A stretch of 64,000 bases of DNA, from NCBI RefSeq assembly GCF_900142395.1, contig NZ_FRAS01000006.1, forward strand, positions 124,001 to 188,000, read 5' to 3'. Source of the stretch: Hymenobacter psychrotolerans DSM 18569. Lineage in GTDB: Bacteria; Bacteroidota; Bacteroidia; Cytophagales; Hymenobacteraceae. The notes beneath the pieces are model-generated. The model ran no database searches and was not told the DNA's origin. It worked only from the letters and a program-made list of their open reading frames with translations. The stretch's first letter is position 1. Each line of letters opens with the position of its first letter. Shown here piece by piece: positions 1 through 64,000 of this stretch. Made by a program: the position numbers and the translations under genes.

Positions 1-6
1 TCAGTG

Positions 7-360
7 ATGAGAAATTTACGCAAGATGAAACGGCCCATTGCGGCGGCCGTATTGAGCTTAACCCTTTTTCAATTCTCCATTCAGAATGCTGTTGCGGTAG
101 GCAGCTACCGCCAGGCGCCGACTTACGCGGCCATGAGTAGCCAGCAGGACGCGGCCTTTGGCTGGGGTGCCATTGCGGCGGGAGTAGCTGTGGTGGGCGC
201 CGTGGTAGGTGCAGTAGTGGGTGCTTATGAGATTGGCACTATCGTGGGGCACGCTGCTCACGATTTGATGGGCCGCAACAACGAGATGTCCCTCAGCTAT
301 GAGCGCGCCAGCTACAAGGCGTCGGACTTCTCGGAATTTGATCAGGTAAGCCACAACTAA
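7..360 (+). CDS. Small secreted glycine-zipper protein, candidate peptide toxin precursor (copy 1)
   Basis: A 117-residue protein with a basic N-terminus and a hydrophobic signal-like segment ending near Ala-Val-Ala (about residues 8-31), then a second long Ala/Gly/Val stretch (about 53-80) with a glycine-zipper pattern, and a polar tail containing SYKASDFSEFD. It is a clear paralogue of the next gene: both share SIQN-VA-GSY after the signal region, VVGA in the hydrophobic core and the DFSEFD tail. I do not know a named family. The layout (signal, hydrophobic core, short tail) fits a secreted membrane-active peptide or a small membrane protein; the neighbouring DUF5819/HTTM genes favour a peptide precursor. 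The start is ATG at 7; GTG at 4 and ATG at 25 are alternatives and the upstream region lies outside the window. Confidence 0.7.
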   Translation: MRNLRKMKRPIAAAVLSLTLFQFSIQNAVAVGSYRQAPTYAAMSSQQDAAFGWGAIAAGVAVVGAVVGAVVGAYEIGTIVGHAAHDLMGRNNEMSLSYERASYKASDFSEFDQVSHN

Positions 361-370
361 CTCCGCAGCT

Positions 371-706
371 ATGAAAATGCTACACAAATTTCAGCGGGTT
401 GTTGCGGCCTGCATGCTCACGGTGATGCTCTTTGCCGCATCCATCCAAAACACCGTAGCCCTGGGCTCCTACACCCAGATAACGGCGCCTCAGGCCGCTA
501 ACATGGAGCTGGAGCAGGCGGCCTTCCCGGCCGTGGCGGCAGTGGCCTTTGGCGTGGTAGTGGTGGGCGCCTTTGCCTATGGCGTGTACACGGGCTACCG
601 CGAAGCAGCTGGCGGCAACAACAATGAGGTAATCAGCGCCCACCTGCTCGAGTCGTATAAGAGCACTGATTTCTCGGAGTTTGATATGAAAGCTGCGGCT
701 ATCTAA
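371..706 (+). CDS. Small secreted glycine-rich protein, candidate peptide toxin precursor (copy 2)
   Basis: A 111-residue paralogue of the preceding gene, starting 10 bp after its stop, so the two are probably co-transcribed. It has a signal-like segment (about residues 8-30, ending NTVA-LGSY), a hydrophobic Ala/Val/Gly core (about 49-75) and the shared tail motif ESYKSTDFSEFD before a short C-terminus. The conserved parts are the signal cleavage region and the tail, while the core differs in sequence but keeps its composition, as expected for diversified secreted peptides. No catalytic motif is visible. ATG at 377 is an alternative start. Function is inferred only from architecture and from the DUF5819-HTTM genes downstream. 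Confidence 0.7.
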   Translation: MKMLHKFQRVVAACMLTVMLFAASIQNTVALGSYTQITAPQAANMELEQAAFPAVAAVAFGVVVVGAFAYGVYTGYREAAGGNNNEVISAHLLESYKSTDFSEFDMKAAAI

Positions 707-1147
707 CACACTGTGCTGGGTAGGCCTCCCCGACCGGGAAGGGTTCCGGAAGCTTACTCTGCGCATTTCATTTTTTGTCATTTCGTGGGCCACCACCGAA
801 AGCTCTGGCACTTTTCAGGGTTGATGGTACGGCTCCCGGCTGCCGGTTGCGTCTGGCATTGCAGAGCCGGCATAGTCAGCGAGGGCTAAACCGCTGATTT
901 GATGCCTGTAGGCTCGCCGCACTCACAGAAACGGCTGTTGCAGCCGGGAGCCCTGGCGGGCTCACCGAACCCATGCATACCCAGGCACAGCGTTGCTCAG
1001 CTGCGTCGCAGTTCAGCGAGGCTGTGCCTGTAGCATCGGGGTTGCCCCGTTGCCCCTCCTTCACACTACCAGCTTCACGGAAATATACCACGCCCGTCTG
1101 TTTGCGCAGGCAGGTGCTGCGCAGTCCGTGTGCCGTGTTTTTTCACC
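707..1147. other. Spacer of 441 bp with a stem-loop, no convincing gene
   Basis: This spacer separates the two small secreted proteins from the four-gene membrane operon. Open frames across it show no family features and differ in composition from the neighbours. It holds a 10-bp inverted repeat, 982-991 against 1021-1030, with a 29-nt loop that itself contains shorter complementary words, so it could fold into a branched hairpin. No T-run follows, so it is not a standard terminator. It may act as a partial read-through element or leader for the operon starting at 1148; that is inference. Confidence 0.4.
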
Positions 1148-1873
1148 ATGCTGCGTGCTATGAAACCAACCTCTGCCTTCCGCTTCCTTCTTTCCAAATA
1201 CTCCACCCCGGTACTGCACACCGTGCTGACGCTGGTGCTGGTGGGCCATTTCACGGTGGTGGCGTTCAGTATGCTGCCCGCCAACCCTATCAGCCACCAA
1301 TACAAATACCAAATCCAGGGGTACATGAATCCGTGGTTTTCGCAGACCTGGAACCTGTTTGCCCCCAATCCAATTGCCTCCAACCAGCGCCTGCTGTTTC
1401 AATATCAGATTTTCCAGAAAGGGGAGCCGCGGCTTTCCGGCTGGGTTGATGTGGTGGAGCCACTCACAGACCTCAAAAAAGTAAGCTACTGGTCGCCGGT
1501 TCAGCGCGTTCTGAAGCACATTTCCGCCTCCACCAATGAGGTGATTGAGACCCAGAACAAGGCCATCAAGTTTGCGACCCGCCAGGACACGCTGGCGCAG
1601 GACACTGCCAAAACCCGCCGGTTCCTGCGCGGAGTCATTGCCCAGTCGTCGGGGCACCGGGCCATTATGCAGTACTCGCGGCACACGTTCCGGCGGATGT
1701 GCCAGGCGCATCCGTCGTGGGCCGGCGCCGACTCCGTGCTGGTGACGTACCGCGTGCTGAACCAGGAATTTCCGCGCTTTTCCAAGCGGGAAACAGACTA
1801 CTTCAACGAGAAGAATTCCCGGTATTCTCACCTGACCAGCGAGGCGTATCCGTTGCGCCTGGCGCTCCGCTAA
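1148..1873 (+). CDS. DUF5819 family membrane protein (SdpA-like role proposed)
   Basis: About 241 residues. One N-terminal membrane segment (roughly residues 18-40) is followed by a soluble, presumably extracytoplasmic domain. The hallmark is near residues 60-76, where Pro-Trp-Phe-Ser-Gln-Thr-Trp-Asn-Leu-Phe-Ala-Pro-Asn-Pro reads as the W-x-LFAP-x-P signature of DUF5819. Proteins of this family are generally found next to HTTM proteins, as here, and the pair resembles SdpA-SdpB, which mature the SdpC toxin in Bacillus. The start is uncertain: ATG 1148 is used, ATG 1160 and GTG 1130 are in frame. It is followed at 32 bp by the HTTM gene. The SdpA-like function is inference; family assignment rests on the motif and context. 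Confidence 0.75.
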   Translation: MLRAMKPTSAFRFLLSKYSTPVLHTVLTLVLVGHFTVVAFSMLPANPISHQYKYQIQGYMNPWFSQTWNLFAPNPIASNQRLLFQYQIFQKGEPRLSGWVDVVEPLTDLKKVSYWSPVQRVLKHISASTNEVIETQNKAIKFATRQDTLAQDTAKTRRFLRGVIAQSSGHRAIMQYSRHTFRRMCQAHPSWAGADSVLVTYRVLNQEFPRFSKRETDYFNEKNSRYSHLTSEAYPLRLALR

Positions 1874-1905
1874 TCTCTTAGTTGGCCACCTCTACTTCCT
1901 ACGCC

Positions 1906-2868
1906 ATGTTTCCTACTTCTGATTTGCTACGCAATTCTATCGGGCTGTCGGTTTTCCGGTGCCTGCTGGCAGCCCTGATCATGAAAAACATGATTTTTTA
2001 CCTGCCCATGGCCGATGACCTGCTCGGGGCTGAGGCCATCGTCGACTACGACATGTACGTGGGCCTGATGCACGCCTATGGCCTGGAAGCCTTGCTCTAT
2101 CCGTTCCACGTGGCCTACGCGCCCCAGGCTTTCGTGCTGCTGACGTTTGTGGTAGCGTTTCTGGTGTTTTTCGGGGTGTTCGGGCGCGCGTCGGCGCTGG
2201 TGCTGTGGCTGCTGCTGCTGGTGTTCAAGCAGCGCAATGGCTTTATCCTCGACGGCTCCGACAACGTGATAGAAGTTACGCTGCCCTTCCTGATTCTGGC
2301 CGACGCCTACCGCTACAACCGGCTGGGCCCCACCTGGCAGTGGCGGTGGCCGGCGGCCCTGAGCAAAGCCGGCAACCTAATGATGCGCTACGCCGCGCTG
2401 GCCCTGCTGATCCAGATCTGCTACGTGTACTTTTTCACGGCGCTAGCGAAGCTGCAAGGCGACCTGTGGCTCAACGGCACTGCCACCTACTACACCATGC
2501 GCGTAGACGAGTTCCGGCAGACCGACTGGAACATTCCGCTCACCCAGAACCACTATTTCGTGGTCCTGAGCACGTATTTCACCATTCTGTGGGAATTGTC
2601 GTTTGCGTTTCTGATTTGGTTCCGGCCTACCAAATGGCCGGTTATCGTGGGTGGGGTGCTGCTGCACATGGGCATCTGGTACTTCATGCGGATTGATAAC
2701 TTTTCCTGGATTATGATTGGCTCATACGCCATGTTCATCACCAATCTGCACTACGTGAAGATTCTGGCATATGCACGCCGGCTGCTGCCGCGCCGGAGCC
2801 AGCCACGCCCGGTGCCAGTGCTGGAGCGGACAGCGGCCGTATCTGCCAACCAGCCCCTTTCCTCCTAA
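1906..2868 (+). CDS. HTTM domain membrane protein (SdpB-like, vitamin K carboxylase-like fold)
   Basis: About 320 residues with some seven or eight hydrophobic segments. The motif FILDGSDNVIEVTLPFLIL at about residues 114-132 is typical of HTTM (horizontally transferred transmembrane) proteins, a family that includes SdpB and the membrane part of vitamin K-dependent gamma-carboxylase. A second hallmark is the RVDEFRQTDWNIPL region before the last helices. In the Bacillus sdp operon the HTTM protein SdpB is needed with SdpA to mature the peptide toxin; here the DUF5819 gene lies immediately upstream. ATG 1906 is chosen over TTG 1882. It is spaced 12 bp from the next gene, so the four genes form one operon. 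Confidence 0.85.
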   Translation: MFPTSDLLRNSIGLSVFRCLLAALIMKNMIFYLPMADDLLGAEAIVDYDMYVGLMHAYGLEALLYPFHVAYAPQAFVLLTFVVAFLVFFGVFGRASALVLWLLLLVFKQRNGFILDGSDNVIEVTLPFLILADAYRYNRLGPTWQWRWPAALSKAGNLMMRYAALALLIQICYVYFFTALAKLQGDLWLNGTATYYTMRVDEFRQTDWNIPLTQNHYFVVLSTYFTILWELSFAFLIWFRPTKWPVIVGGVLLHMGIWYFMRIDNFSWIMIGSYAMFITNLHYVKILAYARRLLPRRSQPRPVPVLERTAAVSANQPLSS

Positions 2869-2880
2869 TTCCCGCCTGTC

Positions 2881-3204
2881 ATGACCAATACATTTCTGGC
2901 TCTGTTTCTCACGCATCTGGCCAGCACCGCGCTGGGGCTGGCGCTGCACCGGCGGCTGTTTGCAAACCGGGCTTTCCACTTCCCCCACACCGTAGGCGCT
3001 GCCCTGCGCGACCCGGCTTTCCGGGCGCTGCTGGGGCTGGGTATTATACTGCCCTATGTAGCCGGGGTGGTGGCCAATACGCTGCTCGTGGGCCTGACCT
3101 ATGCGCAGGACCGCTACACCTGGGTGCTGGCAATACATACTGGCCTGAGCATTCTGTATTACCGGGCCGGCCTGCGGGCTACGGCGCGGCGCAACCGTCC
3201 CTAA
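2881..3204 (+). CDS. Small three-helix membrane protein of unknown function
   Basis: A 107-residue protein with about three hydrophobic segments (residues 5-22, 55-75, 80-97) and basic ends, in particular a terminal Arg-rich tail suggesting a cytoplasmic C-terminus. No family is recognised. It lies 12 bp after the HTTM gene and 12 bp before the next membrane protein, so it is translated from the same transcript. In an Sdp-like interpretation it would be an immunity or accessory membrane protein; that is context only. Confidence 0.6.
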   Translation: MTNTFLALFLTHLASTALGLALHRRLFANRAFHFPHTVGAALRDPAFRALLGLGIILPYVAGVVANTLLVGLTYAQDRYTWVLAIHTGLSILYYRAGLRATARRNRP

Positions 3205-3216
3205 ACCTACTTTCCA

Positions 3217-3762
3217 ATGAAAAAAGACCTACTCTTCACGCTGCTGACCTGGACTCTGCTGGCTTCCCTGGTGTACCTGAGCCTGCTGTACATGGTGTTC
3301 TACAACTGGATGGACCCGGACACTGGCCTGTTCCGGGACGACCGGATGATTTTGCTGCCGGTGGTGCCCGGACTGCTGATGCTGGTTACGGCCGGCATCC
3401 TGTACGCCTTCCCCATTTCTCAGCACCGGGCCGACGCGTTCCGCAACCACCTGGCGCCCACCAAAGGCATCTGGCTGGTGCTGGTGCTGTCGGCGGGCAC
3501 GCTGCTGTGCTGCTTCACCCTCGATTTGCTGTACTGCCAGCTGATTGATGCCAGCATTCCGCAGACCTACGCCGAAACGGTGGCCCGCATGTCGGCTAAT
3601 GCTGGCCGCATCCCCGACGACTCGGTGGTAAATTCGTTTGCGCAGCTGCCCTTCTTTGCCCAGAACATTTTCATGAACGGTGTTACCATTATTCTGGGCA
3701 GCCTGCTGGCGCTTATGGTTGGCCGCAGCATTGCCAAGCCACTGGTTGCGCGGCTCACGTAG
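3217..3762 (+). CDS. Four-helix membrane protein, DUF4199-like layout
   Basis: A 181-residue protein with four hydrophobic segments (about residues 8-30, 46-66, 84-106, 150-172) and a long loop between helices 3 and 4, the layout of DUF4199 proteins of Bacteroidota, though I see no decisive motif. It closes the operon that begins at 1148 and is followed by a strong bidirectional terminator. As the last membrane protein of a putative peptide-toxin locus it is a candidate self-immunity protein, the position taken by SdpI-like proteins elsewhere. That role is speculative. Confidence 0.6.
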   Translation: MKKDLLFTLLTWTLLASLVYLSLLYMVFYNWMDPDTGLFRDDRMILLPVVPGLLMLVTAGILYAFPISQHRADAFRNHLAPTKGIWLVLVLSAGTLLCCFTLDLLYCQLIDASIPQTYAETVARMSANAGRIPDDSVVNSFAQLPFFAQNIFMNGVTIILGSLLALMVGRSIAKPLVARLT

Positions 3763-3784
3763 GGTCATTCTCTGCGCTATACAT

Positions 3785-3837
3785 CAGCCGCCACCTGGCG
3801 GGCCGGAGCATCTGTTCGGCCCGCCAGGTGGCGGCTG
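3785..3837. terminator. Bidirectional terminator
   Basis: Perfect 21-bp GC-rich inverted repeat (3785-3805 and 3817-3837) with an 11-nt loop, placed between the convergent membrane operon and the P-type ATPase gene. It starts 23 bp after the stop of the plus-strand gene and ends 7 bp before the stop of the minus-strand gene. Confidence 0.85.
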
Positions 3838-3843
3838 AGTGGC

Positions 3844-5916
3844 TTAAAACTTCATGCGCTGAATCCGGACGGCATTCAGAATGGCCAGCAGGGCTACGCC
3901 CACATCGGCAAATACCGCTTCCCACATAGTGGCCAGCCCGCCGGCGCCCAGGGTCAGCACTATGCCCTTCACGATGAATGCCAGCCAGATATTCTGCCAC
4001 ACAACGCTGTGGGTGGCGCGGGCAATGCGGCGGGCAGTGGCAATTTTGCTCGGGTGGTCGGTTTGGATGACTACGTCGGCTGTTTCGATGGTGGCGTCGG
4101 AGCCCAGCCCGCCCATGGCAATGCCCACATCAGCCAGTGCTACCACCGGCGCATCGTTCACCCCGTCGCCCACGAAGGCCAGCCGGCGGCCTTCCGCCAG
4201 ATACTGCTGCACGTAGCGGGCTTTGTCTTCGGGCAGCAGGCCGCCGTGCGCTTCGCTGATGCCCAGCTGCCGGGCCACGCGCTGCGTGATGCTGTCTTTG
4301 TCGCCGGAGAGCATGATGAGCCGCGTGATGCCATCGGCCTTGAGTTCCTGCACGGCACGGGCGGCATCTTCTTTGGGGGCGTCGGCCACGGTGAGGTAGC
4401 CAGCGTACTGGCCGTCCACTGCCACCACTACAATACTGTCGGCTACCTCGTCGATTTCGGGCGGGTAGGCTACACCGAACTTACTGAGCAGCCTGGCATT
4501 GCCGGCCAGCACCTCCTGGCCTTCCACCTGGCCCCGCAAGCCGTGGCCGGCTATTTCCTCTACTCCTTCTACTGCCGCGCCAGCCGCAGCGGCTCCGGCG
4601 TGGGCCACCACGGCCTTAGCAATAGGGTGCGTAGACTTGGCTTCCAGCGCACCGGCCAGCCGCAGCAGTCGGGCCGGCTCCACGCCCGGGGCTGGCTGCA
4701 CCTGCTGCACCGCAAACACACCCTGCGTGAGCGTACCGGTTTTGTCCATTACTACGGTGTCTATTTCGCGCAGCACATCCAGAAAGTTGGAGCCTTTGAA
4801 CAGAATGCCCGCCCTGGACGCGGCCCCGATACCGCCGAAATAGCCCAGCGGAATACTGATAACCAGCGCACAGGGGCAGGAAATCACCAGAAACACCAGC
4901 GCCCGGTACAGCCACGTGCGGAACGCATAGTCCTCGACCACGAAATACGGCACCACCACCAGCAACACCGCCAGCGCTACCACAATGGGCGTGTACACCT
5001 TGGCAAAGCGCGTGATGAACTGCTGGGTTTTGGCTTTGCGGCCCACCGCATCCTGCACCATGGCCAGAATCCGGGCGAGCTTGGTATCGGCGAAGGCGGC
5101 CGTGACGGAGACGTGGGCCAGGGTTTCCAGATTAATCATGCCGGCCAGCACGGCTTCGCCTGGCTGCTTGGTCTGGGGCGCCGACTCGCCCGTGAGGGCG
5201 GCCGTGTTGAAGGAGGCGGCCGCCGTCTGCAGCAGGCCATCCAGCGCCACTTTCTCGCCGGGCTTCACTTCCATCAGGTCGCCGGGCTGCACCTGCCGGG
5301 GGTCGAGCACCAACGGCTGCCCGTCGCGGAGCACCGTGACTTCGGTGGCCTGAATTTCTAGCAGCGCCCGGATGCTGCGCTTGGCCCGGTTTACGGCAGC
5401 ATCCTGAAACAGCTCGCCCACGGTGTAGAACAGCATCACGGCCACGCCTTCCGGGTATTCGCCAATGGCAAAGGCGCCCAGCGTGGCAATGGTCATGAGC
5501 AGAAACTCATTGAACACGTTGCCGGATGGAATGCTCAGCACGGCAGCCTGCATCACCTTCCAGCCCACCAGCAGAAATGCTACCCCAAACCACACCAGCC
5601 GAACATATCCGCTGAAAAACCCCACCCCAAAATAGTCCAGGGCCAGGCCCGCCAGCAACAGGCCCAGGCTGATGCCGGGCAGCAGATACGGATGGTCGCC
5701 GGCCGGTCCGTGGTCATGGTCGTGGTCGTGGTCGTCGAAGCTCAGGTCGTCGTGCGAGTGGCCGGCGTGGTCGTGGCCGGGCACATCGTGGCCCTGGGGC
5801 TGGGCGGCGGCTTCGGGCGTGAGCTGCTCCCGGTTTAGCGCCCCTACGTTTTCGGGCTGGGCCTGCTTGGCGGTATTGAGCTCTTCGTTGAGGTTGCGGG
5901 AGGTCGGATCAGGCAT
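3844..5916 (-). CDS. Zn/Cd-exporting P1B-type ATPase
   Basis: A 690-residue heavy-metal translocating ATPase that exports divalent metal across the inner membrane using ATP. Seen motifs: the membrane SCPCAL metal site (about residues 346-351), phosphorylation motif DKTGTL (about 391), HP locus STHPIAKAV, and hinge GDGVNDAP (about 583). The last helices carry NIWLAFIVKG and FADVGVALLAILNA; the Lys and the Asp-x-Gly are the ligands characteristic of the P1B-2 group (Zn, Cd, Pb). There is no N-terminal Cys-x-x-Cys HMA domain; instead residues about 43-75 form a His/Asp-rich stretch likely to bind metal. It is monocistronic, transcribed toward the strong terminator at 3785. Confidence 0.93.
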   Translation of the reverse strand: MPDPTSRNLNEELNTAKQAQPENVGALNREQLTPEAAAQPQGHDVPGHDHAGHSHDDLSFDDHDHDHDHGPAGDHPYLLPGISLGLLLAGLALDYFGVGFFSGYVRLVWFGVAFLLVGWKVMQAAVLSIPSGNVFNEFLLMTIATLGAFAIGEYPEGVAVMLFYTVGELFQDAAVNRAKRSIRALLEIQATEVTVLRDGQPLVLDPRQVQPGDLMEVKPGEKVALDGLLQTAAASFNTAALTGESAPQTKQPGEAVLAGMINLETLAHVSVTAAFADTKLARILAMVQDAVGRKAKTQQFITRFAKVYTPIVVALAVLLVVVPYFVVEDYAFRTWLYRALVFLVISCPCALVISIPLGYFGGIGAASRAGILFKGSNFLDVLREIDTVVMDKTGTLTQGVFAVQQVQPAPGVEPARLLRLAGALEAKSTHPIAKAVVAHAGAAAAGAAVEGVEEIAGHGLRGQVEGQEVLAGNARLLSKFGVAYPPEIDEVADSIVVVAVDGQYAGYLTVADAPKEDAARAVQELKADGITRLIMLSGDKDSITQRVARQLGISEAHGGLLPEDKARYVQQYLAEGRRLAFVGDGVNDAPVVALADVGIAMGGLGSDATIETADVVIQTDHPSKIATARRIARATHSVVWQNIWLAFIVKGIVLTLGAGGLATMWEAVFADVGVALLAILNAVRIQRMKF

Positions 5917-6041
5917 ATAGAGAAGCAGAAGCTGTGCCGGCCCAAAAGGCTGGCAGCAGACAATACGTATCTGTCTACGCAGAAAGTGCGGCGCTGTAGG
6001 GCCCGCCGATTAGAGCTGACCGCTGCGAGCTGCTTCAGCCA

Positions 6042-7268
6042 CTACTCTGCCGCCGCCGGAGCAGCTCGCAGCGGCCCGGGCAGCCGCACTACGCAGATGC
6101 CGGGAGCCCGCAGCCACGCCGCTTGCGCCAGCCTTTCCAGCCCGATGGTGCCGGTGAGGTAGTGGCCGCGCGTGCCGGACCGGAACTGCTCGTGCAGCTG
6201 CCGGAAATCGGCTTCGTTAGGAGCTGCCGCATCTGTAAATGTTACCAATATCTCAAGCTCGGCTGCTGAGGGCGCCAGCGCCAGGTGCGCCTGCTGGTGC
6301 AGCTTTTTGTATTCGTAGCGGTAGCCGTAGGTCAGGGCCGACAGGTCGGAAAGCACGGCCGACGCGGTAGGAAAAGCACCGGCTCCGCGGCCCAGAAAGA
6401 ACTGTCGGTCGGCGAAGCTGCTTTGGGTGATGAGGCCGTTGTACTCGTCCTGCACGCGGGCCAGCTCGTGCTCCGGCTTCACGAGCATGGGCAGCACGGC
6501 CGCCGCCACCGAGCCGTTGCCGGGCAGGCGCCGCGCTTCCGCCACCAGCTTCAGCGCATAGCCCTGCTCTTTGGCGTAGGCAGTAGCCAGCGGACTGATC
6601 CGGTCGATGCCGATGGTGAGCAGCTGCGTGGGCGCCACCACCAGCCCGAAAGCGTGGGCCAGCAGCAGCACCAGCTTGTTGCGCGCATCAAGGCCTTCCA
6701 CATCAAGAGCCGGGTTGCTTTCGGCGAAACCCAGGGCCTGCGCCTGGCTCAGCGCCTGCTCAAACGACAGCGCGTCGTGGTGCATGGCCGTGAGAATGTA
6801 GTTGGTAGAGCCGTTGATGATGCCTTCCACCGATTCGAGCAGGTCGTTGTCGTAGTATTCCTCCAGATTCCGGATGACAGGCAGGCTGGCACAGGCGGCG
6901 GCTTCGTAGAGCAGTGGCGTACCCGTTTGGCGCTGCAGGTCAATCAGCTCGGGCAGGTGCTCGGCCAGCATCTTCTTGTTGGCCGTCACCACGGCCTTGC
7001 CGCGCCGCAGCGCCTCCGTCACGATGCGGTAAGCCTCGTCGGCGTCATCAATCAGCTCCACTATCACGTTGAGGGAGTCGTCCTGCAGCAGGTCGTGGCG
7101 GCTGTAGGTGAAGAGGCCGGCGGGCAACGGGCGCGGTTTGGCGCGGTCCTTCACCCCTATGCGGCCGATGCGGGCGCGCAGGCCGGGCGTGCGCGCCAGC
7201 ACCGTGTGCAGGCCCTGGCCCACTACCCCAAACCCAAACAGGCCGATGCGAATGTCTTTGCGGATCAT
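6042..7268 (-). CDS. hom: Homoserine dehydrogenase
   Basis: A 408-residue NAD(P)-dependent oxidoreductase that reduces aspartate semialdehyde to homoserine, the branch point for threonine and methionine. The N-terminal Rossmann motif GLFGFGVVGQG (residues 9-19) and the family motifs VVTANKK (about 93-99) and EGIINGSTNYIL (catalytic domain) are clear, as is the PALDVEG-DA-KL stretch. There is no long C-terminal ACT domain, so feedback regulation by threonine may be absent. Regulation is visible in the DNA: a SAM-I riboswitch and intrinsic terminator lie in its leader (7465-7640), so synthesis should fall when S-adenosylmethionine is plentiful. Confidence 0.95.
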   Translation of the reverse strand: MIRKDIRIGLFGFGVVGQGLHTVLARTPGLRARIGRIGVKDRAKPRPLPAGLFTYSRHDLLQDDSLNVIVELIDDADEAYRIVTEALRRGKAVVTANKKMLAEHLPELIDLQRQTGTPLLYEAAACASLPVIRNLEEYYDNDLLESVEGIINGSTNYILTAMHHDALSFEQALSQAQALGFAESNPALDVEGLDARNKLVLLLAHAFGLVVAPTQLLTIGIDRISPLATAYAKEQGYALKLVAEARRLPGNGSVAAAVLPMLVKPEHELARVQDEYNGLITQSSFADRQFFLGRGAGAFPTASAVLSDLSALTYGYRYEYKKLHQQAHLALAPSAAELEILVTFTDAAAPNEADFRQLHEQFRSGTRGHYLTGTIGLERLAQAAWLRAPGICVVRLPGPLRAAPAAAE

Positions 7269-7277
7269 GGGCAGCAG

Positions 7278-7388
7278 CTAAAAGGGCAGACGACTATGCA
7301 ACGCCGCATGAGGCGCGGCCGCGGCTACCGAAGCGGCCCGGGCAAGCAGGCACCGGAAAAAACGCGAAACAGGGATTGAAACAGGCAT
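7278..7388 (-). CDS. Possible 36-residue upstream reading frame in the hom leader
   Basis: Between the riboswitch terminator and hom there is an ATG-started frame of 36 codons, rich in Arg, Ala and Phe (it begins MPVSIPVSRFFRCLLARAA), ending TAG 9 bp before the hom start codon. It is too short for confident coding. It could be a leader peptide or translational coupling device, or chance in GC-rich DNA. Confidence 0.2.
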   Translation of the reverse strand: MPVSIPVSRFFRCLLARAASVAAAAPHAALHSRLPF

Positions 7389-7464
7389 AAGTCAGAGAGT
7401 TTACGTGCGTGAAACGCGCAGCCCGCCCAAAGCACCTGATCAAGATTTCCCACCGAAAGGGCAC

Positions 7465-7495
7465 AAAAAAAGCCCTTCCGACAAGACAGAAGAGC
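7465..7495 (-). terminator. Riboswitch-controlled intrinsic terminator
   Basis: On the minus strand, 7495-7488 pairs with 7479-7472 (8 pairs, two G-U) around an 8-nt loop and is followed by seven T (7471-7465). It lies 33 nt downstream of the SAM-I aptamer. The 5' arm contains TCTTCT, complementary to AGAAGA just before the 3' strand of aptamer helix P1, so P1 formation and an antiterminator pairing are mutually exclusive, the usual SAM-I off-switch arrangement. Confidence 0.8.
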
Positions 7496-7527
7496 CGCCC
7501 CTACTGAAACATAGGGCCTCAATTCAG

Positions 7528-7640
7528 CTTATCTTCTTCCGGGCCCACCGAAGTAGGCCTGAAACAGGATTTAGCACCTGGTATTGCTACTGGTTGCTAA
7601 GGCATCATAGGGCCTGTCCCTCCGCCTTTCTTGATAAGTG
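7528..7640 (-). promoter_or_regulatory. SAM-I (S-box) riboswitch upstream of hom
   Basis: Read on the minus strand, the leader contains the S-box consensus in order: P1 5' strand CTTATC (7638-7633), the kink-turn and core GGAGGGACAGGCCC, TATGA, the conserved AGCAACC, the P3/J3-4 segment AGGTGCTAAATCCTG, a P4 stem closed by a TTCG tetraloop (GGCCTAC/GTGGGCC) and the P1 3' strand GATAAG (7533-7528). The aptamer binds S-adenosylmethionine. With the downstream terminator it should shut off hom transcription when SAM is high. The promoter lies just upstream at 7661-7668. Confidence 0.95.
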
Positions 7641-7660
7641 CCCCAAGCCGGGGCGCGGGC

Positions 7661-7668
7661 CAAATATA
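7661..7668 (-). promoter_or_regulatory. Promoter -7 element for the SAM riboswitch-hom transcript
   Basis: Minus-strand TATATTTG matches the Bacteroidota -7 consensus TAnnTTTG, with a TTGC word about 18 bp upstream (7690-7687). Transcription would start about 7654, shortly before the riboswitch P1 helix at 7638. Confidence 0.65.
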
Positions 7669-7742
7669 CAACCCAAACCCCTCGGCGCAAGTATGCCGCT
7701 CTGGACGGTGGCTGCCGGTATTGGGCACGGCAGCTTTCGTCA

Positions 7743-7775
7743 TTTGGCCGGCGTTCTGGCTTTCTGTTACCTTTG
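7743..7775 (+). promoter_or_regulatory. Promoter for the E2 gene
   Basis: TTTG (7743-7746), a 21-bp spacer and TACCTTTG (7768-7775) match the Bacteroidota sigma-70 consensus at both boxes. The E2 start codon is 47 bp downstream. This promoter is divergent from the hom leader; between them, 7669-7742 shows nothing else. Confidence 0.75.
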
Positions 7776-7821
7776 AGTCCGCAAATTCCCCACCCCACAA
7801 CACAACCCCTACCCCTACCGC

Positions 7822-9204
7822 ATGGCACGAGTGGAAATGACGATGCCCAAGATGGGCGAATCCATCATGGAAGGCACCGTCCTGAAATGGCTCAAACAAG
7901 TAGGTGACACCATCGAGCAGGATGAATCCGTGCTGGAAGTCGCCACCGACAAAGTCGATACCGAAGTGCCCGCCATCCATGCCGGTGTACTACAGGAAAT
8001 CCTGGTGCAGGAAGGCCAGGTAGTAGCGGTAGGTGCGCCCATTGCTATTGTAGAAACCGACGCGGCCAGCGCTGGCGCATCGGCTCCGGCCGCCGCCCCT
8101 GCTGCTTCGGCCCCCGCCGACAACGGAGCGGCCGACGTGCCTTACATGCCCGAAGCCGGCACGCCGCAGCCCGTAAGCGCACCCGCCGCGCAGCCCCAGA
8201 CCGGCCGCTTCTACTCGCCGCTGGTGCTCAGCATTGCCCGCGAAGAAGGCATTTCGATGGCCGACCTCGACTACCTGCCCGGCACCGGCAGCGAAGGCCG
8301 CGTTACCAAGAAAGACATCCTCGACTATGTGGCCGCCGGCAAAAAACCGCTGAATGCTTCGGCTTCGGCCCAGCCTCAGGCTGCTGCACCGCAGGCTGCT
8401 CCCGCCGCTGCTGCTTCCGCACCAGCTGCTGCCCCGGCTCCGCAGCCGGCCGCCGCTCAGCCAGCTGCCCCCAAAGCCGCGCCTTCGGTGAACGGCAACC
8501 AGGAGCTGATTGAAATGGACCGTATGCGCAAGATGATTGCGCAGCGCATGGTAGACTCGAAGCGCATTTCGCCGCACGTTACGTCCTTCGTGGAGGCCGA
8601 CGTGACGGACATCGTGAACTGGCGCAACAAGCACAAGGATGCCTACAAGAAGCGCGAAGGCGAAAACCTCACCTTCACGCCCATCTTCATCCAGGCCATT
8701 GCGCGCGCCATCCAGGATTTCCCGAACATCAACGTGTCGGTGGAAGGCGACTACATCATCAAGAAGCGCGACATCAACGTGGGTGTTGCTGTAGCGCTGC
8801 CCTCCGGCAACCTCATCGTGCCGGTTATTCACAACGCCGACCAACTCAACCTCAACGGCCTGAGCAAGCGGGTGAATGACCTGGCCAACCGCGCCCGCGC
8901 CAACAAGCTGAAGCCCGAGGATCTGGAAGGCGGCACCTATACCGTGTCCAACGTAGGCTCGTTCGGCAACGTGATGGGCACGCCCATCATCATGCAGCCG
9001 CAGGTGGCCATCATGGCTGTGGGCGCCATCAAGAAGAAGCCAGCCGTGATTGAAACGCCGCAGGGTGACCTTATCGGCATCCGCCACTTCATGTTCCTGA
9101 GCCACTCCTACGACCACCGCGTGGTAGACGGCTCGCTCGGCGGGCAGTTTGTGCGCCGCGTGGCCGATTACCTGGAGCAATTCGACCCGAACACGGCTAT
9201 TTAA
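7822..9204 (+). CDS. 2-oxoacid dehydrogenase E2 component (lipoyl acyltransferase)
   Basis: A 460-residue dihydrolipoyl acyltransferase, the core of a 2-oxoacid dehydrogenase complex. Domains in order: one lipoyl domain (residues 1-76; lipoyl Lys44 in ATDKVDTEVPA), an Ala/Pro linker, a peripheral-subunit binding domain (about 132-172, RFYSPLVLSIAREEGI), a second Ala/Pro linker, and the catalytic domain (about 230-460) ending with the active-site motif HRVVDG (about 432-437). The single lipoyl domain and MPKMGESIMEGT start fit branched-chain or 2-oxoglutarate E2 enzymes rather than pyruvate. A fused E1 alpha-beta of the branched-chain type is encoded at 40109-42502, so a branched-chain complex is the best guess. 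Followed by a small gene after a terminator. Confidence 0.92.
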   Translation: MARVEMTMPKMGESIMEGTVLKWLKQVGDTIEQDESVLEVATDKVDTEVPAIHAGVLQEILVQEGQVVAVGAPIAIVETDAASAGASAPAAAPAASAPADNGAADVPYMPEAGTPQPVSAPAAQPQTGRFYSPLVLSIAREEGISMADLDYLPGTGSEGRVTKKDILDYVAAGKKPLNASASAQPQAAAPQAAPAAAASAPAAAPAPQPAAAQPAAPKAAPSVNGNQELIEMDRMRKMIAQRMVDSKRISPHVTSFVEADVTDIVNWRNKHKDAYKKREGENLTFTPIFIQAIARAIQDFPNINVSVEGDYIIKKRDINVGVAVALPSGNLIVPVIHNADQLNLNGLSKRVNDLANRARANKLKPEDLEGGTYTVSNVGSFGNVMGTPIIMQPQVAIMAVGAIKKKPAVIETPQGDLIGIRHFMFLSHSYDHRVVDGSLGGQFVRRVADYLEQFDPNTAI

Positions 9205-9221
9205 GCTGCTGTACTTACTGG

Positions 9222-9252
9222 AAAGCCCGTCGTTCCGGCGGGCTTTTCTTTT
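9222..9252 (+). terminator. Intrinsic terminator after the E2 gene
   Basis: An 11-bp stem with one G-U pair (9222-9232 and 9236-9246), 3-nt loop, then a T-rich tail, 18 bp after the E2 stop. Confidence 0.8.
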
Positions 9253-9264
9253 GACCAACCCATT

Positions 9265-9471
9265 ATGAAAAACGTCATCACCCTGGGGGCGCTGGTTATT
9301 TCGCTGGCCCTGATTGTGTTTCTGTACCTGCGCCTCTCCGACGCCGAGCAGAAGCTGGCCGCCGCTGAGCAAAACGCCAAAGACTGCATGCAGGTCACGT
9401 TTCAGCTGCAGAACAAGCTCACGCAGGCCACCCGCGGCACCGCCCCCGACAGCGCCAAGGTCCGCAATTAG
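9265..9471 (+). CDS. Small membrane-anchored coiled-coil protein
   Basis: A 68-residue protein with one N-terminal membrane helix (residues 4-22) followed by a short heptad-like coiled coil (LSDAEQKLAAAEQNAKD) and a polar tail. It starts 60 bp after the E2 gene and beyond that gene's terminator. No family is recognised; small proteins like this are common and may oligomerise at the inner membrane. Confidence 0.6.
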   Translation: MKNVITLGALVISLALIVFLYLRLSDAEQKLAAAEQNAKDCMQVTFQLQNKLTQATRGTAPDSAKVRN

Positions 9472-9482
9472 CCAGCTAACTA

Positions 9483-9534
9483 TACGCCACAAAAAAGCCC
9501 GACCTTTCTCAAGGCCGGGCTTTTTTGTGGCGTA
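9483..9534. terminator. Bidirectional terminator
   Basis: A 19-bp perfect inverted repeat (9483-9501 and 9516-9534), extended inward by four more pairs past one mismatch, with A/T runs on both sides of the GC core. It serves the convergent genes ending at 9471 and 9546. Confidence 0.9.
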
Positions 9535-9545
9535 GTTACTCAGGT

Positions 9546-12125
9546 TTAGGGACGGCCGCCGCTGGGGCCCTGCGCGGGCGTGGCGCCGGCGCCGTTGCCA
9601 CCGTCGCCGCCATCCTTCAGGTCGTCGTTGTTGACGGAGCGTTTGCGGCGGGTGGGCGCCATGCTCATTTTACCGATGCGGTAGCTCACGTTCATCCGGA
9701 AGCCGGTACGCCGGAGCACGTTCACGCTGTTCTGGTCGAGGAAAGGCGTGCTGATGGAGTTGCGGATTTTGTTGGTTGGCGTGAAGAAGTTGTCGGCCCC
9801 GAAACCGATAGAGCCTTTCTTATCGGCGAAGTCCTTCTTCACCCCCATGCTGTACACCCCGAAGCCGCCCTGGTAGCCCTGCAGCTGCACCTGCCGGCCG
9901 CGGTAGAACGCAAAAGCCTGCAGCCCCCAGCCTTTGGTGAAGGCGTAGCCGCCCATCATCCGGCCGCTGGCCACCCAGCCTTCGTTGCTGGCGGCGTAGA
10001 GCGGGCTCGAAATGTTGTTGTCGAGGGTGGCGTAGTACAAGTCGGCACCGCCTCCCAGCGTCAGCTTGTTGTTGATGTTGATATTGGCGTTCAGGCTGCC
10101 CCCGTAAGCGTTTTCCGTCCCGATGTTGGCGTACGTCGTCCGCACGATGGCCCCGTCCTGGGTGCGAATCGGCTGGATGGAGCCGTCGGTGTTGCGCGCG
10201 AAAACCGAGAAGTTGAGCGAAGTCTGCTTGATGAACGTGTTGTAGCCCAACTCGTAATTGTTGGTGTACTCGGGCCGCAGCAGCGGGTTGCCCTCACTGG
10301 TGCTTACCTGGTTGGGCACCTGGCGGTTGGGGTTCAGAAACTGCAGCGAAGGACGCTGAATGCGGCGGTTGTAAGCGGCTTTCAGCACGTTGCCGTTGGC
10401 CAGCTTGCGCGACAGGTTCACGCTGGGTACCAGCACCCCATACGACGGAATGGAAGGCCCGTTTTCGGTGCGGAAGTTGGCGTCGATGGTGGTGTACTCG
10501 TAGCGGGCGCCGGCTTTCAGCGTGTAGCTTTTCAGGAAGCTGAGCGTGTACGAGGCATACGCCGCCGCTACGTTCTGGTTGTAGTCGAATACGTTCGAAA
10601 GGTTGGTGCCGGCCTGCGGCTGCCCGTTGAGCAGCGTGGTATAGTCGCTGTTTACGCGGCGCATGATGTCCTTGGCCCCGAATTCGAGCAGCTGGGTTTT
10701 GCTTAGCGGCGTCTGGTAGTCGGCCTGCAGCGTCACTTCCTGGTTGTAGCTGTCGTTTTCGTTGCGCAGGTTGTCACCGATGTCTTCGCCGCTCAGAATC
10801 AGGTTGGTGAAGTTGTTGGTTCGCGTGTTGCGGCTGTACTGGGCCAGCAGGCTGAACTCGCGCTGGGGCGTTTCGAACGTGCGCGTGTAGTTGAGCGTGG
10901 CATCCAGCGTGTTGGAGTTGTCCAGCACCTTGATGTCGCGCAGGCTGGATATCGGCAGGCGCCCATCAATATAGCTGATGTTAGTGCTTTGGTCGTCCTG
11001 ATAGTTGGAGCCGTTGCGCAACCCCAGCTGCACCGAGGCCGACAGGAAGTTGTACTTGTTGATGTCGTAGTCCCAGCCCAATGAGTAGCGCCCGAACAGG
11101 TTCTGGTTGCGGGTGTCGGCGGCCTGCACGGTGCGGCTCAGCAGCTCGCGGTTGCCCGGGTCCTCATCCTGGATGGAATAGGTCTGCTGCTCGTTGCGGA
11201 AGCTGCCGGGCGTATTGTACTGGCCCCGGCCGCCGCCGCCCAGCGAAAAGCCCATCTTGCCTACCCGGTACGAGGCGCTCAGGCCCAGGTCGGAGCTGCG
11301 CAGCCCCACGCTGGAGCGCAAATCCAGCGTGAAGCCCTGCAGGTTGTTCTGCTTGGTCACGATGTTGATGATGCCGCCCGAACCTTCCGCGTCGTACTTG
11401 GCCGAGGGCGAGGTAATCACTTCCACCGACTTGATCTGGTCGGCCGGAATCTGCTTCAGGGCATCGGCAATGCTATTGGCCGAGATGGTACTGGGCCGGT
11501 TGTTGATGAGCACCCGGATGTTGGAGCTACCGCGCAGGCTCACGTTCCCGTCGAGGTCCACGGAGAGCATGGGCACGCGCTTGAGCACGTCGGTAGCGTC
11601 GCCACCGCGGGTGGTTTCGTCCTTTTCGGCGTTGTATACGGTGCGGTCCACCTTCTCCTCTATCAGGCTGCGCTGGCCTTCCACCAGCACGTCTCCCAGC
11701 TTCTGCGCCGACGATTCGAGCGTGATATCGCCCAGCGCTACCGTGTTGCCCGCGTCGGTAATCACCACGCCGGTCTTCTCCACGTTCTTGTAGCCGATAA
11801 AGCTGATCTGCACGGTGTAGGTGCCGGCGGCTATGCGCGGAATCGAGAATTTGCCGTTGTCGTCGGCGGAGGTGCCGTCTATGGCTTTGCCGGTGGCCGG
11901 GTTCAGCAGCACCACGGTGGCGTAAGGCACCGGCTGCTTGGTGGCGGCATCCGTGATGACACCCGTAATTCGTCCGGAGCCTGCCTGCGGGGCGGCCTGG
12001 GGGGGCGCCTGGCCGGGGGCACCAGCCGGGCGCATAGCTCCTGCAGGCCGTTCGCCCTGTGGCATCTGTGCCCAGCCCAGTCGGCCAGCCGTGGTGAGAA
12101 CCAGAACGAGGAAAATCTTTTTCAT
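9546..12125 (-). CDS. TonB-dependent receptor-like outer membrane protein
   Basis: An 859-residue outer membrane protein. A signal peptide (residues 1-19, ending GWAQ) precedes a Gly/Pro/Ala-rich spacer, a carboxypeptidase-regulatory-like domain (about 52-135, from GRITGVITDAATKQPVPYA), a plug domain (about 150-260, with DVLKRVPMLSVDLDGNVSLRG and SAKYDAEGSGGIINIVTKQ) and a C-terminal beta barrel of the OMP_b-brl_3 type. This subfamily lacks a partner SusD gene, and none is seen here. The C-terminus ends in an unusual Gly/Asp/Pro-rich tail after the last strand. Substrate is unknown. Transcription ends at the bidirectional terminator at 9483. Confidence 0.9.
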   Translation of the reverse strand: MKKIFLVLVLTTAGRLGWAQMPQGERPAGAMRPAGAPGQAPPQAAPQAGSGRITGVITDAATKQPVPYATVVLLNPATGKAIDGTSADDNGKFSIPRIAAGTYTVQISFIGYKNVEKTGVVITDAGNTVALGDITLESSAQKLGDVLVEGQRSLIEEKVDRTVYNAEKDETTRGGDATDVLKRVPMLSVDLDGNVSLRGSSNIRVLINNRPSTISANSIADALKQIPADQIKSVEVITSPSAKYDAEGSGGIINIVTKQNNLQGFTLDLRSSVGLRSSDLGLSASYRVGKMGFSLGGGGRGQYNTPGSFRNEQQTYSIQDEDPGNRELLSRTVQAADTRNQNLFGRYSLGWDYDINKYNFLSASVQLGLRNGSNYQDDQSTNISYIDGRLPISSLRDIKVLDNSNTLDATLNYTRTFETPQREFSLLAQYSRNTRTNNFTNLILSGEDIGDNLRNENDSYNQEVTLQADYQTPLSKTQLLEFGAKDIMRRVNSDYTTLLNGQPQAGTNLSNVFDYNQNVAAAYASYTLSFLKSYTLKAGARYEYTTIDANFRTENGPSIPSYGVLVPSVNLSRKLANGNVLKAAYNRRIQRPSLQFLNPNRQVPNQVSTSEGNPLLRPEYTNNYELGYNTFIKQTSLNFSVFARNTDGSIQPIRTQDGAIVRTTYANIGTENAYGGSLNANININNKLTLGGGADLYYATLDNNISSPLYAASNEGWVASGRMMGGYAFTKGWGLQAFAFYRGRQVQLQGYQGGFGVYSMGVKKDFADKKGSIGFGADNFFTPTNKIRNSISTPFLDQNSVNVLRRTGFRMNVSYRIGKMSMAPTRRKRSVNNDDLKDGGDGGNGAGATPAQGPSGGRP

Positions 12126-12432
12126 GAACTTCTATTGAAAGATGCCGCCCGGCAAACCGGCGCGGCGTTATGGCTGCTCTATTGTTGGCGCGAACTTACC
12201 TCAGGTGCCAAAGGCCCGAAAATCAAACCGACTAACCAGCAGTTTCTGCCCCTGAAAACCCACAAATCATCCGCTGGTTTCGCCAGCCAGCCGAAGCCAC
12301 AGACACGCTTTTGCCGGCAAGGTTGGTTGAGCATCGGTTTTTTTTGGTTTCAGGTACCCGCTACGGCTGTGGCAAACAGAAAGGCTCCGGCTGAGTAGCC
12401 GGAGCCTTTCTGTAAATGGTTGACGGCACAGA
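12126..12432. other. Spacer of 307 bp between valS and the TonB receptor gene
   Basis: Apart from the valS terminator at 12376-12413 it contains a 10-bp palindrome (12311-12320) and a T8 run near 12335-12342. No riboswitch or gene was recognised; the receptor promoter is expected here but no clear TAnnTTTG match was found on the minus strand. Confidence 0.5.
12376..12413 (-). terminator. Hairpin terminator after valS
   Basis: Perfect 17-bp inverted repeat (12376-12392 and 12397-12413) with a 4-nt loop, 19 bp past the valS stop on the minus strand. The T-run after it is weak. Confidence 0.75.
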
Positions 12433-15084
12433 TTAAAAGATGTCCTCCATGTCCTCCAGCGCCGCCAAGCTCTGCTCCAGGGCCGTGATTTTGGCTTCGG
12501 CGTCGGCCAGCTTCTGCCGCTCGCGCTCCACCAGGTCGGCTTTGGCGTTGGCCACGAACTTCTCGTTGGCCAGCTTCTTCTGCACCGAATCCCGGAAACC
12601 CTGCGCGTACTCCAGCTCTTTGGTGAGGCGCTCCTTCTCGGCGCCCAGGTCAATCTGGCCTTCCAGCGGCACAAAAAACTCCGCGCCACCTGATACGAAG
12701 CCCACCGAAGCCGCCGGCGCCGCATCCACCACCGAAATTTCGGTGAGGGCGGCCAGCTTCCGGATAATGCCGTCGTAGTCCTGCAGCAGCTCGGCGTCCT
12801 CGGTTTTGGCGGCCAGCGTCAGGGGCTTGTTGGGACCCAGGCCTTTCTGGTTCCGGATGGTGCGCACGCCCGCTACAATGTCGAGGGCGCGCTCCATGCG
12901 GGCCAGCGGCTCGGCGCTGCCGGCTACAGGCTGCGCCTTGGGCCACGCCGCTACGCATACATAGTCCTTGGGGCCCCGCTCCGCCAGCTCGTGCCAGATT
13001 TCTTCCGTGATGAAGGGCATGAACGGATGCAGCAGCTTGAGCAGCGTTTCGAGGAAACCGGTGGTCAGGCGCAGCGTTTCGGGGTCAATCGGGGCCTGGT
13101 AAGCCGGCTTGATCATCTCCAGATACACCGAGCAGAAGTCGTCCCACACCAGCTTGTACACGGTCATCAGCGCGTCGCTCATCCGGAACTTCTCGAAATG
13201 CTCGTCCAGCTCGGCCAGCGTGGTCTGCAGCTTGGCTCCGAACCACTCCACGGCCTTCTCATTCACGAAGGGCAATGCGGCGTCTACTTCCCAGCCCTGT
13301 GTAAGGCGGAAGGCGTTCCAGAGCTTGTTGGTGAAGTTGCGGCCCTGCTCTACCAGCTTAATATCGAACAGCAAATCGTTGCCGGCCGGCGACGAGAACA
13401 ACATGCCGGTCCGGACGCCGTCGGCGCCGTACTGCGCAATCAGGTCCAGCGGGTCGGGCGAGTTGCCGAGCTGCTTGCTCATCTTGCGGCCCTGGTCGTC
13501 GCGCACGATGCCCGTGAGGTAGACGTTGCGGAACGGCACTTCCTTGCGGTATTCCAGCCCGGCCATAATCATGCGCGCCACCCAGAAAAACAGGATTTCC
13601 GGGGCCGTTACCAGGTCGTTGGTCGGGTAGAAATAGTTGACATCGGCGTTGTCGGGGTCCTTGAAGCCGTCGAACACCGAAATCGGCCACAGCCACGACG
13701 AAAACCACGTATCCAGCACGTCCTCGTCCTGGCGCAGGTCCGAGAGCTGCAGGGCGTCGTTGCCGCTCTGTGTGCGGGCCAGCTTCAGGGCTTCCTCGGC
13801 GTTCAGGGCTACCACAAACGTGCCATCGGGCAGGTAGTAGGCCGGAATGCGCTGGCCCCACCACAGCTGCCGCGAAATGCACCAGTCGCGCACGTTCTCC
13901 ATCCACACCCGGTACATGTTCTTGAACTTGGGCGGGTGCAGCTTGATTTCGTCGGTTTCCACGGCTTCCAGCGCCGGCTTGGCCAGGTGCTCCATTTTCA
14001 GGAACCACTGCAAGCTCAGGCGCGGCTCAATGACGGCGCCGGTGCGCTCCGACGTCTGCAGTACGCTGGCGTACTCCTCCACCTTCACCAGATGGCCGGC
14101 TTCCTGCAGGTCTTTCACGATGTTGCGGCGGGCCGCAAACCGGTCCTGGCCCACGTACAGCTCCGCCTTCTCGTTCAGCGTGCCGTCGTTGTGGAGGATA
14201 TCAATTACCGGCAGGTTGTGCTTGAGGCCCAGCTCGTAGTCGTTCAGGTCGTGCGCCGGCGTCACCTTCAGCGCGCCCGTCCCGAAGTCGATGCTCACGT
14301 ACTCGTCCAGAATCACCGGAATTTCGCGGCCCAGCAGCGGAATCCGCACGTTGGTGCCGTGTAGGGACGTGTAGCGCGGGTCGTTGGGGTTCACGGCCAC
14401 GGCCACGTCGGCCATGATGGTTTCGGGGCGCGAAGTAGCAACGGTCAGAAACTGGCCTTCCTGCCCTACTACTTCGTAGCGCAGGTGGTACATTTTGGCC
14501 ATCGTGTCCTTCGGAATTACTTCCTCGTCTGACAGCGCCGTGCCGCCTTTGGGGTCCCAGTTTACCATCCGGATGCCGCGGTAAATCAGGCCTTTCTGGT
14601 GCAGATCCACGAACACGCGCAGCACGGCCTCGGTCAGCTCGGGCTCCATCGTGAAGCGCGTCCGGTCCCAGTCGCAGGAGGCGCCCAGCTTCTTGAGCTG
14701 CTCCAGAATGATGCCGCCGTACTTCTCCTTCCACTCCCAGGCGTGTTCCAGAAACTGCTCCCGGGTCAGGTCCTTCTTCTCGATGCCTTTCTCCTTGAGC
14801 AGCGCCACCACCTTGGCCTCCGTGGCAATGGAAGCGTGGTCGGTGCCGGGCACCCAGCAGGCTTCCTTGCCCTGCATGCGGGCGCGGCGCACCAGCACAT
14901 CCTGAATGGTGTTGTTGAGCATGTGGCCCATGTGCAGCACGCCCGTCACGTTGGGCGGCGGAATCACAACCGAATACGGCTGTTTGCGGGGGTTGGCCTT
15001 GGCTTTGAAGAAGCCCTGCTCCTGCCAGCGCTGATACCATTTGGCTTCAACGTCGGCCGGCGTATAGGTTTTGGCGATAGACAT
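12433..15084 (-). CDS. valS: Valyl-tRNA synthetase
   Basis: An 883-residue class I aminoacyl-tRNA synthetase that charges tRNA-Val. The HIGH motif appears as HMGH (about 51-54) within PPPNVTGVLHMGHM, and KMSKS as KMSKQ (about 533-537). The editing domain lies between them, the anticodon-binding domain follows, and the last 60 residues form the Val-specific coiled-coil arm (EKERLTKELEYAQGFRDSV). Length is typical for the family. ATG 15084 is preferred to the in-frame TTG at 15090. A minus-strand promoter box TACTTTTG lies 32 bp upstream. Confidence 0.98.
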   Translation of the reverse strand: MSIAKTYTPADVEAKWYQRWQEQGFFKAKANPRKQPYSVVIPPPNVTGVLHMGHMLNNTIQDVLVRRARMQGKEACWVPGTDHASIATEAKVVALLKEKGIEKKDLTREQFLEHAWEWKEKYGGIILEQLKKLGASCDWDRTRFTMEPELTEAVLRVFVDLHQKGLIYRGIRMVNWDPKGGTALSDEEVIPKDTMAKMYHLRYEVVGQEGQFLTVATSRPETIMADVAVAVNPNDPRYTSLHGTNVRIPLLGREIPVILDEYVSIDFGTGALKVTPAHDLNDYELGLKHNLPVIDILHNDGTLNEKAELYVGQDRFAARRNIVKDLQEAGHLVKVEEYASVLQTSERTGAVIEPRLSLQWFLKMEHLAKPALEAVETDEIKLHPPKFKNMYRVWMENVRDWCISRQLWWGQRIPAYYLPDGTFVVALNAEEALKLARTQSGNDALQLSDLRQDEDVLDTWFSSWLWPISVFDGFKDPDNADVNYFYPTNDLVTAPEILFFWVARMIMAGLEYRKEVPFRNVYLTGIVRDDQGRKMSKQLGNSPDPLDLIAQYGADGVRTGMLFSSPAGNDLLFDIKLVEQGRNFTNKLWNAFRLTQGWEVDAALPFVNEKAVEWFGAKLQTTLAELDEHFEKFRMSDALMTVYKLVWDDFCSVYLEMIKPAYQAPIDPETLRLTTGFLETLLKLLHPFMPFITEEIWHELAERGPKDYVCVAAWPKAQPVAGSAEPLARMERALDIVAGVRTIRNQKGLGPNKPLTLAAKTEDAELLQDYDGIIRKLAALTEISVVDAAPAASVGFVSGGAEFFVPLEGQIDLGAEKERLTKELEYAQGFRDSVQKKLANEKFVANAKADLVERERQKLADAEAKITALEQSLAALEDMEDIF

Positions 15085-15115
15085 CGTCAAGCGAAAAATC
15101 GGTTGGAATTAGGCG

Positions 15116-15123
15116 CAAAAGTA
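15116..15123 (-). promoter_or_regulatory. valS promoter -7 element
   Basis: Minus-strand TACTTTTG matches TAnnTTTG and gives a leader of about 25 nt before the valS ATG. No clear -33 box was seen. Confidence 0.55.
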
Positions 15124-15328
15124 GGCATTTCACGGGGCTCCGCAGATAGTCTTCTTATTCATGCTCCACCCGGCCCTTGGCCTGTTCAGAGACCTATTTT
15201 CCCAAATCGGCCTTCTCGTGGAGTTTTCAAGTAAATTTACCGCTGCACCACAGGCCGGCATCCGTCGGCCGTGGCAACCATATAGCTAAATTGCGCATCC
15301 TCTCTTCACCTCAGCCCCTGCGCCTGCT

Positions 15329-16276
15329 ATGGCCGCTTTATTTAAATTCCGTAAATCTTCGCCGGTAGCGCCGGCGGCCAGTGTGGCCGCTGCGCCGGCT
15401 CCGGCTCCGCCTACTGTAATGCCCTCGGCCGGCACGCTGCGCGTCGGGATGGGCCAGCTGCTGGTGGAAGGCGGCGAGCCCGACCGCAACCTGGAGCGCG
15501 CGGCCCTGATGATTGCCGAAGCCGCCCAGCAGCACTGCGACGTGGTGCTGCTGCCAGAAACCCTCGACTTTGCCTGGACTCACCCCAGCGCGCTGGCCGA
15601 AGCGCAGCCCATTCCCGGCCGCTACTCCGACCTGCTGTGCCAGGAAGCCGTGCGCCATCAGCTCTACATCTGTGCCGGCCTGACGGAGCGCGCGCCGGAC
15701 GGCCGCAACTATAATGCGGCCATCCTCATCAACCCGGCCGGCGAAATCATCACGAAGTACCACAAAATCAACCTCCTGACCGTGGAGCAGCCCTACTACG
15801 CGGTGGGTCAGACGCTGAACGTGGTGGATACGCCTCTGGGCAAAATCGGGGTCAATATCTGCGCCGACAACTTCCTCGATGGCCTCAGCATCGGGCACAC
15901 GCTGGCACGTATGGGGGCCGAGTTTATTCTGTCGCCCTCGTCCTGGACCGTCGATTATTCTATCACGGAGGAGGACGACCCGTACCGCGAGAAATGGGTG
16001 AAGCCGTATTCCATTCTGGCTAAGCTGTACAACGTGACGGTAGTGGGCACTACCTCGGTCGGCTATATTGTGGGCGGGCCGTATGAGGGCAAGAAAAGTG
16101 TGGGCTGCTCGCTGGCCGTAGACGCTTCGGGGGTGCGGGCGCAGGGCACGTTCAACGAATTTGCCGGCGACTTGGTAGTGGCCGACCTGCCGCGGCCGGT
16201 GCGGGCCGAAAAGGGCACACAGATTGGCGAGATGCTGCTTCGCAAAGGCTTCCGGTTTGATGTGTTGCCCGACTAA
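15329..16276 (+). CDS. Carbon-nitrogen hydrolase (nitrilase superfamily amidase)
   Basis: A 315-residue nitrilase-fold hydrolase. The catalytic triad can be read: Glu77 in LPET, Lys146 in KYHKINLL and Cys178 in NICADN, with the usual spacing. The first 33 residues are an Ala/Pro-rich extension before the domain begins at GTLRVGMGQ. The family cleaves C-N bonds of amides, releasing ammonia. Its immediate partner, 86 bp downstream on the same strand, is a PP-loop sugar amidotransferase that needs ammonia. Glutamine-dependent NAD synthetase combines exactly these two folds, so this enzyme may be the ammonia donor. Substrate remains unproven; generic omega-amidase activity is the alternative. Confidence 0.88.
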   Translation: MAALFKFRKSSPVAPAASVAAAPAPAPPTVMPSAGTLRVGMGQLLVEGGEPDRNLERAALMIAEAAQQHCDVVLLPETLDFAWTHPSALAEAQPIPGRYSDLLCQEAVRHQLYICAGLTERAPDGRNYNAAILINPAGEIITKYHKINLLTVEQPYYAVGQTLNVVDTPLGKIGVNICADNFLDGLSIGHTLARMGAEFILSPSSWTVDYSITEEDDPYREKWVKPYSILAKLYNVTVVGTTSVGYIVGGPYEGKKSVGCSLAVDASGVRAQGTFNEFAGDLVVADLPRPVRAEKGTQIGEMLLRKGFRFDVLPD

Positions 16277-16362
16277 TTTTTACCAGATTGGTTGGTTTTA
16301 ATGCCTCTTTAATATGAGAAAATGACCTTGCAGCCTCTCTGTCCCTCTTCCCTACCTATTGC

Positions 16363-17526
16363 ATGACCCAACTCTACCAACAGTGCACCCGCTGCATCAT
16401 GGATACCACCGTGCCCGGTATCCGTTTTGATAAGCGGGGTGAGTGTAATTTTTGTGCTGTACACGACCACATGGACCGGGCCTTCCCGCTGGGCGAGGCC
16501 GGCCGCCGCAAAGTGCAGGAAATAGCCGCCGACATCAAGCAGCTTGGCAAAGGCAAGAAATACGACTGCGTGCTGGGCGTCAGCGGGGGCCGCGACTCGT
16601 CTTTCACGCTCTGGTACTGTGTAGTAAAGCTGGGGCTACGGCCGCTGGCGGTGCATTTCAACGACGGTTTCGGCAACCCAGTGGCGGGCGAAAACATGAT
16701 TAAGGCCTGCCGCAAGCTGGGCGTGGAAATGCGCACCATCACCTCCGACTGGCGCGAATCCAAGGACCTGAAAATTGCTTTCCTGAAAGCCTCCACCCCC
16801 GATATGGAGGAAGGCACCGATGTGGGCATTGCCACGGCTCTGTATGGCGTGGCCGCCAAGGAAGGCATTCAGCGCATCATCATCGGGCAGTCGTTTCGGA
16901 CGGAGGGCATTGCGCCGCTCACCTGGAACTACCTCGATGGCAAGTACCTGAAGGCTGTGCACCAGCAGTTCGGGACGGTGCCGCTGCGCCCCTGGAAGGC
17001 CGAAGACCCCGGCTTTCACCTCGACATTCCGCAGATGTTCTACTACGCCTTCGTCCGCCGGATCAAGACGGTAACGCTGCTGTACCACATCGACTATGTG
17101 CGCGCCGATGTAGACGAGCTGCTCGAGCGTGAGCTGGACTGGGTGAACCCCGGTGCTCACTACTTCGACGACCTGTACCAGAGCGTCATCTACTACCTCA
17201 ACCGCACCAAGTTCAACATCGACCGGCGCCTGTTCAACTATTCGGCGCTGGTGCGCTCGGGCCAGATGCCGCGCGAAACGGCACTGGAGCGCGTCAGCCA
17301 CGTCAATAAGATTGAGGACGAAAAGGTAATTGCGCTATGCATTAAGCGCCTGGGCCTGACGCGGGAAGAGTTTGAGCAGATTGTGGCCACGCCTCCCAAA
17401 ACGTTCCGCGACTACCCCAACAACTACTCCCTGATTCGGCGGCTGCGCTGGCCCATCAAGGTGCTGAGCCGCATGAACCTGATTCCAGAATCGGCCTACG
17501 ACAAGTACTTCAACTGCGGCACCTAA
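16363..17526 (+). CDS. N-acetyl sugar amidotransferase (WbpG/PseA/LegX-like)
   Basis: A 387-residue PP-loop enzyme of the N-acetyl sugar amidotransferase family, which converts a sugar acetamido group to an acetamidino group in surface glycans. Two Cys pairs, C8-x-x-C11 and C28-x-x-C31, form a probable zinc site; the ATP-binding PP-loop SGGRDS is at residues 74-79. Further family motifs include GQSFRTEGIAP and the Trp-x5-Asp-PGF region. WbpG normally works with HisH- and HisF-like partners that make ammonia; none is present here and a nitrilase-fold protein lies directly upstream instead. NeuD-like and membrane proteins of possible glycan function lie 5-6 kb away. The gene ends next to a long inverted repeat. 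Confidence 0.88.
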   Translation: MTQLYQQCTRCIMDTTVPGIRFDKRGECNFCAVHDHMDRAFPLGEAGRRKVQEIAADIKQLGKGKKYDCVLGVSGGRDSSFTLWYCVVKLGLRPLAVHFNDGFGNPVAGENMIKACRKLGVEMRTITSDWRESKDLKIAFLKASTPDMEEGTDVGIATALYGVAAKEGIQRIIIGQSFRTEGIAPLTWNYLDGKYLKAVHQQFGTVPLRPWKAEDPGFHLDIPQMFYYAFVRRIKTVTLLYHIDYVRADVDELLERELDWVNPGAHYFDDLYQSVIYYLNRTKFNIDRRLFNYSALVRSGQMPRETALERVSHVNKIEDEKVIALCIKRLGLTREEFEQIVATPPKTFRDYPNNYSLIRRLRWPIKVLSRMNLIPESAYDKYFNCGT

Positions 17527-17533
17527 GACCACG

Positions 17534-17710
17534 CTAAGACCACGGATTTTTCGGATGAGTCGGATTTTGGGGACGGCATCTGCTTCCAAACTTCCGGCCG
17601 GCTACCCAACAACAAAGGCTTGCCAGTAGGCAAGCCTTTGTTGTTCAGAAGAAAACCACACGTCCAATCGTCTACAAAATCCGACTCATCCGAAAAATCC
17701 GTGGTCTTAG
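17534..17710. repeat. Nested long inverted repeat between convergent genes
   Basis: Perfect 35-bp arms, 17534-17568 and 17676-17710, enclose a 107-bp centre that itself holds a perfect 17-bp hairpin (17608-17645). The right arm runs over the stop codon of the ferredoxin gene (17707-17709); the left arm begins 8 bp after the amidotransferase stop, and a shorter direct copy of its first bases, CTAAGACCACG, overlaps that stop. The outer arms are AT-richer than the surroundings and look like a mobile or repeat-derived element rather than a simple terminator. Confidence 0.85.
17608..17645. terminator. Bidirectional terminator inside the nested repeat
   Basis: Perfect 17-bp arms (17608-17624 and 17629-17645) with a 4-nt loop and AAC/GTT-rich ends, midway between the convergent amidotransferase and ferredoxin genes. 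Confidence 0.8.
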
Positions 17711-18051
17711 GCGTGCAGCCACTCTTTCTTGGCAATCAGCTTCTCCTGCGACTCCCGGTAGTCGGGGTCATCTACGCAGCAGTCAACGGGGCATACGGCG
17801 GCGCACTGCGGCTCCTCATGGAAGCCCACGCACTCCGTGCACTTGTCCGACACGATGTAGTAGTACTCGTCGGAAACGGGGGTTTGGGGCGCCACGCCCG
17901 ATACCGTCTGGCCACCATCAACGGTTACCTCTTTCAGGGTCGTACCATCGGCCCAGCGCCAGGCAGCGCCGCCCTCGTAGATGGCAGTATTCGGGCATTC
18001 CGGTTCGCAGGCACCACAGTTGATGCACTCGTCGGTTATCATGATGGCCAT
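17707..18051 (-). CDS. 2[4Fe-4S] ferredoxin (Alvin type)
   Basis: A 114-residue electron carrier. The first cluster motif is C9-x2-C12-x2-C15-x3-C19-P (CINCGACEPECP); the second, around residues 72-90, has the widened spacing CTECVGFHEEPQCAAVCP that marks Alvin/YfhL-type ferredoxins. An insertion of about 45 residues separates the two. The start is ATG 18051, where similarity begins; an open frame continues upstream to 18453 but it opposes the LuxC-like gene and is not coding. It is divergent from the acyl-CoA reductase gene, a neighbour often seen with ferredoxin in Bacteroidota. Confidence 0.93.
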   Translation of the reverse strand: MAIMITDECINCGACEPECPNTAIYEGGAAWRWADGTTLKEVTVDGGQTVSGVAPQTPVSDEYYYIVSDKCTECVGFHEEPQCAAVCPVDCCVDDPDYRESQEKLIAKKEWLHA

Positions 18052-18268
18052 AGCCGTGGAATCAGTTTGGTGAGAAATCTGAACGTTATAACGCAAAAAA
18101 AGGCCACAGGGCGGCCGGTTCAGCAAGCAAAAGTAGAAACTAACTCGTAGCGTTGCGAGTTTTTTGCTGACACGCCCCCCGGATACGGCCCCGCCGGCCA
18201 GCGAAACCCCACGTTTGCCGTTCTTGCAGCCGTGCGGCAGGCGCTTTTCTGCTACCTCACTTTCGCTT

Positions 18269-19282
18269 ATGAACCACCCCGACCGACTCGCGGCCTTTAT
18301 TTCTCTGGGCCGGCACCTGCGCCAGCTTTCCGACGACGACCTGACTGCCCTCTCCGCCCGGACCCGCAACCAGAACGCCTGGTTCGACCGCCCGAATGTC
18401 GTTTCGGCCATCCGGGGCATTGCGGAGCTGCTCGAAGAAGAACCGCTGACCAAATGGGCCGCCCGCTACCCCGCCGAGCCCGCCACGCCCCGCCAGGTAG
18501 GCGTGGTAATGGCCGGCAATATCCCGCTGGTGGGCTTCCACGATGCGCTGTGCGTGCTGCTCAGCGGCCACGTGCTGCTGGCCAAACTCAGCAAAGACGA
18601 TACGCTGCTCATGCAATGGATTCTGGGCGAGCTGCAACGCCTCGAGCCCCGCTTCACCGACCAGATTCAGGTGGTAGAGCGCCTCAATGCCGCCGATGCC
18701 TTCATTGCCACCGGCTCCGACAACACGGCCCGCTACTTCGACTACTACTTCGGCAAGAAGCCCCACATCATCCGGCGCAACCGCACCAGCGTGGCTGTGC
18801 TCACCGGCCGCGAGGAATCCCACGACCTGGGCCTGCTGGGCGAAGACATTTTCCGCTACTACGGCCTGGGCTGCCGCAACGTGAGCAAGCTCTACGTGCC
18901 CCTGAACTACGATTTCTCGCCCCTGCTCGACTCGCTGCAGCCGTGGCACCACATCCCCGACCACCACAAGTACCAGAACAACTACGACTACAACAAAAGC
19001 ATCCTGCTCGTCAACCGCGTGCCGCACCTCGACACCGGTTTTCTGCTGCTCACGGAAAGCCCGCAGCTCGTTTCCCCGATTTCGGTGCTGCACTACAGCA
19101 CCTATTCCAGCGAGGTAGATCTGGTAGATCAGCTGACCGATGTAGCCGCTCAGACCCAGTGCATTGTGTCGGCCGGCGGGCAGTGGGCCGGCAGCTTCCC
19201 GTTCGGGCGGGCGCAGTGTCCGGCCGTGTCCGATTATGCCGATGGCGTGGATACGATGGCCTTTTTGGCAGAATTGGCGTAA
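18269..19282 (+). CDS. LuxC-like acyl-CoA reductase
   Basis: A 337-residue protein of the acyl-CoA reductase (LuxC) family, aldehyde-dehydrogenase fold, which reduces activated fatty acyl groups to aldehydes with NADPH. Visible features: VGVVMAGNIPLVGFHD (the LuxC nucleotide-binding entry), LLAKLSKDD, ATGSDNTARYFDYYF and the catalytic-Cys segment GLGCRNVSKLYVP. It is shorter than Vibrio LuxC (about 480), as is usual for Bacteroidota versions. ATG 18269 is chosen because conserved sequence starts there. A LuxE-like acyl-protein synthetase is encoded far away at 38335-39333. The pair suggests fatty aldehyde metabolism rather than light emission, since no LuxAB is present. Confidence 0.88.
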   Translation: MNHPDRLAAFISLGRHLRQLSDDDLTALSARTRNQNAWFDRPNVVSAIRGIAELLEEEPLTKWAARYPAEPATPRQVGVVMAGNIPLVGFHDALCVLLSGHVLLAKLSKDDTLLMQWILGELQRLEPRFTDQIQVVERLNAADAFIATGSDNTARYFDYYFGKKPHIIRRNRTSVAVLTGREESHDLGLLGEDIFRYYGLGCRNVSKLYVPLNYDFSPLLDSLQPWHHIPDHHKYQNNYDYNKSILLVNRVPHLDTGFLLLTESPQLVSPISVLHYSTYSSEVDLVDQLTDVAAQTQCIVSAGGQWAGSFPFGRAQCPAVSDYADGVDTMAFLAELA

Positions 19283-19420
19283 AATACAGCAGAACGGTAA
19301 GGCACGGTTTTCGCCCTCTGCTGTCCCGGTTCCTGTGGTATACGCCTCATGGATTCTTCATTGGCGGGCGGCCAATTTCCGCCCCGCTGCCGTTCCCTGA
19401 CCTTTTAGCCTTTGACTTTT

Positions 19421-19726
19421 ATGGCCCTGTCGCTCCCAACTCTCTCTGCCGAGGTAATCGATAAAGACCTCATTCCGAGCCTGCGTTTCCCCCACGATGA
19501 TGTCCTGACTGACCCGGACGATATCAAGCAGCGCCGCCACGATGCGGAACGCGCCACCAGCCTGGGCAACAACTACCAGGGCAAGCTCGATATCTACTTC
19601 CAGACCGCCGATGGCGCCGTGAAGCGCGTGTACACCACCATCTGGGCCACGCATCAGGAGTATCTCACCCTGAAGTCCGGCATCACGCTGCCGCTGCACG
19701 CCGTGCTGGCCTTCGACTTCTACTAG
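19421..19726 (+). CDS. Conserved hypothetical protein
   Basis: A 101-residue soluble protein without signal peptide or membrane segment. The middle is hydrophilic (DDVLTDPDDIKQRRHDAERA), followed by a beta-rich second half (KLDIYFQTADGAVKRVYTTIWA) ending in VLAFDFY. I do not recognise a domain, though the even composition and codon use match the neighbours. It lies 138 bp after the LuxC-like gene and ends at a strong terminator. ATG 19421 is preferred over TTG 19412. Confidence 0.7.
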   Translation: MALSLPTLSAEVIDKDLIPSLRFPHDDVLTDPDDIKQRRHDAERATSLGNNYQGKLDIYFQTADGAVKRVYTTIWATHQEYLTLKSGITLPLHAVLAFDFY

Positions 19727-19762
19727 CCCCAGGCTGCTGCCCGATTTCACATAGTACGCCGT

Positions 19763-19820
19763 CTGTTCCGCAACAAAAAAGGCGCTTCCCAAGGGAAGCG
19801 CCTTTTTTGTTGCGGAACAG
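19763..19820. terminator. Bidirectional terminator
   Basis: Perfect 28-bp inverted repeat (19763-19790 and 19793-19820) with A6/T6 runs flanking a GC core, between convergent genes ending at 19726 and 19941. Confidence 0.9.
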
Positions 19821-19940
19821 ATGGTATAACCAAGCAAGTACCAGCGCCTTCGACACGAACTCCACCCTGTTCGACACGAGTCTCGGGCCGTTCGAGAGGA
19901 GGCTCCGCGCTGCCTGGCACCTCCGTGCGGCGGCAGCAGC

Positions 19941-20813
19941 TTAGATGCGGTCCAGGGTTTTCTGGATCAGGTCGTTGACCACGTCTTCGGTGTTGGTGGC
20001 GAATTCGCCGGTGGCGCGGTTGGCCACAATAGCGTTCAGCGACACTACTTCGTGGCCCAGCATTCGGCCCAGGGCGTAGTAGCCGGCCGTTTCCATCTCG
20101 AAGTTCGTCAGGCGGAATTCGCCCTCCGCGCTGTCGTAGCGGAAGTTCTGGAACTGCTGAATCAGGTCGGGGATGCGCAGGTCGAGGCGCAGCACCCGGC
20201 CCTGCGGCCCGTAGAAGCCGGGGCAGGTCAGCGTGTTGCCCACGACCATGCCCGCGCCCAGCTGCTCACGCAGCAGGTCGGTGCCGCGCACGCAATACGG
20301 GCGGTAGCTCAGGCCCAACGCCTGCTGCACGCCGCTGGCCACTTCCACTTCCAGGCCGGTTTCCACCAGCGGATAAAACTGCATCAGCGAGTCGAGGCCC
20401 ACGGCGTGCTCCGTCATGAGGTGCGAGCCCACCGGAATATCGGCCTGCAGGGCGCCGCTGGTGCCCACGCGCACAATGCGCAGCGCAATCCGCTCTTCCA
20501 GCGGCCGGGGCTCCCGCGTCACAAAGTCGATATTCACCAGCGCGTCCAGCTCATTGAGCAGAATATCGATGTTGTCGGTGCCCATGCCGGTGCTGATGAC
20601 CGTGAGGCGCTTGCCCTTGTAGTAGCCCACGTGGGTCACAAACTCGCGCTTCTGCACCACCGTCTCCAACGAGTCGAAGTGCTGGCTGATAAGCGGCACC
20701 CGCTCCGGGTCCCCAACCGTGATGATGGTATCGGAAATGTGGTCGGGCTGCAGGTTCAGGTGGTAGATGCTGCCATCCTTGTTGAGGATAAATTCGGAGT
20801 CGGCGATGGGCAT
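19941..20813 (-). CDS. Nucleoside phosphorylase (uridine phosphorylase-like)
   Basis: A 290-residue phosphorylase of the PNP/UDP family, which splits nucleosides with phosphate to base and ribose-1-phosphate. Family marks include VGDPERVPLIS near residue 33 (phosphate-binding GDPxR), GTDNIDILLNEL, the strand RIVRVGTSGALQ and the C-terminal FEMETAGYYALG, where Met-Glu binds ribose. The first 20 residues are a Bacteroidota-type extension. It ends next to a strong terminator and is preceded at 175 bp by trhO on the same strand. Confidence 0.9.
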   Translation of the reverse strand: MPIADSEFILNKDGSIYHLNLQPDHISDTIITVGDPERVPLISQHFDSLETVVQKREFVTHVGYYKGKRLTVISTGMGTDNIDILLNELDALVNIDFVTREPRPLEERIALRIVRVGTSGALQADIPVGSHLMTEHAVGLDSLMQFYPLVETGLEVEVASGVQQALGLSYRPYCVRGTDLLREQLGAGMVVGNTLTCPGFYGPQGRVLRLDLRIPDLIQQFQNFRYDSAEGEFRLTNFEMETAGYYALGRMLGHEVVSLNAIVANRATGEFATNTEDVVNDLIQKTLDRI

Positions 20814-20905
20814 AGTGGGAGGGTATTAGGGGAAAAGGAAGGTGCAATGGTACTGAAAAACCGGGGTATGAGTTGCCGCCGAGCCGAGGCGGCCACGCAA
20901 CAGAA

Positions 20906-20967
20906 AGGACCTTGCCGCGCCGGAACGAGTCGTGAAGACGACAGCCATTCCAGCAGGACAAGGTCCT
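20906..20967. repeat. Dispersed palindromic repeat, copy 1
   Basis: Arms AGGACCTTG (20906-20914) and CAAGGTCCT (20959-20967) with an inner CGGAACGAGTC word shared with copy 3. It is the least complete of four related copies in the window and lies between the nucleoside phosphorylase and trhO genes. Confidence 0.6.
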
Positions 20968-20988
20968 GACCGGGTTAGTAAGGAAAGC

Positions 20989-21942
20989 CTACCGGACCGG
21001 GGCGCGGTAAGACAGCAGGCCCTGCTCGGGGCGGTAGTGGTTGCTGATTTTGGGATAGTTGCCGGTGCCGTCGTAGGGGCGCTTGTCGGGGTGCTCCTGG
21101 CAGGTGGTGGAGCAGGCGCCGTCCAGCTGCTGGCCGCAGGCTTCACAGAGCGGCACGTGGGCGTTGCAGTGCGGGTTGGCGCAGTTCACCATCCGGTCGG
21201 AGAGTGTGCCGCAGTAGTGGCAATGGCTGATGATGGTCGGATTGACGCTGTTTACGTCCACGGCCACCCGGCCATCAAACACGTAGCACTTGCCGTCAAA
21301 ATCCTGGCCGCCGGCCTCCAGCCCGTACTTGATGATGCCGCCGTGCAGCTGGTACACGTCCTCGAAGCCCTGCTCCAGCAGAAAGGCGCTGGCCTTCTCG
21401 CACTTGATGCCGCCCGTGCAGTACGTCAGGATTTTCTTGCCCTTGTATTGCTCCAGCTCGGCCACCTTCTCCGGAAACTCGCGGAAGTTTTCGATGTCGA
21501 GGGTCACGGCGTTCTTGAAGCGGCCCAGCTCATGCTCGTAGTCGGAGCGCACGTCCAGCACCACCACGTCGTCCTGGTCTTTCAGGTCGCGGAACTCCTG
21601 CGGCGACAGGTGCACGCCGGTACGCTCATAGGGCTTGATGTGCGGCAGCCCCACGTGCACGATTTCCGGCTTCACGCGTACGTGCAGCTTCTGAAACGTA
21701 TGCGCCACGGCGGGCTCTATCTTAAATTCCAGCGCCGCAAAGCGCGGGTCTTCTTTCACCAGCCGCATATATTCCGCGCAGTCGGCCACCGTGCCCGACA
21801 CGGTGCCGTTCAGGCCCTCCGAAGCCACAATGATGCGGCCGCGCAGATTGAGGCGCAAACACAGGCGGTGGTGCTCGTCGCGGAACTGCTCCGGGTTTTC
21901 AATGGGAGTATAGCAGTAGTAGAGCAGAACGTGGTAGTCCAT
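20989..21942 (-). CDS. trhO: tRNA uridine(34) hydroxylase, rhodanese family
   Basis: A 317-residue TrhO (formerly YceA) protein that makes 5-hydroxyuridine at the wobble base of tRNA. The N-terminal acylphosphatase-like domain (about 1-95, with GRIIVASEGLNGTVSG) precedes a rhodanese domain (about 120-225) with catalytic Cys in CTGGIKCEKAS. The C-terminal tail carries several Cys pairs (HCHYCG, CANPHCNAHVPLCEACG), a likely zinc-binding element. Length matches the family. It is flanked by repeats on both sides. Confidence 0.93.
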   Translation of the reverse strand: MDYHVLLYYCYTPIENPEQFRDEHHRLCLRLNLRGRIIVASEGLNGTVSGTVADCAEYMRLVKEDPRFAALEFKIEPAVAHTFQKLHVRVKPEIVHVGLPHIKPYERTGVHLSPQEFRDLKDQDDVVVLDVRSDYEHELGRFKNAVTLDIENFREFPEKVAELEQYKGKKILTYCTGGIKCEKASAFLLEQGFEDVYQLHGGIIKYGLEAGGQDFDGKCYVFDGRVAVDVNSVNPTIISHCHYCGTLSDRMVNCANPHCNAHVPLCEACGQQLDGACSTTCQEHPDKRPYDGTGNYPKISNHYRPEQGLLSYRAPVR

Positions 21943-21949
21943 TTTCTTA

Positions 21950-22033
21950 AGTAGAAGTGAGATAGGAGAGCGTAGATCTGAGAAGAAGCAGGAAGCTTTG
22001 CTCAGCTCTAAACTCTATCTTCTAAGTTCTCAG
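21950..22033. repeat. Imperfect inverted repeat in the trhO-neuD spacer
   Basis: The spacer is almost entirely an imperfect inverted repeat of purine-rich words: about 21950-21990 (AGAAGTGAGATAGGAGAG and following) against 22010-22033 in the opposite sense. It resembles in style the spacer palindromes at 32476-35207. Confidence 0.5.
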
Positions 22034-22035
22034 GT

Positions 22036-22668
22036 TTATACTTTCTGAGCGGGGTTGCCGAACACGGTCTGGTTGGCGGGCACATCGGCCACCACCACCG
22101 AGCCAGCCCCAACGCGGGCCTTATTGCCGATTTTGACGCCGGCCACTATTACCGCTCCCGCCCCGATGAAGGCCTGCTCCCCCACCGTCACATCGGCGTT
22201 GAGGATAGCACCGGCCCCGAGCTGCGCGTAGTCGCCGAGTTCCGCGCGGGCTTCCACCACGGCGTTGGCCCCAATCAGGCAGCTGTTGCCCACTTTGGCA
22301 GCGCCTACCACCACGGCGTTGGCGCCCACCAGGTTACCGTGGCCCAGCCACGCATGCTCCGACACGCTGGCGCGCCGATGAATGGCATTCACGGGCACCG
22401 CCTGGTACTCGTTGTGCAGCATGTTGGTGAGGCTGCGGCGGCTGGCGGCATCTTCGGTAGCCACAAAAACCTCACACTTTTTACCCAGCAGCTTCAGCAG
22501 CTCCTTGTCGTCGGTGCTGCCCATCACGGGCACGTCAAACAGCTCGGTGTTCTGCAGCTTGGTATCGTCGTCGAGCAGGCAGTATACCACGACATCGTTA
22601 GAAAGAAAGGCGTCGAGGGCAGAAGTGCCCACCGTTTGGGCACCCAGTATGATGATAGGATTTTCCAT
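22036..22668 (-). CDS. NeuD/PglD-like sugar O- or N-acyltransferase
   Basis: A 210-residue protein with an N-terminal Rossmann-like substrate domain (ENPIIILGAQTVGTSALD) followed by a left-handed beta helix of hexapeptide repeats (about 95-200; GANAVVVGAAKVGNSC, VGEQAFIGAGAVIVAG) and a typical NPAQKV end. Members transfer acetyl groups from acetyl-CoA onto sialic acids or UDP-4-amino sugars during glycan synthesis. ATG 22668 is preferred to the upstream ATG-like start at 22713. A promoter box lies at 22711-22718. No other glycan biosynthesis genes adjoin it except the membrane protein upstream. Confidence 0.88.
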   Translation of the reverse strand: MENPIIILGAQTVGTSALDAFLSNDVVVYCLLDDDTKLQNTELFDVPVMGSTDDKELLKLLGKKCEVFVATEDAASRRSLTNMLHNEYQAVPVNAIHRRASVSEHAWLGHGNLVGANAVVVGAAKVGNSCLIGANAVVEARAELGDYAQLGAGAILNADVTVGEQAFIGAGAVIVAGVKIGNKARVGAGSVVVADVPANQTVFGNPAQKV

Positions 22669-22710
22669 GCGAAGCGAAAAGCGGCCAGCGGCCGGCAGAG
22701 TTCCAAAACG

Positions 22711-22718
22711 CAAATTTA
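22711..22718 (-). promoter_or_regulatory. Promoter -7 element for the NeuD-like gene
   Basis: Minus-strand TAAATTTG fits TAnnTTTG, 43 bp before the start codon. No convincing -33 box. Confidence 0.5.
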
Positions 22719-22752
22719 CGGATTCGTTTGCTCGTATGCCTCACCAGCGGCC

Positions 22753-24021
22753 CTACATTCCGAGGCGCCGCAGCCAGCGGGCAGCGCCAGGGTGCTGCAG
22801 TGCCAGCCACAGCAGATACGGCAGCAAAGCCACACGGTAGCGGTTGAGGGTGCCCAGGTTGGGGGTGCTGAGGCCCAGCAGCGCGGCCAGCAGCAGACAA
22901 TACGCCAGCAGCGCCACCACCACTGCAAATGGCAGGCGGCCCGGCCGTCCCCGCACCGTTTCGGCGGCAGCCCACAGCAGCAGCACCAGCAGCAACAGGT
23001 TTTCGAGGCCGGCCGCCACATAGAGCGGACTGCTTCCTTCCCAGGGCCAGGGGCGGCTCAGGGCTGCCGCCACGGCCTGCGGGGTGTGTTGCAGCAGGCT
23101 TTCCCCGGTGGGCTGCAGGTTGGGGTACTCCAGGTGCGGGCCGTGGGCAGATTTCTGCTGCAGGGTGTGGTAGTTGATGAGCAGGCGGCTGGTAAACTTA
23201 TTGAGGCTGAACACCGGGCTGATTTCGCCCAGCACCCAGGCCCCGCCCAGCAACCACCCGGCCATCAGCAGCACGGCCAGCCAGCGCCGGAGCCCCCCTA
23301 GCAGCCGCTCTGCCACCCGCAGCAGCCCCAGCCCCGACAAAGCGGCCAGCAGCAGCCCGGCAAAGAAAAAGCGCATCTGAAAGTGCAGCCCGGCCAGCAA
23401 GATGGCCAGCCCTAGCGTAGCTAAGCGCACCGGCCGGCCGCCGTAGAGCCAGCCAACCACCAGCGCCACCACAGCGGCGCCACTTCCCACCAGCAGGCAT
23501 TCCTTCGTGATACCCGACGTCCAGTACACCACGCTGGGCCAGGCCAGAAAGCCAATCAGCATGGCACCGGCAGGCGTAGCGGGCCAGGCCCGGGCTACGG
23601 CCCGCACCAGCTCCCAGCAGGCCACGAAGCAAAACAGAGAGCAGTAAAGCCCGGTCAGGAAAGCACTGCCATTGGCGGCCAGCTGTACCCCCGACAGCAG
23701 CTTGATGAAGAACAGCGTGTTGGAAAACCCGTGAAACACAAGGTGCAGCCCCCCAAAATGGAACTCATCGGCGGCCAGCGTACGCAGCCAGGCACCCGGC
23801 TCAGCCCACAGCTGCTGGTTGAAGGCGCGCGACCAGGTCAGATAGTACTGGGGGTCGCCGCCGATGAAGTAGGTGGCTATGGCGCAGGCCAGCACCTTCA
23901 GGGCCAGCAGTGGCAGCAGCCACCGGCCCAGCAGCGGCTCGGCCAGCCGGGGCTGGAGCCAGCGCCACAGCAGCAGCAGCAGCCCGCTATTCAACACCAC
24001 GGCCACAAGCAGCTGCCTCAC
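22753..24021 (-). CDS. Polytopic membrane protein, unknown function
   Basis: About 422 residues, Leu/Ala/Trp-rich with roughly ten membrane segments. A conserved-looking stretch FLAWPSVVYWTSGITKECLL around the middle resembles a motif of polytopic glycan polymerase or glycosyltransferase-like proteins, but I cannot assign a family. The likely start is GTG 24021, which overlaps the TGA of the DUF2851 gene in a GTGA four-base overlap, suggesting translational coupling. The frame stays open further upstream, but that part lies antisense-free inside the DUF2851 gene and is not coding. The ammonium-sugar transferase and NeuD-like genes nearby hint at a glycan role. Confidence 0.7.
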   Translation of the reverse strand: MRQLLVAVVLNSGLLLLLWRWLQPRLAEPLLGRWLLPLLALKVLACAIATYFIGGDPQYYLTWSRAFNQQLWAEPGAWLRTLAADEFHFGGLHLVFHGFSNTLFFIKLLSGVQLAANGSAFLTGLYCSLFCFVACWELVRAVARAWPATPAGAMLIGFLAWPSVVYWTSGITKECLLVGSGAAVVALVVGWLYGGRPVRLATLGLAILLAGLHFQMRFFFAGLLLAALSGLGLLRVAERLLGGLRRWLAVLLMAGWLLGGAWVLGEISPVFSLNKFTSRLLINYHTLQQKSAHGPHLEYPNLQPTGESLLQHTPQAVAAALSRPWPWEGSSPLYVAAGLENLLLLVLLLWAAAETVRGRPGRLPFAVVVALLAYCLLLAALLGLSTPNLGTLNRYRVALLPYLLWLALQHPGAARWLRRLGM

Positions 24022-25322
24022 CGGATGGCCATATTTCGTTGCAGAATCCGGCTTCCGATGGCACACTGCATGCAGCGGCGCGGCGCGCAGTAGCCCCGAT
24101 GCAGCGCCAGCAGCCCCTGCGAGTCGGCGGCGGTGCGGTGCTCGAAGCCTTGTGCAGCATAGGCATCCGTCAGGCTGTTGTGCTCGGCCGGCAGCTGGCT
24201 GAGCAGCGCTACCGCGCTTTCTACCAGCTCCGGCTGGCCTACGTGCCGGGCATAGGCCACACGCAGCGGCACTACCACATTCGTAATCAGCACCTGCATG
24301 CTGCTTTTGCCCAGAGCGGGCACTTTGCCCGGCACGCCCGGCCGGTAGTGCCCACGCCAATACTCCGCGACGGGCGCCTGAAAAAAGCGCAGCAGCGTCG
24401 GTACGTCAGCCGCGGAAAGCAGGGCGTCGAACAGGGCGGGGCGGGCGTGCAGCACGGCGGCCAGCTGGGCCAGCCGTACCGGCGGGAAGTTGGCCGGGCG
24501 CATCCGCAGGAAGTTCCATTCGTGGGCGGCCAGGGCGGTGCCGTGCAGACTGTACTTGTGGCGCAGAAACTCAAACTCCTGCCGTAGCCCGGTCAGGTAC
24601 GCGTCGGTGCGGGTTTCTTCGGTTTCGGCCAGGAAGCCGGCCTGCCCGAACAGCAACGCTTCCAGCTGCCGGGCATCGTGGCGGTGGCGGCGCACTATGG
24701 CCAGCGGCAGGGCCTTGGCCAGGCGCGCCAGCGGCTCGCTGTTTTTCTGAAACCCGAATGCCGCCGCCAGGGCGTGGTAGGCGGTGGCTTCCCAGTCCTG
24801 CCCCAACTGCTGGTGCAACTCAGCCACAACGGCCGCTTTCTGCTCTACCCGCTCCAGCAGGGCCCGCTCCGCCATACTAATTCTGGTGATATCCGGTACG
24901 CCGCCCAGCAATGGTACGCAAGGCAGTACCTCGGCCAATACGGGCACCGCCATCAGCCGCTCGTAGGTGCGCAGCAGCTCGGGTGCGAGACGTGGAGCCA
25001 GCGCCAAAGCGGGCACCTCACTCCCATCAAGGCGGCGCACGGGCTGGTCGGCTTCATACACGACGTGCAGCACCACCTGGTCGTATTTGGGGTCGTGCTG
25101 GTGGTGGTGGCGGTGCCAGTCGGAGGCGCGGATATGGATTTCCACCGCGCCGTTCCACTCCACTTCGCCCAGTTGCAGGCGGGCATTCAGAAAGTCGGGG
25201 CCGGCATCGGCGTTGCGCATACCGGGTTTGAGCACGGTTATCTGCTCGCCGCCCGTGGTGTGTAGCCCGGCTTTGTCGAAGTACTGATGCTGCCAGACAT
25301 AGTGGAGGAAATCTTCTTGCAT
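24018..25322 (-). CDS. DUF2851 family protein
   Basis: A 434-residue Bacteroidota protein. The N-terminal half has the DUF2851 signature: start MQEDFLHYVWQHQYFD, TTGGEQITVLKPGMRNADAGPDF, then WNGAVEIHIRASDWHRHHHQ-D and VVLHVVYEAD. Those His/Asp-rich segments resemble a nuclease-like core, but the family's function is unknown. The C-terminal part (about 380-434) carries four Cys and is probably metal binding (APRRCMQCAIGSRIL). It is translationally coupled to the membrane protein gene that follows. Confidence 0.9.
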   Translation of the reverse strand: MQEDFLHYVWQHQYFDKAGLHTTGGEQITVLKPGMRNADAGPDFLNARLQLGEVEWNGAVEIHIRASDWHRHHHQHDPKYDQVVLHVVYEADQPVRRLDGSEVPALALAPRLAPELLRTYERLMAVPVLAEVLPCVPLLGGVPDITRISMAERALLERVEQKAAVVAELHQQLGQDWEATAYHALAAAFGFQKNSEPLARLAKALPLAIVRRHRHDARQLEALLFGQAGFLAETEETRTDAYLTGLRQEFEFLRHKYSLHGTALAAHEWNFLRMRPANFPPVRLAQLAAVLHARPALFDALLSAADVPTLLRFFQAPVAEYWRGHYRPGVPGKVPALGKSSMQVLITNVVVPLRVAYARHVGQPELVESAVALLSQLPAEHNSLTDAYAAQGFEHRTAADSQGLLALHRGYCAPRRCMQCAIGSRILQRNMAIR

Positions 25323-25398
25323 AGCGCCCTAGCTCAATATGAACGGACAAGATACAGCAATCAACATGTCTGGTTTTGTTTCGTTGGCAGCCCGGCGC

Positions 25399-25469
25399 AC
25401 TGCCTTCTACACCAAACCGGCCCGCCTTTGCACGTAGCAGAAGCGGGCCGGTTTGGTGTAGAAGGCAGT
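25399..25469 (-). terminator. Terminator after lolA-like gene
   Basis: Perfect 27-bp inverted repeat (25399-25425 and 25443-25469), 17-nt loop, starting directly after the stop codon at 25470. The arms are unusually long for a terminator. Confidence 0.85.
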
Positions 25470-26114
25470 CTAGCGCAGGTCAATCACCTTCACGCCTTTG
25501 TATTTGGCTTTATCGAAGTTGAACGTGGTAGCATCCACGGGCGCGTTCGGCACAAACTTGTTGATTTTGAAGGTATAGCGGTTGCCGTTCTTCTTGAACA
25601 TCTGCCAGCTTTTCACAGCCTTATCCACCTTACCCACTTTCAGGCGCACCTTGAAAATCTGGTTGTTGCGGTCTTCGGGCGTCAGCTCGATTACGTCCAC
25701 GGCCTCTCCGCCTTCCTTGGCTTCCTGCACGTAAGCGTACTTATAGCCTTTCTTGTAGAGCGTGTAGATCTGGGAAGGCGAAATTTCCTGGTCGTCGGTT
25801 TCAGCCTCCGAGATATTCACCTCGTTTTCCGATTTCATGTACGTCCAGACGGTTTTGCCATTGTTGATGACCTCTTGGCCGCTGATCTTCAACCGGAATT
25901 TCTGGCCGCTTACAGTGATATCACCGCTCATATTCTCCTTCACCTTGGTGGCGTCATTTTCCAGGGTCTGCGTGAAGTTCGCCCGGAAGGCCTTCATTGC
26001 CTGGTATTTGGCGCTCATCTGGTCGAGGATTTTGGCAGCCTTGGGGTCCTGCTGCGCCGAAGCGGCCGACACCAGCGACACGGACAGGGCAAGCAGGGCG
26101 AGGTATTTTTTCAT
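25470..26114 (-). CDS. LolA-like outer membrane lipoprotein carrier
   Basis: A 214-residue periplasmic protein with a signal peptide (residues 1-19, ending ASAQ). The mature part has the LolA fold pattern: AAKILDQMSAKYQAMKAFRANFTQTLEN, then alternating strands (GDITVSGQKFRLKISGQEVINNGKTVW) and TYMKSENEVNISEAE. LolA ferries lipoproteins from LolCDE to the outer membrane. It follows ftsK on the same strand with 117 bp between, a pairing conserved in Bacteroidota. ATG 26114 is the start with a proper signal peptide. Confidence 0.88.
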   Translation of the reverse strand: MKKYLALLALSVSLVSAASAQQDPKAAKILDQMSAKYQAMKAFRANFTQTLENDATKVKENMSGDITVSGQKFRLKISGQEVINNGKTVWTYMKSENEVNISEAETDDQEISPSQIYTLYKKGYKYAYVQEAKEGGEAVDVIELTPEDRNNQIFKVRLKVGKVDKAVKSWQMFKKNGNRYTFKINKFVPNAPVDATTFNFDKAKYKGVKVIDLR

Positions 26115-26231
26115 TGCAAAAGGTGATTCGGTAGAATGAGTACAAAGACGTACAAGGGCCTGCTTTGTTTGGGCGCCAACAAAAAGAAGTTGAAAAACCT
26201 TCCCTATAGGCTCCAATGGCAGCATAAGCGC

Positions 26232-29207
26232 TTACTTCGGCAGTGTATTCAACAACTGTTCCAAACTGTACTCGTCGGGAATTAATACCTCGCGGGCCTT
26301 GCTGCCTTCAAACGGCCCCACAATACCGGCGTGCTCCAGCTGGTCGATGAGGCGGCCGGCGCGGTTGTAGCCCAGCTTGAGGCGGCGCTGCAGCAGCGAG
26401 GTGCTGCCCTGCTGGTGCGTGACAATGACGCGGGCCGCTTCCTCGAACATGGCGTCGCGCTGCGAGGGGTCCATGTCTTCCATGTCGCCGCTGCCGCCGC
26501 CACTTTCGCCCACCACTTCGGGCAGCAGATACGCATCGGGGTAGCCCTGCTGCTCCCCGATATAGTCGCAGAGGCGGTCTACTTCGGGCGTGTCGATGAA
26601 GGCGCACTGCACCCGAATGATGTCGGAGCCCTGCGAAATCAGCATATCGCCCTGGCCCACGAGCTGGTCGGCGCCGCCGGCGTCCAGAATCGTGCGCGAG
26701 TCGATTTTACTGGTTACCTTGAAGGAAATCCGGCACGGGAAGTTGGCCTTGATGATACCCGTAATAACGTTCACCGAAGGGCGCTGCGTGGCTACAATCA
26801 GGTGAATACCAATGGCACGAGCCAGCTGCGCCAGACGCGCAATGGGCGTTTCCACCTCTTTGCCGGCCGTCATCATCAGGTCGGCCAGCTCGTCAATCAC
26901 CAGCACGATGAAGGGCATGAAGCGGTGGCCCTTTTTAGGGTTGAGCTTCCGCTCGATGAACTTGCGGTTGTACTCCTTCAGGTTGCGGCAGCCGGCATCC
27001 TTCAGCAAGTCGTAGCGCTTGTCCATCTCCATACACAAGGAGTTAAGCGTGTTCACCACCTTCTTGGTATCGGTGATGATGGCTTCCTCAGTGTCGGGCA
27101 GCTTGGCCAGGAAATGACGCTCAATCTTGTTGAAGATGCTCAGTTCCACCTTCTTGGGGTCGACGAGCACGAACTTCAGCGTGGCCGGATGGCGCTTGTA
27201 GAGCAGCGACGCCAAAATCACGTTCAGGCCCACCGACTTACCCTGACCGGTAGCACCGGCCATCAGCAAGTGCGGCATCTTGGCCAGATCCACCACAAAC
27301 ACCTCGTTGGTGATGGTACGGCCAAAGGCAATCGGCAGATCCATTTCGGTGTGCGCAAACTTTTCGGTAGCGAATACCGAGCGGATGCTCACCATTTCCT
27401 TCTTGGTGTTCGGCACCTCAATACCGATGGTGCCTTTGCCGGGAATCGGGGCAATGATGCGGATGCCCAGGGCGGCCAGGCTCAGCGCAATGTCATCTTC
27501 CAGGCTCTTGATTTTGGAGATGCGCACCCCGGCGTCCGGCACGATTTCGTAGAGCGTGACAGTGGGCCCGATGGTCGCTTTGATGCTGGCAATGTTGATA
27601 CCGTAGTGCCCCAGCGTTTCGACGATACGGTCCTTGTTGGCTTCCAGCTCTTCCTTGGTCACCTGCGCTTTGGCCTGCCCGTAGTCGTTGAGTAGCTCCA
27701 GCGTGGGGTACTGGTAGCGCGAGAGGTCCAGTGTGGGGTCGTAGTTGACGGCCGGCATGGTGTCGGCGTCCTCATCGTCATCGGCAATGGATGCCATGTC
27801 GGCGCCAGCGGCGGGGTCCAGCTCGCCAGGTTTGGTTTCAATCTGAAAAACGGGCTGCTGTTGCTGAGTTGCGGGAGCAGCTACCGGCACAGCGGCTGCG
27901 GGCAGCGGTGCATTATCGTCCGCCAGATCAGCCAGGGAAAGCGGCGTAGGCACGCGTGGGGCGGCCACTGCCAGCGGCTCGGGGTCGGAGGGCGCCTCAA
28001 TGGAGAAGCTGGGACCTTTGGCCGCCGCCGCTGCACCGCCTGCCGCTGCTGTAGCGGCGGCGCTGGCAGCACTCAGTGCCGCGCCGGAAGCGGCTACGCT
28101 CATCGGGACGGCGGCGCCGGCCATGCTGGCAGCGGCAACCGCGGGCACTGCCGGAGCCACGCTCAGCGGCGGCGAAGCCACGGAGCCAGTCGTTACGAAG
28201 GGGGCATCGGGCACCGTCAGGTCGTCGTCCTCTTCCTCTACTACCGGTTGGGGCAGCGGCCGGTTAGCGGCTACTGGTCGGATATCGCGCACGGTAATAC
28301 CCAGGTCGGGTTCGTCCTCAGGGTCGTCCGGGGTGCTGGCGAAGGGAGTGGCTACGGCAGCCGTATTCATGGCGCGGGCCTGCTGGCTTAGCGGCGCAGT
28401 TTCTTCGTCGGCTTCTTCGTCTTCTCCACCAAAGCGGGGCAGCGTGATGGAGGTGACGTTGAAGAAGTACACCACAAAGGAAATCAGCAGGAAAGCCAGC
28501 AGCAGCACCGTGCCCCAGCCAATGAGGCTGTCGAGCCACAGCGCCACTTCGTAGCCGATGCCGCCGCTCAGAAAGTCGAGGCGGTAGCCCAGGTTGGGGT
28601 CGGCGTCGGGGGCCTGCATGGTGAGCACCACGTAGCCCAGCAGCACACTCAGCCAGCCCATAATGAACAGGCACAGCGCCAGCACATAGCTCACGGACAC
28701 GCCGGCGCGCCGGAACACAATCTTGTAGCCGAGGAAGAAGACGATGGGAATGAGCGCAAACGCCGCCACGCCAAACCCCTTGTAAATCAGCGCCTGTGCA
28801 GCCATGGCACCCAACAACCCCAGCCAGTTGCCCGACTGTCGCCCGGCTTCCTTCACAGGAGTCTGGTCGAGGCCTTCCACCACGCTCTGGTCGGCGTGCC
28901 CGGTGAACAGGAACGAGAAGAACGCGAAGGTCAGGTAGAGCGAGCCAAGCAGAAAAAAGAACCCCAGAAACAGCTGAAAGCGCCGGTCACGCAGGAAGCC
29001 GAACATGCCGCCCAAGTTCAGAGAGGGCAGCTTCAGGGGCTTGCGGGGCGGCTTGGGGGCTGCCTTCGGCTCAGAAGCCCGCCGGTTTTCCCGGGGCGCC
29101 GCTACGGGTTCGGGCGCGGCCGCACGGGGCTGGTTCGCCCGGGTCGGCCGCGGCTCGTTGGCCCGGTTGACGGGAGTGGGGTCTTGCTTGTAGGTATTTT
29201 TTGCCAT
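26232..29207 (-). CDS. ftsK: DNA translocase FtsK/SpoIIIE
   Basis: A 991-residue hexameric dsDNA pump that clears the chromosome from the septum. After a basic, Pro/Arg-rich leader, four membrane segments lie at about 85-260. A long Ala/Pro/acidic linker (about 270-480) leads to the motor: Walker A AGATGQGKS, Walker B region FIVLVIDELADLMM, ATQRPSVNVITG. The C-terminal gamma winged helix (EEAARVIVTHQQGSTSLLQRRLKLGYNRAGRLIDQLE) binds KOPS-like sites and contacts XerD, encoded at 31570. ATG 29207 is chosen; a TAnnTTTG box lies at 29226. Confidence 0.97.
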   Translation of the reverse strand: MAKNTYKQDPTPVNRANEPRPTRANQPRAAAPEPVAAPRENRRASEPKAAPKPPRKPLKLPSLNLGGMFGFLRDRRFQLFLGFFFLLGSLYLTFAFFSFLFTGHADQSVVEGLDQTPVKEAGRQSGNWLGLLGAMAAQALIYKGFGVAAFALIPIVFFLGYKIVFRRAGVSVSYVLALCLFIMGWLSVLLGYVVLTMQAPDADPNLGYRLDFLSGGIGYEVALWLDSLIGWGTVLLLAFLLISFVVYFFNVTSITLPRFGGEDEEADEETAPLSQQARAMNTAAVATPFASTPDDPEDEPDLGITVRDIRPVAANRPLPQPVVEEEDDDLTVPDAPFVTTGSVASPPLSVAPAVPAVAAASMAGAAVPMSVAASGAALSAASAAATAAAGGAAAAAKGPSFSIEAPSDPEPLAVAAPRVPTPLSLADLADDNAPLPAAAVPVAAPATQQQQPVFQIETKPGELDPAAGADMASIADDDEDADTMPAVNYDPTLDLSRYQYPTLELLNDYGQAKAQVTKEELEANKDRIVETLGHYGINIASIKATIGPTVTLYEIVPDAGVRISKIKSLEDDIALSLAALGIRIIAPIPGKGTIGIEVPNTKKEMVSIRSVFATEKFAHTEMDLPIAFGRTITNEVFVVDLAKMPHLLMAGATGQGKSVGLNVILASLLYKRHPATLKFVLVDPKKVELSIFNKIERHFLAKLPDTEEAIITDTKKVVNTLNSLCMEMDKRYDLLKDAGCRNLKEYNRKFIERKLNPKKGHRFMPFIVLVIDELADLMMTAGKEVETPIARLAQLARAIGIHLIVATQRPSVNVITGIIKANFPCRISFKVTSKIDSRTILDAGGADQLVGQGDMLISQGSDIIRVQCAFIDTPEVDRLCDYIGEQQGYPDAYLLPEVVGESGGGSGDMEDMDPSQRDAMFEEAARVIVTHQQGSTSLLQRRLKLGYNRAGRLIDQLEHAGIVGPFEGSKAREVLIPDEYSLEQLLNTLPK

Positions 29208-29225
29208 TCTCACGCACCAAAGGGC

Positions 29226-29233
29226 CAAATCTA
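29226..29233 (-). promoter_or_regulatory. ftsK promoter -7 element
   Basis: Minus-strand TAGATTTG matches TAnnTTTG; the transcript would start about 12-14 nt before the ATG at 29207, giving a very short leader. Confidence 0.5.
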
Positions 29234-29318
29234 GGTAATTCCGCTGAGTAACTAAGTAGCGGCGCGGCGCCGTAAGTATAGCAACAGACTGGTCATTTTG
29301 CTGTCAATAGCCAGCCGC

Positions 29319-31037
29319 TCAGCCACTCACCTCATACAGCCAGATCCGCCAATACGCCCCCGGCTGTTCGTATACCCCTACCAGCCGAAGCCCGCTGCGG
29401 GCCGGAGCCGCCAACTGCGCGGCCGAAAGCACATAGCGCCCGCCCAGGCGCTGAAAGGCCGCGGCATCGAAGGCAAAATCCTGCACCACCCGCCGCTGAA
29501 ACGCTCCTACCCGGAAATCCTTGCCCAACTCCGCCGAAAACAGATAACAACGGTTGCCCCAGGCATCGAAGTAGTGGCGCAGCTCGGGGCTTTTGGCCAG
29601 CTCGCCGGCTATGAGCGGCCGAAAGCGGTGCTTGTAGGGCAGCGGGTAGTTGTTCTGGTAGGAATCGAGGGTGTAGAAGTCGTTGAGCTGTGCCACGGCC
29701 GGCGGCAAACCCAGGCAGGCCACCCGGTACTGCGCCGGCGCCAGCCCCGACTCGCGCCGGATAGCCTGCTGTATCTGCTGAAACAGCTGTGGTGCTACGT
29801 AGGCCGAGTAGTTGGGCTCGTGCGGACTCGGGCGACCGGCCAGCTCCCGTAGGTTGTGCTGCCATTCCGTGTTCATACTCAGGCCAATGAGCAGCTGCAG
29901 CCCCAGCACCAGCGCCTGCCAGCGGCCGGGCAGGTAGCGCAGAGCCAGCACCAGCACGCCAAACCACAGCAGGGGCGTCAGGAAGTGGAAACGACCGAAA
30001 TTGAATGCCCCCAGCATGGGCAGCCAGGTTTGCCCCTGCGCCACCAGCTGCGGGTAGAAGCCACTGAACCCGGCCAGTCCCGCCAGCCCCAGCAGCCAGG
30101 GCCACAGCCGCTGCCACCGGGCCAGCCGTTGCCCGGCCGGGGCAAGCGCTACCGCCGCTACCACGGCCAGCAGTATGGCCACGCGCAGAAACCGGCTGGC
30201 GTGGTACTGGCCCATCAGGAAAAACTGGCCGGCACTGCGCAGCCCGGCCTGCAGGCCCAAAGGCGTCAGTTGGCTGAGGTCAAATTCCAGCCGGTGCGGT
30301 ACAAACTGCTTCGCTATCAGCAGCGAGTAAAACAACGGCCACTCCACCAGCAGATACACGCTCAGCAGCAACACCAGCCCCAAAAACAACGGCAGATTCG
30401 GCCGGCGGGCCTGCCACCAGTCGTGCAGCCAGAGCACGCCCAGCGCAGCCAGCACAAACGGCCCTACGAATACAAACATGCTCCAGAGCGGAAAACCCGC
30501 TACCATAGCCCAATGCCACCAGCGCGCCGCCCGGCGCCGAATAGCCAGAAACGCCAGCAGCAGCGCCGGCTGCCCCAGAACCGACAGCCCGTACATGGAA
30601 TACAGCGGCAGCACGGCCCAGCACAGCGCTACGGCGGCGGCCACCGTTTTGGCCCGCGCCCCGCCTTGCAGCTCCTGCCGCAGCAGCCCATACATCCCCA
30701 GCAGCCCCAGCAGCCGCACCAGCGCCTGCTGCGCCAGATAAGCAGCCCAGGGCGGAAACACCACGAACAGCCCCTGCCCCACATTCAGGCCGGAGCGCAG
30801 CGCATTCCGGGGCAGCCCTTCCATGATGGCAGGCACTATAGCCGATGGCCGATAATCAAATAATACCCCGTGACGGACAAGTAGATACGAAATATTCAAT
30901 TCCGCATCCAGATTATCGTCGATTGTAACGTAACTATGCGCAAGTAGAATACCGTAAGGCAACAAAAACAGCAGCAAGCCCAGCAGTGCCAGTTGCAACG
31001 GTGAAAATCGGGGCAAACGAGTTAGTTTTCCTGGCAC
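29319..31037 (-). CDS. Polytopic membrane protein, glycosyltransferase-like
   Basis: A 572-residue protein with about eleven hydrophobic segments, a first loop with SYVTIDDNLDAELNISYLL and a soluble C-terminal part of about 130 residues. The Asp-Asp and Asn-Leu-Asp in the first extracytoplasmic loop recall GT-C fold enzymes and DUF6044-type proteins, but assignment is tentative. The protein is transcribed alone on the minus strand from a promoter box at 31054. A role in cell-surface glycan assembly is plausible, not shown. Confidence 0.65.
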   Translation of the reverse strand: MPGKLTRLPRFSPLQLALLGLLLFLLPYGILLAHSYVTIDDNLDAELNISYLLVRHGVLFDYRPSAIVPAIMEGLPRNALRSGLNVGQGLFVVFPPWAAYLAQQALVRLLGLLGMYGLLRQELQGGARAKTVAAAVALCWAVLPLYSMYGLSVLGQPALLLAFLAIRRRAARWWHWAMVAGFPLWSMFVFVGPFVLAALGVLWLHDWWQARRPNLPLFLGLVLLLSVYLLVEWPLFYSLLIAKQFVPHRLEFDLSQLTPLGLQAGLRSAGQFFLMGQYHASRFLRVAILLAVVAAVALAPAGQRLARWQRLWPWLLGLAGLAGFSGFYPQLVAQGQTWLPMLGAFNFGRFHFLTPLLWFGVLVLALRYLPGRWQALVLGLQLLIGLSMNTEWQHNLRELAGRPSPHEPNYSAYVAPQLFQQIQQAIRRESGLAPAQYRVACLGLPPAVAQLNDFYTLDSYQNNYPLPYKHRFRPLIAGELAKSPELRHYFDAWGNRCYLFSAELGKDFRVGAFQRRVVQDFAFDAAAFQRLGGRYVLSAAQLAAPARSGLRLVGVYEQPGAYWRIWLYEVSG

Positions 31038-31053
31038 GCAAGTAAGTTTGCTG

Positions 31054-31061
31054 CAAAAGTA
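31054..31061 (-). promoter_or_regulatory. Promoter -7 element for the membrane protein gene
   Basis: Minus-strand TACTTTTG, identical to the valS and E1 boxes, 17 bp upstream of the ATG at 31037. Confidence 0.55.
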
Positions 31062-31141
31062 CCCTGCCGCTCCGTTACGTCCGCCTTCACCTATTGCAAT
31101 GCCCGATTAGGCTTCCTCCTACTCTTCTCCGCATTGCGAAT

Positions 31142-31573
31142 ATGTCCGACTCTCCTGCCTTCTCCACCGCGCAACAGCCGTTTTGCCGTGTAGAATTTGA
31201 CACTTCCAACCACTGGCTCCGGGCTACGTGGCGGGGGTTTGTGAATCCGCAGCAAGCCCTGCAGAGCGTAGTTTCGCACCTGGACCTGCTCAGCAGTCCC
31301 ATTCCGCCGTTTTTCCTGAACGACAACAGCCAGGTACTCAATCCGTGGTTCGACTCGCTGACGTGGCTGCGCTACGTCTGGGAGAGCACCAATACCTGCC
31401 CGCCGCCCTGCGTAGCCCATGTGATGCAGCCCGGCGCCAATGCCAACGTCGGCGACCTGGACGTGAGCTGGACTCGCCGGGCCGGCACGGAGCTGCAGCT
31501 GTTTGAGTCGGTGCAGGATGCCGAAGAATGGCTCCACAGCTGCCAGCGGCAGCACTTTTCCCGCACGGCCTAG
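31142..31573 (+). CDS. STAS/SpoIIAA-like small protein (copy A)
   Basis: A 143-residue soluble protein. The strand-rich start CRVEFDTSNHWLRATWRGFV and the central helix-strand pattern resemble the SpoIIAA/STAS-like proteins common in Hymenobacter. It shares length and layout with the gene at 49218-49649, though direct identity is low, so the two may be distant paralogues. No catalytic motif. Its stop codon overlaps the stop of xerD on the other strand by four bases. ATG 31142 is preferred over the upstream ATG at 31094. Confidence 0.65.
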   Translation: MSDSPAFSTAQQPFCRVEFDTSNHWLRATWRGFVNPQQALQSVVSHLDLLSSPIPPFFLNDNSQVLNPWFDSLTWLRYVWESTNTCPPPCVAHVMQPGANANVGDLDVSWTRRAGTELQLFESVQDAEEWLHSCQRQHFSRTA

Positions 31574-32472
31574 CTCCGCGGGTGAAACGCCGTAATGACC
31601 TGCCGCAGATAGTCCCGGTCGAGGTGGGTGTAGATTTCGGTGGTCGTGATGCTTTCGTGGCCCAGCATTTCCTGCACGGCCCGCAGGTCGGCCCCGCCCT
31701 CTATCAGGTGCGTGGCAAACGAGTGGCGAAACGTGTGCGGGCTGATGCTCTTGCGCACTCCGGCTTTGTCGGCGGCGGCCTTAATGACGGTGAAAACCGT
31801 CACTCTCGATAGTTTGGAGCCGCGCTTGTTCAGAAACACAAAGTCCTCGTGGCCGGGCTTGATGTCGAGGTGGCAGCGGATACCCTGCAGATACAGGCCC
31901 ACATGCTTCAGCGCGTCGCGCCCAATGGGCACCAGCCGCTCCTTGTTGCCCTTGCCAGTCACGCGCACAAAGCCCTGATCCACGTACACGTTGGAAAGGC
32001 GCAGGTCCGTCAGCTCGCTCACGCGCAGCCCCGATGAGTACAGCACCTCCAGCATGGCCCGGTTGCGGGTGCCCTCGGGCGTGCTCAGGTCGATGCCGTC
32101 GAGCAGTTGCACAATCTCCTCATAGCTGAGCGTGTCGGGTAGTTTGCGGCCGGTTTTGGGCGCTTCCAGCGTATCGGTGGGGTCCAGCGTGAGCAGGTCC
32201 TCCATAATCATGAAGCTGAAGAAGGCCTTGATGCCCGACAGAATCCGGGCCTGCGAGGTGGCACTCAGGCCTAACTCGCCCAAGTAGCCTAAAAACTCGC
32301 GCAGCAGCTCCGTCGTCACTTCTTTGGGCGAGTTGGGCAGGTGCCGTAGCTCCAGGAAGTGCCGCAGCTTGCCGGCATCGCGCACATAGGCCTCCACGGA
32401 GTTGGCAGAAAGTGACTTTTCGAGCTGCAGATAGCCCTCGAACTGCCGGAGCGTAACGGACCAGGTAGACAT
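31570..32472 (-). CDS. xerD: Site-specific tyrosine recombinase XerD
   Basis: A 300-residue tyrosine recombinase that resolves chromosome dimers at dif with XerC and FtsK. The N-terminal SAM-like DNA-binding domain (1-95) precedes the catalytic domain with Arg in YSSGLRVSELTDL, the Lys region VTGKGNKER, HTFRHSFATHL (His-x2-Arg) and LGHESITTTEIYTH (His and Tyr nucleophile near residue 282). Length is exact for XerD. The gene converges on the STAS-like gene with overlapping stop codons, and its start faces a palindromic spacer. Confidence 0.94.
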   Translation of the reverse strand: MSTWSVTLRQFEGYLQLEKSLSANSVEAYVRDAGKLRHFLELRHLPNSPKEVTTELLREFLGYLGELGLSATSQARILSGIKAFFSFMIMEDLLTLDPTDTLEAPKTGRKLPDTLSYEEIVQLLDGIDLSTPEGTRNRAMLEVLYSSGLRVSELTDLRLSNVYVDQGFVRVTGKGNKERLVPIGRDALKHVGLYLQGIRCHLDIKPGHEDFVFLNKRGSKLSRVTVFTVIKAAADKAGVRKSISPHTFRHSFATHLIEGGADLRAVQEMLGHESITTTEIYTHLDRDYLRQVITAFHPRS

Positions 32473-32475
32473 AAG

Positions 32476-32637
32476 GTGAGTGAATGAGTGAATGAGCGAG
32501 TGGATACGTGAGAAGCTTGTTTGGCAGACTGCCCCGCTGATATTTGTGCAAGTTTACTGAAGCCCGGCAAAGCAGACCTACGGATTGAGCGGTACCCGCT
32601 GATCCACTCATTCACTCATTCACTCATTCACTCATTG
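32476..32637. repeat. Inverted simple-sequence repeat in the xerD-aroQ spacer
   Basis: Copies of GTGAATGA-like words (32476-32505) face complementary TCATTCAC words (32602-32637), so nearly the whole spacer can fold as one long stem with a loop of about 95 nt. The right arm contains four to five tandem copies of ACTCATTC. Confidence 0.8.
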
Positions 32638-32641
32638 CTAC

Positions 32642-33088
32642 ATGCAGCTTCTTATCCTCAACGGCCCCAACCTGAACCTGCTGGGCCGGCGTGAGCCGGG
32701 CATCTACGGCACCCGCTCCTTCGACGACTACCTGCCTGAGCTGCGCGCCGCCTTCCCCGACATCACCATCGAGTATTTCCAGAGCAACCACGAGGGTGAG
32801 CTGCTCGACAAGCTGCACGAAATCGGCTACACCTACCACGGCATCGTGCTGAATGCCGGCGGCTACACACATACCAGCGTGGCTCTGGCCGATGCCGTAG
32901 CAGCTATTAATACGCCCGTTATTGAAGTGCACCTGAGCAACCTGCACGCCCGTGAAGAATTCCGGCAGCGCAGCCTGCTGGGCAAGCACTGCGTGGGCAG
33001 CATCAGCGGCTTCAAGCTGGAAAGCTACCGGCTGGCCGTGCAGTATTTCGAAGGCCTGCGCCCCCGCCGCGTTGGATTTAAGGTATGA
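32642..33088 (+). CDS. aroQ: 3-dehydroquinate dehydratase, type II
   Basis: A 148-residue dodecameric enzyme that removes water from 3-dehydroquinate in the shikimate pathway. Visible: NGPNLNLLGRREPGIYG (residues 7-23, catalytic Tyr near 22 and the flexible lid Arg), SNHEGELLD, NAGGYTHTSVAL (catalytic His) and EVHLSNLHAREEFR. Length is standard. It starts 5 bp after a palindromic spacer, so that spacer forms its leader. Confidence 0.96.
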   Translation: MQLLILNGPNLNLLGRREPGIYGTRSFDDYLPELRAAFPDITIEYFQSNHEGELLDKLHEIGYTYHGIVLNAGGYTHTSVALADAVAAINTPVIEVHLSNLHAREEFRQRSLLGKHCVGSISGFKLESYRLAVQYFEGLRPRRVGFKV

Positions 33089-33091
33089 TTT

Positions 33092-33356
33092 GGTGATGAG
33101 GTGACAGGTGATGAGGTGATGAGGTGACAGGTGACAGGTGAAAAGAACGTCATTCCGAGCGCAGCGCAGCGGAGCCGAGGAATCTCGCTGGTGTGGTAAA
33201 CAAGCATCATTGCGCACGCATGTTGCGCACGTCAGCCCGCAAGATCTCTCGGACCCTGGCTTGGCGCCACATGCTCGGAATAACATTCTGCTTTTACCCC
33301 ATTACCATTTACCTGTCACCTCATCACCATTCCCCCCATCACCTCATAACCTCACT
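33092..33356. repeat. Nested inverted repeats filling the aroQ-serC spacer
   Basis: The outer layer has GATGAGGTGACAGGT-type tandem words (about 33092-33140) facing complementary ACCTGTCACCTCATC words (about 33309-33356). Inside is an imperfect palindrome, 33145-33160 against 33273-33288 (GTCATTCCGAGC family), with further complementary words. The 300-bp spacer holds no gene; its last bases carry the serC-like promoter box. Confidence 0.8.
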
Positions 33357-33363
33357 ACCTTTG
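33356..33363 (+). promoter_or_regulatory. Promoter -7 element for the aminotransferase gene
   Basis: TACCTTTG, the same box as at rnpB and the E2 gene, 25 bp upstream of the ATG at 33389. The -33 region falls in the repeat and shows no clear TTTG. Confidence 0.6.
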
Positions 33364-33388
33364 CAGCTCCCCTAGCCTCTTCACACTT

Positions 33389-34453
33389 ATGTATACGTTC
33401 AATCCCGGCCCTTCACAGGTGTACCCGCAGGTGCGCCAATACCTTCAGGATGCCTTCGATGAGGGCTGGCTCTCGGCGCCGCACCGCGGTGAGCGGTTTA
33501 CGGGCCTGATGCGCCAGACCGTGCAGGAGCTGAAAAACAAGCTCAACGTTCCGCAGGACTATACCGTGTTCTTCATGAGCTCGGCCACCGAATGCTGGGA
33601 AGTGCTGGCCCAGAGCCTGACGCCGCGCAAGAGCTTCCACCTCTACAGCGGCGCGTTTGGCGAGAAGTGGTACGAGTATGCCAAGGCCCTGCGTCCGGCC
33701 TCGGTAGGCTATCCGTTCGGCCTCAACGAGGTGCCCGATGTAGCCGCCCTGCCCCTGCCCGACGACGAAACCGACCTGGTGTGCATCACCCAAAACGAAA
33801 CCAGCAACGCCACCCAGCTGCGCGACGGGTTCATTCTCAACCTCTACAACCGTCTGGGCTCGGCGCTGCTGGCCGTCGATGCCACTTCCTCTATGGCCGG
33901 CGTGCAGCTCAAGTACATCAAGGCCGACGTGTGGTATGCCTCGGTGCAGAAATGCTTCGGGCTGCCGGCCGGTTTGTCGCTCATGATTCTGTCGCCGCGG
34001 GCCGTGGCACGCCTGCGCGAAATCAACGAGCGGAGCCACTACAACTCGCTGGCCTCGCAATATGAGAAGATGCTGAACTGGCAGACTACGCACACGCCCA
34101 ACGTGCTCAATATCTACCTGCTCTACCGCGTGCTGCAGGACCGCCCGGTCATCAAAGCGGTGCACCAGCACCTGCAGGACCGCGCCACCAAGCTCTACGA
34201 CTACTTCGAGCAGGCCACCCAGCTCACGCCCCTCGTCACGAATCCCGAAACCCGCTCCACCACCGTCATCGGCCTGCAGGGCACGCCCACGCTCATCGAG
34301 GAAGTGAAGCGCCGCGCCCTGGCGCAGGGCCTGCAGCTCGGCAACGGCTACGGCAACTGGAAGGCCGGCAGCCTGCGTATTGCCAACTTCCCGGCCATTC
34401 CGGACGCCGCTTTCGAGCAGCTGGTGCAGTTCTTTGCCAAAGAGTTTGCCTGA
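33389..34453 (+). CDS. Class V aminotransferase, SerC-like
   Basis: A 354-residue PLP enzyme of the phosphoserine/alanine-glyoxylate aminotransferase group. It opens with NPGPSQVYPQV, typical of SerC (NPGPA), has the helix ATECWEVLAQSL, the Asp of VDATSSMAGV that contacts PLP, and the PLP Lys in SVQKCFGLPAG (about residue 190). The C-terminal domain ends with GSLRIANFPAI. The most likely reaction is 3-phosphohydroxypyruvate to phosphoserine in serine synthesis, but substrate is uncertain because the C-terminal substrate residues are not decisive. Confidence 0.85.
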   Translation: MYTFNPGPSQVYPQVRQYLQDAFDEGWLSAPHRGERFTGLMRQTVQELKNKLNVPQDYTVFFMSSATECWEVLAQSLTPRKSFHLYSGAFGEKWYEYAKALRPASVGYPFGLNEVPDVAALPLPDDETDLVCITQNETSNATQLRDGFILNLYNRLGSALLAVDATSSMAGVQLKYIKADVWYASVQKCFGLPAGLSLMILSPRAVARLREINERSHYNSLASQYEKMLNWQTTHTPNVLNIYLLYRVLQDRPVIKAVHQHLQDRATKLYDYFEQATQLTPLVTNPETRSTTVIGLQGTPTLIEEVKRRALAQGLQLGNGYGNWKAGSLRIANFPAIPDAAFEQLVQFFAKEFA

Positions 34454-34458
34454 AACCA

Positions 34459-34554
34459 ATGAGTGAATAGGTGAATGAGAGAATGAGTGAAGATTCCGCC
34501 CTCTCAAGGGACATTCACTCATTCAGTCGTTCACTCATTCAGTCATTCACTCAC
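34459..34554. repeat. Inverted simple-sequence repeat in the serC-marC spacer
   Basis: AATGAGTGAATAGGTGAATGAG-like words (34459-34491, written here only in part) face CATTCACTCATTCAG words (34512-34554), again filling the whole spacer between two co-directional genes. Confidence 0.8.
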
Positions 34555-34559
34555 TGCCT

Positions 34560-35120
34560 ATGTTTAGCCTCAAGGAAATCTTTTCCGTTACGCTCACGCT
34601 CTTCGCCGTAATTGATATTCTGGGTTCCATCCCCATTATCATCCAGATCCGGCAGCGGGAGGGCAAAATCAACTCCGAGAAAGCCACGCTGGTGGCCGGC
34701 GTGCTGATGTTCGTGTTCCTGTTTCTGGGCCAGAGCATCCTGAGTTTGTTCGGCGTCGATTTTCAGTCGTTTGCGCTGGCGGGGGCCATTATCATCTTCC
34801 TGATTGGCATGGAGATGATTCTGGGCATCGAACTGTTCCGGCACAACCCGCTGGCGGCTTCGGGCTCTATTGTGCCGCTGGCGTTTCCGCTCATCGTGGG
34901 GGCCGGCACCATGACCACGCTGCTCTCGTTGCGGGCCGCCTACTCGCTGCCCAACGTGCTGGTGGGCATTGCCGTGAACCTGGTGTTCGTGTACGGCGTG
35001 CTCAAAAGCTCCGCCTGGATTGAGCGCAAGCTGGGCAAAGCCGGCGAAGACATCCTGCGCCGCGTGTTCGGCGTGATTCTGCTGGCTATTGCCATCAAGC
35101 TGTTTAAAAGCAATTTCTGA
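34560..35120 (+). CDS. MarC family integral membrane protein
   Basis: A 186-residue protein with six membrane segments of the MarC/YhgN family. Signature stretches are FAVIDILGSIPIIIQI in the first helix and ASGSIVPLAFPLIVGAGTM in the middle. Function is unresolved; early links to multiple antibiotic resistance were not upheld. It follows the aminotransferase on the same strand but is separated by a 106-bp palindromic spacer. Confidence 0.9.
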   Translation: MFSLKEIFSVTLTLFAVIDILGSIPIIIQIRQREGKINSEKATLVAGVLMFVFLFLGQSILSLFGVDFQSFALAGAIIIFLIGMEMILGIELFRHNPLAASGSIVPLAFPLIVGAGTMTTLLSLRAAYSLPNVLVGIAVNLVFVYGVLKSSAWIERKLGKAGEDILRRVFGVILLAIAIKLFKSNF

Positions 35121-35122
35121 TG

Positions 35123-35207
35123 TTGGGGTCTTAGGAGCTTTGGGTCTTGGATAGTAAGAATTCCTACTGGCACGAGAAATCCAAGACCCAAAGCCCCTAA
35201 GACCCAA
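35123..35207. repeat. Inverted repeat in the marC-rnhA spacer
   Basis: Arms 35123-35152 and 35179-35207, about 29 bp with one or two mismatches, each made of two GGGTCTTGG/GGGTCTTAG words. They enclose a 26-nt loop and fill the spacer. Confidence 0.85.
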
Positions 35208-35214
35208 ATAACCT

Positions 35215-35682
35215 ATGATTTACCTGTTCACCGATGGCTCCTCGCGCGGCAACCCCGGCCCCGGCGGCTACGGCGCCATTCTGCGCTTTGGGCCCCACGA
35301 AAAGGAGCTGTCCGAAGGCTTCCGCCTCACTACCAACAACCGCATGGAGCTGCTGGCCATCATCGTGGGCCTGGAAGCCATCAACCGCCCCGAGCTGCCC
35401 ATCACCGTCGTCACCGACTCGAAGTACGTAGTAGATTCGGTGGAGAAGAAGTGGGTGTTTGGCTGGGAAAAGAAGGCCGACTTCGGCAAGAAAGCCAACG
35501 AAGACCTCTGGCGCCGCTTCCTGAAAGTGTACCGCCAGCGCAAGGTTTCGTTTAAGTGGGTGCGCGGCCACAACGGCCACCCCGAAAACGAGCGGTGCGA
35601 CCAGCTGGCCGTGCGCAGCGCCACCGGCACCAAGCTGCTGGTAGATGAAGGCTACGAATTGATAGAGGCGCGGCGGGGCTAG
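35215..35682 (+). CDS. rnhA: Ribonuclease HI
   Basis: A 155-residue endonuclease that cuts the RNA strand of RNA-DNA hybrids. Catalytic residues are Asp7 in TDGSSRGNPGPGGYG, Glu45 in NNRMELLA, Asp68 in VVTDSKYV and Asp129 in ERCDQLA, with His119/His122 in the flexible loop. The handle region is basic (KKWVFGWEKKADFGKK). Length is normal for the family. Confidence 0.96.
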   Translation: MIYLFTDGSSRGNPGPGGYGAILRFGPHEKELSEGFRLTTNNRMELLAIIVGLEAINRPELPITVVTDSKYVVDSVEKKWVFGWEKKADFGKKANEDLWRRFLKVYRQRKVSFKWVRGHNGHPENERCDQLAVRSATGTKLLVDEGYELIEARRG

Positions 35683-35785
35683 GGAACAGGCTAGAGTAGC
35701 TTTTGCAGTGGCCTTTACCTAGTCAACAAGTGCAATACTGGAGCGCTAAGACACACATTAAATTGCAGAACGACTTTGATACTAT

Positions 35786-36247
35786 ATGATAAAGTTTCTC
35801 TGGCTTCTTGCGTTTTCTATATTCTCCATCTTCCATGGCACAGCTTACGCATCGTGCATAACTATACACATAAACAAGAAATACATTAAGAGCCGAGCAA
35901 AAACTGCATCGTTAATATGTACTGCTACACTTATAAAATCGTCGACAGCTATTAGCCACGATTATTCACCTTTTGATGATTATATAAAGGGCTATCCTGT
36001 TACATGTTATACATTTTTACTAAATAAGGTATGGCGCGGCAAAACAGGAGACACACTTGTATTGAAAACAAATCCAAAATACAATGACCTGTCTTACCTT
36101 GGGTTCAAGCAAAAGTATTTACTTATGCTTGAATCCAATTATTTAGATCAATGCGACCCACTGCTTAGCTATTTCACTATTCGAGATAAAGAGCTTGACA
36201 AGCTGTTTCAAAAACCGCGTTTTCGTAGAATTCTGCCACCAAACTAG
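35786..36247 (+). CDS. AT-rich secreted protein, TIMP/netrin-like layout
   Basis: A 153-residue protein with a signal peptide (residues 1-22, ending AYA) directly followed by Ser-Cys. The mature part reads like bacterial tissue-inhibitor-of-metalloprotease/netrin-like proteins: N-terminal Cys, a strand TASLICTATLIKS, then TCYTFLLNKVWRGKTGDTLVLKT and QKYLLMLES with a Cys near the end. Codon use and base composition are far more AT-rich than every neighbour, suggesting recent acquisition. Function unknown. The rnpB promoter begins immediately after its stop codon. Confidence 0.7.
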   Translation: MIKFLWLLAFSIFSIFHGTAYASCITIHINKKYIKSRAKTASLICTATLIKSSTAISHDYSPFDDYIKGYPVTCYTFLLNKVWRGKTGDTLVLKTNPKYNDLSYLGFKQKYLLMLESNYLDQCDPLLSYFTIRDKELDKLFQKPRFRRILPPN

Positions 36248-36255
36248 TACCTTTG
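36248..36255 (+). promoter_or_regulatory. rnpB promoter -7 element
   Basis: TACCTTTG directly after the stop codon of the AT-rich gene; the RNase P RNA 5' end at about 36262 is seven bases downstream, the expected distance. Confidence 0.75.
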
Positions 36256-36261
36256 CCCGCA

Positions 36262-36655
36262 GTGATGAGTCGCTCCACCGCGGCGCCTCAAGGCGACGAG
36301 GAAAGTCCGGGCAACACAGAGCACCCTGCTTCCTAACGGGAAGGACCGGGCGGCGCGAGCTTCCCGGGACAGCCAGTGCCACAGAAAATACCGCCTACGT
36401 TGCCTTCGGGCAGCCGGTAAGGGTGAAAAGGTGCGGTAAGAGCGCACCAGCGGCTGGGCAACCAGTCCGGCTGGGTAAACCTCAGGGGTTGAAAGACCAA
36501 ATAAGCTGGCACGCGCCCCGTGAGGGCGCACCGGGCGGCTCGTCCGGCGCCAGCGGGTAGGTTGATGGAGCCTTTCCGCGAGGACTGGCCTAGATAAATG
36601 GTGGAGGCGCTACCCTTCGGGGTGGCGTACAAAACCCGGCTTACAGACTCATCAC
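36262..36655 (+). ncRNA. rnpB: RNase P RNA (type A)
   Basis: The catalytic RNA of RNase P, which matures tRNA 5' ends. The ends pair as helix P1 (36262-36271 with 36646-36655). Conserved CR-I GAGGAAAGTCCGGGC follows P3; AAGGGTGAAAAGGTGCGGTAAGAGCGCACC (part: GGTAAGAGCGCACC) is the P10-P11 region; GATAAATGGTGGAGG-like CR-V precedes the ACAAAACCCGGCTTA end. Length (about 394) and order match bacterial type A RNAs. It is transcribed from the box at 36248 and terminated by a GC-rich hairpin. Confidence 0.97.
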
Positions 36656-36664
36656 CCCGGCTTT

Positions 36665-36697
36665 CGGCCGCCGCAGCTTCGGGTGCGGCGGCCGTTT
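36665..36697 (+). terminator. rnpB terminator
   Basis: An 11-bp GC-only stem (36665-36675 and 36684-36694) with an 8-nt loop followed by TTT, 10 bp after the RNA end. Confidence 0.75.
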
Positions 36698-36713
36698 GCG
36701 TTGGGCCCACCGC

Positions 36714-36959
36714 TCAAACACCACTTCTTTTATTGAAGTAGGTTGCCTACGGCCGCGAACCATTTGCTTTTACTGAGCCGGACGTTCCGGTTCGATGAAA
36801 ACAATGGGTTGAGAGCTACCGGATGCCCCGGTAGCTCTCAACCCATTGTTTTCATGGTCATTGGCATTCCGGCTGCTCAAAAACCAATGGTTTTGCTAAA
36901 CCTTCGTGCCCGGTTGCTTGAAAACAATGGTTTTTACCAAACCGGGGCGCATGCGTGAG
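36714..36959. repeat. Degenerate 41-bp-period repeat array with hairpin
   Basis: A 24-nt motif of the type TGAAAACAATGGTTTT...AACC starts at 36796, 36878 and 36919, spacings of 82 and 41 bp. Weaker units in the same phase start near 36714 and 36755. Most units end with a CCGG-N5-CCGG-like mini-palindrome. The unit at 36796 is followed by an exact inverted copy, forming a 28-bp perfect hairpin (36795-36822 and 36828-36855). The rest of this 378-bp spacer has no gene except the rnpB terminator. Confidence 0.65.
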
Positions 36960-37033
36960 CTAGCGGGAAGGGTATGTCGTTTGCGCGGCGGTTTTCGTTA
37001 CTTTGGCTTTTCCCATTTCCCTTACTGGAGTCT

Positions 37034-38191
37034 ATGCCCCGCATTCTCATCATCGACGACGAAAAGGCCATCCGCAACACGCTGAAGGAGATTCTTGAGT
37101 ACGAAAGCTACCAGGTAGATCAGGCCGAGGACGGCCCCACGGGCCTCGACATGCTTATCCGCGACAAGTACGACGTGGTGCTCTGCGACATCAAAATGCC
37201 CAAAATGGATGGCATTGAGGTGCTGGAGCGGGCCAGCGTGCTGGCCCCCGATGCGGCTTTTATCATGGTATCGGCGCACGGCAACGTGGAAATGGCCGTG
37301 GATGCCACCAAGAAGGGCGCCTACGATTTTCTGCAGAAGCCCCCAGACCTCAACCGCCTCCTCGTGACGGTGCGCAACGCCCTGGACCGCACCAAGCTGG
37401 TGGCCGAAACCAAGACGCTGAAAAAAAAGGTGGCTAAGAGCTCCGAAATGGTGGGCTCGTCGGAGGCGCTGGGTGCCGTGCGCAAAGCCATTGAAAAGGT
37501 AGCGCCCACCGATGCGCGCGTGCTCATCACGGGTCCCAACGGTGCCGGCAAGGAGATGGTGGCCCGCCAGCTGCACGAGCTCAGCAACCGCGCCAACGGC
37601 CCGATGGTGGAAGTGAACTGCGCCGCCATTCCTTCCGAGCTGATTGAGTCTGAGCTGTTCGGCCACGAGAAAGGCTCATTTACGTCGGCTGTGAAGCAGC
37701 GTATCGGCAAGTTTGAGCAGGCCGATGGCGGCACACTCTTCCTCGACGAAATCGGCGACATGAGCCTTTCGGCCCAGGCCAAAGTGCTGCGGGCCCTGCA
37801 GGAAAACAAGATTACGCGGGTGGGCGGCGAGAAGGAAATTTCGGTGAACGTACGCGTGCTGGCCGCCACCAACAAAAACCTGCTGCAGGAAATTGCCGAC
37901 CGCAACTTCCGCGAAGACCTCTACCACCGCCTCTCCGTCATCCTGATTCAGGTGCCGGCCCTCAACGACCGGCGCGACGATATTCCGGAGCTGATTGAGA
38001 AATTCCTCAAGGACATTGCCAACGACTACGGCAACAAGCCCAAGAAGATTGACGCCGCCGCCCTCGACTACTTGAAAGGCCTCGACTGGCGCGGCAATAT
38101 CCGCGAGCTGCGCAACGTGGTAGAGCGCCTCGTCATCATGAGCGACGACACCATCTCAGCCGAAGACGCCAAGGCGTTTGCGGGGAAGTAG
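37034..38191 (+). CDS. NtrC-like response regulator without DNA-binding domain
   Basis: A 385-residue regulator: receiver domain (1-120; phospho-acceptor Asp52 in LCDIKMPKMDG, Lys near 104) and AAA+ sigma-54 activator domain (about 140-370; Walker A GPNGAGKE near 166, LFLDEIGDM Walker B). The usual GAFTGA loop, which contacts sigma-54, reads GSFTSA (about 214-219). The protein stops at DAKAFAGK without the C-terminal Fis-type helix-turn-helix. Such short forms exist in Bacteroidota. No histidine kinase lies beside it. ATG 37034 is chosen because the receiver domain starts there. Confidence 0.9.
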   Translation: MPRILIIDDEKAIRNTLKEILEYESYQVDQAEDGPTGLDMLIRDKYDVVLCDIKMPKMDGIEVLERASVLAPDAAFIMVSAHGNVEMAVDATKKGAYDFLQKPPDLNRLLVTVRNALDRTKLVAETKTLKKKVAKSSEMVGSSEALGAVRKAIEKVAPTDARVLITGPNGAGKEMVARQLHELSNRANGPMVEVNCAAIPSELIESELFGHEKGSFTSAVKQRIGKFEQADGGTLFLDEIGDMSLSAQAKVLRALQENKITRVGGEKEISVNVRVLAATNKNLLQEIADRNFREDLYHRLSVILIQVPALNDRRDDIPELIEKFLKDIANDYGNKPKKIDAAALDYLKGLDWRGNIRELRNVVERLVIMSDDTISAEDAKAFAGK

Positions 38192-38221
38192 CAGCTTGGA
38201 ACCGGGGCTTATCTGAAAGAG

Positions 38222-38312
38222 CCTGTCATCCTGAGCAGCGCGAAGGACCTTACCACGTTGAACAGAACCGTTCTGGCGTGATAAGGTCCTTCACTGCGTT
38301 CAGGATGACAGG
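38222..38312. repeat. Dispersed palindromic repeat, copy 2
   Basis: Outer arms 38222-38234 and 38300-38312 (13 bp, CCTGTCATCCTGA) and inner arms 38242-38252 and 38282-38292 (GAAGGACCTTA) give a two-storey hairpin of 91 nt between the convergent regulator and LuxE-like genes. Confidence 0.85.
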
Positions 38313-38334
38313 TTGCCTTCAGAAGGACAGGCAT

Positions 38335-39333
38335 TTACACCATCTGATTGCAGCCGCGGATATCCGAGTTGTCCATCCGGCCGAGCACTTCGAAGGAGCC
38401 ATCGGGGTGCAGGCGGGCCAGGTCCTTGGTTTCGATGAAAGCGCAGGAATCCACATTGGCCAGATCGATGACGTTGATGGCGCCGTCGGGGCGGGTTTCG
38501 CTCAGGGCGAACGGGTCGGCGGGGTCGCGGAGCAGCACCCGCAACTGGGGCGGGGCATGAAAGCGGCCGTCGCCGAAGCTGTAGGCCTGGCTGAGCAGCT
38601 CGGTCATGCCGTACTCGGAGTGGATGCCGGCCGGCCCGAACGCCTGCTGTAGCTCCTGGTGCAGCTCCTCCCGAATCATTTCGCGGCGGCGGCCCTTCAT
38701 GCCCCCGGTTTCCAGCACCGTGAGATTTTGCAGCTCCGGCGCCGCGCCGTATTCCGCCGCCAAGTCCAGCAGTGCATAGCTCACGCCAAACAGCAGCACG
38801 CGCCGCCCGGCCTGCTTTGCAGCGGCCAGGGCCTGTAGCAGCGCCGCATGGTCGTGCAGGAAAAACGCCGGCTGCTCCTGCCCCGATTCCCGGGCGAAAT
38901 AATCGACCATCGCCACCAGCGACGAATGGCCCTGCTCCAGATATGAGGGCAGCAGCGCCAGAAACGTCCAGTTCTGCAAAGGGCCGTAGTACTGCTCGAA
39001 AATGCGGGCGGCGTTGCGGCGGTACAGCTGCGGGTCGCGGAGGCGGTGGTGGCTGCGCTGCTGCCGGGTGGTGCCGCTGCTCAGAAACAGCTCCTGCGGC
39101 TCCCAGCTCCCGGGCTCGGTGCGCACATCGTGGGTTTTAAAGAACTCGATGGGCAGAAACGGAATATCGGTCAGCTGCTGCACCTGCTGCGGGTCGCGGC
39201 CCAGGGCGGCCAGGTAGGCAGCATAGGGCGGGCAATGCCGGGCCTGATGCCGGAACAGGCGCAGGACCGCCGCCGGCGCGGTGGCGGCCGTCAGGTGGGG
39301 CAGTGCCGTGAGGTGTTCGTCGCGGAAACTCAT
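38335..39333 (-). CDS. LuxE-like acyl-protein synthetase
   Basis: A 332-residue adenylate-forming enzyme of the LuxE family, which activates fatty acids and passes the acyl group to a partner protein. Visible: IPFLPIEFFKTHDV, the loop LFLSSGTTRQQRS (P-loop-like SSGTT), FLALLPSYLEQGHSSL, HSEYGMTELLSQAYS and the C-terminal RMDNSDIRGCNQMV. The partner reductase is the LuxC-like protein at 18269-19282. No luciferase genes are seen, so fatty aldehyde supply for another purpose is likely. Confidence 0.88.
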   Translation of the reverse strand: MSFRDEHLTALPHLTAATAPAAVLRLFRHQARHCPPYAAYLAALGRDPQQVQQLTDIPFLPIEFFKTHDVRTEPGSWEPQELFLSSGTTRQQRSHHRLRDPQLYRRNAARIFEQYYGPLQNWTFLALLPSYLEQGHSSLVAMVDYFARESGQEQPAFFLHDHAALLQALAAAKQAGRRVLLFGVSYALLDLAAEYGAAPELQNLTVLETGGMKGRRREMIREELHQELQQAFGPAGIHSEYGMTELLSQAYSFGDGRFHAPPQLRVLLRDPADPFALSETRPDGAINVIDLANVDSCAFIETKDLARLHPDGSFEVLGRMDNSDIRGCNQMV

Positions 39334-39444
39334 TGTAGCGGAGCGGGGTTTGCAGAGAGAATAACAATTGGCGGGCGGCTTCGTTGAGAAGTTGTACCTT
39401 TTGCCCGTCGCACTGGCGCTTTATATCGTAGTTTCCGGCTTCCT

Positions 39445-40029
39445 ATGACCATGTTTCGTACTCTTCGCGCAGGCTTACTTATTGGGGTGGGCAGCCTGGC
39501 CATCGGCTCTTGCATCAGCCCGCCCGACTTCCCCGACACGCCCAGCATCGAGTTCAAGGACCTGAGTGTGCAGCGGCACATCGTGAATGGCGTCACGGCC
39601 GTTGATTCGGTTGTCGTGACAATCGGCTTTAAGGATGGAGACGGCGACCTGGGTCTGAATGAGGAAGAATACAACAACCCGCCCTATCAGCGGCTCAACA
39701 CAGATGGCAGCCTCAACCTCAACCACTGGAACTACTACTTCAACCTGTTCGTGAAAGCGCCGGGCGAAACGGAGTTCAAGCCCTACCGCGTAACGCCGGA
39801 GCTGCTGGAACTGCGGCCGGAAGACTACTACGGCCAGTATCCGCACCTGGAGCCAAACAGCGAGAAAAAGGCCCCCCTACAGGGTAACTTGCGCCTGCGC
39901 CAGGGGTTTGCGTTGGGCTCGCCGTTCTATCCGGGCCAGGAAGTGCGGTTTGAAATCACCATCAAGGACCGCGCCCTCAACACCAGCAATACCGTCACGA
40001 CTTCCAGCTTCGTAGTGGCCCCCCGCTAG
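39445..40029 (+). CDS. Lipoprotein with Asp-rich calcium-loop-like motif
   Basis: A 194-residue lipoprotein. The signal ends in a lipobox with Cys in LAIGSC (about residue 29). The mature protein contains GFKDGDGDLGLNEEE, an Asp-rich loop resembling a calcium-binding loop that recurs in Bacteroidota lipoproteins, and a beta-rich remainder ending EVRFEITIKDRALNTSN. It is probably outer-membrane anchored; function unknown. ATG 39445 or 39451 could start it. It ends at a strong terminator. Confidence 0.75.
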   Translation: MTMFRTLRAGLLIGVGSLAIGSCISPPDFPDTPSIEFKDLSVQRHIVNGVTAVDSVVVTIGFKDGDGDLGLNEEEYNNPPYQRLNTDGSLNLNHWNYYFNLFVKAPGETEFKPYRVTPELLELRPEDYYGQYPHLEPNSEKKAPLQGNLRLRQGFALGSPFYPGQEVRFEITIKDRALNTSNTVTTSSFVVAPR

Positions 40030-40049
40030 CCTTTCCGTAGCCCGCTACC

Positions 40050-40102
40050 AACAGCAACGCCCCGCCGGCCGTGCCTAGCACAGCCGGCGGGGCGTTGCTG
40101 TT
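40050..40102. terminator. Bidirectional terminator
   Basis: A 20-bp perfect inverted repeat (40050-40069 and 40083-40102) with four further pairs in the loop, between convergent genes ending at 40029 and 40109. Confidence 0.85.
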
Positions 40103-40108
40103 AGAGGA

Positions 40109-42502
<2,394 letters not shown>

Positions 42503-42601
42503 CAGATCAGCAGATTCAGCAGTGGGCATAAAACGGATGGGGGGAGATGTTGATGCCTGATAAACGGGAGCGGAAAAACGGGCCTGTAGTGAACAGGTGC
42601 C

Positions 42602-42609
42602 CAAAAGTA
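42602..42609 (-). promoter_or_regulatory. Promoter -7 element for the E1 gene
   Basis: Minus-strand TACTTTTG, matching TAnnTTTG, 73-107 bp upstream of the two candidate start codons. Confidence 0.55.
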
Positions 42610-42667
42610 CGGATTTGGCCGGGAGCATGCGTTGCCCCGGTGCTTACGCAGCCGGACCGATTTTGTA

Positions 42668-42675
42668 TATCTTTG
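42668..42675 (+). promoter_or_regulatory. Promoter -7 element for the DUF1573 gene
   Basis: TATCTTTG, matching TAnnTTTG, 120 bp upstream of the ATG at 42795; divergent from the E1 promoter 59 bp away. Confidence 0.55.
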
Positions 42676-42794
42676 GCAGGCAGAGCGTCGGAAGCCCGCG
42701 TTTTGCTGTGCCGGGCCGGTTTTGCGCTGCTTTAGCAGCCTGGGCGGCCGGCGCCGTTTGCTCACGTTTTCACCACCCTGATTTCCGCTTTGTT

Positions 42795-43568
42795 ATGAAA
42801 CACCTTGCCTCCCTCCTGCTCTTTGTTGTGCTGGCGTTCAGCAGCCGCGCGCAAGGCGTCATCTCCTTCGAAAAAGACACGCACGATTTCGGGAAGGTGC
42901 CGGAAGGCACCATGGCGACGTACGAGTTCCGGTTCAAGAACACCGGCAACCAGCCCATCATCATTGCCAACGTGCAGGCTTCGTGCGGCTGCACCACCCC
43001 CGACTGGACCAAAACCCCGGTACTGCCGGGCAAATCGGGCATCATCAAGGCTATGTACAGCAGCGCCGGCCGGCCGGGCGTCTTCAACAAAACCGTGACC
43101 GTGACCAGCAACGCCAGTACGCCCAGCGCGGTGCTTACCGTGAAGGGTGACGTAGTATCGAAGGCGGAAGCCAAGGCGACGCTCACGCCGACGCAGCTGG
43201 GCCAGTCGCCGCGCCTGGTGCTGGACCGCACCACCCACGACTTCGGCAAAATGGAAGCCGGCCAGCAGGTGACGGCCAAGTTCACGGTGAAGAACACCGG
43301 TAAGCAGCCGCTGGAGCTGGGCATGCTCACGTCGGGCTGCAACTGCATCGGCTACAAGTCGGTGCCGCCTACCATTCAGCCGGGTAAGAGCGCCGTGGTG
43401 GAAATCCTGTACGCCCAGCGCCAGATCGGGCAGATGACGGATGTGGCAACGCTGAGCTCCAACGACCTGAACGGCGACGTGAAACTCACGCTGAAGGCCA
43501 ACATCGTGCGCGACCTGAACGGCTCTAGCATCCTGAAGGAAAGCGGCGCCGTGGTGCCGTTCAAGTAA
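42795..43568 (+). CDS. Secreted protein with two DUF1573 domains
   Basis: A 257-residue protein with a signal peptide (1-19, ending SRAQ). Two DUF1573 Ig-like domains follow, at about 22-115 and 140-240, each starting DTHDFGKV or THDFGKMEAG and containing the F-F-NTG-Q-P and Cys-x-Cys elements (SCGCTTPDW and SGCNCIGY). Such domains are widespread in Bacteroidota periplasmic or outer-membrane proteins; function is unknown. ATG 42795 gives a proper signal peptide; the frame is open further upstream. Confidence 0.9.
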   Translation: MKHLASLLLFVVLAFSSRAQGVISFEKDTHDFGKVPEGTMATYEFRFKNTGNQPIIIANVQASCGCTTPDWTKTPVLPGKSGIIKAMYSSAGRPGVFNKTVTVTSNASTPSAVLTVKGDVVSKAEAKATLTPTQLGQSPRLVLDRTTHDFGKMEAGQQVTAKFTVKNTGKQPLELGMLTSGCNCIGYKSVPPTIQPGKSAVVEILYAQRQIGQMTDVATLSSNDLNGDVKLTLKANIVRDLNGSSILKESGAVVPFK

Positions 43569-43586
43569 GCCGCTGCTTAAAGCCAT

Positions 43587-43687
43587 TGTCATCCGGAGCA
43601 GCGCAAAGGACCTTATGCCGGCCGAACGAGTCAGAACCTGGCTAATCGTTCGGTTGCATGAGGTCCTTCGTGCTGCTCCGGATGACA
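43587..43687. repeat. Dispersed palindromic repeat, copy 3
   Basis: Outer arms 43587-43602 and 43672-43687 (16 bp perfect), then AAGGACCT (43606-43613) with AGGTCCTT (43661-43668), then CCGAACGA with TCGTTCGG (43622-43629, 43646-43653). It sits between co-directional genes, directly before the ald promoter. Confidence 0.85.
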
Positions 43688-43743
43688 CATTTTTATACCG
43701 GGGCCTGCACAGATAGAGTGCCGGCCATTCGGCGGCGAAGCCC

Positions 43744-43751
43744 TATCTTTG
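43744..43751 (+). promoter_or_regulatory. ald promoter -7 element
   Basis: TATCTTTG, matching TAnnTTTG, 38 bp before the ald start codon. Confidence 0.6.
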
Positions 43752-43788
43752 CAGCCTCTTATTCCACCCATTACCATTCCGCTCTGCC

Positions 43789-44916
43789 ATGATCATCGGC
43801 GTACCGAAAGAAATCAAGAACAACGAAAACCGTGTAGGTCTGACGCCCGCCGGTGTAGCTGAATTCCGCAAGCATGGCCACGAGGTGTACGTGCAGGCCA
43901 CGGCCGGCAACGGCAGCGGCTTCTCCGATGCTGAGTATGAGCAGGCTGGCGCAACTGTTCTGCCGACTATTGCCGACGTGTACGGCAAGGCGGAAATGAT
44001 TGTAAAGGTGAAGGAGCCGATTGCCTCGGAGTACCCGCTCATCAAAGAAAACCAGCTGCTGTTCACGTACTTCCACTTTGCTTCGGGCGAGGAGCTGACC
44101 CACGCTATGATTGAGCGCAAAGCCGTGTGCCTGGCCTACGAAACTGTGGAGCTGCCGAACCGGGCCCTGCCCCTGCTCATTCCGATGAGCGAAGTGGCCG
44201 GCCGCATGGCCCCGCAGGAAGGTGCCAAGTACTTAGAAAAACCCCTGAAAGGCCGTGGCATTCTGCTCGGTGGCGTACCCGGCGTGAAACCTGCCGAAGT
44301 GCTGGTGCTGGGTGCCGGTATCGTGGGCACGCAGGCCGCTAAAATTGCTGCCGGCCTGGGCGCCAAGGTTACCGTGATGGACATCAGCCTGAACCGTCTG
44401 CGCGAGCTGGACGACTTCATGCCCAAAAACGTGGTGACGCAGTATTCCAACGAGTACAACATCCGCGAAGCCATCAAAACCGCCGACCTCATCATCGGGG
44501 CCGTGCTGATTCCGGGTGCCAAAGCGCCGCACCTCATCACGCGCGACATGCTGAAAACCATGCGCCCCGGTACGGTGCTCGTGGACGTGGCCGTGGACCA
44601 GGGTGGCTGCATCGAAACCTGCCGCCCCACTACCCACGAAGACCCGACCTTCATCATCGACGACATTGTGCACTACTGCGTGGCCAACATGCCGGGCGCG
44701 GTGCCTTACACTTCTACCCTGGCCCTGACCAACGCCACGCTGCCCTACGCCGTGAAGCTGGCCAACCTGGGCTGGCAGGAAGCCTGCCGCCGCGACGAGG
44801 CCCTGCGCCTCGGCCTGAACGTGGTGCACGGCAAAGTGGTGTATAAAGGCGTAGCCGACGCCTTCGGCCTGCCGCTGGAATCCGTAGAATCGGTGATGGA
44901 AGCTGCTGTTGCGTAA
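43789..44916 (+). CDS. ald: Alanine dehydrogenase
   Basis: A 375-residue NAD-dependent enzyme interconverting alanine and pyruvate plus ammonia. The N-terminal MIIGVPKEIKNNENRVGLTP is diagnostic for the AlaDH/PNT family; catalytic Lys and His lie in VKVKEP (about 74) and TYFHFASG (about 96). The NAD motif is VLGAGIVGTQAA (about 173-184), and VDVAVDQGGCIET completes the active site. Length matches alanine dehydrogenase. Promoter box and terminator flank it, so it is monocistronic. Confidence 0.95.
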   Translation: MIIGVPKEIKNNENRVGLTPAGVAEFRKHGHEVYVQATAGNGSGFSDAEYEQAGATVLPTIADVYGKAEMIVKVKEPIASEYPLIKENQLLFTYFHFASGEELTHAMIERKAVCLAYETVELPNRALPLLIPMSEVAGRMAPQEGAKYLEKPLKGRGILLGGVPGVKPAEVLVLGAGIVGTQAAKIAAGLGAKVTVMDISLNRLRELDDFMPKNVVTQYSNEYNIREAIKTADLIIGAVLIPGAKAPHLITRDMLKTMRPGTVLVDVAVDQGGCIETCRPTTHEDPTFIIDDIVHYCVANMPGAVPYTSTLALTNATLPYAVKLANLGWQEACRRDEALRLGLNVVHGKVVYKGVADAFGLPLESVESVMEAAVA

Positions 44917-44943
44917 GTAGCAGTTGACTATCAGATAAGTATG

Positions 44944-44990
44944 AATTGAGCGTTCGGGTGGTCTTTGGCTGCCGGAACGCTCAATTTTTC
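44944..44990 (+). terminator. ald terminator
   Basis: A 12-bp stem (44944-44955 and 44975-44986) with a 19-nt loop followed by a T-rich run. Confidence 0.75.
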
Positions 44991-45082
44991 TTTTGCTGGC
45001 CGCCTTTTCACTGCCGGCACTTACTCCGGAACAGGCCGGCGGCTACTTTTGCCGGGCTGCTTTCCACTCAGATAATTCTTCG

Positions 45083-45682
45083 ATGAAAGGCATTTTATAT
45101 ACGGGCGGCGAATTGACGGACCTCGTAAGCTTCGCGCGCCTGCCCGCCTACCTGCAGGCATTTCTGCGCGAGCAAAACGGTGTGGTGGCTTATTTCGGCG
45201 GGCTGCACATCCGGGGCTGCGTGGCTGAGCCTGCCTGGCACTCGCTGGCTGAGGCCTGGCAGGGCGAATCGGCGTTCTGGCGCAGCTACGACACGGTGCT
45301 GGAAACCGATATTCCGTTTGGGCAGGACTGCGCCGGCAACCAGTTTCTGCTGCGCGGCGACGCGGTGCTGTGGCTCGATACTGAAACCGGCGAGCTGGCT
45401 GATCTGGAGGTAGACTTCAAGCACTTCCTGTTCGGAGCCGAGAAGTTTCCGGTAGATGCGCTGAGCATGGAGCCGCTGCGGGCCTTTCAGCAAAGTGGCG
45501 GGGTGCTGCAACCGGGCCAGCTGCTGAGCGTGTACCCGCCGTTCTGCATGGCCACCGACGGCCAGCAACAACCCAGCATCAAGGCAGTAAGCGCGGCCGA
45601 GCGGCTGGCGTGGCTGGCCAGCTTCTACCGCCAGATCAAGGATCTGCCCGACGGGCAGTCTATCCGCTTCACCACCGAATAA
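45083..45682 (+). CDS. SMI1/KNR4 (SUKH) family protein
   Basis: A 199-residue soluble protein. LREQNGVVAYFGGLHIRGC near residues 30-48 is the SUKH-type motif (N-G-x-x-x-GGL-x-IRG) and VLWLDTETGELADLEVDFKHFL follows the fold. SUKH proteins often act as immunity proteins against polymorphic toxins, but no toxin gene lies beside this one, so a housekeeping regulatory role is as likely. Starts at ATG 45083. The LTA-synthase-like gene begins 9 bp later, so they may be co-transcribed. Confidence 0.8.
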   Translation: MKGILYTGGELTDLVSFARLPAYLQAFLREQNGVVAYFGGLHIRGCVAEPAWHSLAEAWQGESAFWRSYDTVLETDIPFGQDCAGNQFLLRGDAVLWLDTETGELADLEVDFKHFLFGAEKFPVDALSMEPLRAFQQSGGVLQPGQLLSVYPPFCMATDGQQQPSIKAVSAAERLAWLASFYRQIKDLPDGQSIRFTTE

Positions 45683-45691
45683 TTCCGCTGC

Positions 45692-47599
45692 GTGCGCGCC
45701 ATTCCGTCCCTTACCGTACAGTTGCTGCTGCGCCGGTTTGCCCTGCTGCTGGGGGCCTATGCGCTGCTGCGCCTGGGGTTCTACTGGGCCAACCGGGCCG
45801 TGTTTCAGGAAGCCTCTACCGGGCAGGTGCTGCTCGCCTTCTGGCACGGCTTCCGCTTTGATATTGCGGGGCTGCTGCTGCTGAACATTCCGTTTCTGCT
45901 GCTCTCGTTTGTGCCCAGCTACAGCCGGGGCTGGCAGAAGCTGGTGCGTGGCGTGTACCTCGTGCTCAACGCCACGGGCTATATGCTCAACATCGTGGAC
46001 ACGCAGTATTTCAAGTTTATCGGGCGGCGCACTTCCGATGAGCTGTTCACCATCACCGGCGACATTGAGCGGCAGGCTGGGCAGCTGGTGTGGCACTACT
46101 GGTTTCTGGTGCCGCCGTTTCTGCTGCTGTTTGCCCTCACGTGGTATTTCTACCCGATGCCGCCGACGCACGCCGTGGCCCGGCAGCGGCCGGCGCCGCG
46201 CCGCTGGCTGAGGTTTGGCGTGGAGCTGGTGCTGGTGGCCGGCCTTACGGTGCTGGGCATTCGGGGCGGCTGGCAGCTGAAGCCGCTGCGCACCGGCGTG
46301 GCCTTCGTGCAGACGCCGCCTTCCCTCGGCCACGTTGCCCTGAACAGCACCTTCACGTTTCTGAAAAGCCTGGGCTCCCAGCCGGCCGACCGGCGCACCT
46401 ATTTTGCGTCGCGGGAGGCGCTGTGGCCGGTGCTGGCCGCGCACTACCCGGCGCCGCGCCCCACCACTACCCACCCACCCGACAACGTGGTGATTCTGCT
46501 GGTAGAAAGCTTCGCCTCGGAGTACAACGGTATCGAAAATGGCGGCCAGGGCTACACGCCGTTTTTCGACTCGCTGGCGACCAAGGGGCTGTTTTTTCGG
46601 GAGCATTATGCCAACGGGCGCCGCTCCATTGAGGCGCTGCCGGCCGTGCTGGCAGGCCTGCCGGGCCTGATGGAAAGCTCGTTTATCACCTCCCGGTTCC
46701 AGACCAACGAGCTGCACGGCTTAGGCGAGCTGCTGAACCGGCAGGGCTACCGCACCTCGGTGTTTCATGGGGCCCAGAACGGCACCATGGGCTTCAATAT
46801 GTTTGCGGGCATGGTAGGCGTGCAGCAGTACTACGGCCTGAGCGAATACCCCGGCGGCAGCAGCAGCCCCGACTTCGACGGGCACTGGGGCATTTTCGAC
46901 GAACCCTACCTGCAGTACTTTGCCCGGGAGCTGACCAAGCAGCCGCAGCCGTTTTTCTCCACCGTCTTCACGCTCACCTCGCACGAGCCGTTTCCGGTGC
47001 CGCCGCGATACAAAAACCGTTTCGCGCCCGGCGGCCTGCCCATTCACGCCTCCATCCGCTACACCGACTACGCCCTGCGGCAGTTTTTCCGGACGGCCGC
47101 GCAGCAGCCCTGGTACCAGAACACGCTCTTTATTCTGCTGGCCGACCACACCTCCCAAACACTGCGGCCGGAATACCAGAATACACTGGGCTCCTACAAA
47201 ACGCCGCTGCTGCTGTTCCACCCCGGCCGCCAATTGCCGCCCGCCAACGTACACCGCATCACGCAGCAGGCCGACGTGCCCGCCACCGTGCTGGACTACC
47301 TGGGCCTGGGGGCCAGCCGCCAGCAGCTGCTGCCATTCGGCTACTCGGTGTTTGATACGGCCGGCCAGGGCCGCGCGCTGTTTCTGAGCGGCGGCTCCTA
47401 CTGGCTTGTGCACCACGACTTCGTGACGGAGCTGACCACCGACAACCGCATCCGCCTCTACCCCTACCAGACCCACCTGCTACCCGCTCAGCCCCTGGCC
47501 AACCCCGACCCGGCAAAGGTGCGGCAGTATGGCGACGAGCTGAAAGCCTGCGTACAGCTGTTTGCCAACGGCCTCGCCGACAACTCCCTATACCGGTAA
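45692..47599 (+). CDS. LTA synthase-like membrane sulfatase family protein
   Basis: A 635-residue protein with five N-terminal membrane segments (about 7-180) and a periplasmic alkaline-phosphatase/sulfatase-fold domain (about 265-560). Conserved parts: NVVILLVESFASEYNG (first metal-binding Glu), RRSIEALPAVLAGLPG (nucleophile Ser in place of the Thr of LtaS), VFHGAQNGTMGFN, FTLTSHEPF and FILLADHTSQ (metal-binding Asp-His). Family members transfer phosphoglycerol or phosphoethanolamine groups to envelope lipids or glycans. Translation starts at GTG 45692, 9 bp after the SUKH gene. Confidence 0.9.
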   Translation: MRAIPSLTVQLLLRRFALLLGAYALLRLGFYWANRAVFQEASTGQVLLAFWHGFRFDIAGLLLLNIPFLLLSFVPSYSRGWQKLVRGVYLVLNATGYMLNIVDTQYFKFIGRRTSDELFTITGDIERQAGQLVWHYWFLVPPFLLLFALTWYFYPMPPTHAVARQRPAPRRWLRFGVELVLVAGLTVLGIRGGWQLKPLRTGVAFVQTPPSLGHVALNSTFTFLKSLGSQPADRRTYFASREALWPVLAAHYPAPRPTTTHPPDNVVILLVESFASEYNGIENGGQGYTPFFDSLATKGLFFREHYANGRRSIEALPAVLAGLPGLMESSFITSRFQTNELHGLGELLNRQGYRTSVFHGAQNGTMGFNMFAGMVGVQQYYGLSEYPGGSSSPDFDGHWGIFDEPYLQYFARELTKQPQPFFSTVFTLTSHEPFPVPPRYKNRFAPGGLPIHASIRYTDYALRQFFRTAAQQPWYQNTLFILLADHTSQTLRPEYQNTLGSYKTPLLLFHPGRQLPPANVHRITQQADVPATVLDYLGLGASRQQLLPFGYSVFDTAGQGRALFLSGGSYWLVHHDFVTELTTDNRIRLYPYQTHLLPAQPLANPDPAKVRQYGDELKACVQLFANGLADNSLYR

Positions 47600-47623
47600 A
47601 AGCTGGGCACGGGGCGCGGGCCC

Positions 47624-48082
47624 TTACGGCTGAGTCAGCGTCTCATACAGGGGCACTTCCGCCAGCCGCTCATTGGTGCGCTCCGCAAAATTCACCCGCC
47701 AGCAGAAGTGGCTCACGCCATTCGTGAGCAGCAGCAGCGGCGCCCCGATGGTCTGGTTGTAGGTGGCTGCCTGCATAGCCACGGCCGCCGTTATCGGCAC
47801 GGTGGGGCGCTTGCATTCTACCAGCAGCAGCGGCTGGCCATCCGGGCCGAGGGCTACGAGGTCGGTGCGCTTCTGGCGCTGGTTGTAGCGGTGGCCCTGC
47901 TCCAGGCTCAGCAGGCCTTTGGGGTAGCCCCGGTGCTGTATCAGGTAGTGCACCACGTGCTGGCGCACCCATTCTTCGGGGGTTAGCACCACGTGCTTGC
48001 GGCGCAGAATATCCCAGATCAACAGATTTTCGCCGGATTGTGTAACTTTGTATTCGAAAGGCGGCAGGTTCAGCTCTTGCAT
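47624..48082 (-). CDS. Type I restriction HsdR N-terminal domain protein (HSDR_N_2)
   Basis: A 152-residue PD-(D/E)xK-fold protein. It reads LIWDILRRKHVVLTPEEWVRQHVVHYL, then RTDLVALGPDGQPLLLVECKRP, where Asp and Glu-x-Lys are the nuclease residues, then QAATYNQTIGAPLLLLTNG. Stand-alone forms are conserved in Bacteroidota and are not part of a restriction operon; no hsdM/hsdS genes are near. The probable transcription start coincides with the ATG at 48082, so translation may be leaderless. Confidence 0.88.
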   Translation of the reverse strand: MQELNLPPFEYKVTQSGENLLIWDILRRKHVVLTPEEWVRQHVVHYLIQHRGYPKGLLSLEQGHRYNQRQKRTDLVALGPDGQPLLLVECKRPTVPITAAVAMQAATYNQTIGAPLLLLTNGVSHFCWRVNFAERTNERLAEVPLYETLTQP

Positions 48083-48088
48083 CACCTC

Positions 48089-48096
48089 CAAAGGTA
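48089..48096 (-). promoter_or_regulatory. Promoter -7 element, possibly leaderless transcript
   Basis: Minus-strand TACCTTTG ending seven bases before the start codon at 48082, so transcription and translation could start together. Confidence 0.5.
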
Positions 48097-48277
48097 CGGC
48101 CCCCGAACTCCGGTTCCCGCTTTTCCCTCCGTACCGTCACATCCTCTTGGCAAGGGTCTGACGGTTTTTTCGTACCCGAAAGAGCCGCTGACAGCAAAGA
48201 AAATCAGGTTCCCAACCATTTTCGCTGCCGCCCGTCTGTCTTTCTTCACTTACTAATCATCCACTCACTACCTGCCT

Positions 48278-49051
48278 ATGAAATCCAAAGCCGACATCGT
48301 TGAGAACTGGCTGCCCCGCTACACCGGCGTACCCTTGAAGGAATTTGGCCAGTATATCCTGCTGACCAACTTTATCAACTACGTGCACATGTTTGCCGAG
48401 CAGTTCGGCGTTGCCGTTCAGGGTCTCGATAAACCGATGCAGACGGCCACGGCCAACGGCATCACCATCATCAACTTTGGCATGGGCTCCCCGATGGCGG
48501 CTACCGTCATGGACCTGCTGTCGGCCGTGAAGCCCAAAGCAGCACTGTTTCTGGGCAAGTGCGGCGGCCTGAAAAACAAGACGAAGCTCGGCGACCTGAT
48601 CCTGCCCATCGCCGCTATCCGGGGCGAGGGTACTTCCGACGACTACCTGCCGGCCGAAATTCCGGCCCTGCCCTCTTTCCGCCTGCAGCGGGCCGTGAGC
48701 AGCATGATCAAGAAGCACGAGAAGGACTACTGGACCGGCACGGTGTACACCACCAACCGCCGCGTGTGGGAGCACGACGAGAATTTCAAGGAGTATCTGC
48801 GCCAGATCCGAGCCATGGCCGTGGATATGGAAACGGCCACCATTTTCACGGTAGGCTTCGTGAATGAAATTCCGCACGGCGCGCTGCTGCTGGTGAGCGA
48901 CAACCCCATGACGCCGGAAGGCGTGAAAACGTCGGAGAGCGACAAGAAGGTAACTACCGACTTCGTGAACACGCACCTGCAGATTGGTATCGACTCGCTG
49001 ATGGAGCTGAAAAACTCCGGCGAATCGGTGAAGCACATGCGCTTCGAGTAG
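48278..49051 (+). CDS. AMP nucleosidase
   Basis: A 257-residue enzyme of the phosphorylase superfamily that splits AMP into adenine and ribose-5-phosphate. Marks include INFGMGSPMAATVMDLL, FLGKCGGLKNKTKLGD (phosphate loop), AMAVDMETATIF (Glu that binds ribose) and LLLVSDNPMTPEGVKT. It is the short Bacteroidota form lacking the E. coli Amn N-terminal domain. Ends at a hairpin terminator. Confidence 0.9.
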   Translation: MKSKADIVENWLPRYTGVPLKEFGQYILLTNFINYVHMFAEQFGVAVQGLDKPMQTATANGITIINFGMGSPMAATVMDLLSAVKPKAALFLGKCGGLKNKTKLGDLILPIAAIRGEGTSDDYLPAEIPALPSFRLQRAVSSMIKKHEKDYWTGTVYTTNRRVWEHDENFKEYLRQIRAMAVDMETATIFTVGFVNEIPHGALLLVSDNPMTPEGVKTSESDKKVTTDFVNTHLQIGIDSLMELKNSGESVKHMRFE

Positions 49052-49099
49052 CCGCGGCGGCTGGTGCCGCTGTTTGCGGCACCGCTCTGTACAGAATGA

Positions 49100-49138
49100 A
49101 AAAAATCCTCAGTGCCTGGTTGGCGCTGAGGATTTTTT
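49100..49138 (+). terminator. Terminator after AMP nucleosidase gene
   Basis: A 17-bp stem with one G-U pair (49100-49116 and 49122-49138), 5-nt loop, A6 before and T6 within the right arm. Confidence 0.85.
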
Positions 49139-49217
49139 GTTGTGCAGCACGTTGTGCTTCCCGTATCTTGCTTCTACTTATGCCTTATAGCTCTACCCGC
49201 TCATACAACCCGCCTCT

Positions 49218-49649
49218 ATGACTTCCTTTGCTACTGCGTATCTGGATGTCACGTACGATGAAACCCAGCACCTGCTTTCTGGCCGCTGGAAGCGGGGCGT
49301 AATGCCGTTTGAGCTGCAGCAGGGCTATTCCGCCATCCTCGATGTGGCCGCCGCTACCAACTGCCGTTTCTGGCTGCTCGATATCCGACGCCGGACCGGG
49401 GTGGACGCCTCAGACGTGTTCTGGATAACCGAGGAGTTCTTCCCGAAGCTGCAGCCGCGCATGGGCCACACTACCTACATGGCCTTCCTGATGTCGCCGC
49501 ACCATCTGGCCGGTGTTTTAGCCGGCAACGGCGCCGACATCGACTCGGCCCCGGATGGCCTGCCCTATGCTTTTCAGCGCTTCACCGACGAGCCGGCTGC
49601 CCTAGTCTGGCTGGAGCACTGCCATCAGCACGATTCGGTGGAGCGGTAA
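49218..49649 (+). CDS. STAS/SpoIIAA-like small protein (copy B)
   Basis: A 143-residue soluble protein starting ATAYLDVTYDETQHLLSGRW, with the strand-helix layout CRFWLLDIRRRTG and a C-terminal helix ending LVWLEHCHQ. It has the same length and order of elements as the protein at 31142. Probably a small regulatory or sensing domain protein; no enzyme motif is visible. Confidence 0.65.
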   Translation: MTSFATAYLDVTYDETQHLLSGRWKRGVMPFELQQGYSAILDVAAATNCRFWLLDIRRRTGVDASDVFWITEEFFPKLQPRMGHTTYMAFLMSPHHLAGVLAGNGADIDSAPDGLPYAFQRFTDEPAALVWLEHCHQHDSVER

Positions 49650-49726
49650 GCGCCGGTGAGCCAGTGCGGCACGGGGTTCTGGTTGCGGCGCAGCGCTGAT
49701 CCTCACTTTTGCGCTACTTTCGCGGC

Positions 49727-51382
49727 ATGCTTCAACCTTTCCGCTCCCTGGCCCTGCTGTTGCTGCCGGCCCTGCTTACCTGCTGCCAAAGCACTTCCCG
49801 CCAGACCGCCGACCTGGTGGTATATAACGCCACCGTATATACCGTCGATTCTGCGTTCAGCAAGGCACAGGCGTTTGCCGTGAAAGACGGCAAGTTTGTG
49901 GGCGTAGGTTCCGCCGATGACATTCGGGGCCGGTTTCAGGCCGCGCAGGAAGTAGACGCACAAGGCCAGTTCATCTATCCGGGCTTTTATGATGCGCACT
50001 GCCACTTCTACCGCTATGCGCTAGGGTTGCGCGCCGCCGACCTTACCGGCACCGGCTCCTGGAAGGAAGTAGTGCAGAAGCTGCAGCAGCAACGCCAGCA
50101 GTACCCGCAGGCAGCCTGGCTGACGGGCCGTGGCTGGGACCAGAACGACTGGCCCAACAAGCAGTTTCCGACCAAAGACACCCTCGATGCGCTGTTTCCG
50201 AACACGCCGGTGTTCATTATCCGGGTAGACGGGCACGCGGCCCTCGTGAACCAGAAGGCGCTGGATTTGGCCGGCGTCACGGCCCGGACGCCCATCAGCG
50301 GCGGCACCATCACGAAAGACGCGTCCGGCAAGCTCACGGGGTTGCTGGTTGACAATGCCGTGGACCTGGTTTCCGCCAAAATCCCTGACCCCACGCCCGC
50401 CGAAGCCACTGCGCTGTTGCTCGAAGCCCAGCAGCTGTGCCTGGCGGTGGGCCTCACCAGCCTCGCCGACGCCGGCCTAGACAAAGCCAACATCGACCAG
50501 CTGGCAGCGTTGCAGCAGCAGGGCAAGCTGAAGCTGCGCCTCTACGCCATGCTCAACCCCACGGCGGCCAACAAAAACTTCTACTTCAAAAACGGCCCAA
50601 TACTCGACGAGCGGCTCACAGTGAGTTCCTTCAAGGTGTATGCTGATGGGGCCCTGGGCTCCCGTGGGGCCTGCCTGGTAGAGCCCTACGCCGACCGGCC
50701 CAAGGAAACCGGCTTCCTGCTCTCCACCGAAAAGGAATACCGCGCCCTGGCCCAGGAAATTGCGGCCAGCAAGTTCCAGATGAACACCCATGCCATCGGC
50801 GACTCGGCCAACCGTATCATCCTCAACATCTACGGCGAGGCCCTGAAAGGCCAGAAAGACCGGCGCTGGCGCATCGAGCACGCCCAGGTTATCACGCCCG
50901 CCGACATGCCCAAGTTCGGGCAGTTTGGCATTGTGCCGTCGGTGCAGCCCACGCACGCCACTTCCGATATGTACTGGGCCGGCGAGCGGCTGGGGGCGCA
51001 ACGCCTGAAAACGGCCTACGCCTACGAAGAGCTGCGCAAGCAGTACGGCCAGGTGGCTATCGGCTCCGATTTCCCGGTGGAGGACATCAACCCGCTGTTT
51101 GGCTTCCACTCGGCGGTGGCCCGGCAGGATGCCAAGAACTACCCTGAAGGCGGCTTCCAGATGGAGAACGTGCTGAGCCGCCCCGATGCGCTGCGCGGCA
51201 TGACCACCTGGGCTGCCCACGCCGCCTTTCAGGAAAAGCAGAAAGGCAGCATCCGGCCCGGCATGGCCGCCGACTTTGTGATGCTGAACACCGACCTGCT
51301 GGAAGCGCCCAAAGAGCAGCTGCGCGGCGCGAAAGTGCAGCAAACCTGGATTGCCGGCGAGAAGGTGTTCGGCGGCAAATAG
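49727..51382 (+). CDS. Amidohydrolase lipoprotein (YtcJ-like)
   Basis: A 551-residue metal-dependent hydrolase of the YtcJ/amidohydrolase-3 group. A lipobox (LLTCC, residues about 15-19) anchors it to the envelope. The metal site is visible as DAHCHF (about 84-89), HAIGDSANR and EHAQ, with IGSDFPVEDINP (Asp) closing the barrel. Substrate unknown; relatives act on amides and cyclic ureides. ATG 49727 is chosen over TTG 49709 as it gives a proper lipoprotein signal. Confidence 0.88.
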   Translation: MLQPFRSLALLLLPALLTCCQSTSRQTADLVVYNATVYTVDSAFSKAQAFAVKDGKFVGVGSADDIRGRFQAAQEVDAQGQFIYPGFYDAHCHFYRYALGLRAADLTGTGSWKEVVQKLQQQRQQYPQAAWLTGRGWDQNDWPNKQFPTKDTLDALFPNTPVFIIRVDGHAALVNQKALDLAGVTARTPISGGTITKDASGKLTGLLVDNAVDLVSAKIPDPTPAEATALLLEAQQLCLAVGLTSLADAGLDKANIDQLAALQQQGKLKLRLYAMLNPTAANKNFYFKNGPILDERLTVSSFKVYADGALGSRGACLVEPYADRPKETGFLLSTEKEYRALAQEIAASKFQMNTHAIGDSANRIILNIYGEALKGQKDRRWRIEHAQVITPADMPKFGQFGIVPSVQPTHATSDMYWAGERLGAQRLKTAYAYEELRKQYGQVAIGSDFPVEDINPLFGFHSAVARQDAKNYPEGGFQMENVLSRPDALRGMTTWAAHAAFQEKQKGSIRPGMAADFVMLNTDLLEAPKEQLRGAKVQQTWIAGEKVFGGK

Positions 51383-51428
51383 CCCTACCCATATAACCGC
51401 TACCCAAGGCTGACTTCCCGAATGCAAT

Positions 51429-51512
51429 GAAGGACCTGATTATGCTAGAACGACCATCGTACTCACGGTTCGTTTCAGCGTAATCAGGTCCTTCACTGCG
51501 CTCAGGAGGACA
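51429..51512. repeat. Dispersed palindromic repeat, copy 4
   Basis: Perfect 14-bp arms GAAGGACCTGATTA (51429-51442) and its complement (51481-51494), followed by the family tail ACTGCGCTCAGGAGGACAG (51495-51513 region). The matching outer left arm is missing, so this copy has decayed on one side. Confidence 0.8.
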
Positions 51513-51538
51513 GATAATTTCTACCCGTCACCACACTC

Positions 51539-52054
51539 CTAGCCCCGTACCGGGCCTTCATCGGCGGAGCCGCCGTAGATGGCGGGCACCGGAATATCGA
51601 GCAGGCGCAGGTACACGGAAAGCTGGCCGCGGTGATGAATGAGGTGGTTGAGCACCATGGTGCGGGCCACGGCGGCGCGGGGCAGCGTCATGAGCACCTT
51701 GTCGCCCATGCGCAACGACCAGTTGCCGTGGAACGTGGCGTCGTCTACCTGCTCCAGCGCCTTATGAATGTTCTCGCCGTTCACGTCGAAGCGGCTCAGC
51801 ACTTCGTCGGTGGTAGCGGCATTTGACATCTTCACGGTCGTCACGTCGGTGTCGGGGCCGGCCAGCGACACTTCCAGGAAGGCCACCAGATTGGCCATGT
51901 GCGAGGCCAGGCTCCCAATCGACATAGACTTGGGGTGAGGCTGCCAGCTGAACTGCTCGGTGGGCACGCGCTCCAGCAGGCGGCGGGTTAGCTTGAGCTC
52001 GGTGCGCAGCTCCTGGCTGAGAGCGGCTTGCAGGGTGGGTTGGGCGTCGGACAT
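51539..52054 (-). CDS. DinB family protein
   Basis: A 171-residue four-helix-bundle protein of the DinB/YfiT superfamily. Likely metal ligands are the His of IGSLASHMANL and the two in NHLIHHRGQLSVYLR near residue 145. Members include thiol transferases and many proteins of unknown role. It lies 138 bp before, and co-directional with, the MFS transporter gene. Confidence 0.88.
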   Translation of the reverse strand: MSDAQPTLQAALSQELRTELKLTRRLLERVPTEQFSWQPHPKSMSIGSLASHMANLVAFLEVSLAGPDTDVTTVKMSNAATTDEVLSRFDVNGENIHKALEQVDDATFHGNWSLRMGDKVLMTLPRAAVARTMVLNHLIHHRGQLSVYLRLLDIPVPAIYGGSADEGPVRG

Positions 52055-52192
52055 ACGGAAGCGAGGAAATGGGGTGAAAGATGTGCCAGCACTAACAGCG
52101 CAGGCCGTTATTGGTTGGGCGCGGCCGCAAAAAACCGCTGCCCCACCTCCCGAAGGTAGCAGAGCAGCGATTGTCTGGGCTATGGCAGAAAA

Positions 52193-53623
52193 TTAGCGCG
52201 TAGAAGCCGGCATACCCACGTTGGGCGTAGCGGGCGGCGGCCCCAGCGGCGCATCGGTAGCGGTGGGCTCGTCGCGGAGCTTGCGGCCCCGCAGGCGCAG
52301 CAGGAAGATCAGGCCCAGCACAAAAAACACGATGAGCGAGAGGATACTGTTGCGCATCGAGCCGGTGATTTGGGCTATCAGGCCAAATACGGCCGTGCCG
52401 ATAACGATACTGAGCTTCTCTGTGACGTCGAAGAAGCTGAAGAACGCGGCGGTGTTGGGCGTATTTTCCGGAATAATCTTGGAATAGGTGCTGCGCGAAA
52501 GGCTCTGCACGGCCCCCATCGTGAGGCCGATAACCGAGGCCAGCGCGTAGAAGCTCCAGCCGGCCTGCACAAAGTAGCCGGCCACGCAAATCAGCATCCA
52601 TATCACCACCGACCAGCTCAGGGCGCGCGTGTTGCCGATGCGCTCCGACAGCTTCGAGAACAGCCAGGCCCCCAGAATACCCACCAGCTGCAGCAGCAGA
52701 ATGGTCAGAATCAGGGCCGAGCTTTCCAGCTTCAGCTCTTCGTCGCCGAAGATGGTGGCCACGTACATCACCGTCTGCACGCCCATGTTGTAGGTGAAAT
52801 ACGCCAGCAGAAACCGTTTCAGGTTGGGCAGGTGCTTGAGCTGGTCCCAGACTTTGCCCAGCTCGCGGAAGCCGTTGAGCAGCCAGCCTGAATCATCAGC
52901 GGCGGAGCCGGCGGGTCGGCCGGGGTCGGCGGGCAGGGTCAGGAACGGAATCTGGGCGAAGCCAGCCCACCATACGCCCGTGAGCAGAAACGCCAGCCGG
53001 GTAGCAAACCCCTCTTCCAGCCCCAGCGAGGCGTGCCCCATAATCAAGCCCAGGCACACGAGCAGCAGCAGCACCGACCCGATATACCCCATCGAGAAGC
53101 CCCGCGCCGACAGCGAGTCGAACTTCTCCTCCGACGAAATCAGGGGCAGGTAGGAATTGTAGAACACAATGGAACCCGAGAAGCCGATGGTGGCCGAGAT
53201 GAACACGAACGTGCTGAGCGTGAGCGTATCGGGCGTGAAGAAGTAGAGCAACGCGCAGGAGGCCGCCCCGAGGTAGCAGAAGATCTGCATGAACAGCTTC
53301 TTGCGGCCCGAAAAGTCGGCCAGCGACGTCAGGAACGGGCTGATAAGGGCGATAATCAGGAACGCGGCCGAAATGGCGTACGTCAGCAGGGACGAGCCGG
53401 GCACCTGGAACCCCAGGAAATCGATGGGGCTTTTGCCGCTGTCGGTGCCCGTCACCTGCTTCACCATTGCGCCCCAGTAGATAGGGAAGATGGAGCTGGT
53501 AATCACCAGCGGATACACGGAATTGGCCCAGTCGTAGAAGGTCCAGCCGCGCGTGATGCGCTTGTCGTCCTTGGGGATGGTATCAAAGCCGGTATCCGGC
53601 GCCAGTGCCGAGGCAGTTGTCAT
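52193..53623 (-). CDS. MFS transporter, UMF1 family
   Basis: A 476-residue transporter with about twelve membrane segments. The N-terminal WTFYDWANSVYPLVITS matches the WAFYDWANSAF signature of the UMF1/Atg22-like subfamily, and FNSLLPLI-like FYNSYLPLISSE follows. Substrate unknown; yeast Atg22 exports amino acids. The N-terminus GFDTIPKDDKRITR is cytoplasmic. It is transcribed with the DinB gene downstream at 138 bp. Confidence 0.9.
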   Translation of the reverse strand: MTTASALAPDTGFDTIPKDDKRITRGWTFYDWANSVYPLVITSSIFPIYWGAMVKQVTGTDSGKSPIDFLGFQVPGSSLLTYAISAAFLIIALISPFLTSLADFSGRKKLFMQIFCYLGAASCALLYFFTPDTLTLSTFVFISATIGFSGSIVFYNSYLPLISSEEKFDSLSARGFSMGYIGSVLLLLVCLGLIMGHASLGLEEGFATRLAFLLTGVWWAGFAQIPFLTLPADPGRPAGSAADDSGWLLNGFRELGKVWDQLKHLPNLKRFLLAYFTYNMGVQTVMYVATIFGDEELKLESSALILTILLLQLVGILGAWLFSKLSERIGNTRALSWSVVIWMLICVAGYFVQAGWSFYALASVIGLTMGAVQSLSRSTYSKIIPENTPNTAAFFSFFDVTEKLSIVIGTAVFGLIAQITGSMRNSILSLIVFFVLGLIFLLRLRGRKLRDEPTATDAPLGPPPATPNVGMPASTR

Positions 53624-53720
53624 AGAGACAGAAGTAGAGTGTGGTAGCGGGCAAGATAACGGGAAATCGGCGCGGCCGTTGCCGAAGCCCCGCTTTAGCG
53701 CCGTTGGCGCTGGTGCCGCA

Positions 53721-55064
53721 TCAGGGGCGCTGGTTGTAGTAGAGGCCGGTTTGGTTGTCCAGGGCAGAGCGCCGGCCGTTAAGCAGCACGGTGCCGTTGG
53801 CCGTCAGCAGGGCATCACCGAACCAGCCCCCGCCCCAGGGCTCCCCGGTGGCGGGGCGCGTCAGGTAGCGGAACGCGGCAAAATCGGTGGTGCGCACAAG
53901 GCCTTGCCCGTTCACATCCAGGTAGAATGCGCCGCCCGCCTTGACTACCCGCGTGACAGCAAATGAGGAAGCTGGCGGCGTCTGATACACCAGTTGCCAG
54001 GTGGTACCCTGGTCGGCAGAGCGAAACAGGCCGAAGTTGGTGGCCACGTACAAGTCGCCGTTATCAGGGTCGGGGTAGGCGTAGGTGTTGCGCGTGGCAG
54101 GCGGGTCGGGCAGGCGCTGCCACGTGGTGCCGCCACCCGTTGCGCGAAATATTTTCCCATCGTAGTCCAGCAGGTACAGGTCGCCGTTGGGCGCTTCGCT
54201 CAGGCTGCTGAAAGGCGCACGGGCGGCCGGCACGGGCAGCGGCACTGGGCTCCAGCTCTGGCCTTTGTTGGAGGAAGCCATCAGGCCGTTGTATTGGCTG
54301 CTGAGCAGAATGCGCCCACCACGGGTATAGAGCACGTCGGTGAAAAAGTCGTCGCGCAGGCCGGCGTTGCGCAACTGCCAGCTCGCCCCGTTATCAGAGG
54401 AGTAGTACAGCCCGTTGCCGGGGTTGCCGAACAGCACGCTGGCGCGCACCAGCAACTCGCTGGCCCCTACGGATACAATTTCGTTCACCGTCAGGCTGAG
54501 CACCTTGGGAAACGCCAGCGGCTGCCAGCTCACCCCGTTGTCGGGTGAGGTATAGAGCCTATCCCTCACCCCGGCTACCAGCCGGCCACCGGGCTGCTGG
54601 GCCAGGGCCCCGACCGGGCCCGGCAGGCACGCCGCCGGATGCCAGCCGCGCGTGGGCTGCACGGCCGTGGCGCCGAGCGTAGCCGTGGCGCGCTCTACCC
54701 CGGCCGAATCGAACAGACGGATGCGCAACTGCTGGGCCCCCACCTCTCCCGACAGGCGCCAGCGGTAGCGGCTGCGCCCGCTCCAGTCGGTTTCGTAGGG
54801 CTCGTTGGTGGGCCACTCCCCGCAGGCACTGGCCTCGTAGCGCACCAGATAGCCGCGCAGCAGGCGGGTGCCACGCCGGGCACGTACCACCACCGTGTCG
54901 GACACTACGTGCCCGATGGTATCGGTTTGGGCATCCCCTTTCACTACCTCCAGGGTATAGCCCGGGGCATCGGGCTGCGGGTCGGGCGTGCCGGAACAGG
55001 CGGCCAGCAGAACCGCACCGGCGGCCAGGCCGGCCCAGCGGGTTATTAGAGTAGAGAAAGGCAT
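53721..55064 (-). CDS. Lipoprotein with sialidase/BNR-like beta-propeller repeats
   Basis: A 447-residue lipoprotein. Lipobox LLAACSG (Cys near residue 20), an N-terminal beta domain (about 30-150), then a beta propeller made of repeats with the Asp-box SxDxGxTW: LYTSPDNGVSWQPL, LYYSSDNGASWQLR, LMASSNKGQSWSPV, FRATGGGTTWQRL and LFRSADQGTTWQLV. Such repeats occur in sialidases and photosystem-assembly-like proteins; no catalytic residues are evident. ATG 55064 is the start giving the lipoprotein signal. Likely a cell-surface binding protein. Confidence 0.85.
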   Translation of the reverse strand: MPFSTLITRWAGLAAGAVLLAACSGTPDPQPDAPGYTLEVVKGDAQTDTIGHVVSDTVVVRARRGTRLLRGYLVRYEASACGEWPTNEPYETDWSGRSRYRWRLSGEVGAQQLRIRLFDSAGVERATATLGATAVQPTRGWHPAACLPGPVGALAQQPGGRLVAGVRDRLYTSPDNGVSWQPLAFPKVLSLTVNEIVSVGASELLVRASVLFGNPGNGLYYSSDNGASWQLRNAGLRDDFFTDVLYTRGGRILLSSQYNGLMASSNKGQSWSPVPLPVPAARAPFSSLSEAPNGDLYLLDYDGKIFRATGGGTTWQRLPDPPATRNTYAYPDPDNGDLYVATNFGLFRSADQGTTWQLVYQTPPASSFAVTRVVKAGGAFYLDVNGQGLVRTTDFAAFRYLTRPATGEPWGGGWFGDALLTANGTVLLNGRRSALDNQTGLYYNQRP

Positions 55065-55123
55065 AGATTGATTAGAAACACAACGAAGCGTAAAAGTAGC
55101 GGAGTGCATCACCGACAAACAAA

Positions 55124-55149
55124 CGGGCCTGCTGCTACCAGCAGGCCCG
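55124..55149. terminator. Hairpin between the HU and lipoprotein genes
   Basis: An 11-bp stem (55124-55134 and 55139-55149) with a 4-nt loop. A T7 run follows in the plus sense; on the minus strand, the direction of both flanking genes, an AAAA-rich segment lies after it. Its use as a terminator of the HU gene is likely but not certain. Confidence 0.5.
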
Positions 55150-55162
55150 CAGGCGTTTTTTT

Positions 55163-55224
55163 GTGACATAGTAATGTCACACCTGTGACATTACTATGTA
55201 TTGCCCGTGACATAGTAATGTCAC
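55163..55224. repeat. Three copies of an 18-bp imperfect palindrome
   Basis: GTGACATAGTAATGTCAC occurs at 55163-55180 and 55207-55224 and, inverted, at about 55185-55198. Each copy can form a 7-bp hairpin, and adjacent copies pair with each other. They lie between the HU gene and the terminator hairpin, directly after the HU stop codon. Confidence 0.75.
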
Positions 55225-55233
55225 AGCCCCAGG

Positions 55234-55668
55234 TCAGCCGGCCTTTTTACGACTTGCGGCTTGCCGCTGCGTGGCGGGCAAGGGTGTGCTCACCTTGCGC
55301 AGCTCGGCGCCCTGCATGGCCTGGGCGAAGAGCTTGCCGGGCCGGAACACCACTTTCACGTTGTTGATGAGGGCCGCGTTGAACTCCTTTTCCGTGTCGG
55401 CCCCCTCCCCTTGCAGGCTCACCGAGAACGAGCCGAAGTCGCCGAAGCGCACGATGCGGCCGTCGGCCAGCTCCTGCGGCACGGTCTGGAAAAAGGCTTC
55501 GAGCACGGCCATCACGTCGATGGTACTCACGGTGCTCATCTGGTTGATGCGGCCGGCAATATCCCGGACGCTGACCTCGCCCTGCGAGCGGGCCACGGCA
55601 TAGAACTTTTTGGGGGCAGAGGGCTTGCCGGGGTTGCCGCGCTCCGCCAGCGAATATTCAATGGGCAT
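55234..55668 (-). CDS. HU-family DNA-binding protein (Bacteroidota type)
   Basis: A 144-residue member of the HU-related family with the Bacteroidota histone-like layout. It starts MPIEYSLAERGNPGKP, with the core helix-strand VRDIAGRINQMSTVSTIDVMAVLEAF and the DNA arm GRIVRFGDFGSFSVSLQ, then a basic tail ending ASRKKAG. It probably compacts or bends DNA. Transcribed alone on the minus strand. Confidence 0.88.
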   Translation of the reverse strand: MPIEYSLAERGNPGKPSAPKKFYAVARSQGEVSVRDIAGRINQMSTVSTIDVMAVLEAFFQTVPQELADGRIVRFGDFGSFSVSLQGEGADTEKEFNAALINNVKVVFRPGKLFAQAMQGAELRKVSTPLPATQRQAASRKKAG

Positions 55669-55791
55669 ATGGGTAATGGGTTAGAAGATGAGCGGTTAAT
55701 ATACTGGGATTCATGTCAGGATATCGGCGGGCAGCCCTGTATTTTTTTGGCGGGAATAGTGACTATGGCCCGACCAGCGGCCCCGGCCGGA

Positions 55792-56400
55792 TTAGCAACC
55801 CGCAGGCGCTTCCCGCCGCAGCAAAGCCGCGTACTGCTCGGGCGTATCCACGTCGAAAGCACCTTCCGGGAAGAGCACCGGCGCCACCTGGCCGGGGTGC
55901 TGGCGCAGCAGCCGGGCGGCCCCGGCGGCATCGGGCAGCTGGCGCAGCAGCGGCAGCACCCCGCCCCCGAACAGCACCGGCACGCCCCTTACCCCGCCGT
56001 ATTCGGCCGCCACCATGGGCTGGCCGGTGGCGTGGTGCGCGGCGGCGAGCTGCCGGAGCACGGCGGGCGTTAGCAGTGGCTGGTCGCAGAGCATCACCAC
56101 CACCGCTTTTAGTTCTTCGTTGGTCTGCTCCAAGGCTTGCAGGCCCGTTTTCAGCGAAGCGCCCATACCGGCAGCCCACTCCGCGCAACGCACCACCCGC
56201 ACCGGCAGGCCCGCCAGCTCCGGCAGCAGCTCCCCGTGCAGCGCCCCCGTCACGACGACGACCGGCGCGCCCCCGGCGGCAGCCACCGCCGTTTCGGCGG
56301 CGCGGCGCAGCAGCGTCTGGCCCTGGTAGCGCAGGAGCTGTTTGGGCTGCCCCAGCCGCGTGGAGGCACCGGCGGCCAGCAGAATAATGGGTTGGGACAT
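55792..56400 (-). CDS. MocA-like molybdenum cofactor cytidylyltransferase / MobA-like NTP transferase
   Basis: A 202-residue nucleotidyltransferase. Motifs: ILLAAGASTRLGQPKQLL (residues about 4-21), VVVTGALHGELLPEL, WAAGMGASLKTGLQAL, VVVMLCDQPLLTP, GVRGVPVLFGG and the final FDVDTPEQYAALL. This pattern fits MocA, which makes molybdopterin-cytosine dinucleotide, or a related MobA-like enzyme. It follows the XdhC gene by 23 bp, the usual pairing for maturing molybdenum hydroxylases. Confidence 0.88.
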   Translation of the reverse strand: MSQPIILLAAGASTRLGQPKQLLRYQGQTLLRRAAETAVAAAGGAPVVVVTGALHGELLPELAGLPVRVVRCAEWAAGMGASLKTGLQALEQTNEELKAVVVMLCDQPLLTPAVLRQLAAAHHATGQPMVAAEYGGVRGVPVLFGGGVLPLLRQLPDAAGAARLLRQHPGQVAPVLFPEGAFDVDTPEQYAALLRREAPAGC

Positions 56401-56423
56401 GGTGATACGCGCTGAGCTTACTT

Positions 56424-57614
56424 CTACAAGCCGCACACGGCATCTACGCGGCCTTCGGCCACGAGCGGGGCATTGGCGTGCAGCGGCGGATGGATGGGGT
56501 GCGGCGAGTCGCGGAGGAAGCCCGCCGGCCGGCCCGTCAGCACCGCCTGAATTTCGGCCACGATGGACAGGGCTATTTCCTCGGGGGTTTCGGCGCCCAG
56601 GTTCAGGCCGATGGGGCTGTGGATGCGGCCCTGCAGCTGCTCGGCGGCATCGGGGGTGGTGTTGCGCAGGTCGTCGAGCAGGCGCTCATACTTCTTGCGC
56701 GGGCCCAGCAGCCCAATGTAGCGCGCCGAGCGGGCGGGCAGCAGGTGTTGCAGCACGGCCAGGTCGTAGTAGTAGTTGTGCGTCATCAGCAGCGCGAAGC
56801 TGCCGTCGTGCAACTCGTCGGGCACCTGGGCCAGGGGTAGCACCCGCACGTCGTCGGCCTCGGGGAAGCGGGCGGGCTGGGCCTGGGCCGGGCGGCCATC
56901 CAGCACCCGCACCTGCCAGCCCAACCCGGCGGCCAGGCGCACCAGCGGCTGCACATCATTGCCGGCGCCGTACACGGTGAGGCGCACCGGGGGCCGCAGC
57001 ACCTCCAGGCTCACGCGCACCGTGCCGCTGCCGGCCGCGTAGTGGCGCGTGGCCGGCTGGCCGGCCGCCAGCGCCGCGCGGGCATCCGTCAGAATCTGCG
57101 GGTACAGCGCGGCCTGCGTGGGTAGCGTGCCCTGTTCGGCCTGGTCGGAGGTCAGCAGGAGCCGCTGCCCTACCTGCACGCCGCTTTCCGGGCCGGCCGT
57201 GCCGAACACGGTAGCCACCACGGCCGGAGCCTGCACGCCCGCGGCCCAGCGGCGCAGCAGCTCCACGGGGTTGTCGGGGTTCTGAAAGTCCAGCGGTTCC
57301 AGCAGAATCTGCACGATGCCCTGGCAGCCCAGCGCGGCCCCAAACTGCAGGTCGTCGTCGGGGTCGGTGGAGTCGTAGGTGACGACGGTGGGGCGGCCCT
57401 GCCGGATGGTGCGGCGGGCCCGCTGCCGGGCGTCGCCTTCGAGGCAGCCGCCACTGATGGCCCCGGTGAGCTGGCCTTCGTCGGTGACCAGCATACGGGC
57501 ACCGGGCCGGCGGTAGGCCGAGCCGGCCACGTCCACCACCGACGCCAGGGCGCAGGCGCGGCCCGCGGCGCGGTGCTCATCATAGGCAAGAAGGAGGCGT
57601 TGTAGCTCGGTCAT
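56424..57614 (-). CDS. XdhC/CoxI family molybdenum-enzyme maturation protein
   Basis: A 396-residue XdhC protein, which stabilises sulfurated molybdenum cofactor for xanthine dehydrogenase-type enzymes. The N-terminal XdhC domain has ALASVVDVAGSAYRRPGARMLVTDEGQLTGAISGGCLEGD (shown here only by its key residues) and the C-terminal Rossmann domain has LTVYGAGNDVQPLVRLAAGLGWQVRVLDGR with ALLMTHNYYYDLAVL. ATG 57614 is chosen over TTG 57626. No xanthine dehydrogenase subunits are in the window. Confidence 0.93.
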   Translation of the reverse strand: MTELQRLLLAYDEHRAAGRACALASVVDVAGSAYRRPGARMLVTDEGQLTGAISGGCLEGDARQRARRTIRQGRPTVVTYDSTDPDDDLQFGAALGCQGIVQILLEPLDFQNPDNPVELLRRWAAGVQAPAVVATVFGTAGPESGVQVGQRLLLTSDQAEQGTLPTQAALYPQILTDARAALAAGQPATRHYAAGSGTVRVSLEVLRPPVRLTVYGAGNDVQPLVRLAAGLGWQVRVLDGRPAQAQPARFPEADDVRVLPLAQVPDELHDGSFALLMTHNYYYDLAVLQHLLPARSARYIGLLGPRKKYERLLDDLRNTTPDAAEQLQGRIHSPIGLNLGAETPEEIALSIVAEIQAVLTGRPAGFLRDSPHPIHPPLHANAPLVAEGRVDAVCGL

Positions 57615-57858
57615 GGAAACAGGCAATGGGAAGTGGCAGCCCGGCTATACGCAAAACCAGCCGCCAGGATGTTTGGCCTTTGCCGGCACAGCCTTCGTAC
57701 AAGCCTGAAAACAGCATTTGTTGGGCACTATATGCCGGGTATTGAACTTGGCTTCCTATTTTTGAGCTACAGGCATCTGGCCATGCCCCCACCCTGGGCG
57801 GCGGCCACGCTTTGCGCTCTTTCTCAGCGCCGCTGCCCTCCACCTCTACCTGCACGCC

Positions 57859-58410
57859 ATGAAAAGCTTCCAGCGAATTGAGCAGACTGCCTTGCAGCTG
57901 TTTGCGGAACGGGGCTACGACCATACTTCCACGGCCCTGATTGCCCGGGAGGCCGGTGTATCGGAGCCTCTGATATTTAAGTACTTCCAAAGCAAAGACA
58001 AGCTTTTCGAGTCCATCATCAAGGATGGCTATAAGCGCATTGTGGAAGCCAACCGCGGCATGCTCACCGAGCCCGACGCCAGCGCGCTGGTACTGAAGGT
58101 GATTGACCTGCCCTACAAGCTGGTGCGGGAAGAGCGCGCCTTCTGGACCCTGCAGGACAAGGCCTTCGACAAGGAAGTGGTGCAGAAGCACTTCCAGAAG
58201 TTTATGCTGCCGGTGTACGCGCTGCTCAACAAGGCTTTCGTGGACATGGGCTACTCGCAGCCCGACCTGGCCACCTACCATCTTACGCTGCTGGTGCAGG
58301 CCCTCTGGCGCCAGCTGCTGCACGAGGAAGACGACGAAATGCTGAACCGCCTGAACGCTTACCTCAAGCGCATGTACACCAACCCTGCTCTGACCGAGCT
58401 GCACCAATAG
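57859..58410 (+). CDS. TetR family transcriptional regulator
   Basis: A 183-residue repressor-type protein. The helix-turn-helix reads AERGYDHTSTALIAREAGVSEPLIFKYF (about 16-43), followed by an all-helical ligand domain of about 130 residues. It is divergent from the XdhC gene, whose expression it may control; the 244-bp spacer shows no obvious operator. It ends at a bidirectional terminator. Confidence 0.92.
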   Translation: MKSFQRIEQTALQLFAERGYDHTSTALIAREAGVSEPLIFKYFQSKDKLFESIIKDGYKRIVEANRGMLTEPDASALVLKVIDLPYKLVREERAFWTLQDKAFDKEVVQKHFQKFMLPVYALLNKAFVDMGYSQPDLATYHLTLLVQALWRQLLHEEDDEMLNRLNAYLKRMYTNPALTELHQ

Positions 58411-58431
58411 TGCCGCCGCGCTTCATCCGCA

Positions 58432-58463
58432 AAAAGGCCGCTCCTGTACGCGAGCGGCCTTTT
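58432..58463. terminator. Bidirectional terminator
   Basis: A 12-bp stem (58432-58443 and 58452-58463) with A4/T4 ends and an 8-nt loop, between the convergent TetR and MarR genes. Confidence 0.8.
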
Positions 58464-58481
58464 GCATGCTTATGGAACGGG

Positions 58482-59156
58482 CTACGTGGCCGGAGTGTCG
58501 TTTGGCAGGTGGTGCAGCAGCTCGGAGAGGCTGCCGGCGCGGCCTCCCTGAAAAATGGGCAGATGGAAGGCGTCGAGCTTTTGCAGCAGGTACAGCAGCT
58601 GAATCCGCTCGGCACGGCTCAGGTTGCCGGCAATCAGCTGGGAGGCCTGCCCCATCGGGCCAAATACCTGCCGCAGGACGCCCGCGCCGGCTTCCGTGAG
58701 GGTCAGGAGCTTGCTGCGCCGGTCGGTGGCATGGGGCTGTTCGGCCACCAGCCCGCGGGCCAGCAGCCGCTTGATAACCTCAGTACCCGTGGCCTTTTCG
58801 TGAATGTTGCGCGCAATCAGCTCGGTTTTCGAGAGCGGCTGATGGCCCATCACGGTGGCCAGATACGCAAAATCGTCGGGGGTGAGCAGCGGGGTGCCGG
58901 CCAGGCCCAACCGAATGTAGGAACGGGCGTAACGAGCCAGGAAAATCAGGAGCTTACCTATTTCGGCCTCGGGCGGCACAGACGGTATTTCGGGCGGCGC
59001 GGCCGGCCCCCGGGACGCGGGCGGAGCAGCGGTGCGCGCATACAGCCAGGCCGCAAAACCGGCCAGGCTGGCCGCCGGGCTTCCGGCAGCGGCGGGGTGC
59101 TGCTGCTCGAAATGCTCCAGCTGCTCCAGTAGCTGCTTCAGTAACGTGTAGGCCAT
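58482..59156 (-). CDS. MarR family transcriptional regulator
   Basis: A 224-residue regulator with an N-terminal helical extension of about 75 residues. The winged-helix core (about 85-215) has GHQPLSKTELIARNIHEKATGTEVIKRLLARGLV and the wing RRSKLLTLTEAGAGVL. It is divergent from the TonB receptor gene 112 bp away, and a dyad-like sequence lies between them, so it may control that receptor. ATG 59156 is used. Confidence 0.88.
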   Translation of the reverse strand: MAYTLLKQLLEQLEHFEQQHPAAAGSPAASLAGFAAWLYARTAAPPASRGPAAPPEIPSVPPEAEIGKLLIFLARYARSYIRLGLAGTPLLTPDDFAYLATVMGHQPLSKTELIARNIHEKATGTEVIKRLLARGLVAEQPHATDRRSKLLTLTEAGAGVLRQVFGPMGQASQLIAGNLSRAERIQLLYLLQKLDAFHLPIFQGGRAGSLSELLHHLPNDTPAT

Positions 59157-59189
59157 GTCAGGCAAAGTAAAGCAAGCCGCCTCAATACG

Positions 59190-59223
59190 GTATGAGAAAA
59201 TACTTTTACTTTTCGAAACATAC
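59190..59223. promoter_or_regulatory. Candidate operator between MarR and TonB receptor genes
   Basis: An imperfect dyad: GTATG (59190) with CATAC (59219) and GAAAA (59196) with TTTTC (59210), in the AT-rich spacer that separates the divergent genes. MarR proteins bind such dyads. The match is weak and unproven. Confidence 0.35.
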
Positions 59224-59267
59224 TAAAACGGCTTGGTTTCGTACGACATCCAACTAAATCCTTGCTT

Positions 59268-61724
59268 ATGCTGCTCCGCTACCTGTTCGCGTTTCTTTTA
59301 GTGCTTGTGGCTTGCGGGCCGGGGCAGGCCCAGAATACCGGCGTACTCAGCGGCACCGTCCGCGACCGGAACACGCAGCAGCAGCTGCCGGGCGTAACGG
59401 TAGCGCTGGAAGGCACCAGCCTGGGCACCGCCACCGACGAGCAGGGCCGCTTCCGCCTCACCGGCATCCCGACGGGCAGCTACAACGTGCGCGTGTCTTT
59501 CATTGGGTATGAGCCGCTGCTGCGCGCCAACGTGAGCATCACCTCCGGCAACGCCAACATCGTGAACCTGGAGTTAGCCCCATCAGCACAGGCGCTGGGC
59601 GAAGTGCAGGTAACAGCCAACCGCGCCATTCGGGTAGCTACACCCGAAACGCCGCTGAGCGTGCAGCGCCTGAACGTGGAGGAAATCAAGAGCAACCCCG
59701 GCGGCAACTTCGATATTTCGCGGGTGGTGCAGGTGCTGCCCGGCGTGGGTGGCGGCGGTACCAGCGGCACGGCCGGCTTCCGCAACGACATCATCATCCG
59801 GGGCGGTGCTCCCAACGAAAACGTGTACTACCTCGACGGAATTGAGGTGCCGGTTATCAACCACTTCCAGACGCAGGGCTCGGCGGGCGGCCCCACGGGC
59901 CTGCTGAACGTGTCGTTTATTGAGGACGTGACGCTGAGCTCCTCCGCCTTTGAGGCGCGCTACGACAACACCCTGAGCAGTGTGCTGCAGTTTCGGCAGC
60001 GCGACGGCAACCCCGACCGGGTGCAGGGCAACGTGCGCCTGAGCGGCACCGAAGTGGCCGGCACGCTGGAAGGTCCGCTGGCTAAAAACACCACGTTCCT
60101 GGCCTCGGTGCGCCGCTCCTACCTGCAGCTGCTGTTCAAGGCCATCGACCTGCCCATCCGGCCCAACTACTGGGATTCGCAATTCAAGATTACCACCAAA
60201 CTCTCGCCCAAAACCACGCTCACGGCGCTGGGCCTGGGTGCCATCGACCACTTCGAGGTGGCGGTGCCGCGCAAATCGTCGTTGGAGAAGGAGTACATTC
60301 TGCGCAACACGCCCAGCATCGACCAGTGGAACTACACGCTGGGCATGAGCCTGCGGCACTTGCTGGAACGCGGCTATCTGAACGTGGCCCTGAGCCGCAC
60401 GCAGCTCGACAACCAGATCAACCGGTTTGAAGGCGGCTCCGAGTTCAGCGGCGACGAAAGCCGGCGCAACCTGCTCACCCGCTCGGGCGAAACGGAAAAC
60501 AAGCTGCGCGTAGACGTAAACAAGTCGGTGGGCAGGTGGCAGTACGCGTATGGCGCCGTGGGCCAGTGGATTACGTTCGACTCGCGCTACTTCGCGCGGC
60601 TGCGCCGGGAGGTGCTGGCCCCCGACGGCACGCTGGTGCAACCGGCCGTGGACGTGCGCTTTCAATCTGATTTGAGCTTTGCCCGCTTCGGCGCTTTTGC
60701 CCAGGTAACGCGCCCCTTCCTGCCTGACGACCGGCTGACCGTGTCGGCGGGCATCCGCGCCGATGGCAACTCCTTTACCGAGGACGGGGCCAACCTGCTG
60801 CGTACTCTCTCGCCCCGCATTTCGGCTTCCTACGCGCTGGCCGACAAGTGGAACCTGAACGCCTCGGTGGGCCGCTACTACAAGATCCTGCCCTCTACCC
60901 TGCTCGGCTTCCGCGACAATGCCGGCCAGTTCGTCAACAAAAACACGCGCTACATCGGGAGCACGCACTACGTAGTCGGGCTGGAGTTTCTGCCCACGGC
61001 CAGCACACGCTTCACGCTGGAAGGCTTCCTGAAAAACTACGACTACTACCCCGTGAGCGTGCGCGACGGTATTTCGCTGGCCAACCTCGGCGGCGACTTC
61101 GCGGCCCTGGGCAACGAAGCGGTGACGAGCACGGGCAAAGGCCGGACGTTCGGCGGCGAGTTCTTCTTTCAGCAGAAGCTCACCAACAACTGGTTTGCGG
61201 TGGCTTCCTATACGCTGTTCAGCAGCGAGTTTACCGGCAACGACGGCGTATACAAGCCCTCGGCCTGGGATACGCGCCACCTGGCGTCGGCGCTGCTGGG
61301 CCGCAAGTTCAGCCGCGGCTGGGAGGCCGGCATCAAGTACCGCTTCGCGGGCGGTGCGCCCTACACGCCTTTCGACCTGGCCACGTCGCAGCAGAACTAC
61401 CTCACCATCGGGCAGGGCGTGCTCGACTACACCCGCCTGAACACCCAGCGGCTGGGCAGCTACCAGCAGTTCGACTTGCGCGTGGACAAGAAGTATAACC
61501 TGCGCCGCGTCACCATCGACCTGTACATTGACCTGCAAAACGCCTTCCTGATCAAAAACCCGTCGGTGCCGAACTACACCTTCCAGCGCACCCCCGACAA
61601 TTCGGCCTTCCTCACCACCGACGGCCAGCCCGTTCTGGCCAACGGCGCCAACGCCCTGCCCATCCTCCTCGCCGACGACGACGCCACTGTGCTGCCCACC
61701 ATTGGCTTTATTGTAGAGTTCTAG
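59268..61724 (+). CDS. TonB-dependent receptor
   Basis: An 818-residue outer membrane receptor. Signal peptide (1-22, ending GQAQ), carboxypeptidase-like domain (about 26-110: VLSGTVRDRNTQQQLPGVTV), plug domain (about 115-225: SRVVQVLPGVGGGG, NDIIIRGGAPNENVYYLDG) and a beta barrel ending in TIGFIVEF with a terminal Phe. No SusD-like gene adjoins. Substrate unknown. It is divergent from a MarR regulator and followed closely by a GerW gene. ATG 59268 is preferred to TTG 59262. Confidence 0.93.
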   Translation: MLLRYLFAFLLVLVACGPGQAQNTGVLSGTVRDRNTQQQLPGVTVALEGTSLGTATDEQGRFRLTGIPTGSYNVRVSFIGYEPLLRANVSITSGNANIVNLELAPSAQALGEVQVTANRAIRVATPETPLSVQRLNVEEIKSNPGGNFDISRVVQVLPGVGGGGTSGTAGFRNDIIIRGGAPNENVYYLDGIEVPVINHFQTQGSAGGPTGLLNVSFIEDVTLSSSAFEARYDNTLSSVLQFRQRDGNPDRVQGNVRLSGTEVAGTLEGPLAKNTTFLASVRRSYLQLLFKAIDLPIRPNYWDSQFKITTKLSPKTTLTALGLGAIDHFEVAVPRKSSLEKEYILRNTPSIDQWNYTLGMSLRHLLERGYLNVALSRTQLDNQINRFEGGSEFSGDESRRNLLTRSGETENKLRVDVNKSVGRWQYAYGAVGQWITFDSRYFARLRREVLAPDGTLVQPAVDVRFQSDLSFARFGAFAQVTRPFLPDDRLTVSAGIRADGNSFTEDGANLLRTLSPRISASYALADKWNLNASVGRYYKILPSTLLGFRDNAGQFVNKNTRYIGSTHYVVGLEFLPTASTRFTLEGFLKNYDYYPVSVRDGISLANLGGDFAALGNEAVTSTGKGRTFGGEFFFQQKLTNNWFAVASYTLFSSEFTGNDGVYKPSAWDTRHLASALLGRKFSRGWEAGIKYRFAGGAPYTPFDLATSQQNYLTIGQGVLDYTRLNTQRLGSYQQFDLRVDKKYNLRRVTIDLYIDLQNAFLIKNPSVPNYTFQRTPDNSAFLTTDGQPVLANGANALPILLADDDATVLPTIGFIVEF

Positions 61725-61790
61725 CCTGTAGCGGCCCAGCAAATGCCGCACTCTTTTCTACCTTGCCGTCCGCATCCTCTTCCTCTCGCT

Positions 61791-62165
61791 ATGACACCTG
61801 CTTCTGACGCTGCCGCCACTCCTTCTTCTTCGCTGGTTGAGCGCCTGGCCCGGCAGCTGGGCGCTTCCGCCAGCGCCCAGACTATCTATGGCACGCCCGT
61901 AGAGCGGGACGGGGTTACGGTGATTCCGGTGGCGCGGGCCATCTACGGTTTTGGGGGCGGAGGAGGCTCCAAAGTGTCCGAAGGAGAAGGTTCGGGCGGC
62001 GGGGCAAGCATGGCCCTCACTCCTGTCGGCTACATCGAGCTGACGGAGGGCCGTTCCCGGTTCCGGCCCATCCGGGGTTCGGTGGTGCCGCTGGTGGCCG
62101 TGAGCGGGCTGGTGGCGCTGCTACTGCTGCGCAACGTGCCCAGGCTGCTGCGCCAAAACCGCTAA
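61791..62165 (+). CDS. GerW (YtfJ) family protein
   Basis: A 124-residue protein: ASAQTIYGTPVERDGVTVIPVARAIYGFGGGG, then a Gly/Ser/Glu-rich segment, then SMALTPVGYIELT. The family is named from sporulation proteins but is widespread in non-spore formers. A C-terminal hydrophobic segment (about 98-115) precedes RLLRQNR, so this copy appears membrane anchored. It follows the receptor gene by 66 bp. ATG 61791 is chosen. Confidence 0.85.
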   Translation: MTPASDAAATPSSSLVERLARQLGASASAQTIYGTPVERDGVTVIPVARAIYGFGGGGGSKVSEGEGSGGGASMALTPVGYIELTEGRSRFRPIRGSVVPLVAVSGLVALLLLRNVPRLLRQNR

Positions 62166-62250
62166 ACGCAGCGGCGAGCCGCCAGTTTTTATGCAACTTG
62201 CGGCCGGCTGCCCGGATATTCTTTCACATAGCCCGGGCAGCCTCCCTGCC

Positions 62251-63441
62251 ATGCCCTCTTCTGTCTCTACTCCCGCCGCCATGGCCGACTACCACGCCCT
62301 GGAGGCAGAAAACCGCGCCCTTCACGAGGAAATTGTCCGCCTGAAGGAGCATGCGGCGGCGCAGGCACAAAAACAGCGGCGCTTCCGGGCCGTGTTCGAG
62401 AATTCGCCGCTGGGCCAGAAAATCATCACTCCCGATCTGGCCATCAGGCAGGCAAACCAGGCGCTGGCCACTATGCTGGGGTTCGAAAGCAGCCAGGAGC
62501 TGGTGGGCCGCCGCATCATGGAGTTTGCCCACCCCGACCATGAGCCCGATTGGGAAAAGCTTCAGGAGAGCCTGTGGGCGCACAAAGAACCCTGTTTTGT
62601 GCTTGAAACCTGCCTGGTCCGGCAGGATGGCACCTCGTTCTGGTGCCGGGTTACATCGGTTTTGTTTCCTGATGACGGCGCCGAGCTGGGCTACACCACC
62701 CTGGAAAATATTGCCACGCGCAAAAACCTGGAGATTTCGCACCAGCGCCTCTACGAAGCGCAGGAAACCATTCTGCATCTGGCCGCCCACGACCTGCAAA
62801 GCCCCATCAACAACCTGCAGATGCTGATTGAGCTGCTGCGGCTGGAGCCGGTCGTGCAGGCCGCTCGCGAAGCCGACCAGCAGTCAATCCGGAAGCTGCT
62901 TCGGCTGATGGAACGCTCCTGCGACAATGCCAATGCGCTGCTGAAGGACGTGCTGTATCTGGGGCAGATGGAAGCCGCCCGTCTGGAAAAGCACCGCACC
63001 GACCTGGGCGCTTATCTGGACGAGCACCTCGCGCTTTTCCGGGTTGCGGCGCAGGAAAAGGGCCTGGAGCTGCTGCTGGAGCTGCCCGCCGAGCCTGCGT
63101 ACGCCAACATTCACGCTGATAAGTTTGGCCGCATCCTCGACAACCTGCTTACTAATGCTCTGAAGTTTACGCCTGCGGGTGGCCGCATCTGGGTGCGCCT
63201 GCTGCACCACGAAGGCCACGCCCGCTTGGTTGTGCAGGATACCGGCGTGGGCATTCCGGAGAATCTGCAGCCAAGCGTTTTCGATAAGTTTACGGCTGCG
63301 GCCCGACCCGGCCTCTACGACGATACCACCACCGGCCTGGGGCTGTTCATCGCCAAGCAGATAGTAGAGCTGCACGAAGGCAAAATCTGGCTGGAAAGCC
63401 AGGAACACCAGGGCACCACGTTCTACATCGACCTGACTTAG
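62251..63441 (+). CDS. PAS-domain sensor histidine kinase
   Basis: A 396-residue cytoplasmic kinase. A coiled coil (about 10-45) leads to a PAS domain (about 46-165: FRAVFENSPLGQKIITPDLAIRQANQ). The dimerisation helix has the phospho-acceptor His in HLAAHDLQSPINNL (about 177-180), and the ATPase domain has the N box DNLLTNALKFTP, G1 DTGVGIP and G2 GLGLFIAKQI. No membrane segment is seen and no response regulator follows; an IS element begins at the last base of its stop codon. Confidence 0.92.
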   Translation: MPSSVSTPAAMADYHALEAENRALHEEIVRLKEHAAAQAQKQRRFRAVFENSPLGQKIITPDLAIRQANQALATMLGFESSQELVGRRIMEFAHPDHEPDWEKLQESLWAHKEPCFVLETCLVRQDGTSFWCRVTSVLFPDDGAELGYTTLENIATRKNLEISHQRLYEAQETILHLAAHDLQSPINNLQMLIELLRLEPVVQAAREADQQSIRKLLRLMERSCDNANALLKDVLYLGQMEAARLEKHRTDLGAYLDEHLALFRVAAQEKGLELLLELPAEPAYANIHADKFGRILDNLLTNALKFTPAGGRIWVRLLHHEGHARLVVQDTGVGIPENLQPSVFDKFTAAARPGLYDDTTTGLGLFIAKQIVELHEGKIWLESQEHQGTTFYIDLT

Positions 63442-64000
63442 AGTGTGTTTGGGAATTAGGCGAGTCGATTTAGACACATGGAGATATTGGCTAATACAAG
63501 CCAACAGACATGACTGGCGGGGGTGTACTCATAGTCCACGGCCAGCCGCCGAAAGCAGGCCAGCCAAGCAAAGGTGCGTTCCACCACCCAGCGTTTGGCG
63601 ACGGGCACAAAGCCGCGCTGGGTGGGTGGGCGACTGGCCACCTGGTGCTGTAGGCCGAGGCCGCGCAGGTGGTCGGCGAAGCGGCCCCGGTAAGCGGCAT
63701 CCGTGAGCACGGTCTGTAAACGGGCGGCCCACCAGGGCCGATGGGGGAGTAAACCCAGGGCTCCGCGACTGTCATGGCCGTTGGCCGCGTGTACGTGCGC
63801 GGCCCAGATACGCCCGCTCGAGTCGGTGAGGATCTGGCGTTTACGCCCGTTAACATGCTTGCCCCCGTCCAGTCCCCGGTGCTCGAAAATGCGGGGTGCG
63901 AGTTTGACGCTCTGGCTGTCCACGCAGGCCAGCGAGGGCAACGCCTCCCGCCCCTCATGTAGCCGATCCAGCGCATTGAGCACCGTATTTAGGCGTGCCC
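63441..64000 (-). mobile_element. IS5-family insertion sequence, cut by the window edge
   Basis: The left end GAGTGTGTTTGGGAATTA at 63441 looks like an IS terminal inverted repeat, preceded by TTA as a possible target duplication. The stop codon TAG of the histidine kinase gene uses TA from the target and G from the first base of the element. The other end and the start of the transposase are outside the window. Confidence 0.8.
63456..64000 (-). CDS. IS5-family transposase (partial at the right edge)
   Basis: The C-terminal 181 residues of a DDE transposase. Catalytic residues can be seen: Asp in ACVDSQSVK, Asp in VLTDAAYRG and Glu in RWVVERTFAWLACFRR, followed by the family end CWLVLANISMCLNRL. 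The frame stays open to the right edge, so the N-terminus is missing here because of the window boundary; no frameshift is seen. Confidence 0.9.
   Translation of the reverse strand, partial: ARLNTVLNALDRLHEGREALPSLACVDSQSVKLAPRIFEHRGLDGGKHVNGRKRQILTDSSGRIWAAHVHAANGHDSRGALGLLPHRPWWAARLQTVLTDAAYRGRFADHLRGLGLQHQVASRPPTQRGFVPVAKRWVVERTFAWLACFRRLAVDYEYTPASHVCWLVLANISMCLNRLA

Follow-up and report, generated by a model that had tools for sequence, protein, structure and literature searches.

A nitrilase-superfamily protein and an N-acetyl sugar amidotransferase encoded side by side in Hymenobacter psychrotolerans: a proposed two-subunit glutamine-dependent enzyme

N-acetyl sugar amidotransferases (NASATs) are characterised by a tetracysteine motif and an SGGxDS motif (PMC10607449). 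In the WbpG, WbuX and PseA systems, represented structurally by LpNASAT (8WEX), the NASAT is accompanied by HisH/HisF. A second relevant system is the two-subunit (type C) NAD synthetase of Thermus thermophilus, in which a nitrilase and a PP-loop synthetase are encoded in one operon and have been shown experimentally to form a glutamine-using complex; class IV glutaminases are listed in that work as those of NAD synthetase (PMC3376133).

Here, we describe a locus of Hymenobacter psychrotolerans DSM 18569 in which a nitrilase gene is followed by a NASAT gene. Both belong to known enzyme families, and our search of the literature outside subscription papers found no account of such a partnership between a nitrilase and a sugar amidotransferase. 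The locus has the TIGR03573 family, the tetracysteine and the SGGxDS PP-loop in common with the WbpG/WbuX/PseA systems, but it has a nitrilase where these have HisH/HisF, and its NASAT falls in a separate clade with residues of its own. As in the T. thermophilus NAD synthetase and the fused NadE, a class IV type of glutaminase would be combined with an ATP-dependent PP-loop amidating enzyme; the synthetase, however, is a NASAT and not NadE. We consider it probable that the pair constitutes one two-subunit glutamine-dependent N-acetyl sugar amidotransferase, with the nitrilase in the place of HisH/HisF.

The locus and its two proteins

The window, i.e. the whole stretch of DNA that was analysed, comprises 64,000 nucleotides. 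The nitrilase-superfamily gene (15329..16276, + strand) encodes 315 amino acids and matches PF00795 CN_hydrolase (7.5e-33), with a fold match to amidases; after 86 bp it is followed by the ORF of the WbpG/WbuX-like NASAT (16363..17526, + strand; 387 amino acids, TIGR03573 213.3 bits). Both ORFs lie exactly where the first-pass annotation had placed them, the nitrilase directly upstream. The flanking genes provide context only. Upstream, valS (12433..15090, - strand; identified by Pfam) is divergent and occupies this place in almost every Hymenobacteraceae locus, which fixes the locus, and downstream lie a YfhL-type ferredoxin gene (- strand) and a LuxC-like acyl-CoA reductase gene (+ strand; together 17707..19282), which are also kept where the pair has been lost (L104). 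Further downstream, a NeuD/PglB/VioB-family sugar acetyltransferase gene (22036..22713, - strand; TIGR03570 167.9 bits against a cut-off of 160.8) is in synteny at most Hymenobacteraceae loci, among them the one without the pair, and is a possible candidate for the source of the N-acetyl group.

The nitrilase combines the superfamily profile match with a Glu-Lys-Cys triad, and the earlier claim that this triad is intact was confirmed: Glu77, Lys146 and Cys178 are found here and in every one of 39 diverse orthologues. Glu153, placed by alignment position only, is a candidate second active-site glutamate that is found in 35 of these orthologues and replaced by G or A in the other four. From its context, we propose that the protein is a class IV (nitrilase-type) glutaminase subunit. 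Its predicted structure is of moderate quality (pLDDT 70) and resembles amidases generally, the closest solved relatives being amidases; the structure was therefore set aside as a test for a glutaminase, since a general amidase match does not tell a glutaminase from other amidases.

The resemblance to glutamine-dependent NAD synthetase that had been suggested for the pair was upheld, with one correction. The architecture has a direct precedent in the two-gene T. thermophilus enzyme; the nitrilase sequence, however, has a closer match than the glutaminase domain of NadE. It scored 80.8 bits with an archaeal-type nitrilase/amidase model and 42.9 with the NAD synthetase model (NF010588/PRK13981), far below the cut-off of 479 for membership of that family, and the partner belongs to TIGR03573. 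The closer match to the archaeal-type model makes it more likely that the nitrilase was recruited separately than that it derives from a transplanted or split NadE domain.

The first 35 residues of the nitrilase (15329..15433, + strand) consist of the peptide MAALFKFRK and a Pro/Ala-rich linker. A peptide of the type M-x-x-L-F-S-F-R-K, with a variable Pro/Ala-rich linker after it, starts the protein in 74 of 77 Hymenobacteraceae loci, while orthologues from other phyla mostly do not have it and align mostly from residue 30-37. This peptide may serve to anchor the protein, either to the NASAT or to the membrane.

The NASAT scored approximately 10 bits above the TIGR03573 (WbuX / N-acetyl sugar amidotransferase) cut-off of 203.2 bits and is the only TIGR03573 protein in the H. 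psychrotolerans genome. The zinc tetracysteine CxxC...CxxC is represented by the invariant C8, C11, C28 and C31, and the SGGxDS PP-loop by S74, G75, G76, R77, D78 and S79, which are conserved in the clade. Beside these shared residues, the nitrilase-clade NASATs have N100, D101, F103, S128 and R131 and an insert at 215-218 of their own, and these clade-specific features (approximately 100-131, with the insert) could belong to the interface with the partner or to an altered acceptor site. The predicted structure of this subunit was of too low a quality (pLDDT 51) to be used, for which a shallow alignment is probably the cause.

Conservation of the pair

Orthologues were identified in 150 Hymenobacteraceae genomes with thresholds of >520 bits for the nitrilase and >690 bits for the full-length NASAT. 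Both were present in the same 46 genomes and both absent from the remaining 104, with no discordant genome (Fisher p ~1e-39, which overstates independence as the genomes are related). The two genes are same-strand neighbours in all 46, with gaps of 64-203 bp. In one genome (G094, locus L104) the pair is gone from the spot between valS and the ferredoxin gene, where a 68-codon C-terminal remnant of the NASAT is left, and the genome holds no nitrilase orthologue; this scar indicates that the pair was lost jointly. A nitrilase relative of 35% identity in G306 (L067) has no NASAT partner and, as a member of another branch, was left out. In G041, a second NASAT copy on contig 35 (L107) has no nitrilase beside it, with a nitrilase-NASAT set elsewhere in the genome; the neighbours of this second copy are FdtA-, LPG_synthase_TM- and PMT/ArnT-like genes.

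An alignment of the nitrilase was also scanned against a species-level collection of 84,980 species. The scan yielded 80 loci, of which 61 were from Bacteroidota, covering several orders, 14 from Omnitrophota, one each from Acidobacteriota, Bdellovibrionota and Myxococcota, and two unassigned (one titled Nealsonbacteria). Many of these organisms are metagenome bins and single placements may err, yet the pattern spans many assemblies. One locus ends at a contig edge, leaving 79 to be counted for adjacency, and in 77 of them the NASAT lies directly downstream of the nitrilase; in the other two it is directly upstream (L222) or 3.2 kb downstream (L204). Among 26 scored loci outside Hymenobacter, 14 have the two genes overlapping or no more than 20 nt apart. 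At seven distant loci, identity to the H. psychrotolerans proteins was 56-70% for the nitrilase and 51-71% for the NASAT, and the distances of the two proteins are correlated (r 0.70, Mantel 0/2000). A strong nitrilase orthologue was found in only the two Hymenobacter members of a separate sample of 395 Bacteroidota; the pair is thus rare in the phylum. At one locus (L268:7556-9534, - strand), the C-terminal part of the nitrilase and the NASAT share a single frame of 457 amino acids, with the N-terminal part of the nitrilase in another frame. This arrangement may be a fusion, a frameshift or an assembly error, and it was not counted as a fusion because no single frame holds the whole nitrilase.

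Conservation of the adjacency in relatives, on which the first-pass annotation had made its proposal depend, hence extends across phyla. Chance or hitch-hiking without any functional link could be argued from Hymenobacter alone, where the whole region from valS to the ferredoxin gene is syntenic and the adjacency could simply be inherited. Such a reading is contradicted by adjacency across phyla amid wholly different flanks and by the absence or loss of both genes together, and we regard it as extremely improbable.

Ammonia partners across the NASAT family

The reported lack of a HisH/HisF partner at this locus holds for the entire H. psychrotolerans genome. The dedicated HisH and HisF genes of a WbpG-HisH-HisF system are absent, and full-length HisA/HisF, with an adjoining HisH, occur only in the his operon. 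No HisH/HisF was found near the NASAT at any of the nitrilase-paired loci examined. Conversely, HisH-HisF adjoin 10/10 divergent Hymenobacteraceae NASATs (24-37% identity in the matched region) and the nitrilase orthologue never does. In a wider survey of Bacteroidota, most NASATs adjoin HisH/HisF and a few have neither in the stretch examined. A survey of 237 Omnitrophota genomes that started from the NASAT gave the same division, in that close relatives have the nitrilase whereas those of 38-46% identity have HisH/HisF; the exception is an extra copy in G620 (C9:35806) without an adjoining nitrilase, in a genome that carries a nitrilase-NASAT set elsewhere. Two Omnitrophota genomes (G735 and G548) contain one NASAT of each kind, each with its own partner.

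In a tree of 98 NASATs, a single clade (SH-aLRT 100) holds all nitrilase-paired rows as well as the additional Hymenobacter copy, and nitrilase pairing is parted from HisH/HisF pairing by one change; this was a quick tree, with long branches for some of the rows that fall elsewhere. The mutual exclusion of nitrilase and HisH/HisF at NASAT loci fits what one would expect if the one had replaced the other as ammonia source, and the most likely explanation is that the nitrilase took over from HisH/HisF in this dedicated role.

At five Bacteroidota loci (L111-L115, e.g. L111:6112-8145), a NASAT-like domain with the tetracysteine and SGGRDS is fused to a class II glutaminase. These proteins have a NASAT-type PP-loop domain and a dedicated glutaminase in common with the Hymenobacter pair, but here a single chain carries both, the glutaminase being its N-terminal Ntn domain, which starts with MCGIF; such fusions would represent a third type of ammonia source for the family. 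Separately, an NRPS-like protein of 1339 amino acids (L116:8524-12540, - strand) has condensation, AMP-binding and carrier domains and, set between these, a WbuX/QueC-like PP-loop region.

A competing explanation is that the nitrilase acts on the same glycan, where it would hydrolyse an amide or N-acyl group or transfer one, and that the NASAT uses free ammonia. Some single-domain synthetases do use free ammonia in vivo (PMC3376133), and besides the amidases that include the closest solved relatives, the nitrilase superfamily contains carbamoylases and N-acyltransferases (e.g. Lnt). This explanation nevertheless does not account for why nitrilase and HisH/HisF exclude each other throughout the NASAT tree, and the dedicated class I glutaminase or fused class II domain of other NASATs implies that the family generally has an ammonia source. 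We therefore consider it unlikely. The split amidotransferase suggested by the first-pass annotation is supported, as far as sequence evidence can reach, by the conserved adjacency and by the mutual exclusion.

Sugar-pathway context and proposed reaction

Neighbouring genes were counted at 36 loci, among which some records overlap. In Omnitrophota, Flavobacteriales and Cytophagales bins, the pair is accompanied by an ArnC-like undecaprenyl-phosphate transferase at 21 loci, an SMR-type small flippase at 20, a PseC/ArnB-like aminotransferase at 17, a LegB-like dehydratase at 17 and a NeuD-like acetyltransferase at 12, with GT-C-like membrane proteins in a few. A NodU-like carbamoyltransferase is found near the pair instead in eight loci, mostly of other Bacteroidota, and in one Bacteroidota sub-group it lies directly 3' of the pair (L206, L210, L212, L213, L217, L224 and L228). 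The neighbours of the distant orthologues resemble the ArnB/PseC, ArnC, ArnF-type SMR flippase and GT-C transferase components of the undecaprenyl-phosphate pathway for L-Ara4N (Arn); in contrast to Arn, the 4,6-dehydratase, NeuD-like acetyltransferase and NASAT imply an amidino-deoxysugar. Judged from gene content, the Arn-like set would produce an N-acetylated 4-amino-deoxysugar, flip it and transfer it, and the NASAT could convert this sugar to a cationic amidine.

The Hymenobacter locus itself is outside sugar clusters and has no adjoining sugar genes. Apart from the NeuD-type acetyltransferase at 22036-22713, the candidate sugar genes of H. psychrotolerans are on another contig (L287). 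In genome G000, an unlinked cluster contains a dehydratase, a PseC-like aminotransferase, acetyltransferases and an ArnC-like transferase. The ArnC-like transferase was discarded as a co-occurrence test, being too common in Hymenobacteraceae.

This separation from any sugar cluster, the narrow margin of about 10 bits over the TIGR03573 cut-off and the clade-specific NASAT residues would suit a true amidotransferase whose family membership is marginal and whose acceptor in Hymenobacter is a lipid, a peptide or another amide rather than an N-acetyl sugar. Against it, orthologues at 51-71% identity lie among genes for 4,6-dehydratase, aminotransferase, acetyltransferase and undecaprenyl-phosphate glycosyltransferase, the second Hymenobacter copy (L107) is beside the FdtA-, LPG_synthase_TM- and PMT/ArnT-like genes given above, and G000 has its unlinked cluster. 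A non-sugar acceptor accordingly appears distinctly improbable, and an N-acetyl sugar is the predicted acceptor.

For the proposed sugar amidotransferase, we infer glutamine as the amide donor, a complex of the two subunits with channelling, an amidine product and a sugar acceptor. The nitrilase subunit would hydrolyse glutamine at the Cys-Glu-Lys site through a thioester intermediate and release ammonia, and the PP-loop subunit would use ATP to adenylate the N-acetyl group of a nucleotide- or undecaprenyl-linked deoxy-sugar; ammonia would then displace AMP to give a cationic acetamidino sugar. We offer more tentatively, as a proposal that may well not hold in full, that a PP-loop amidotransferase of a second kind acquired a class IV (nitrilase-type) glutaminase separately from NAD synthetase, and that in Omnitrophota and some Bacteroidota the pair acts in an Arn-like pathway whose product, a cationic acetamidino-deoxysugar linked to undecaprenyl, is built, flipped and then transferred to the cell surface.

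If this is true, NASATs would have taken up three unrelated ammonia suppliers, namely the class I HisH/HisF, a fused class II domain and a nitrilase, thus providing a natural experiment on the evolution of ammonia delivery and a second, cross-phylum use of nitrilase-type glutaminases. The pair would give a joint function to two proteins that existing family models name only as carbon-nitrogen hydrolase and sugar amidotransferase, and its genes would mark the occurrence of amidino sugars in phyla that are uncultured.
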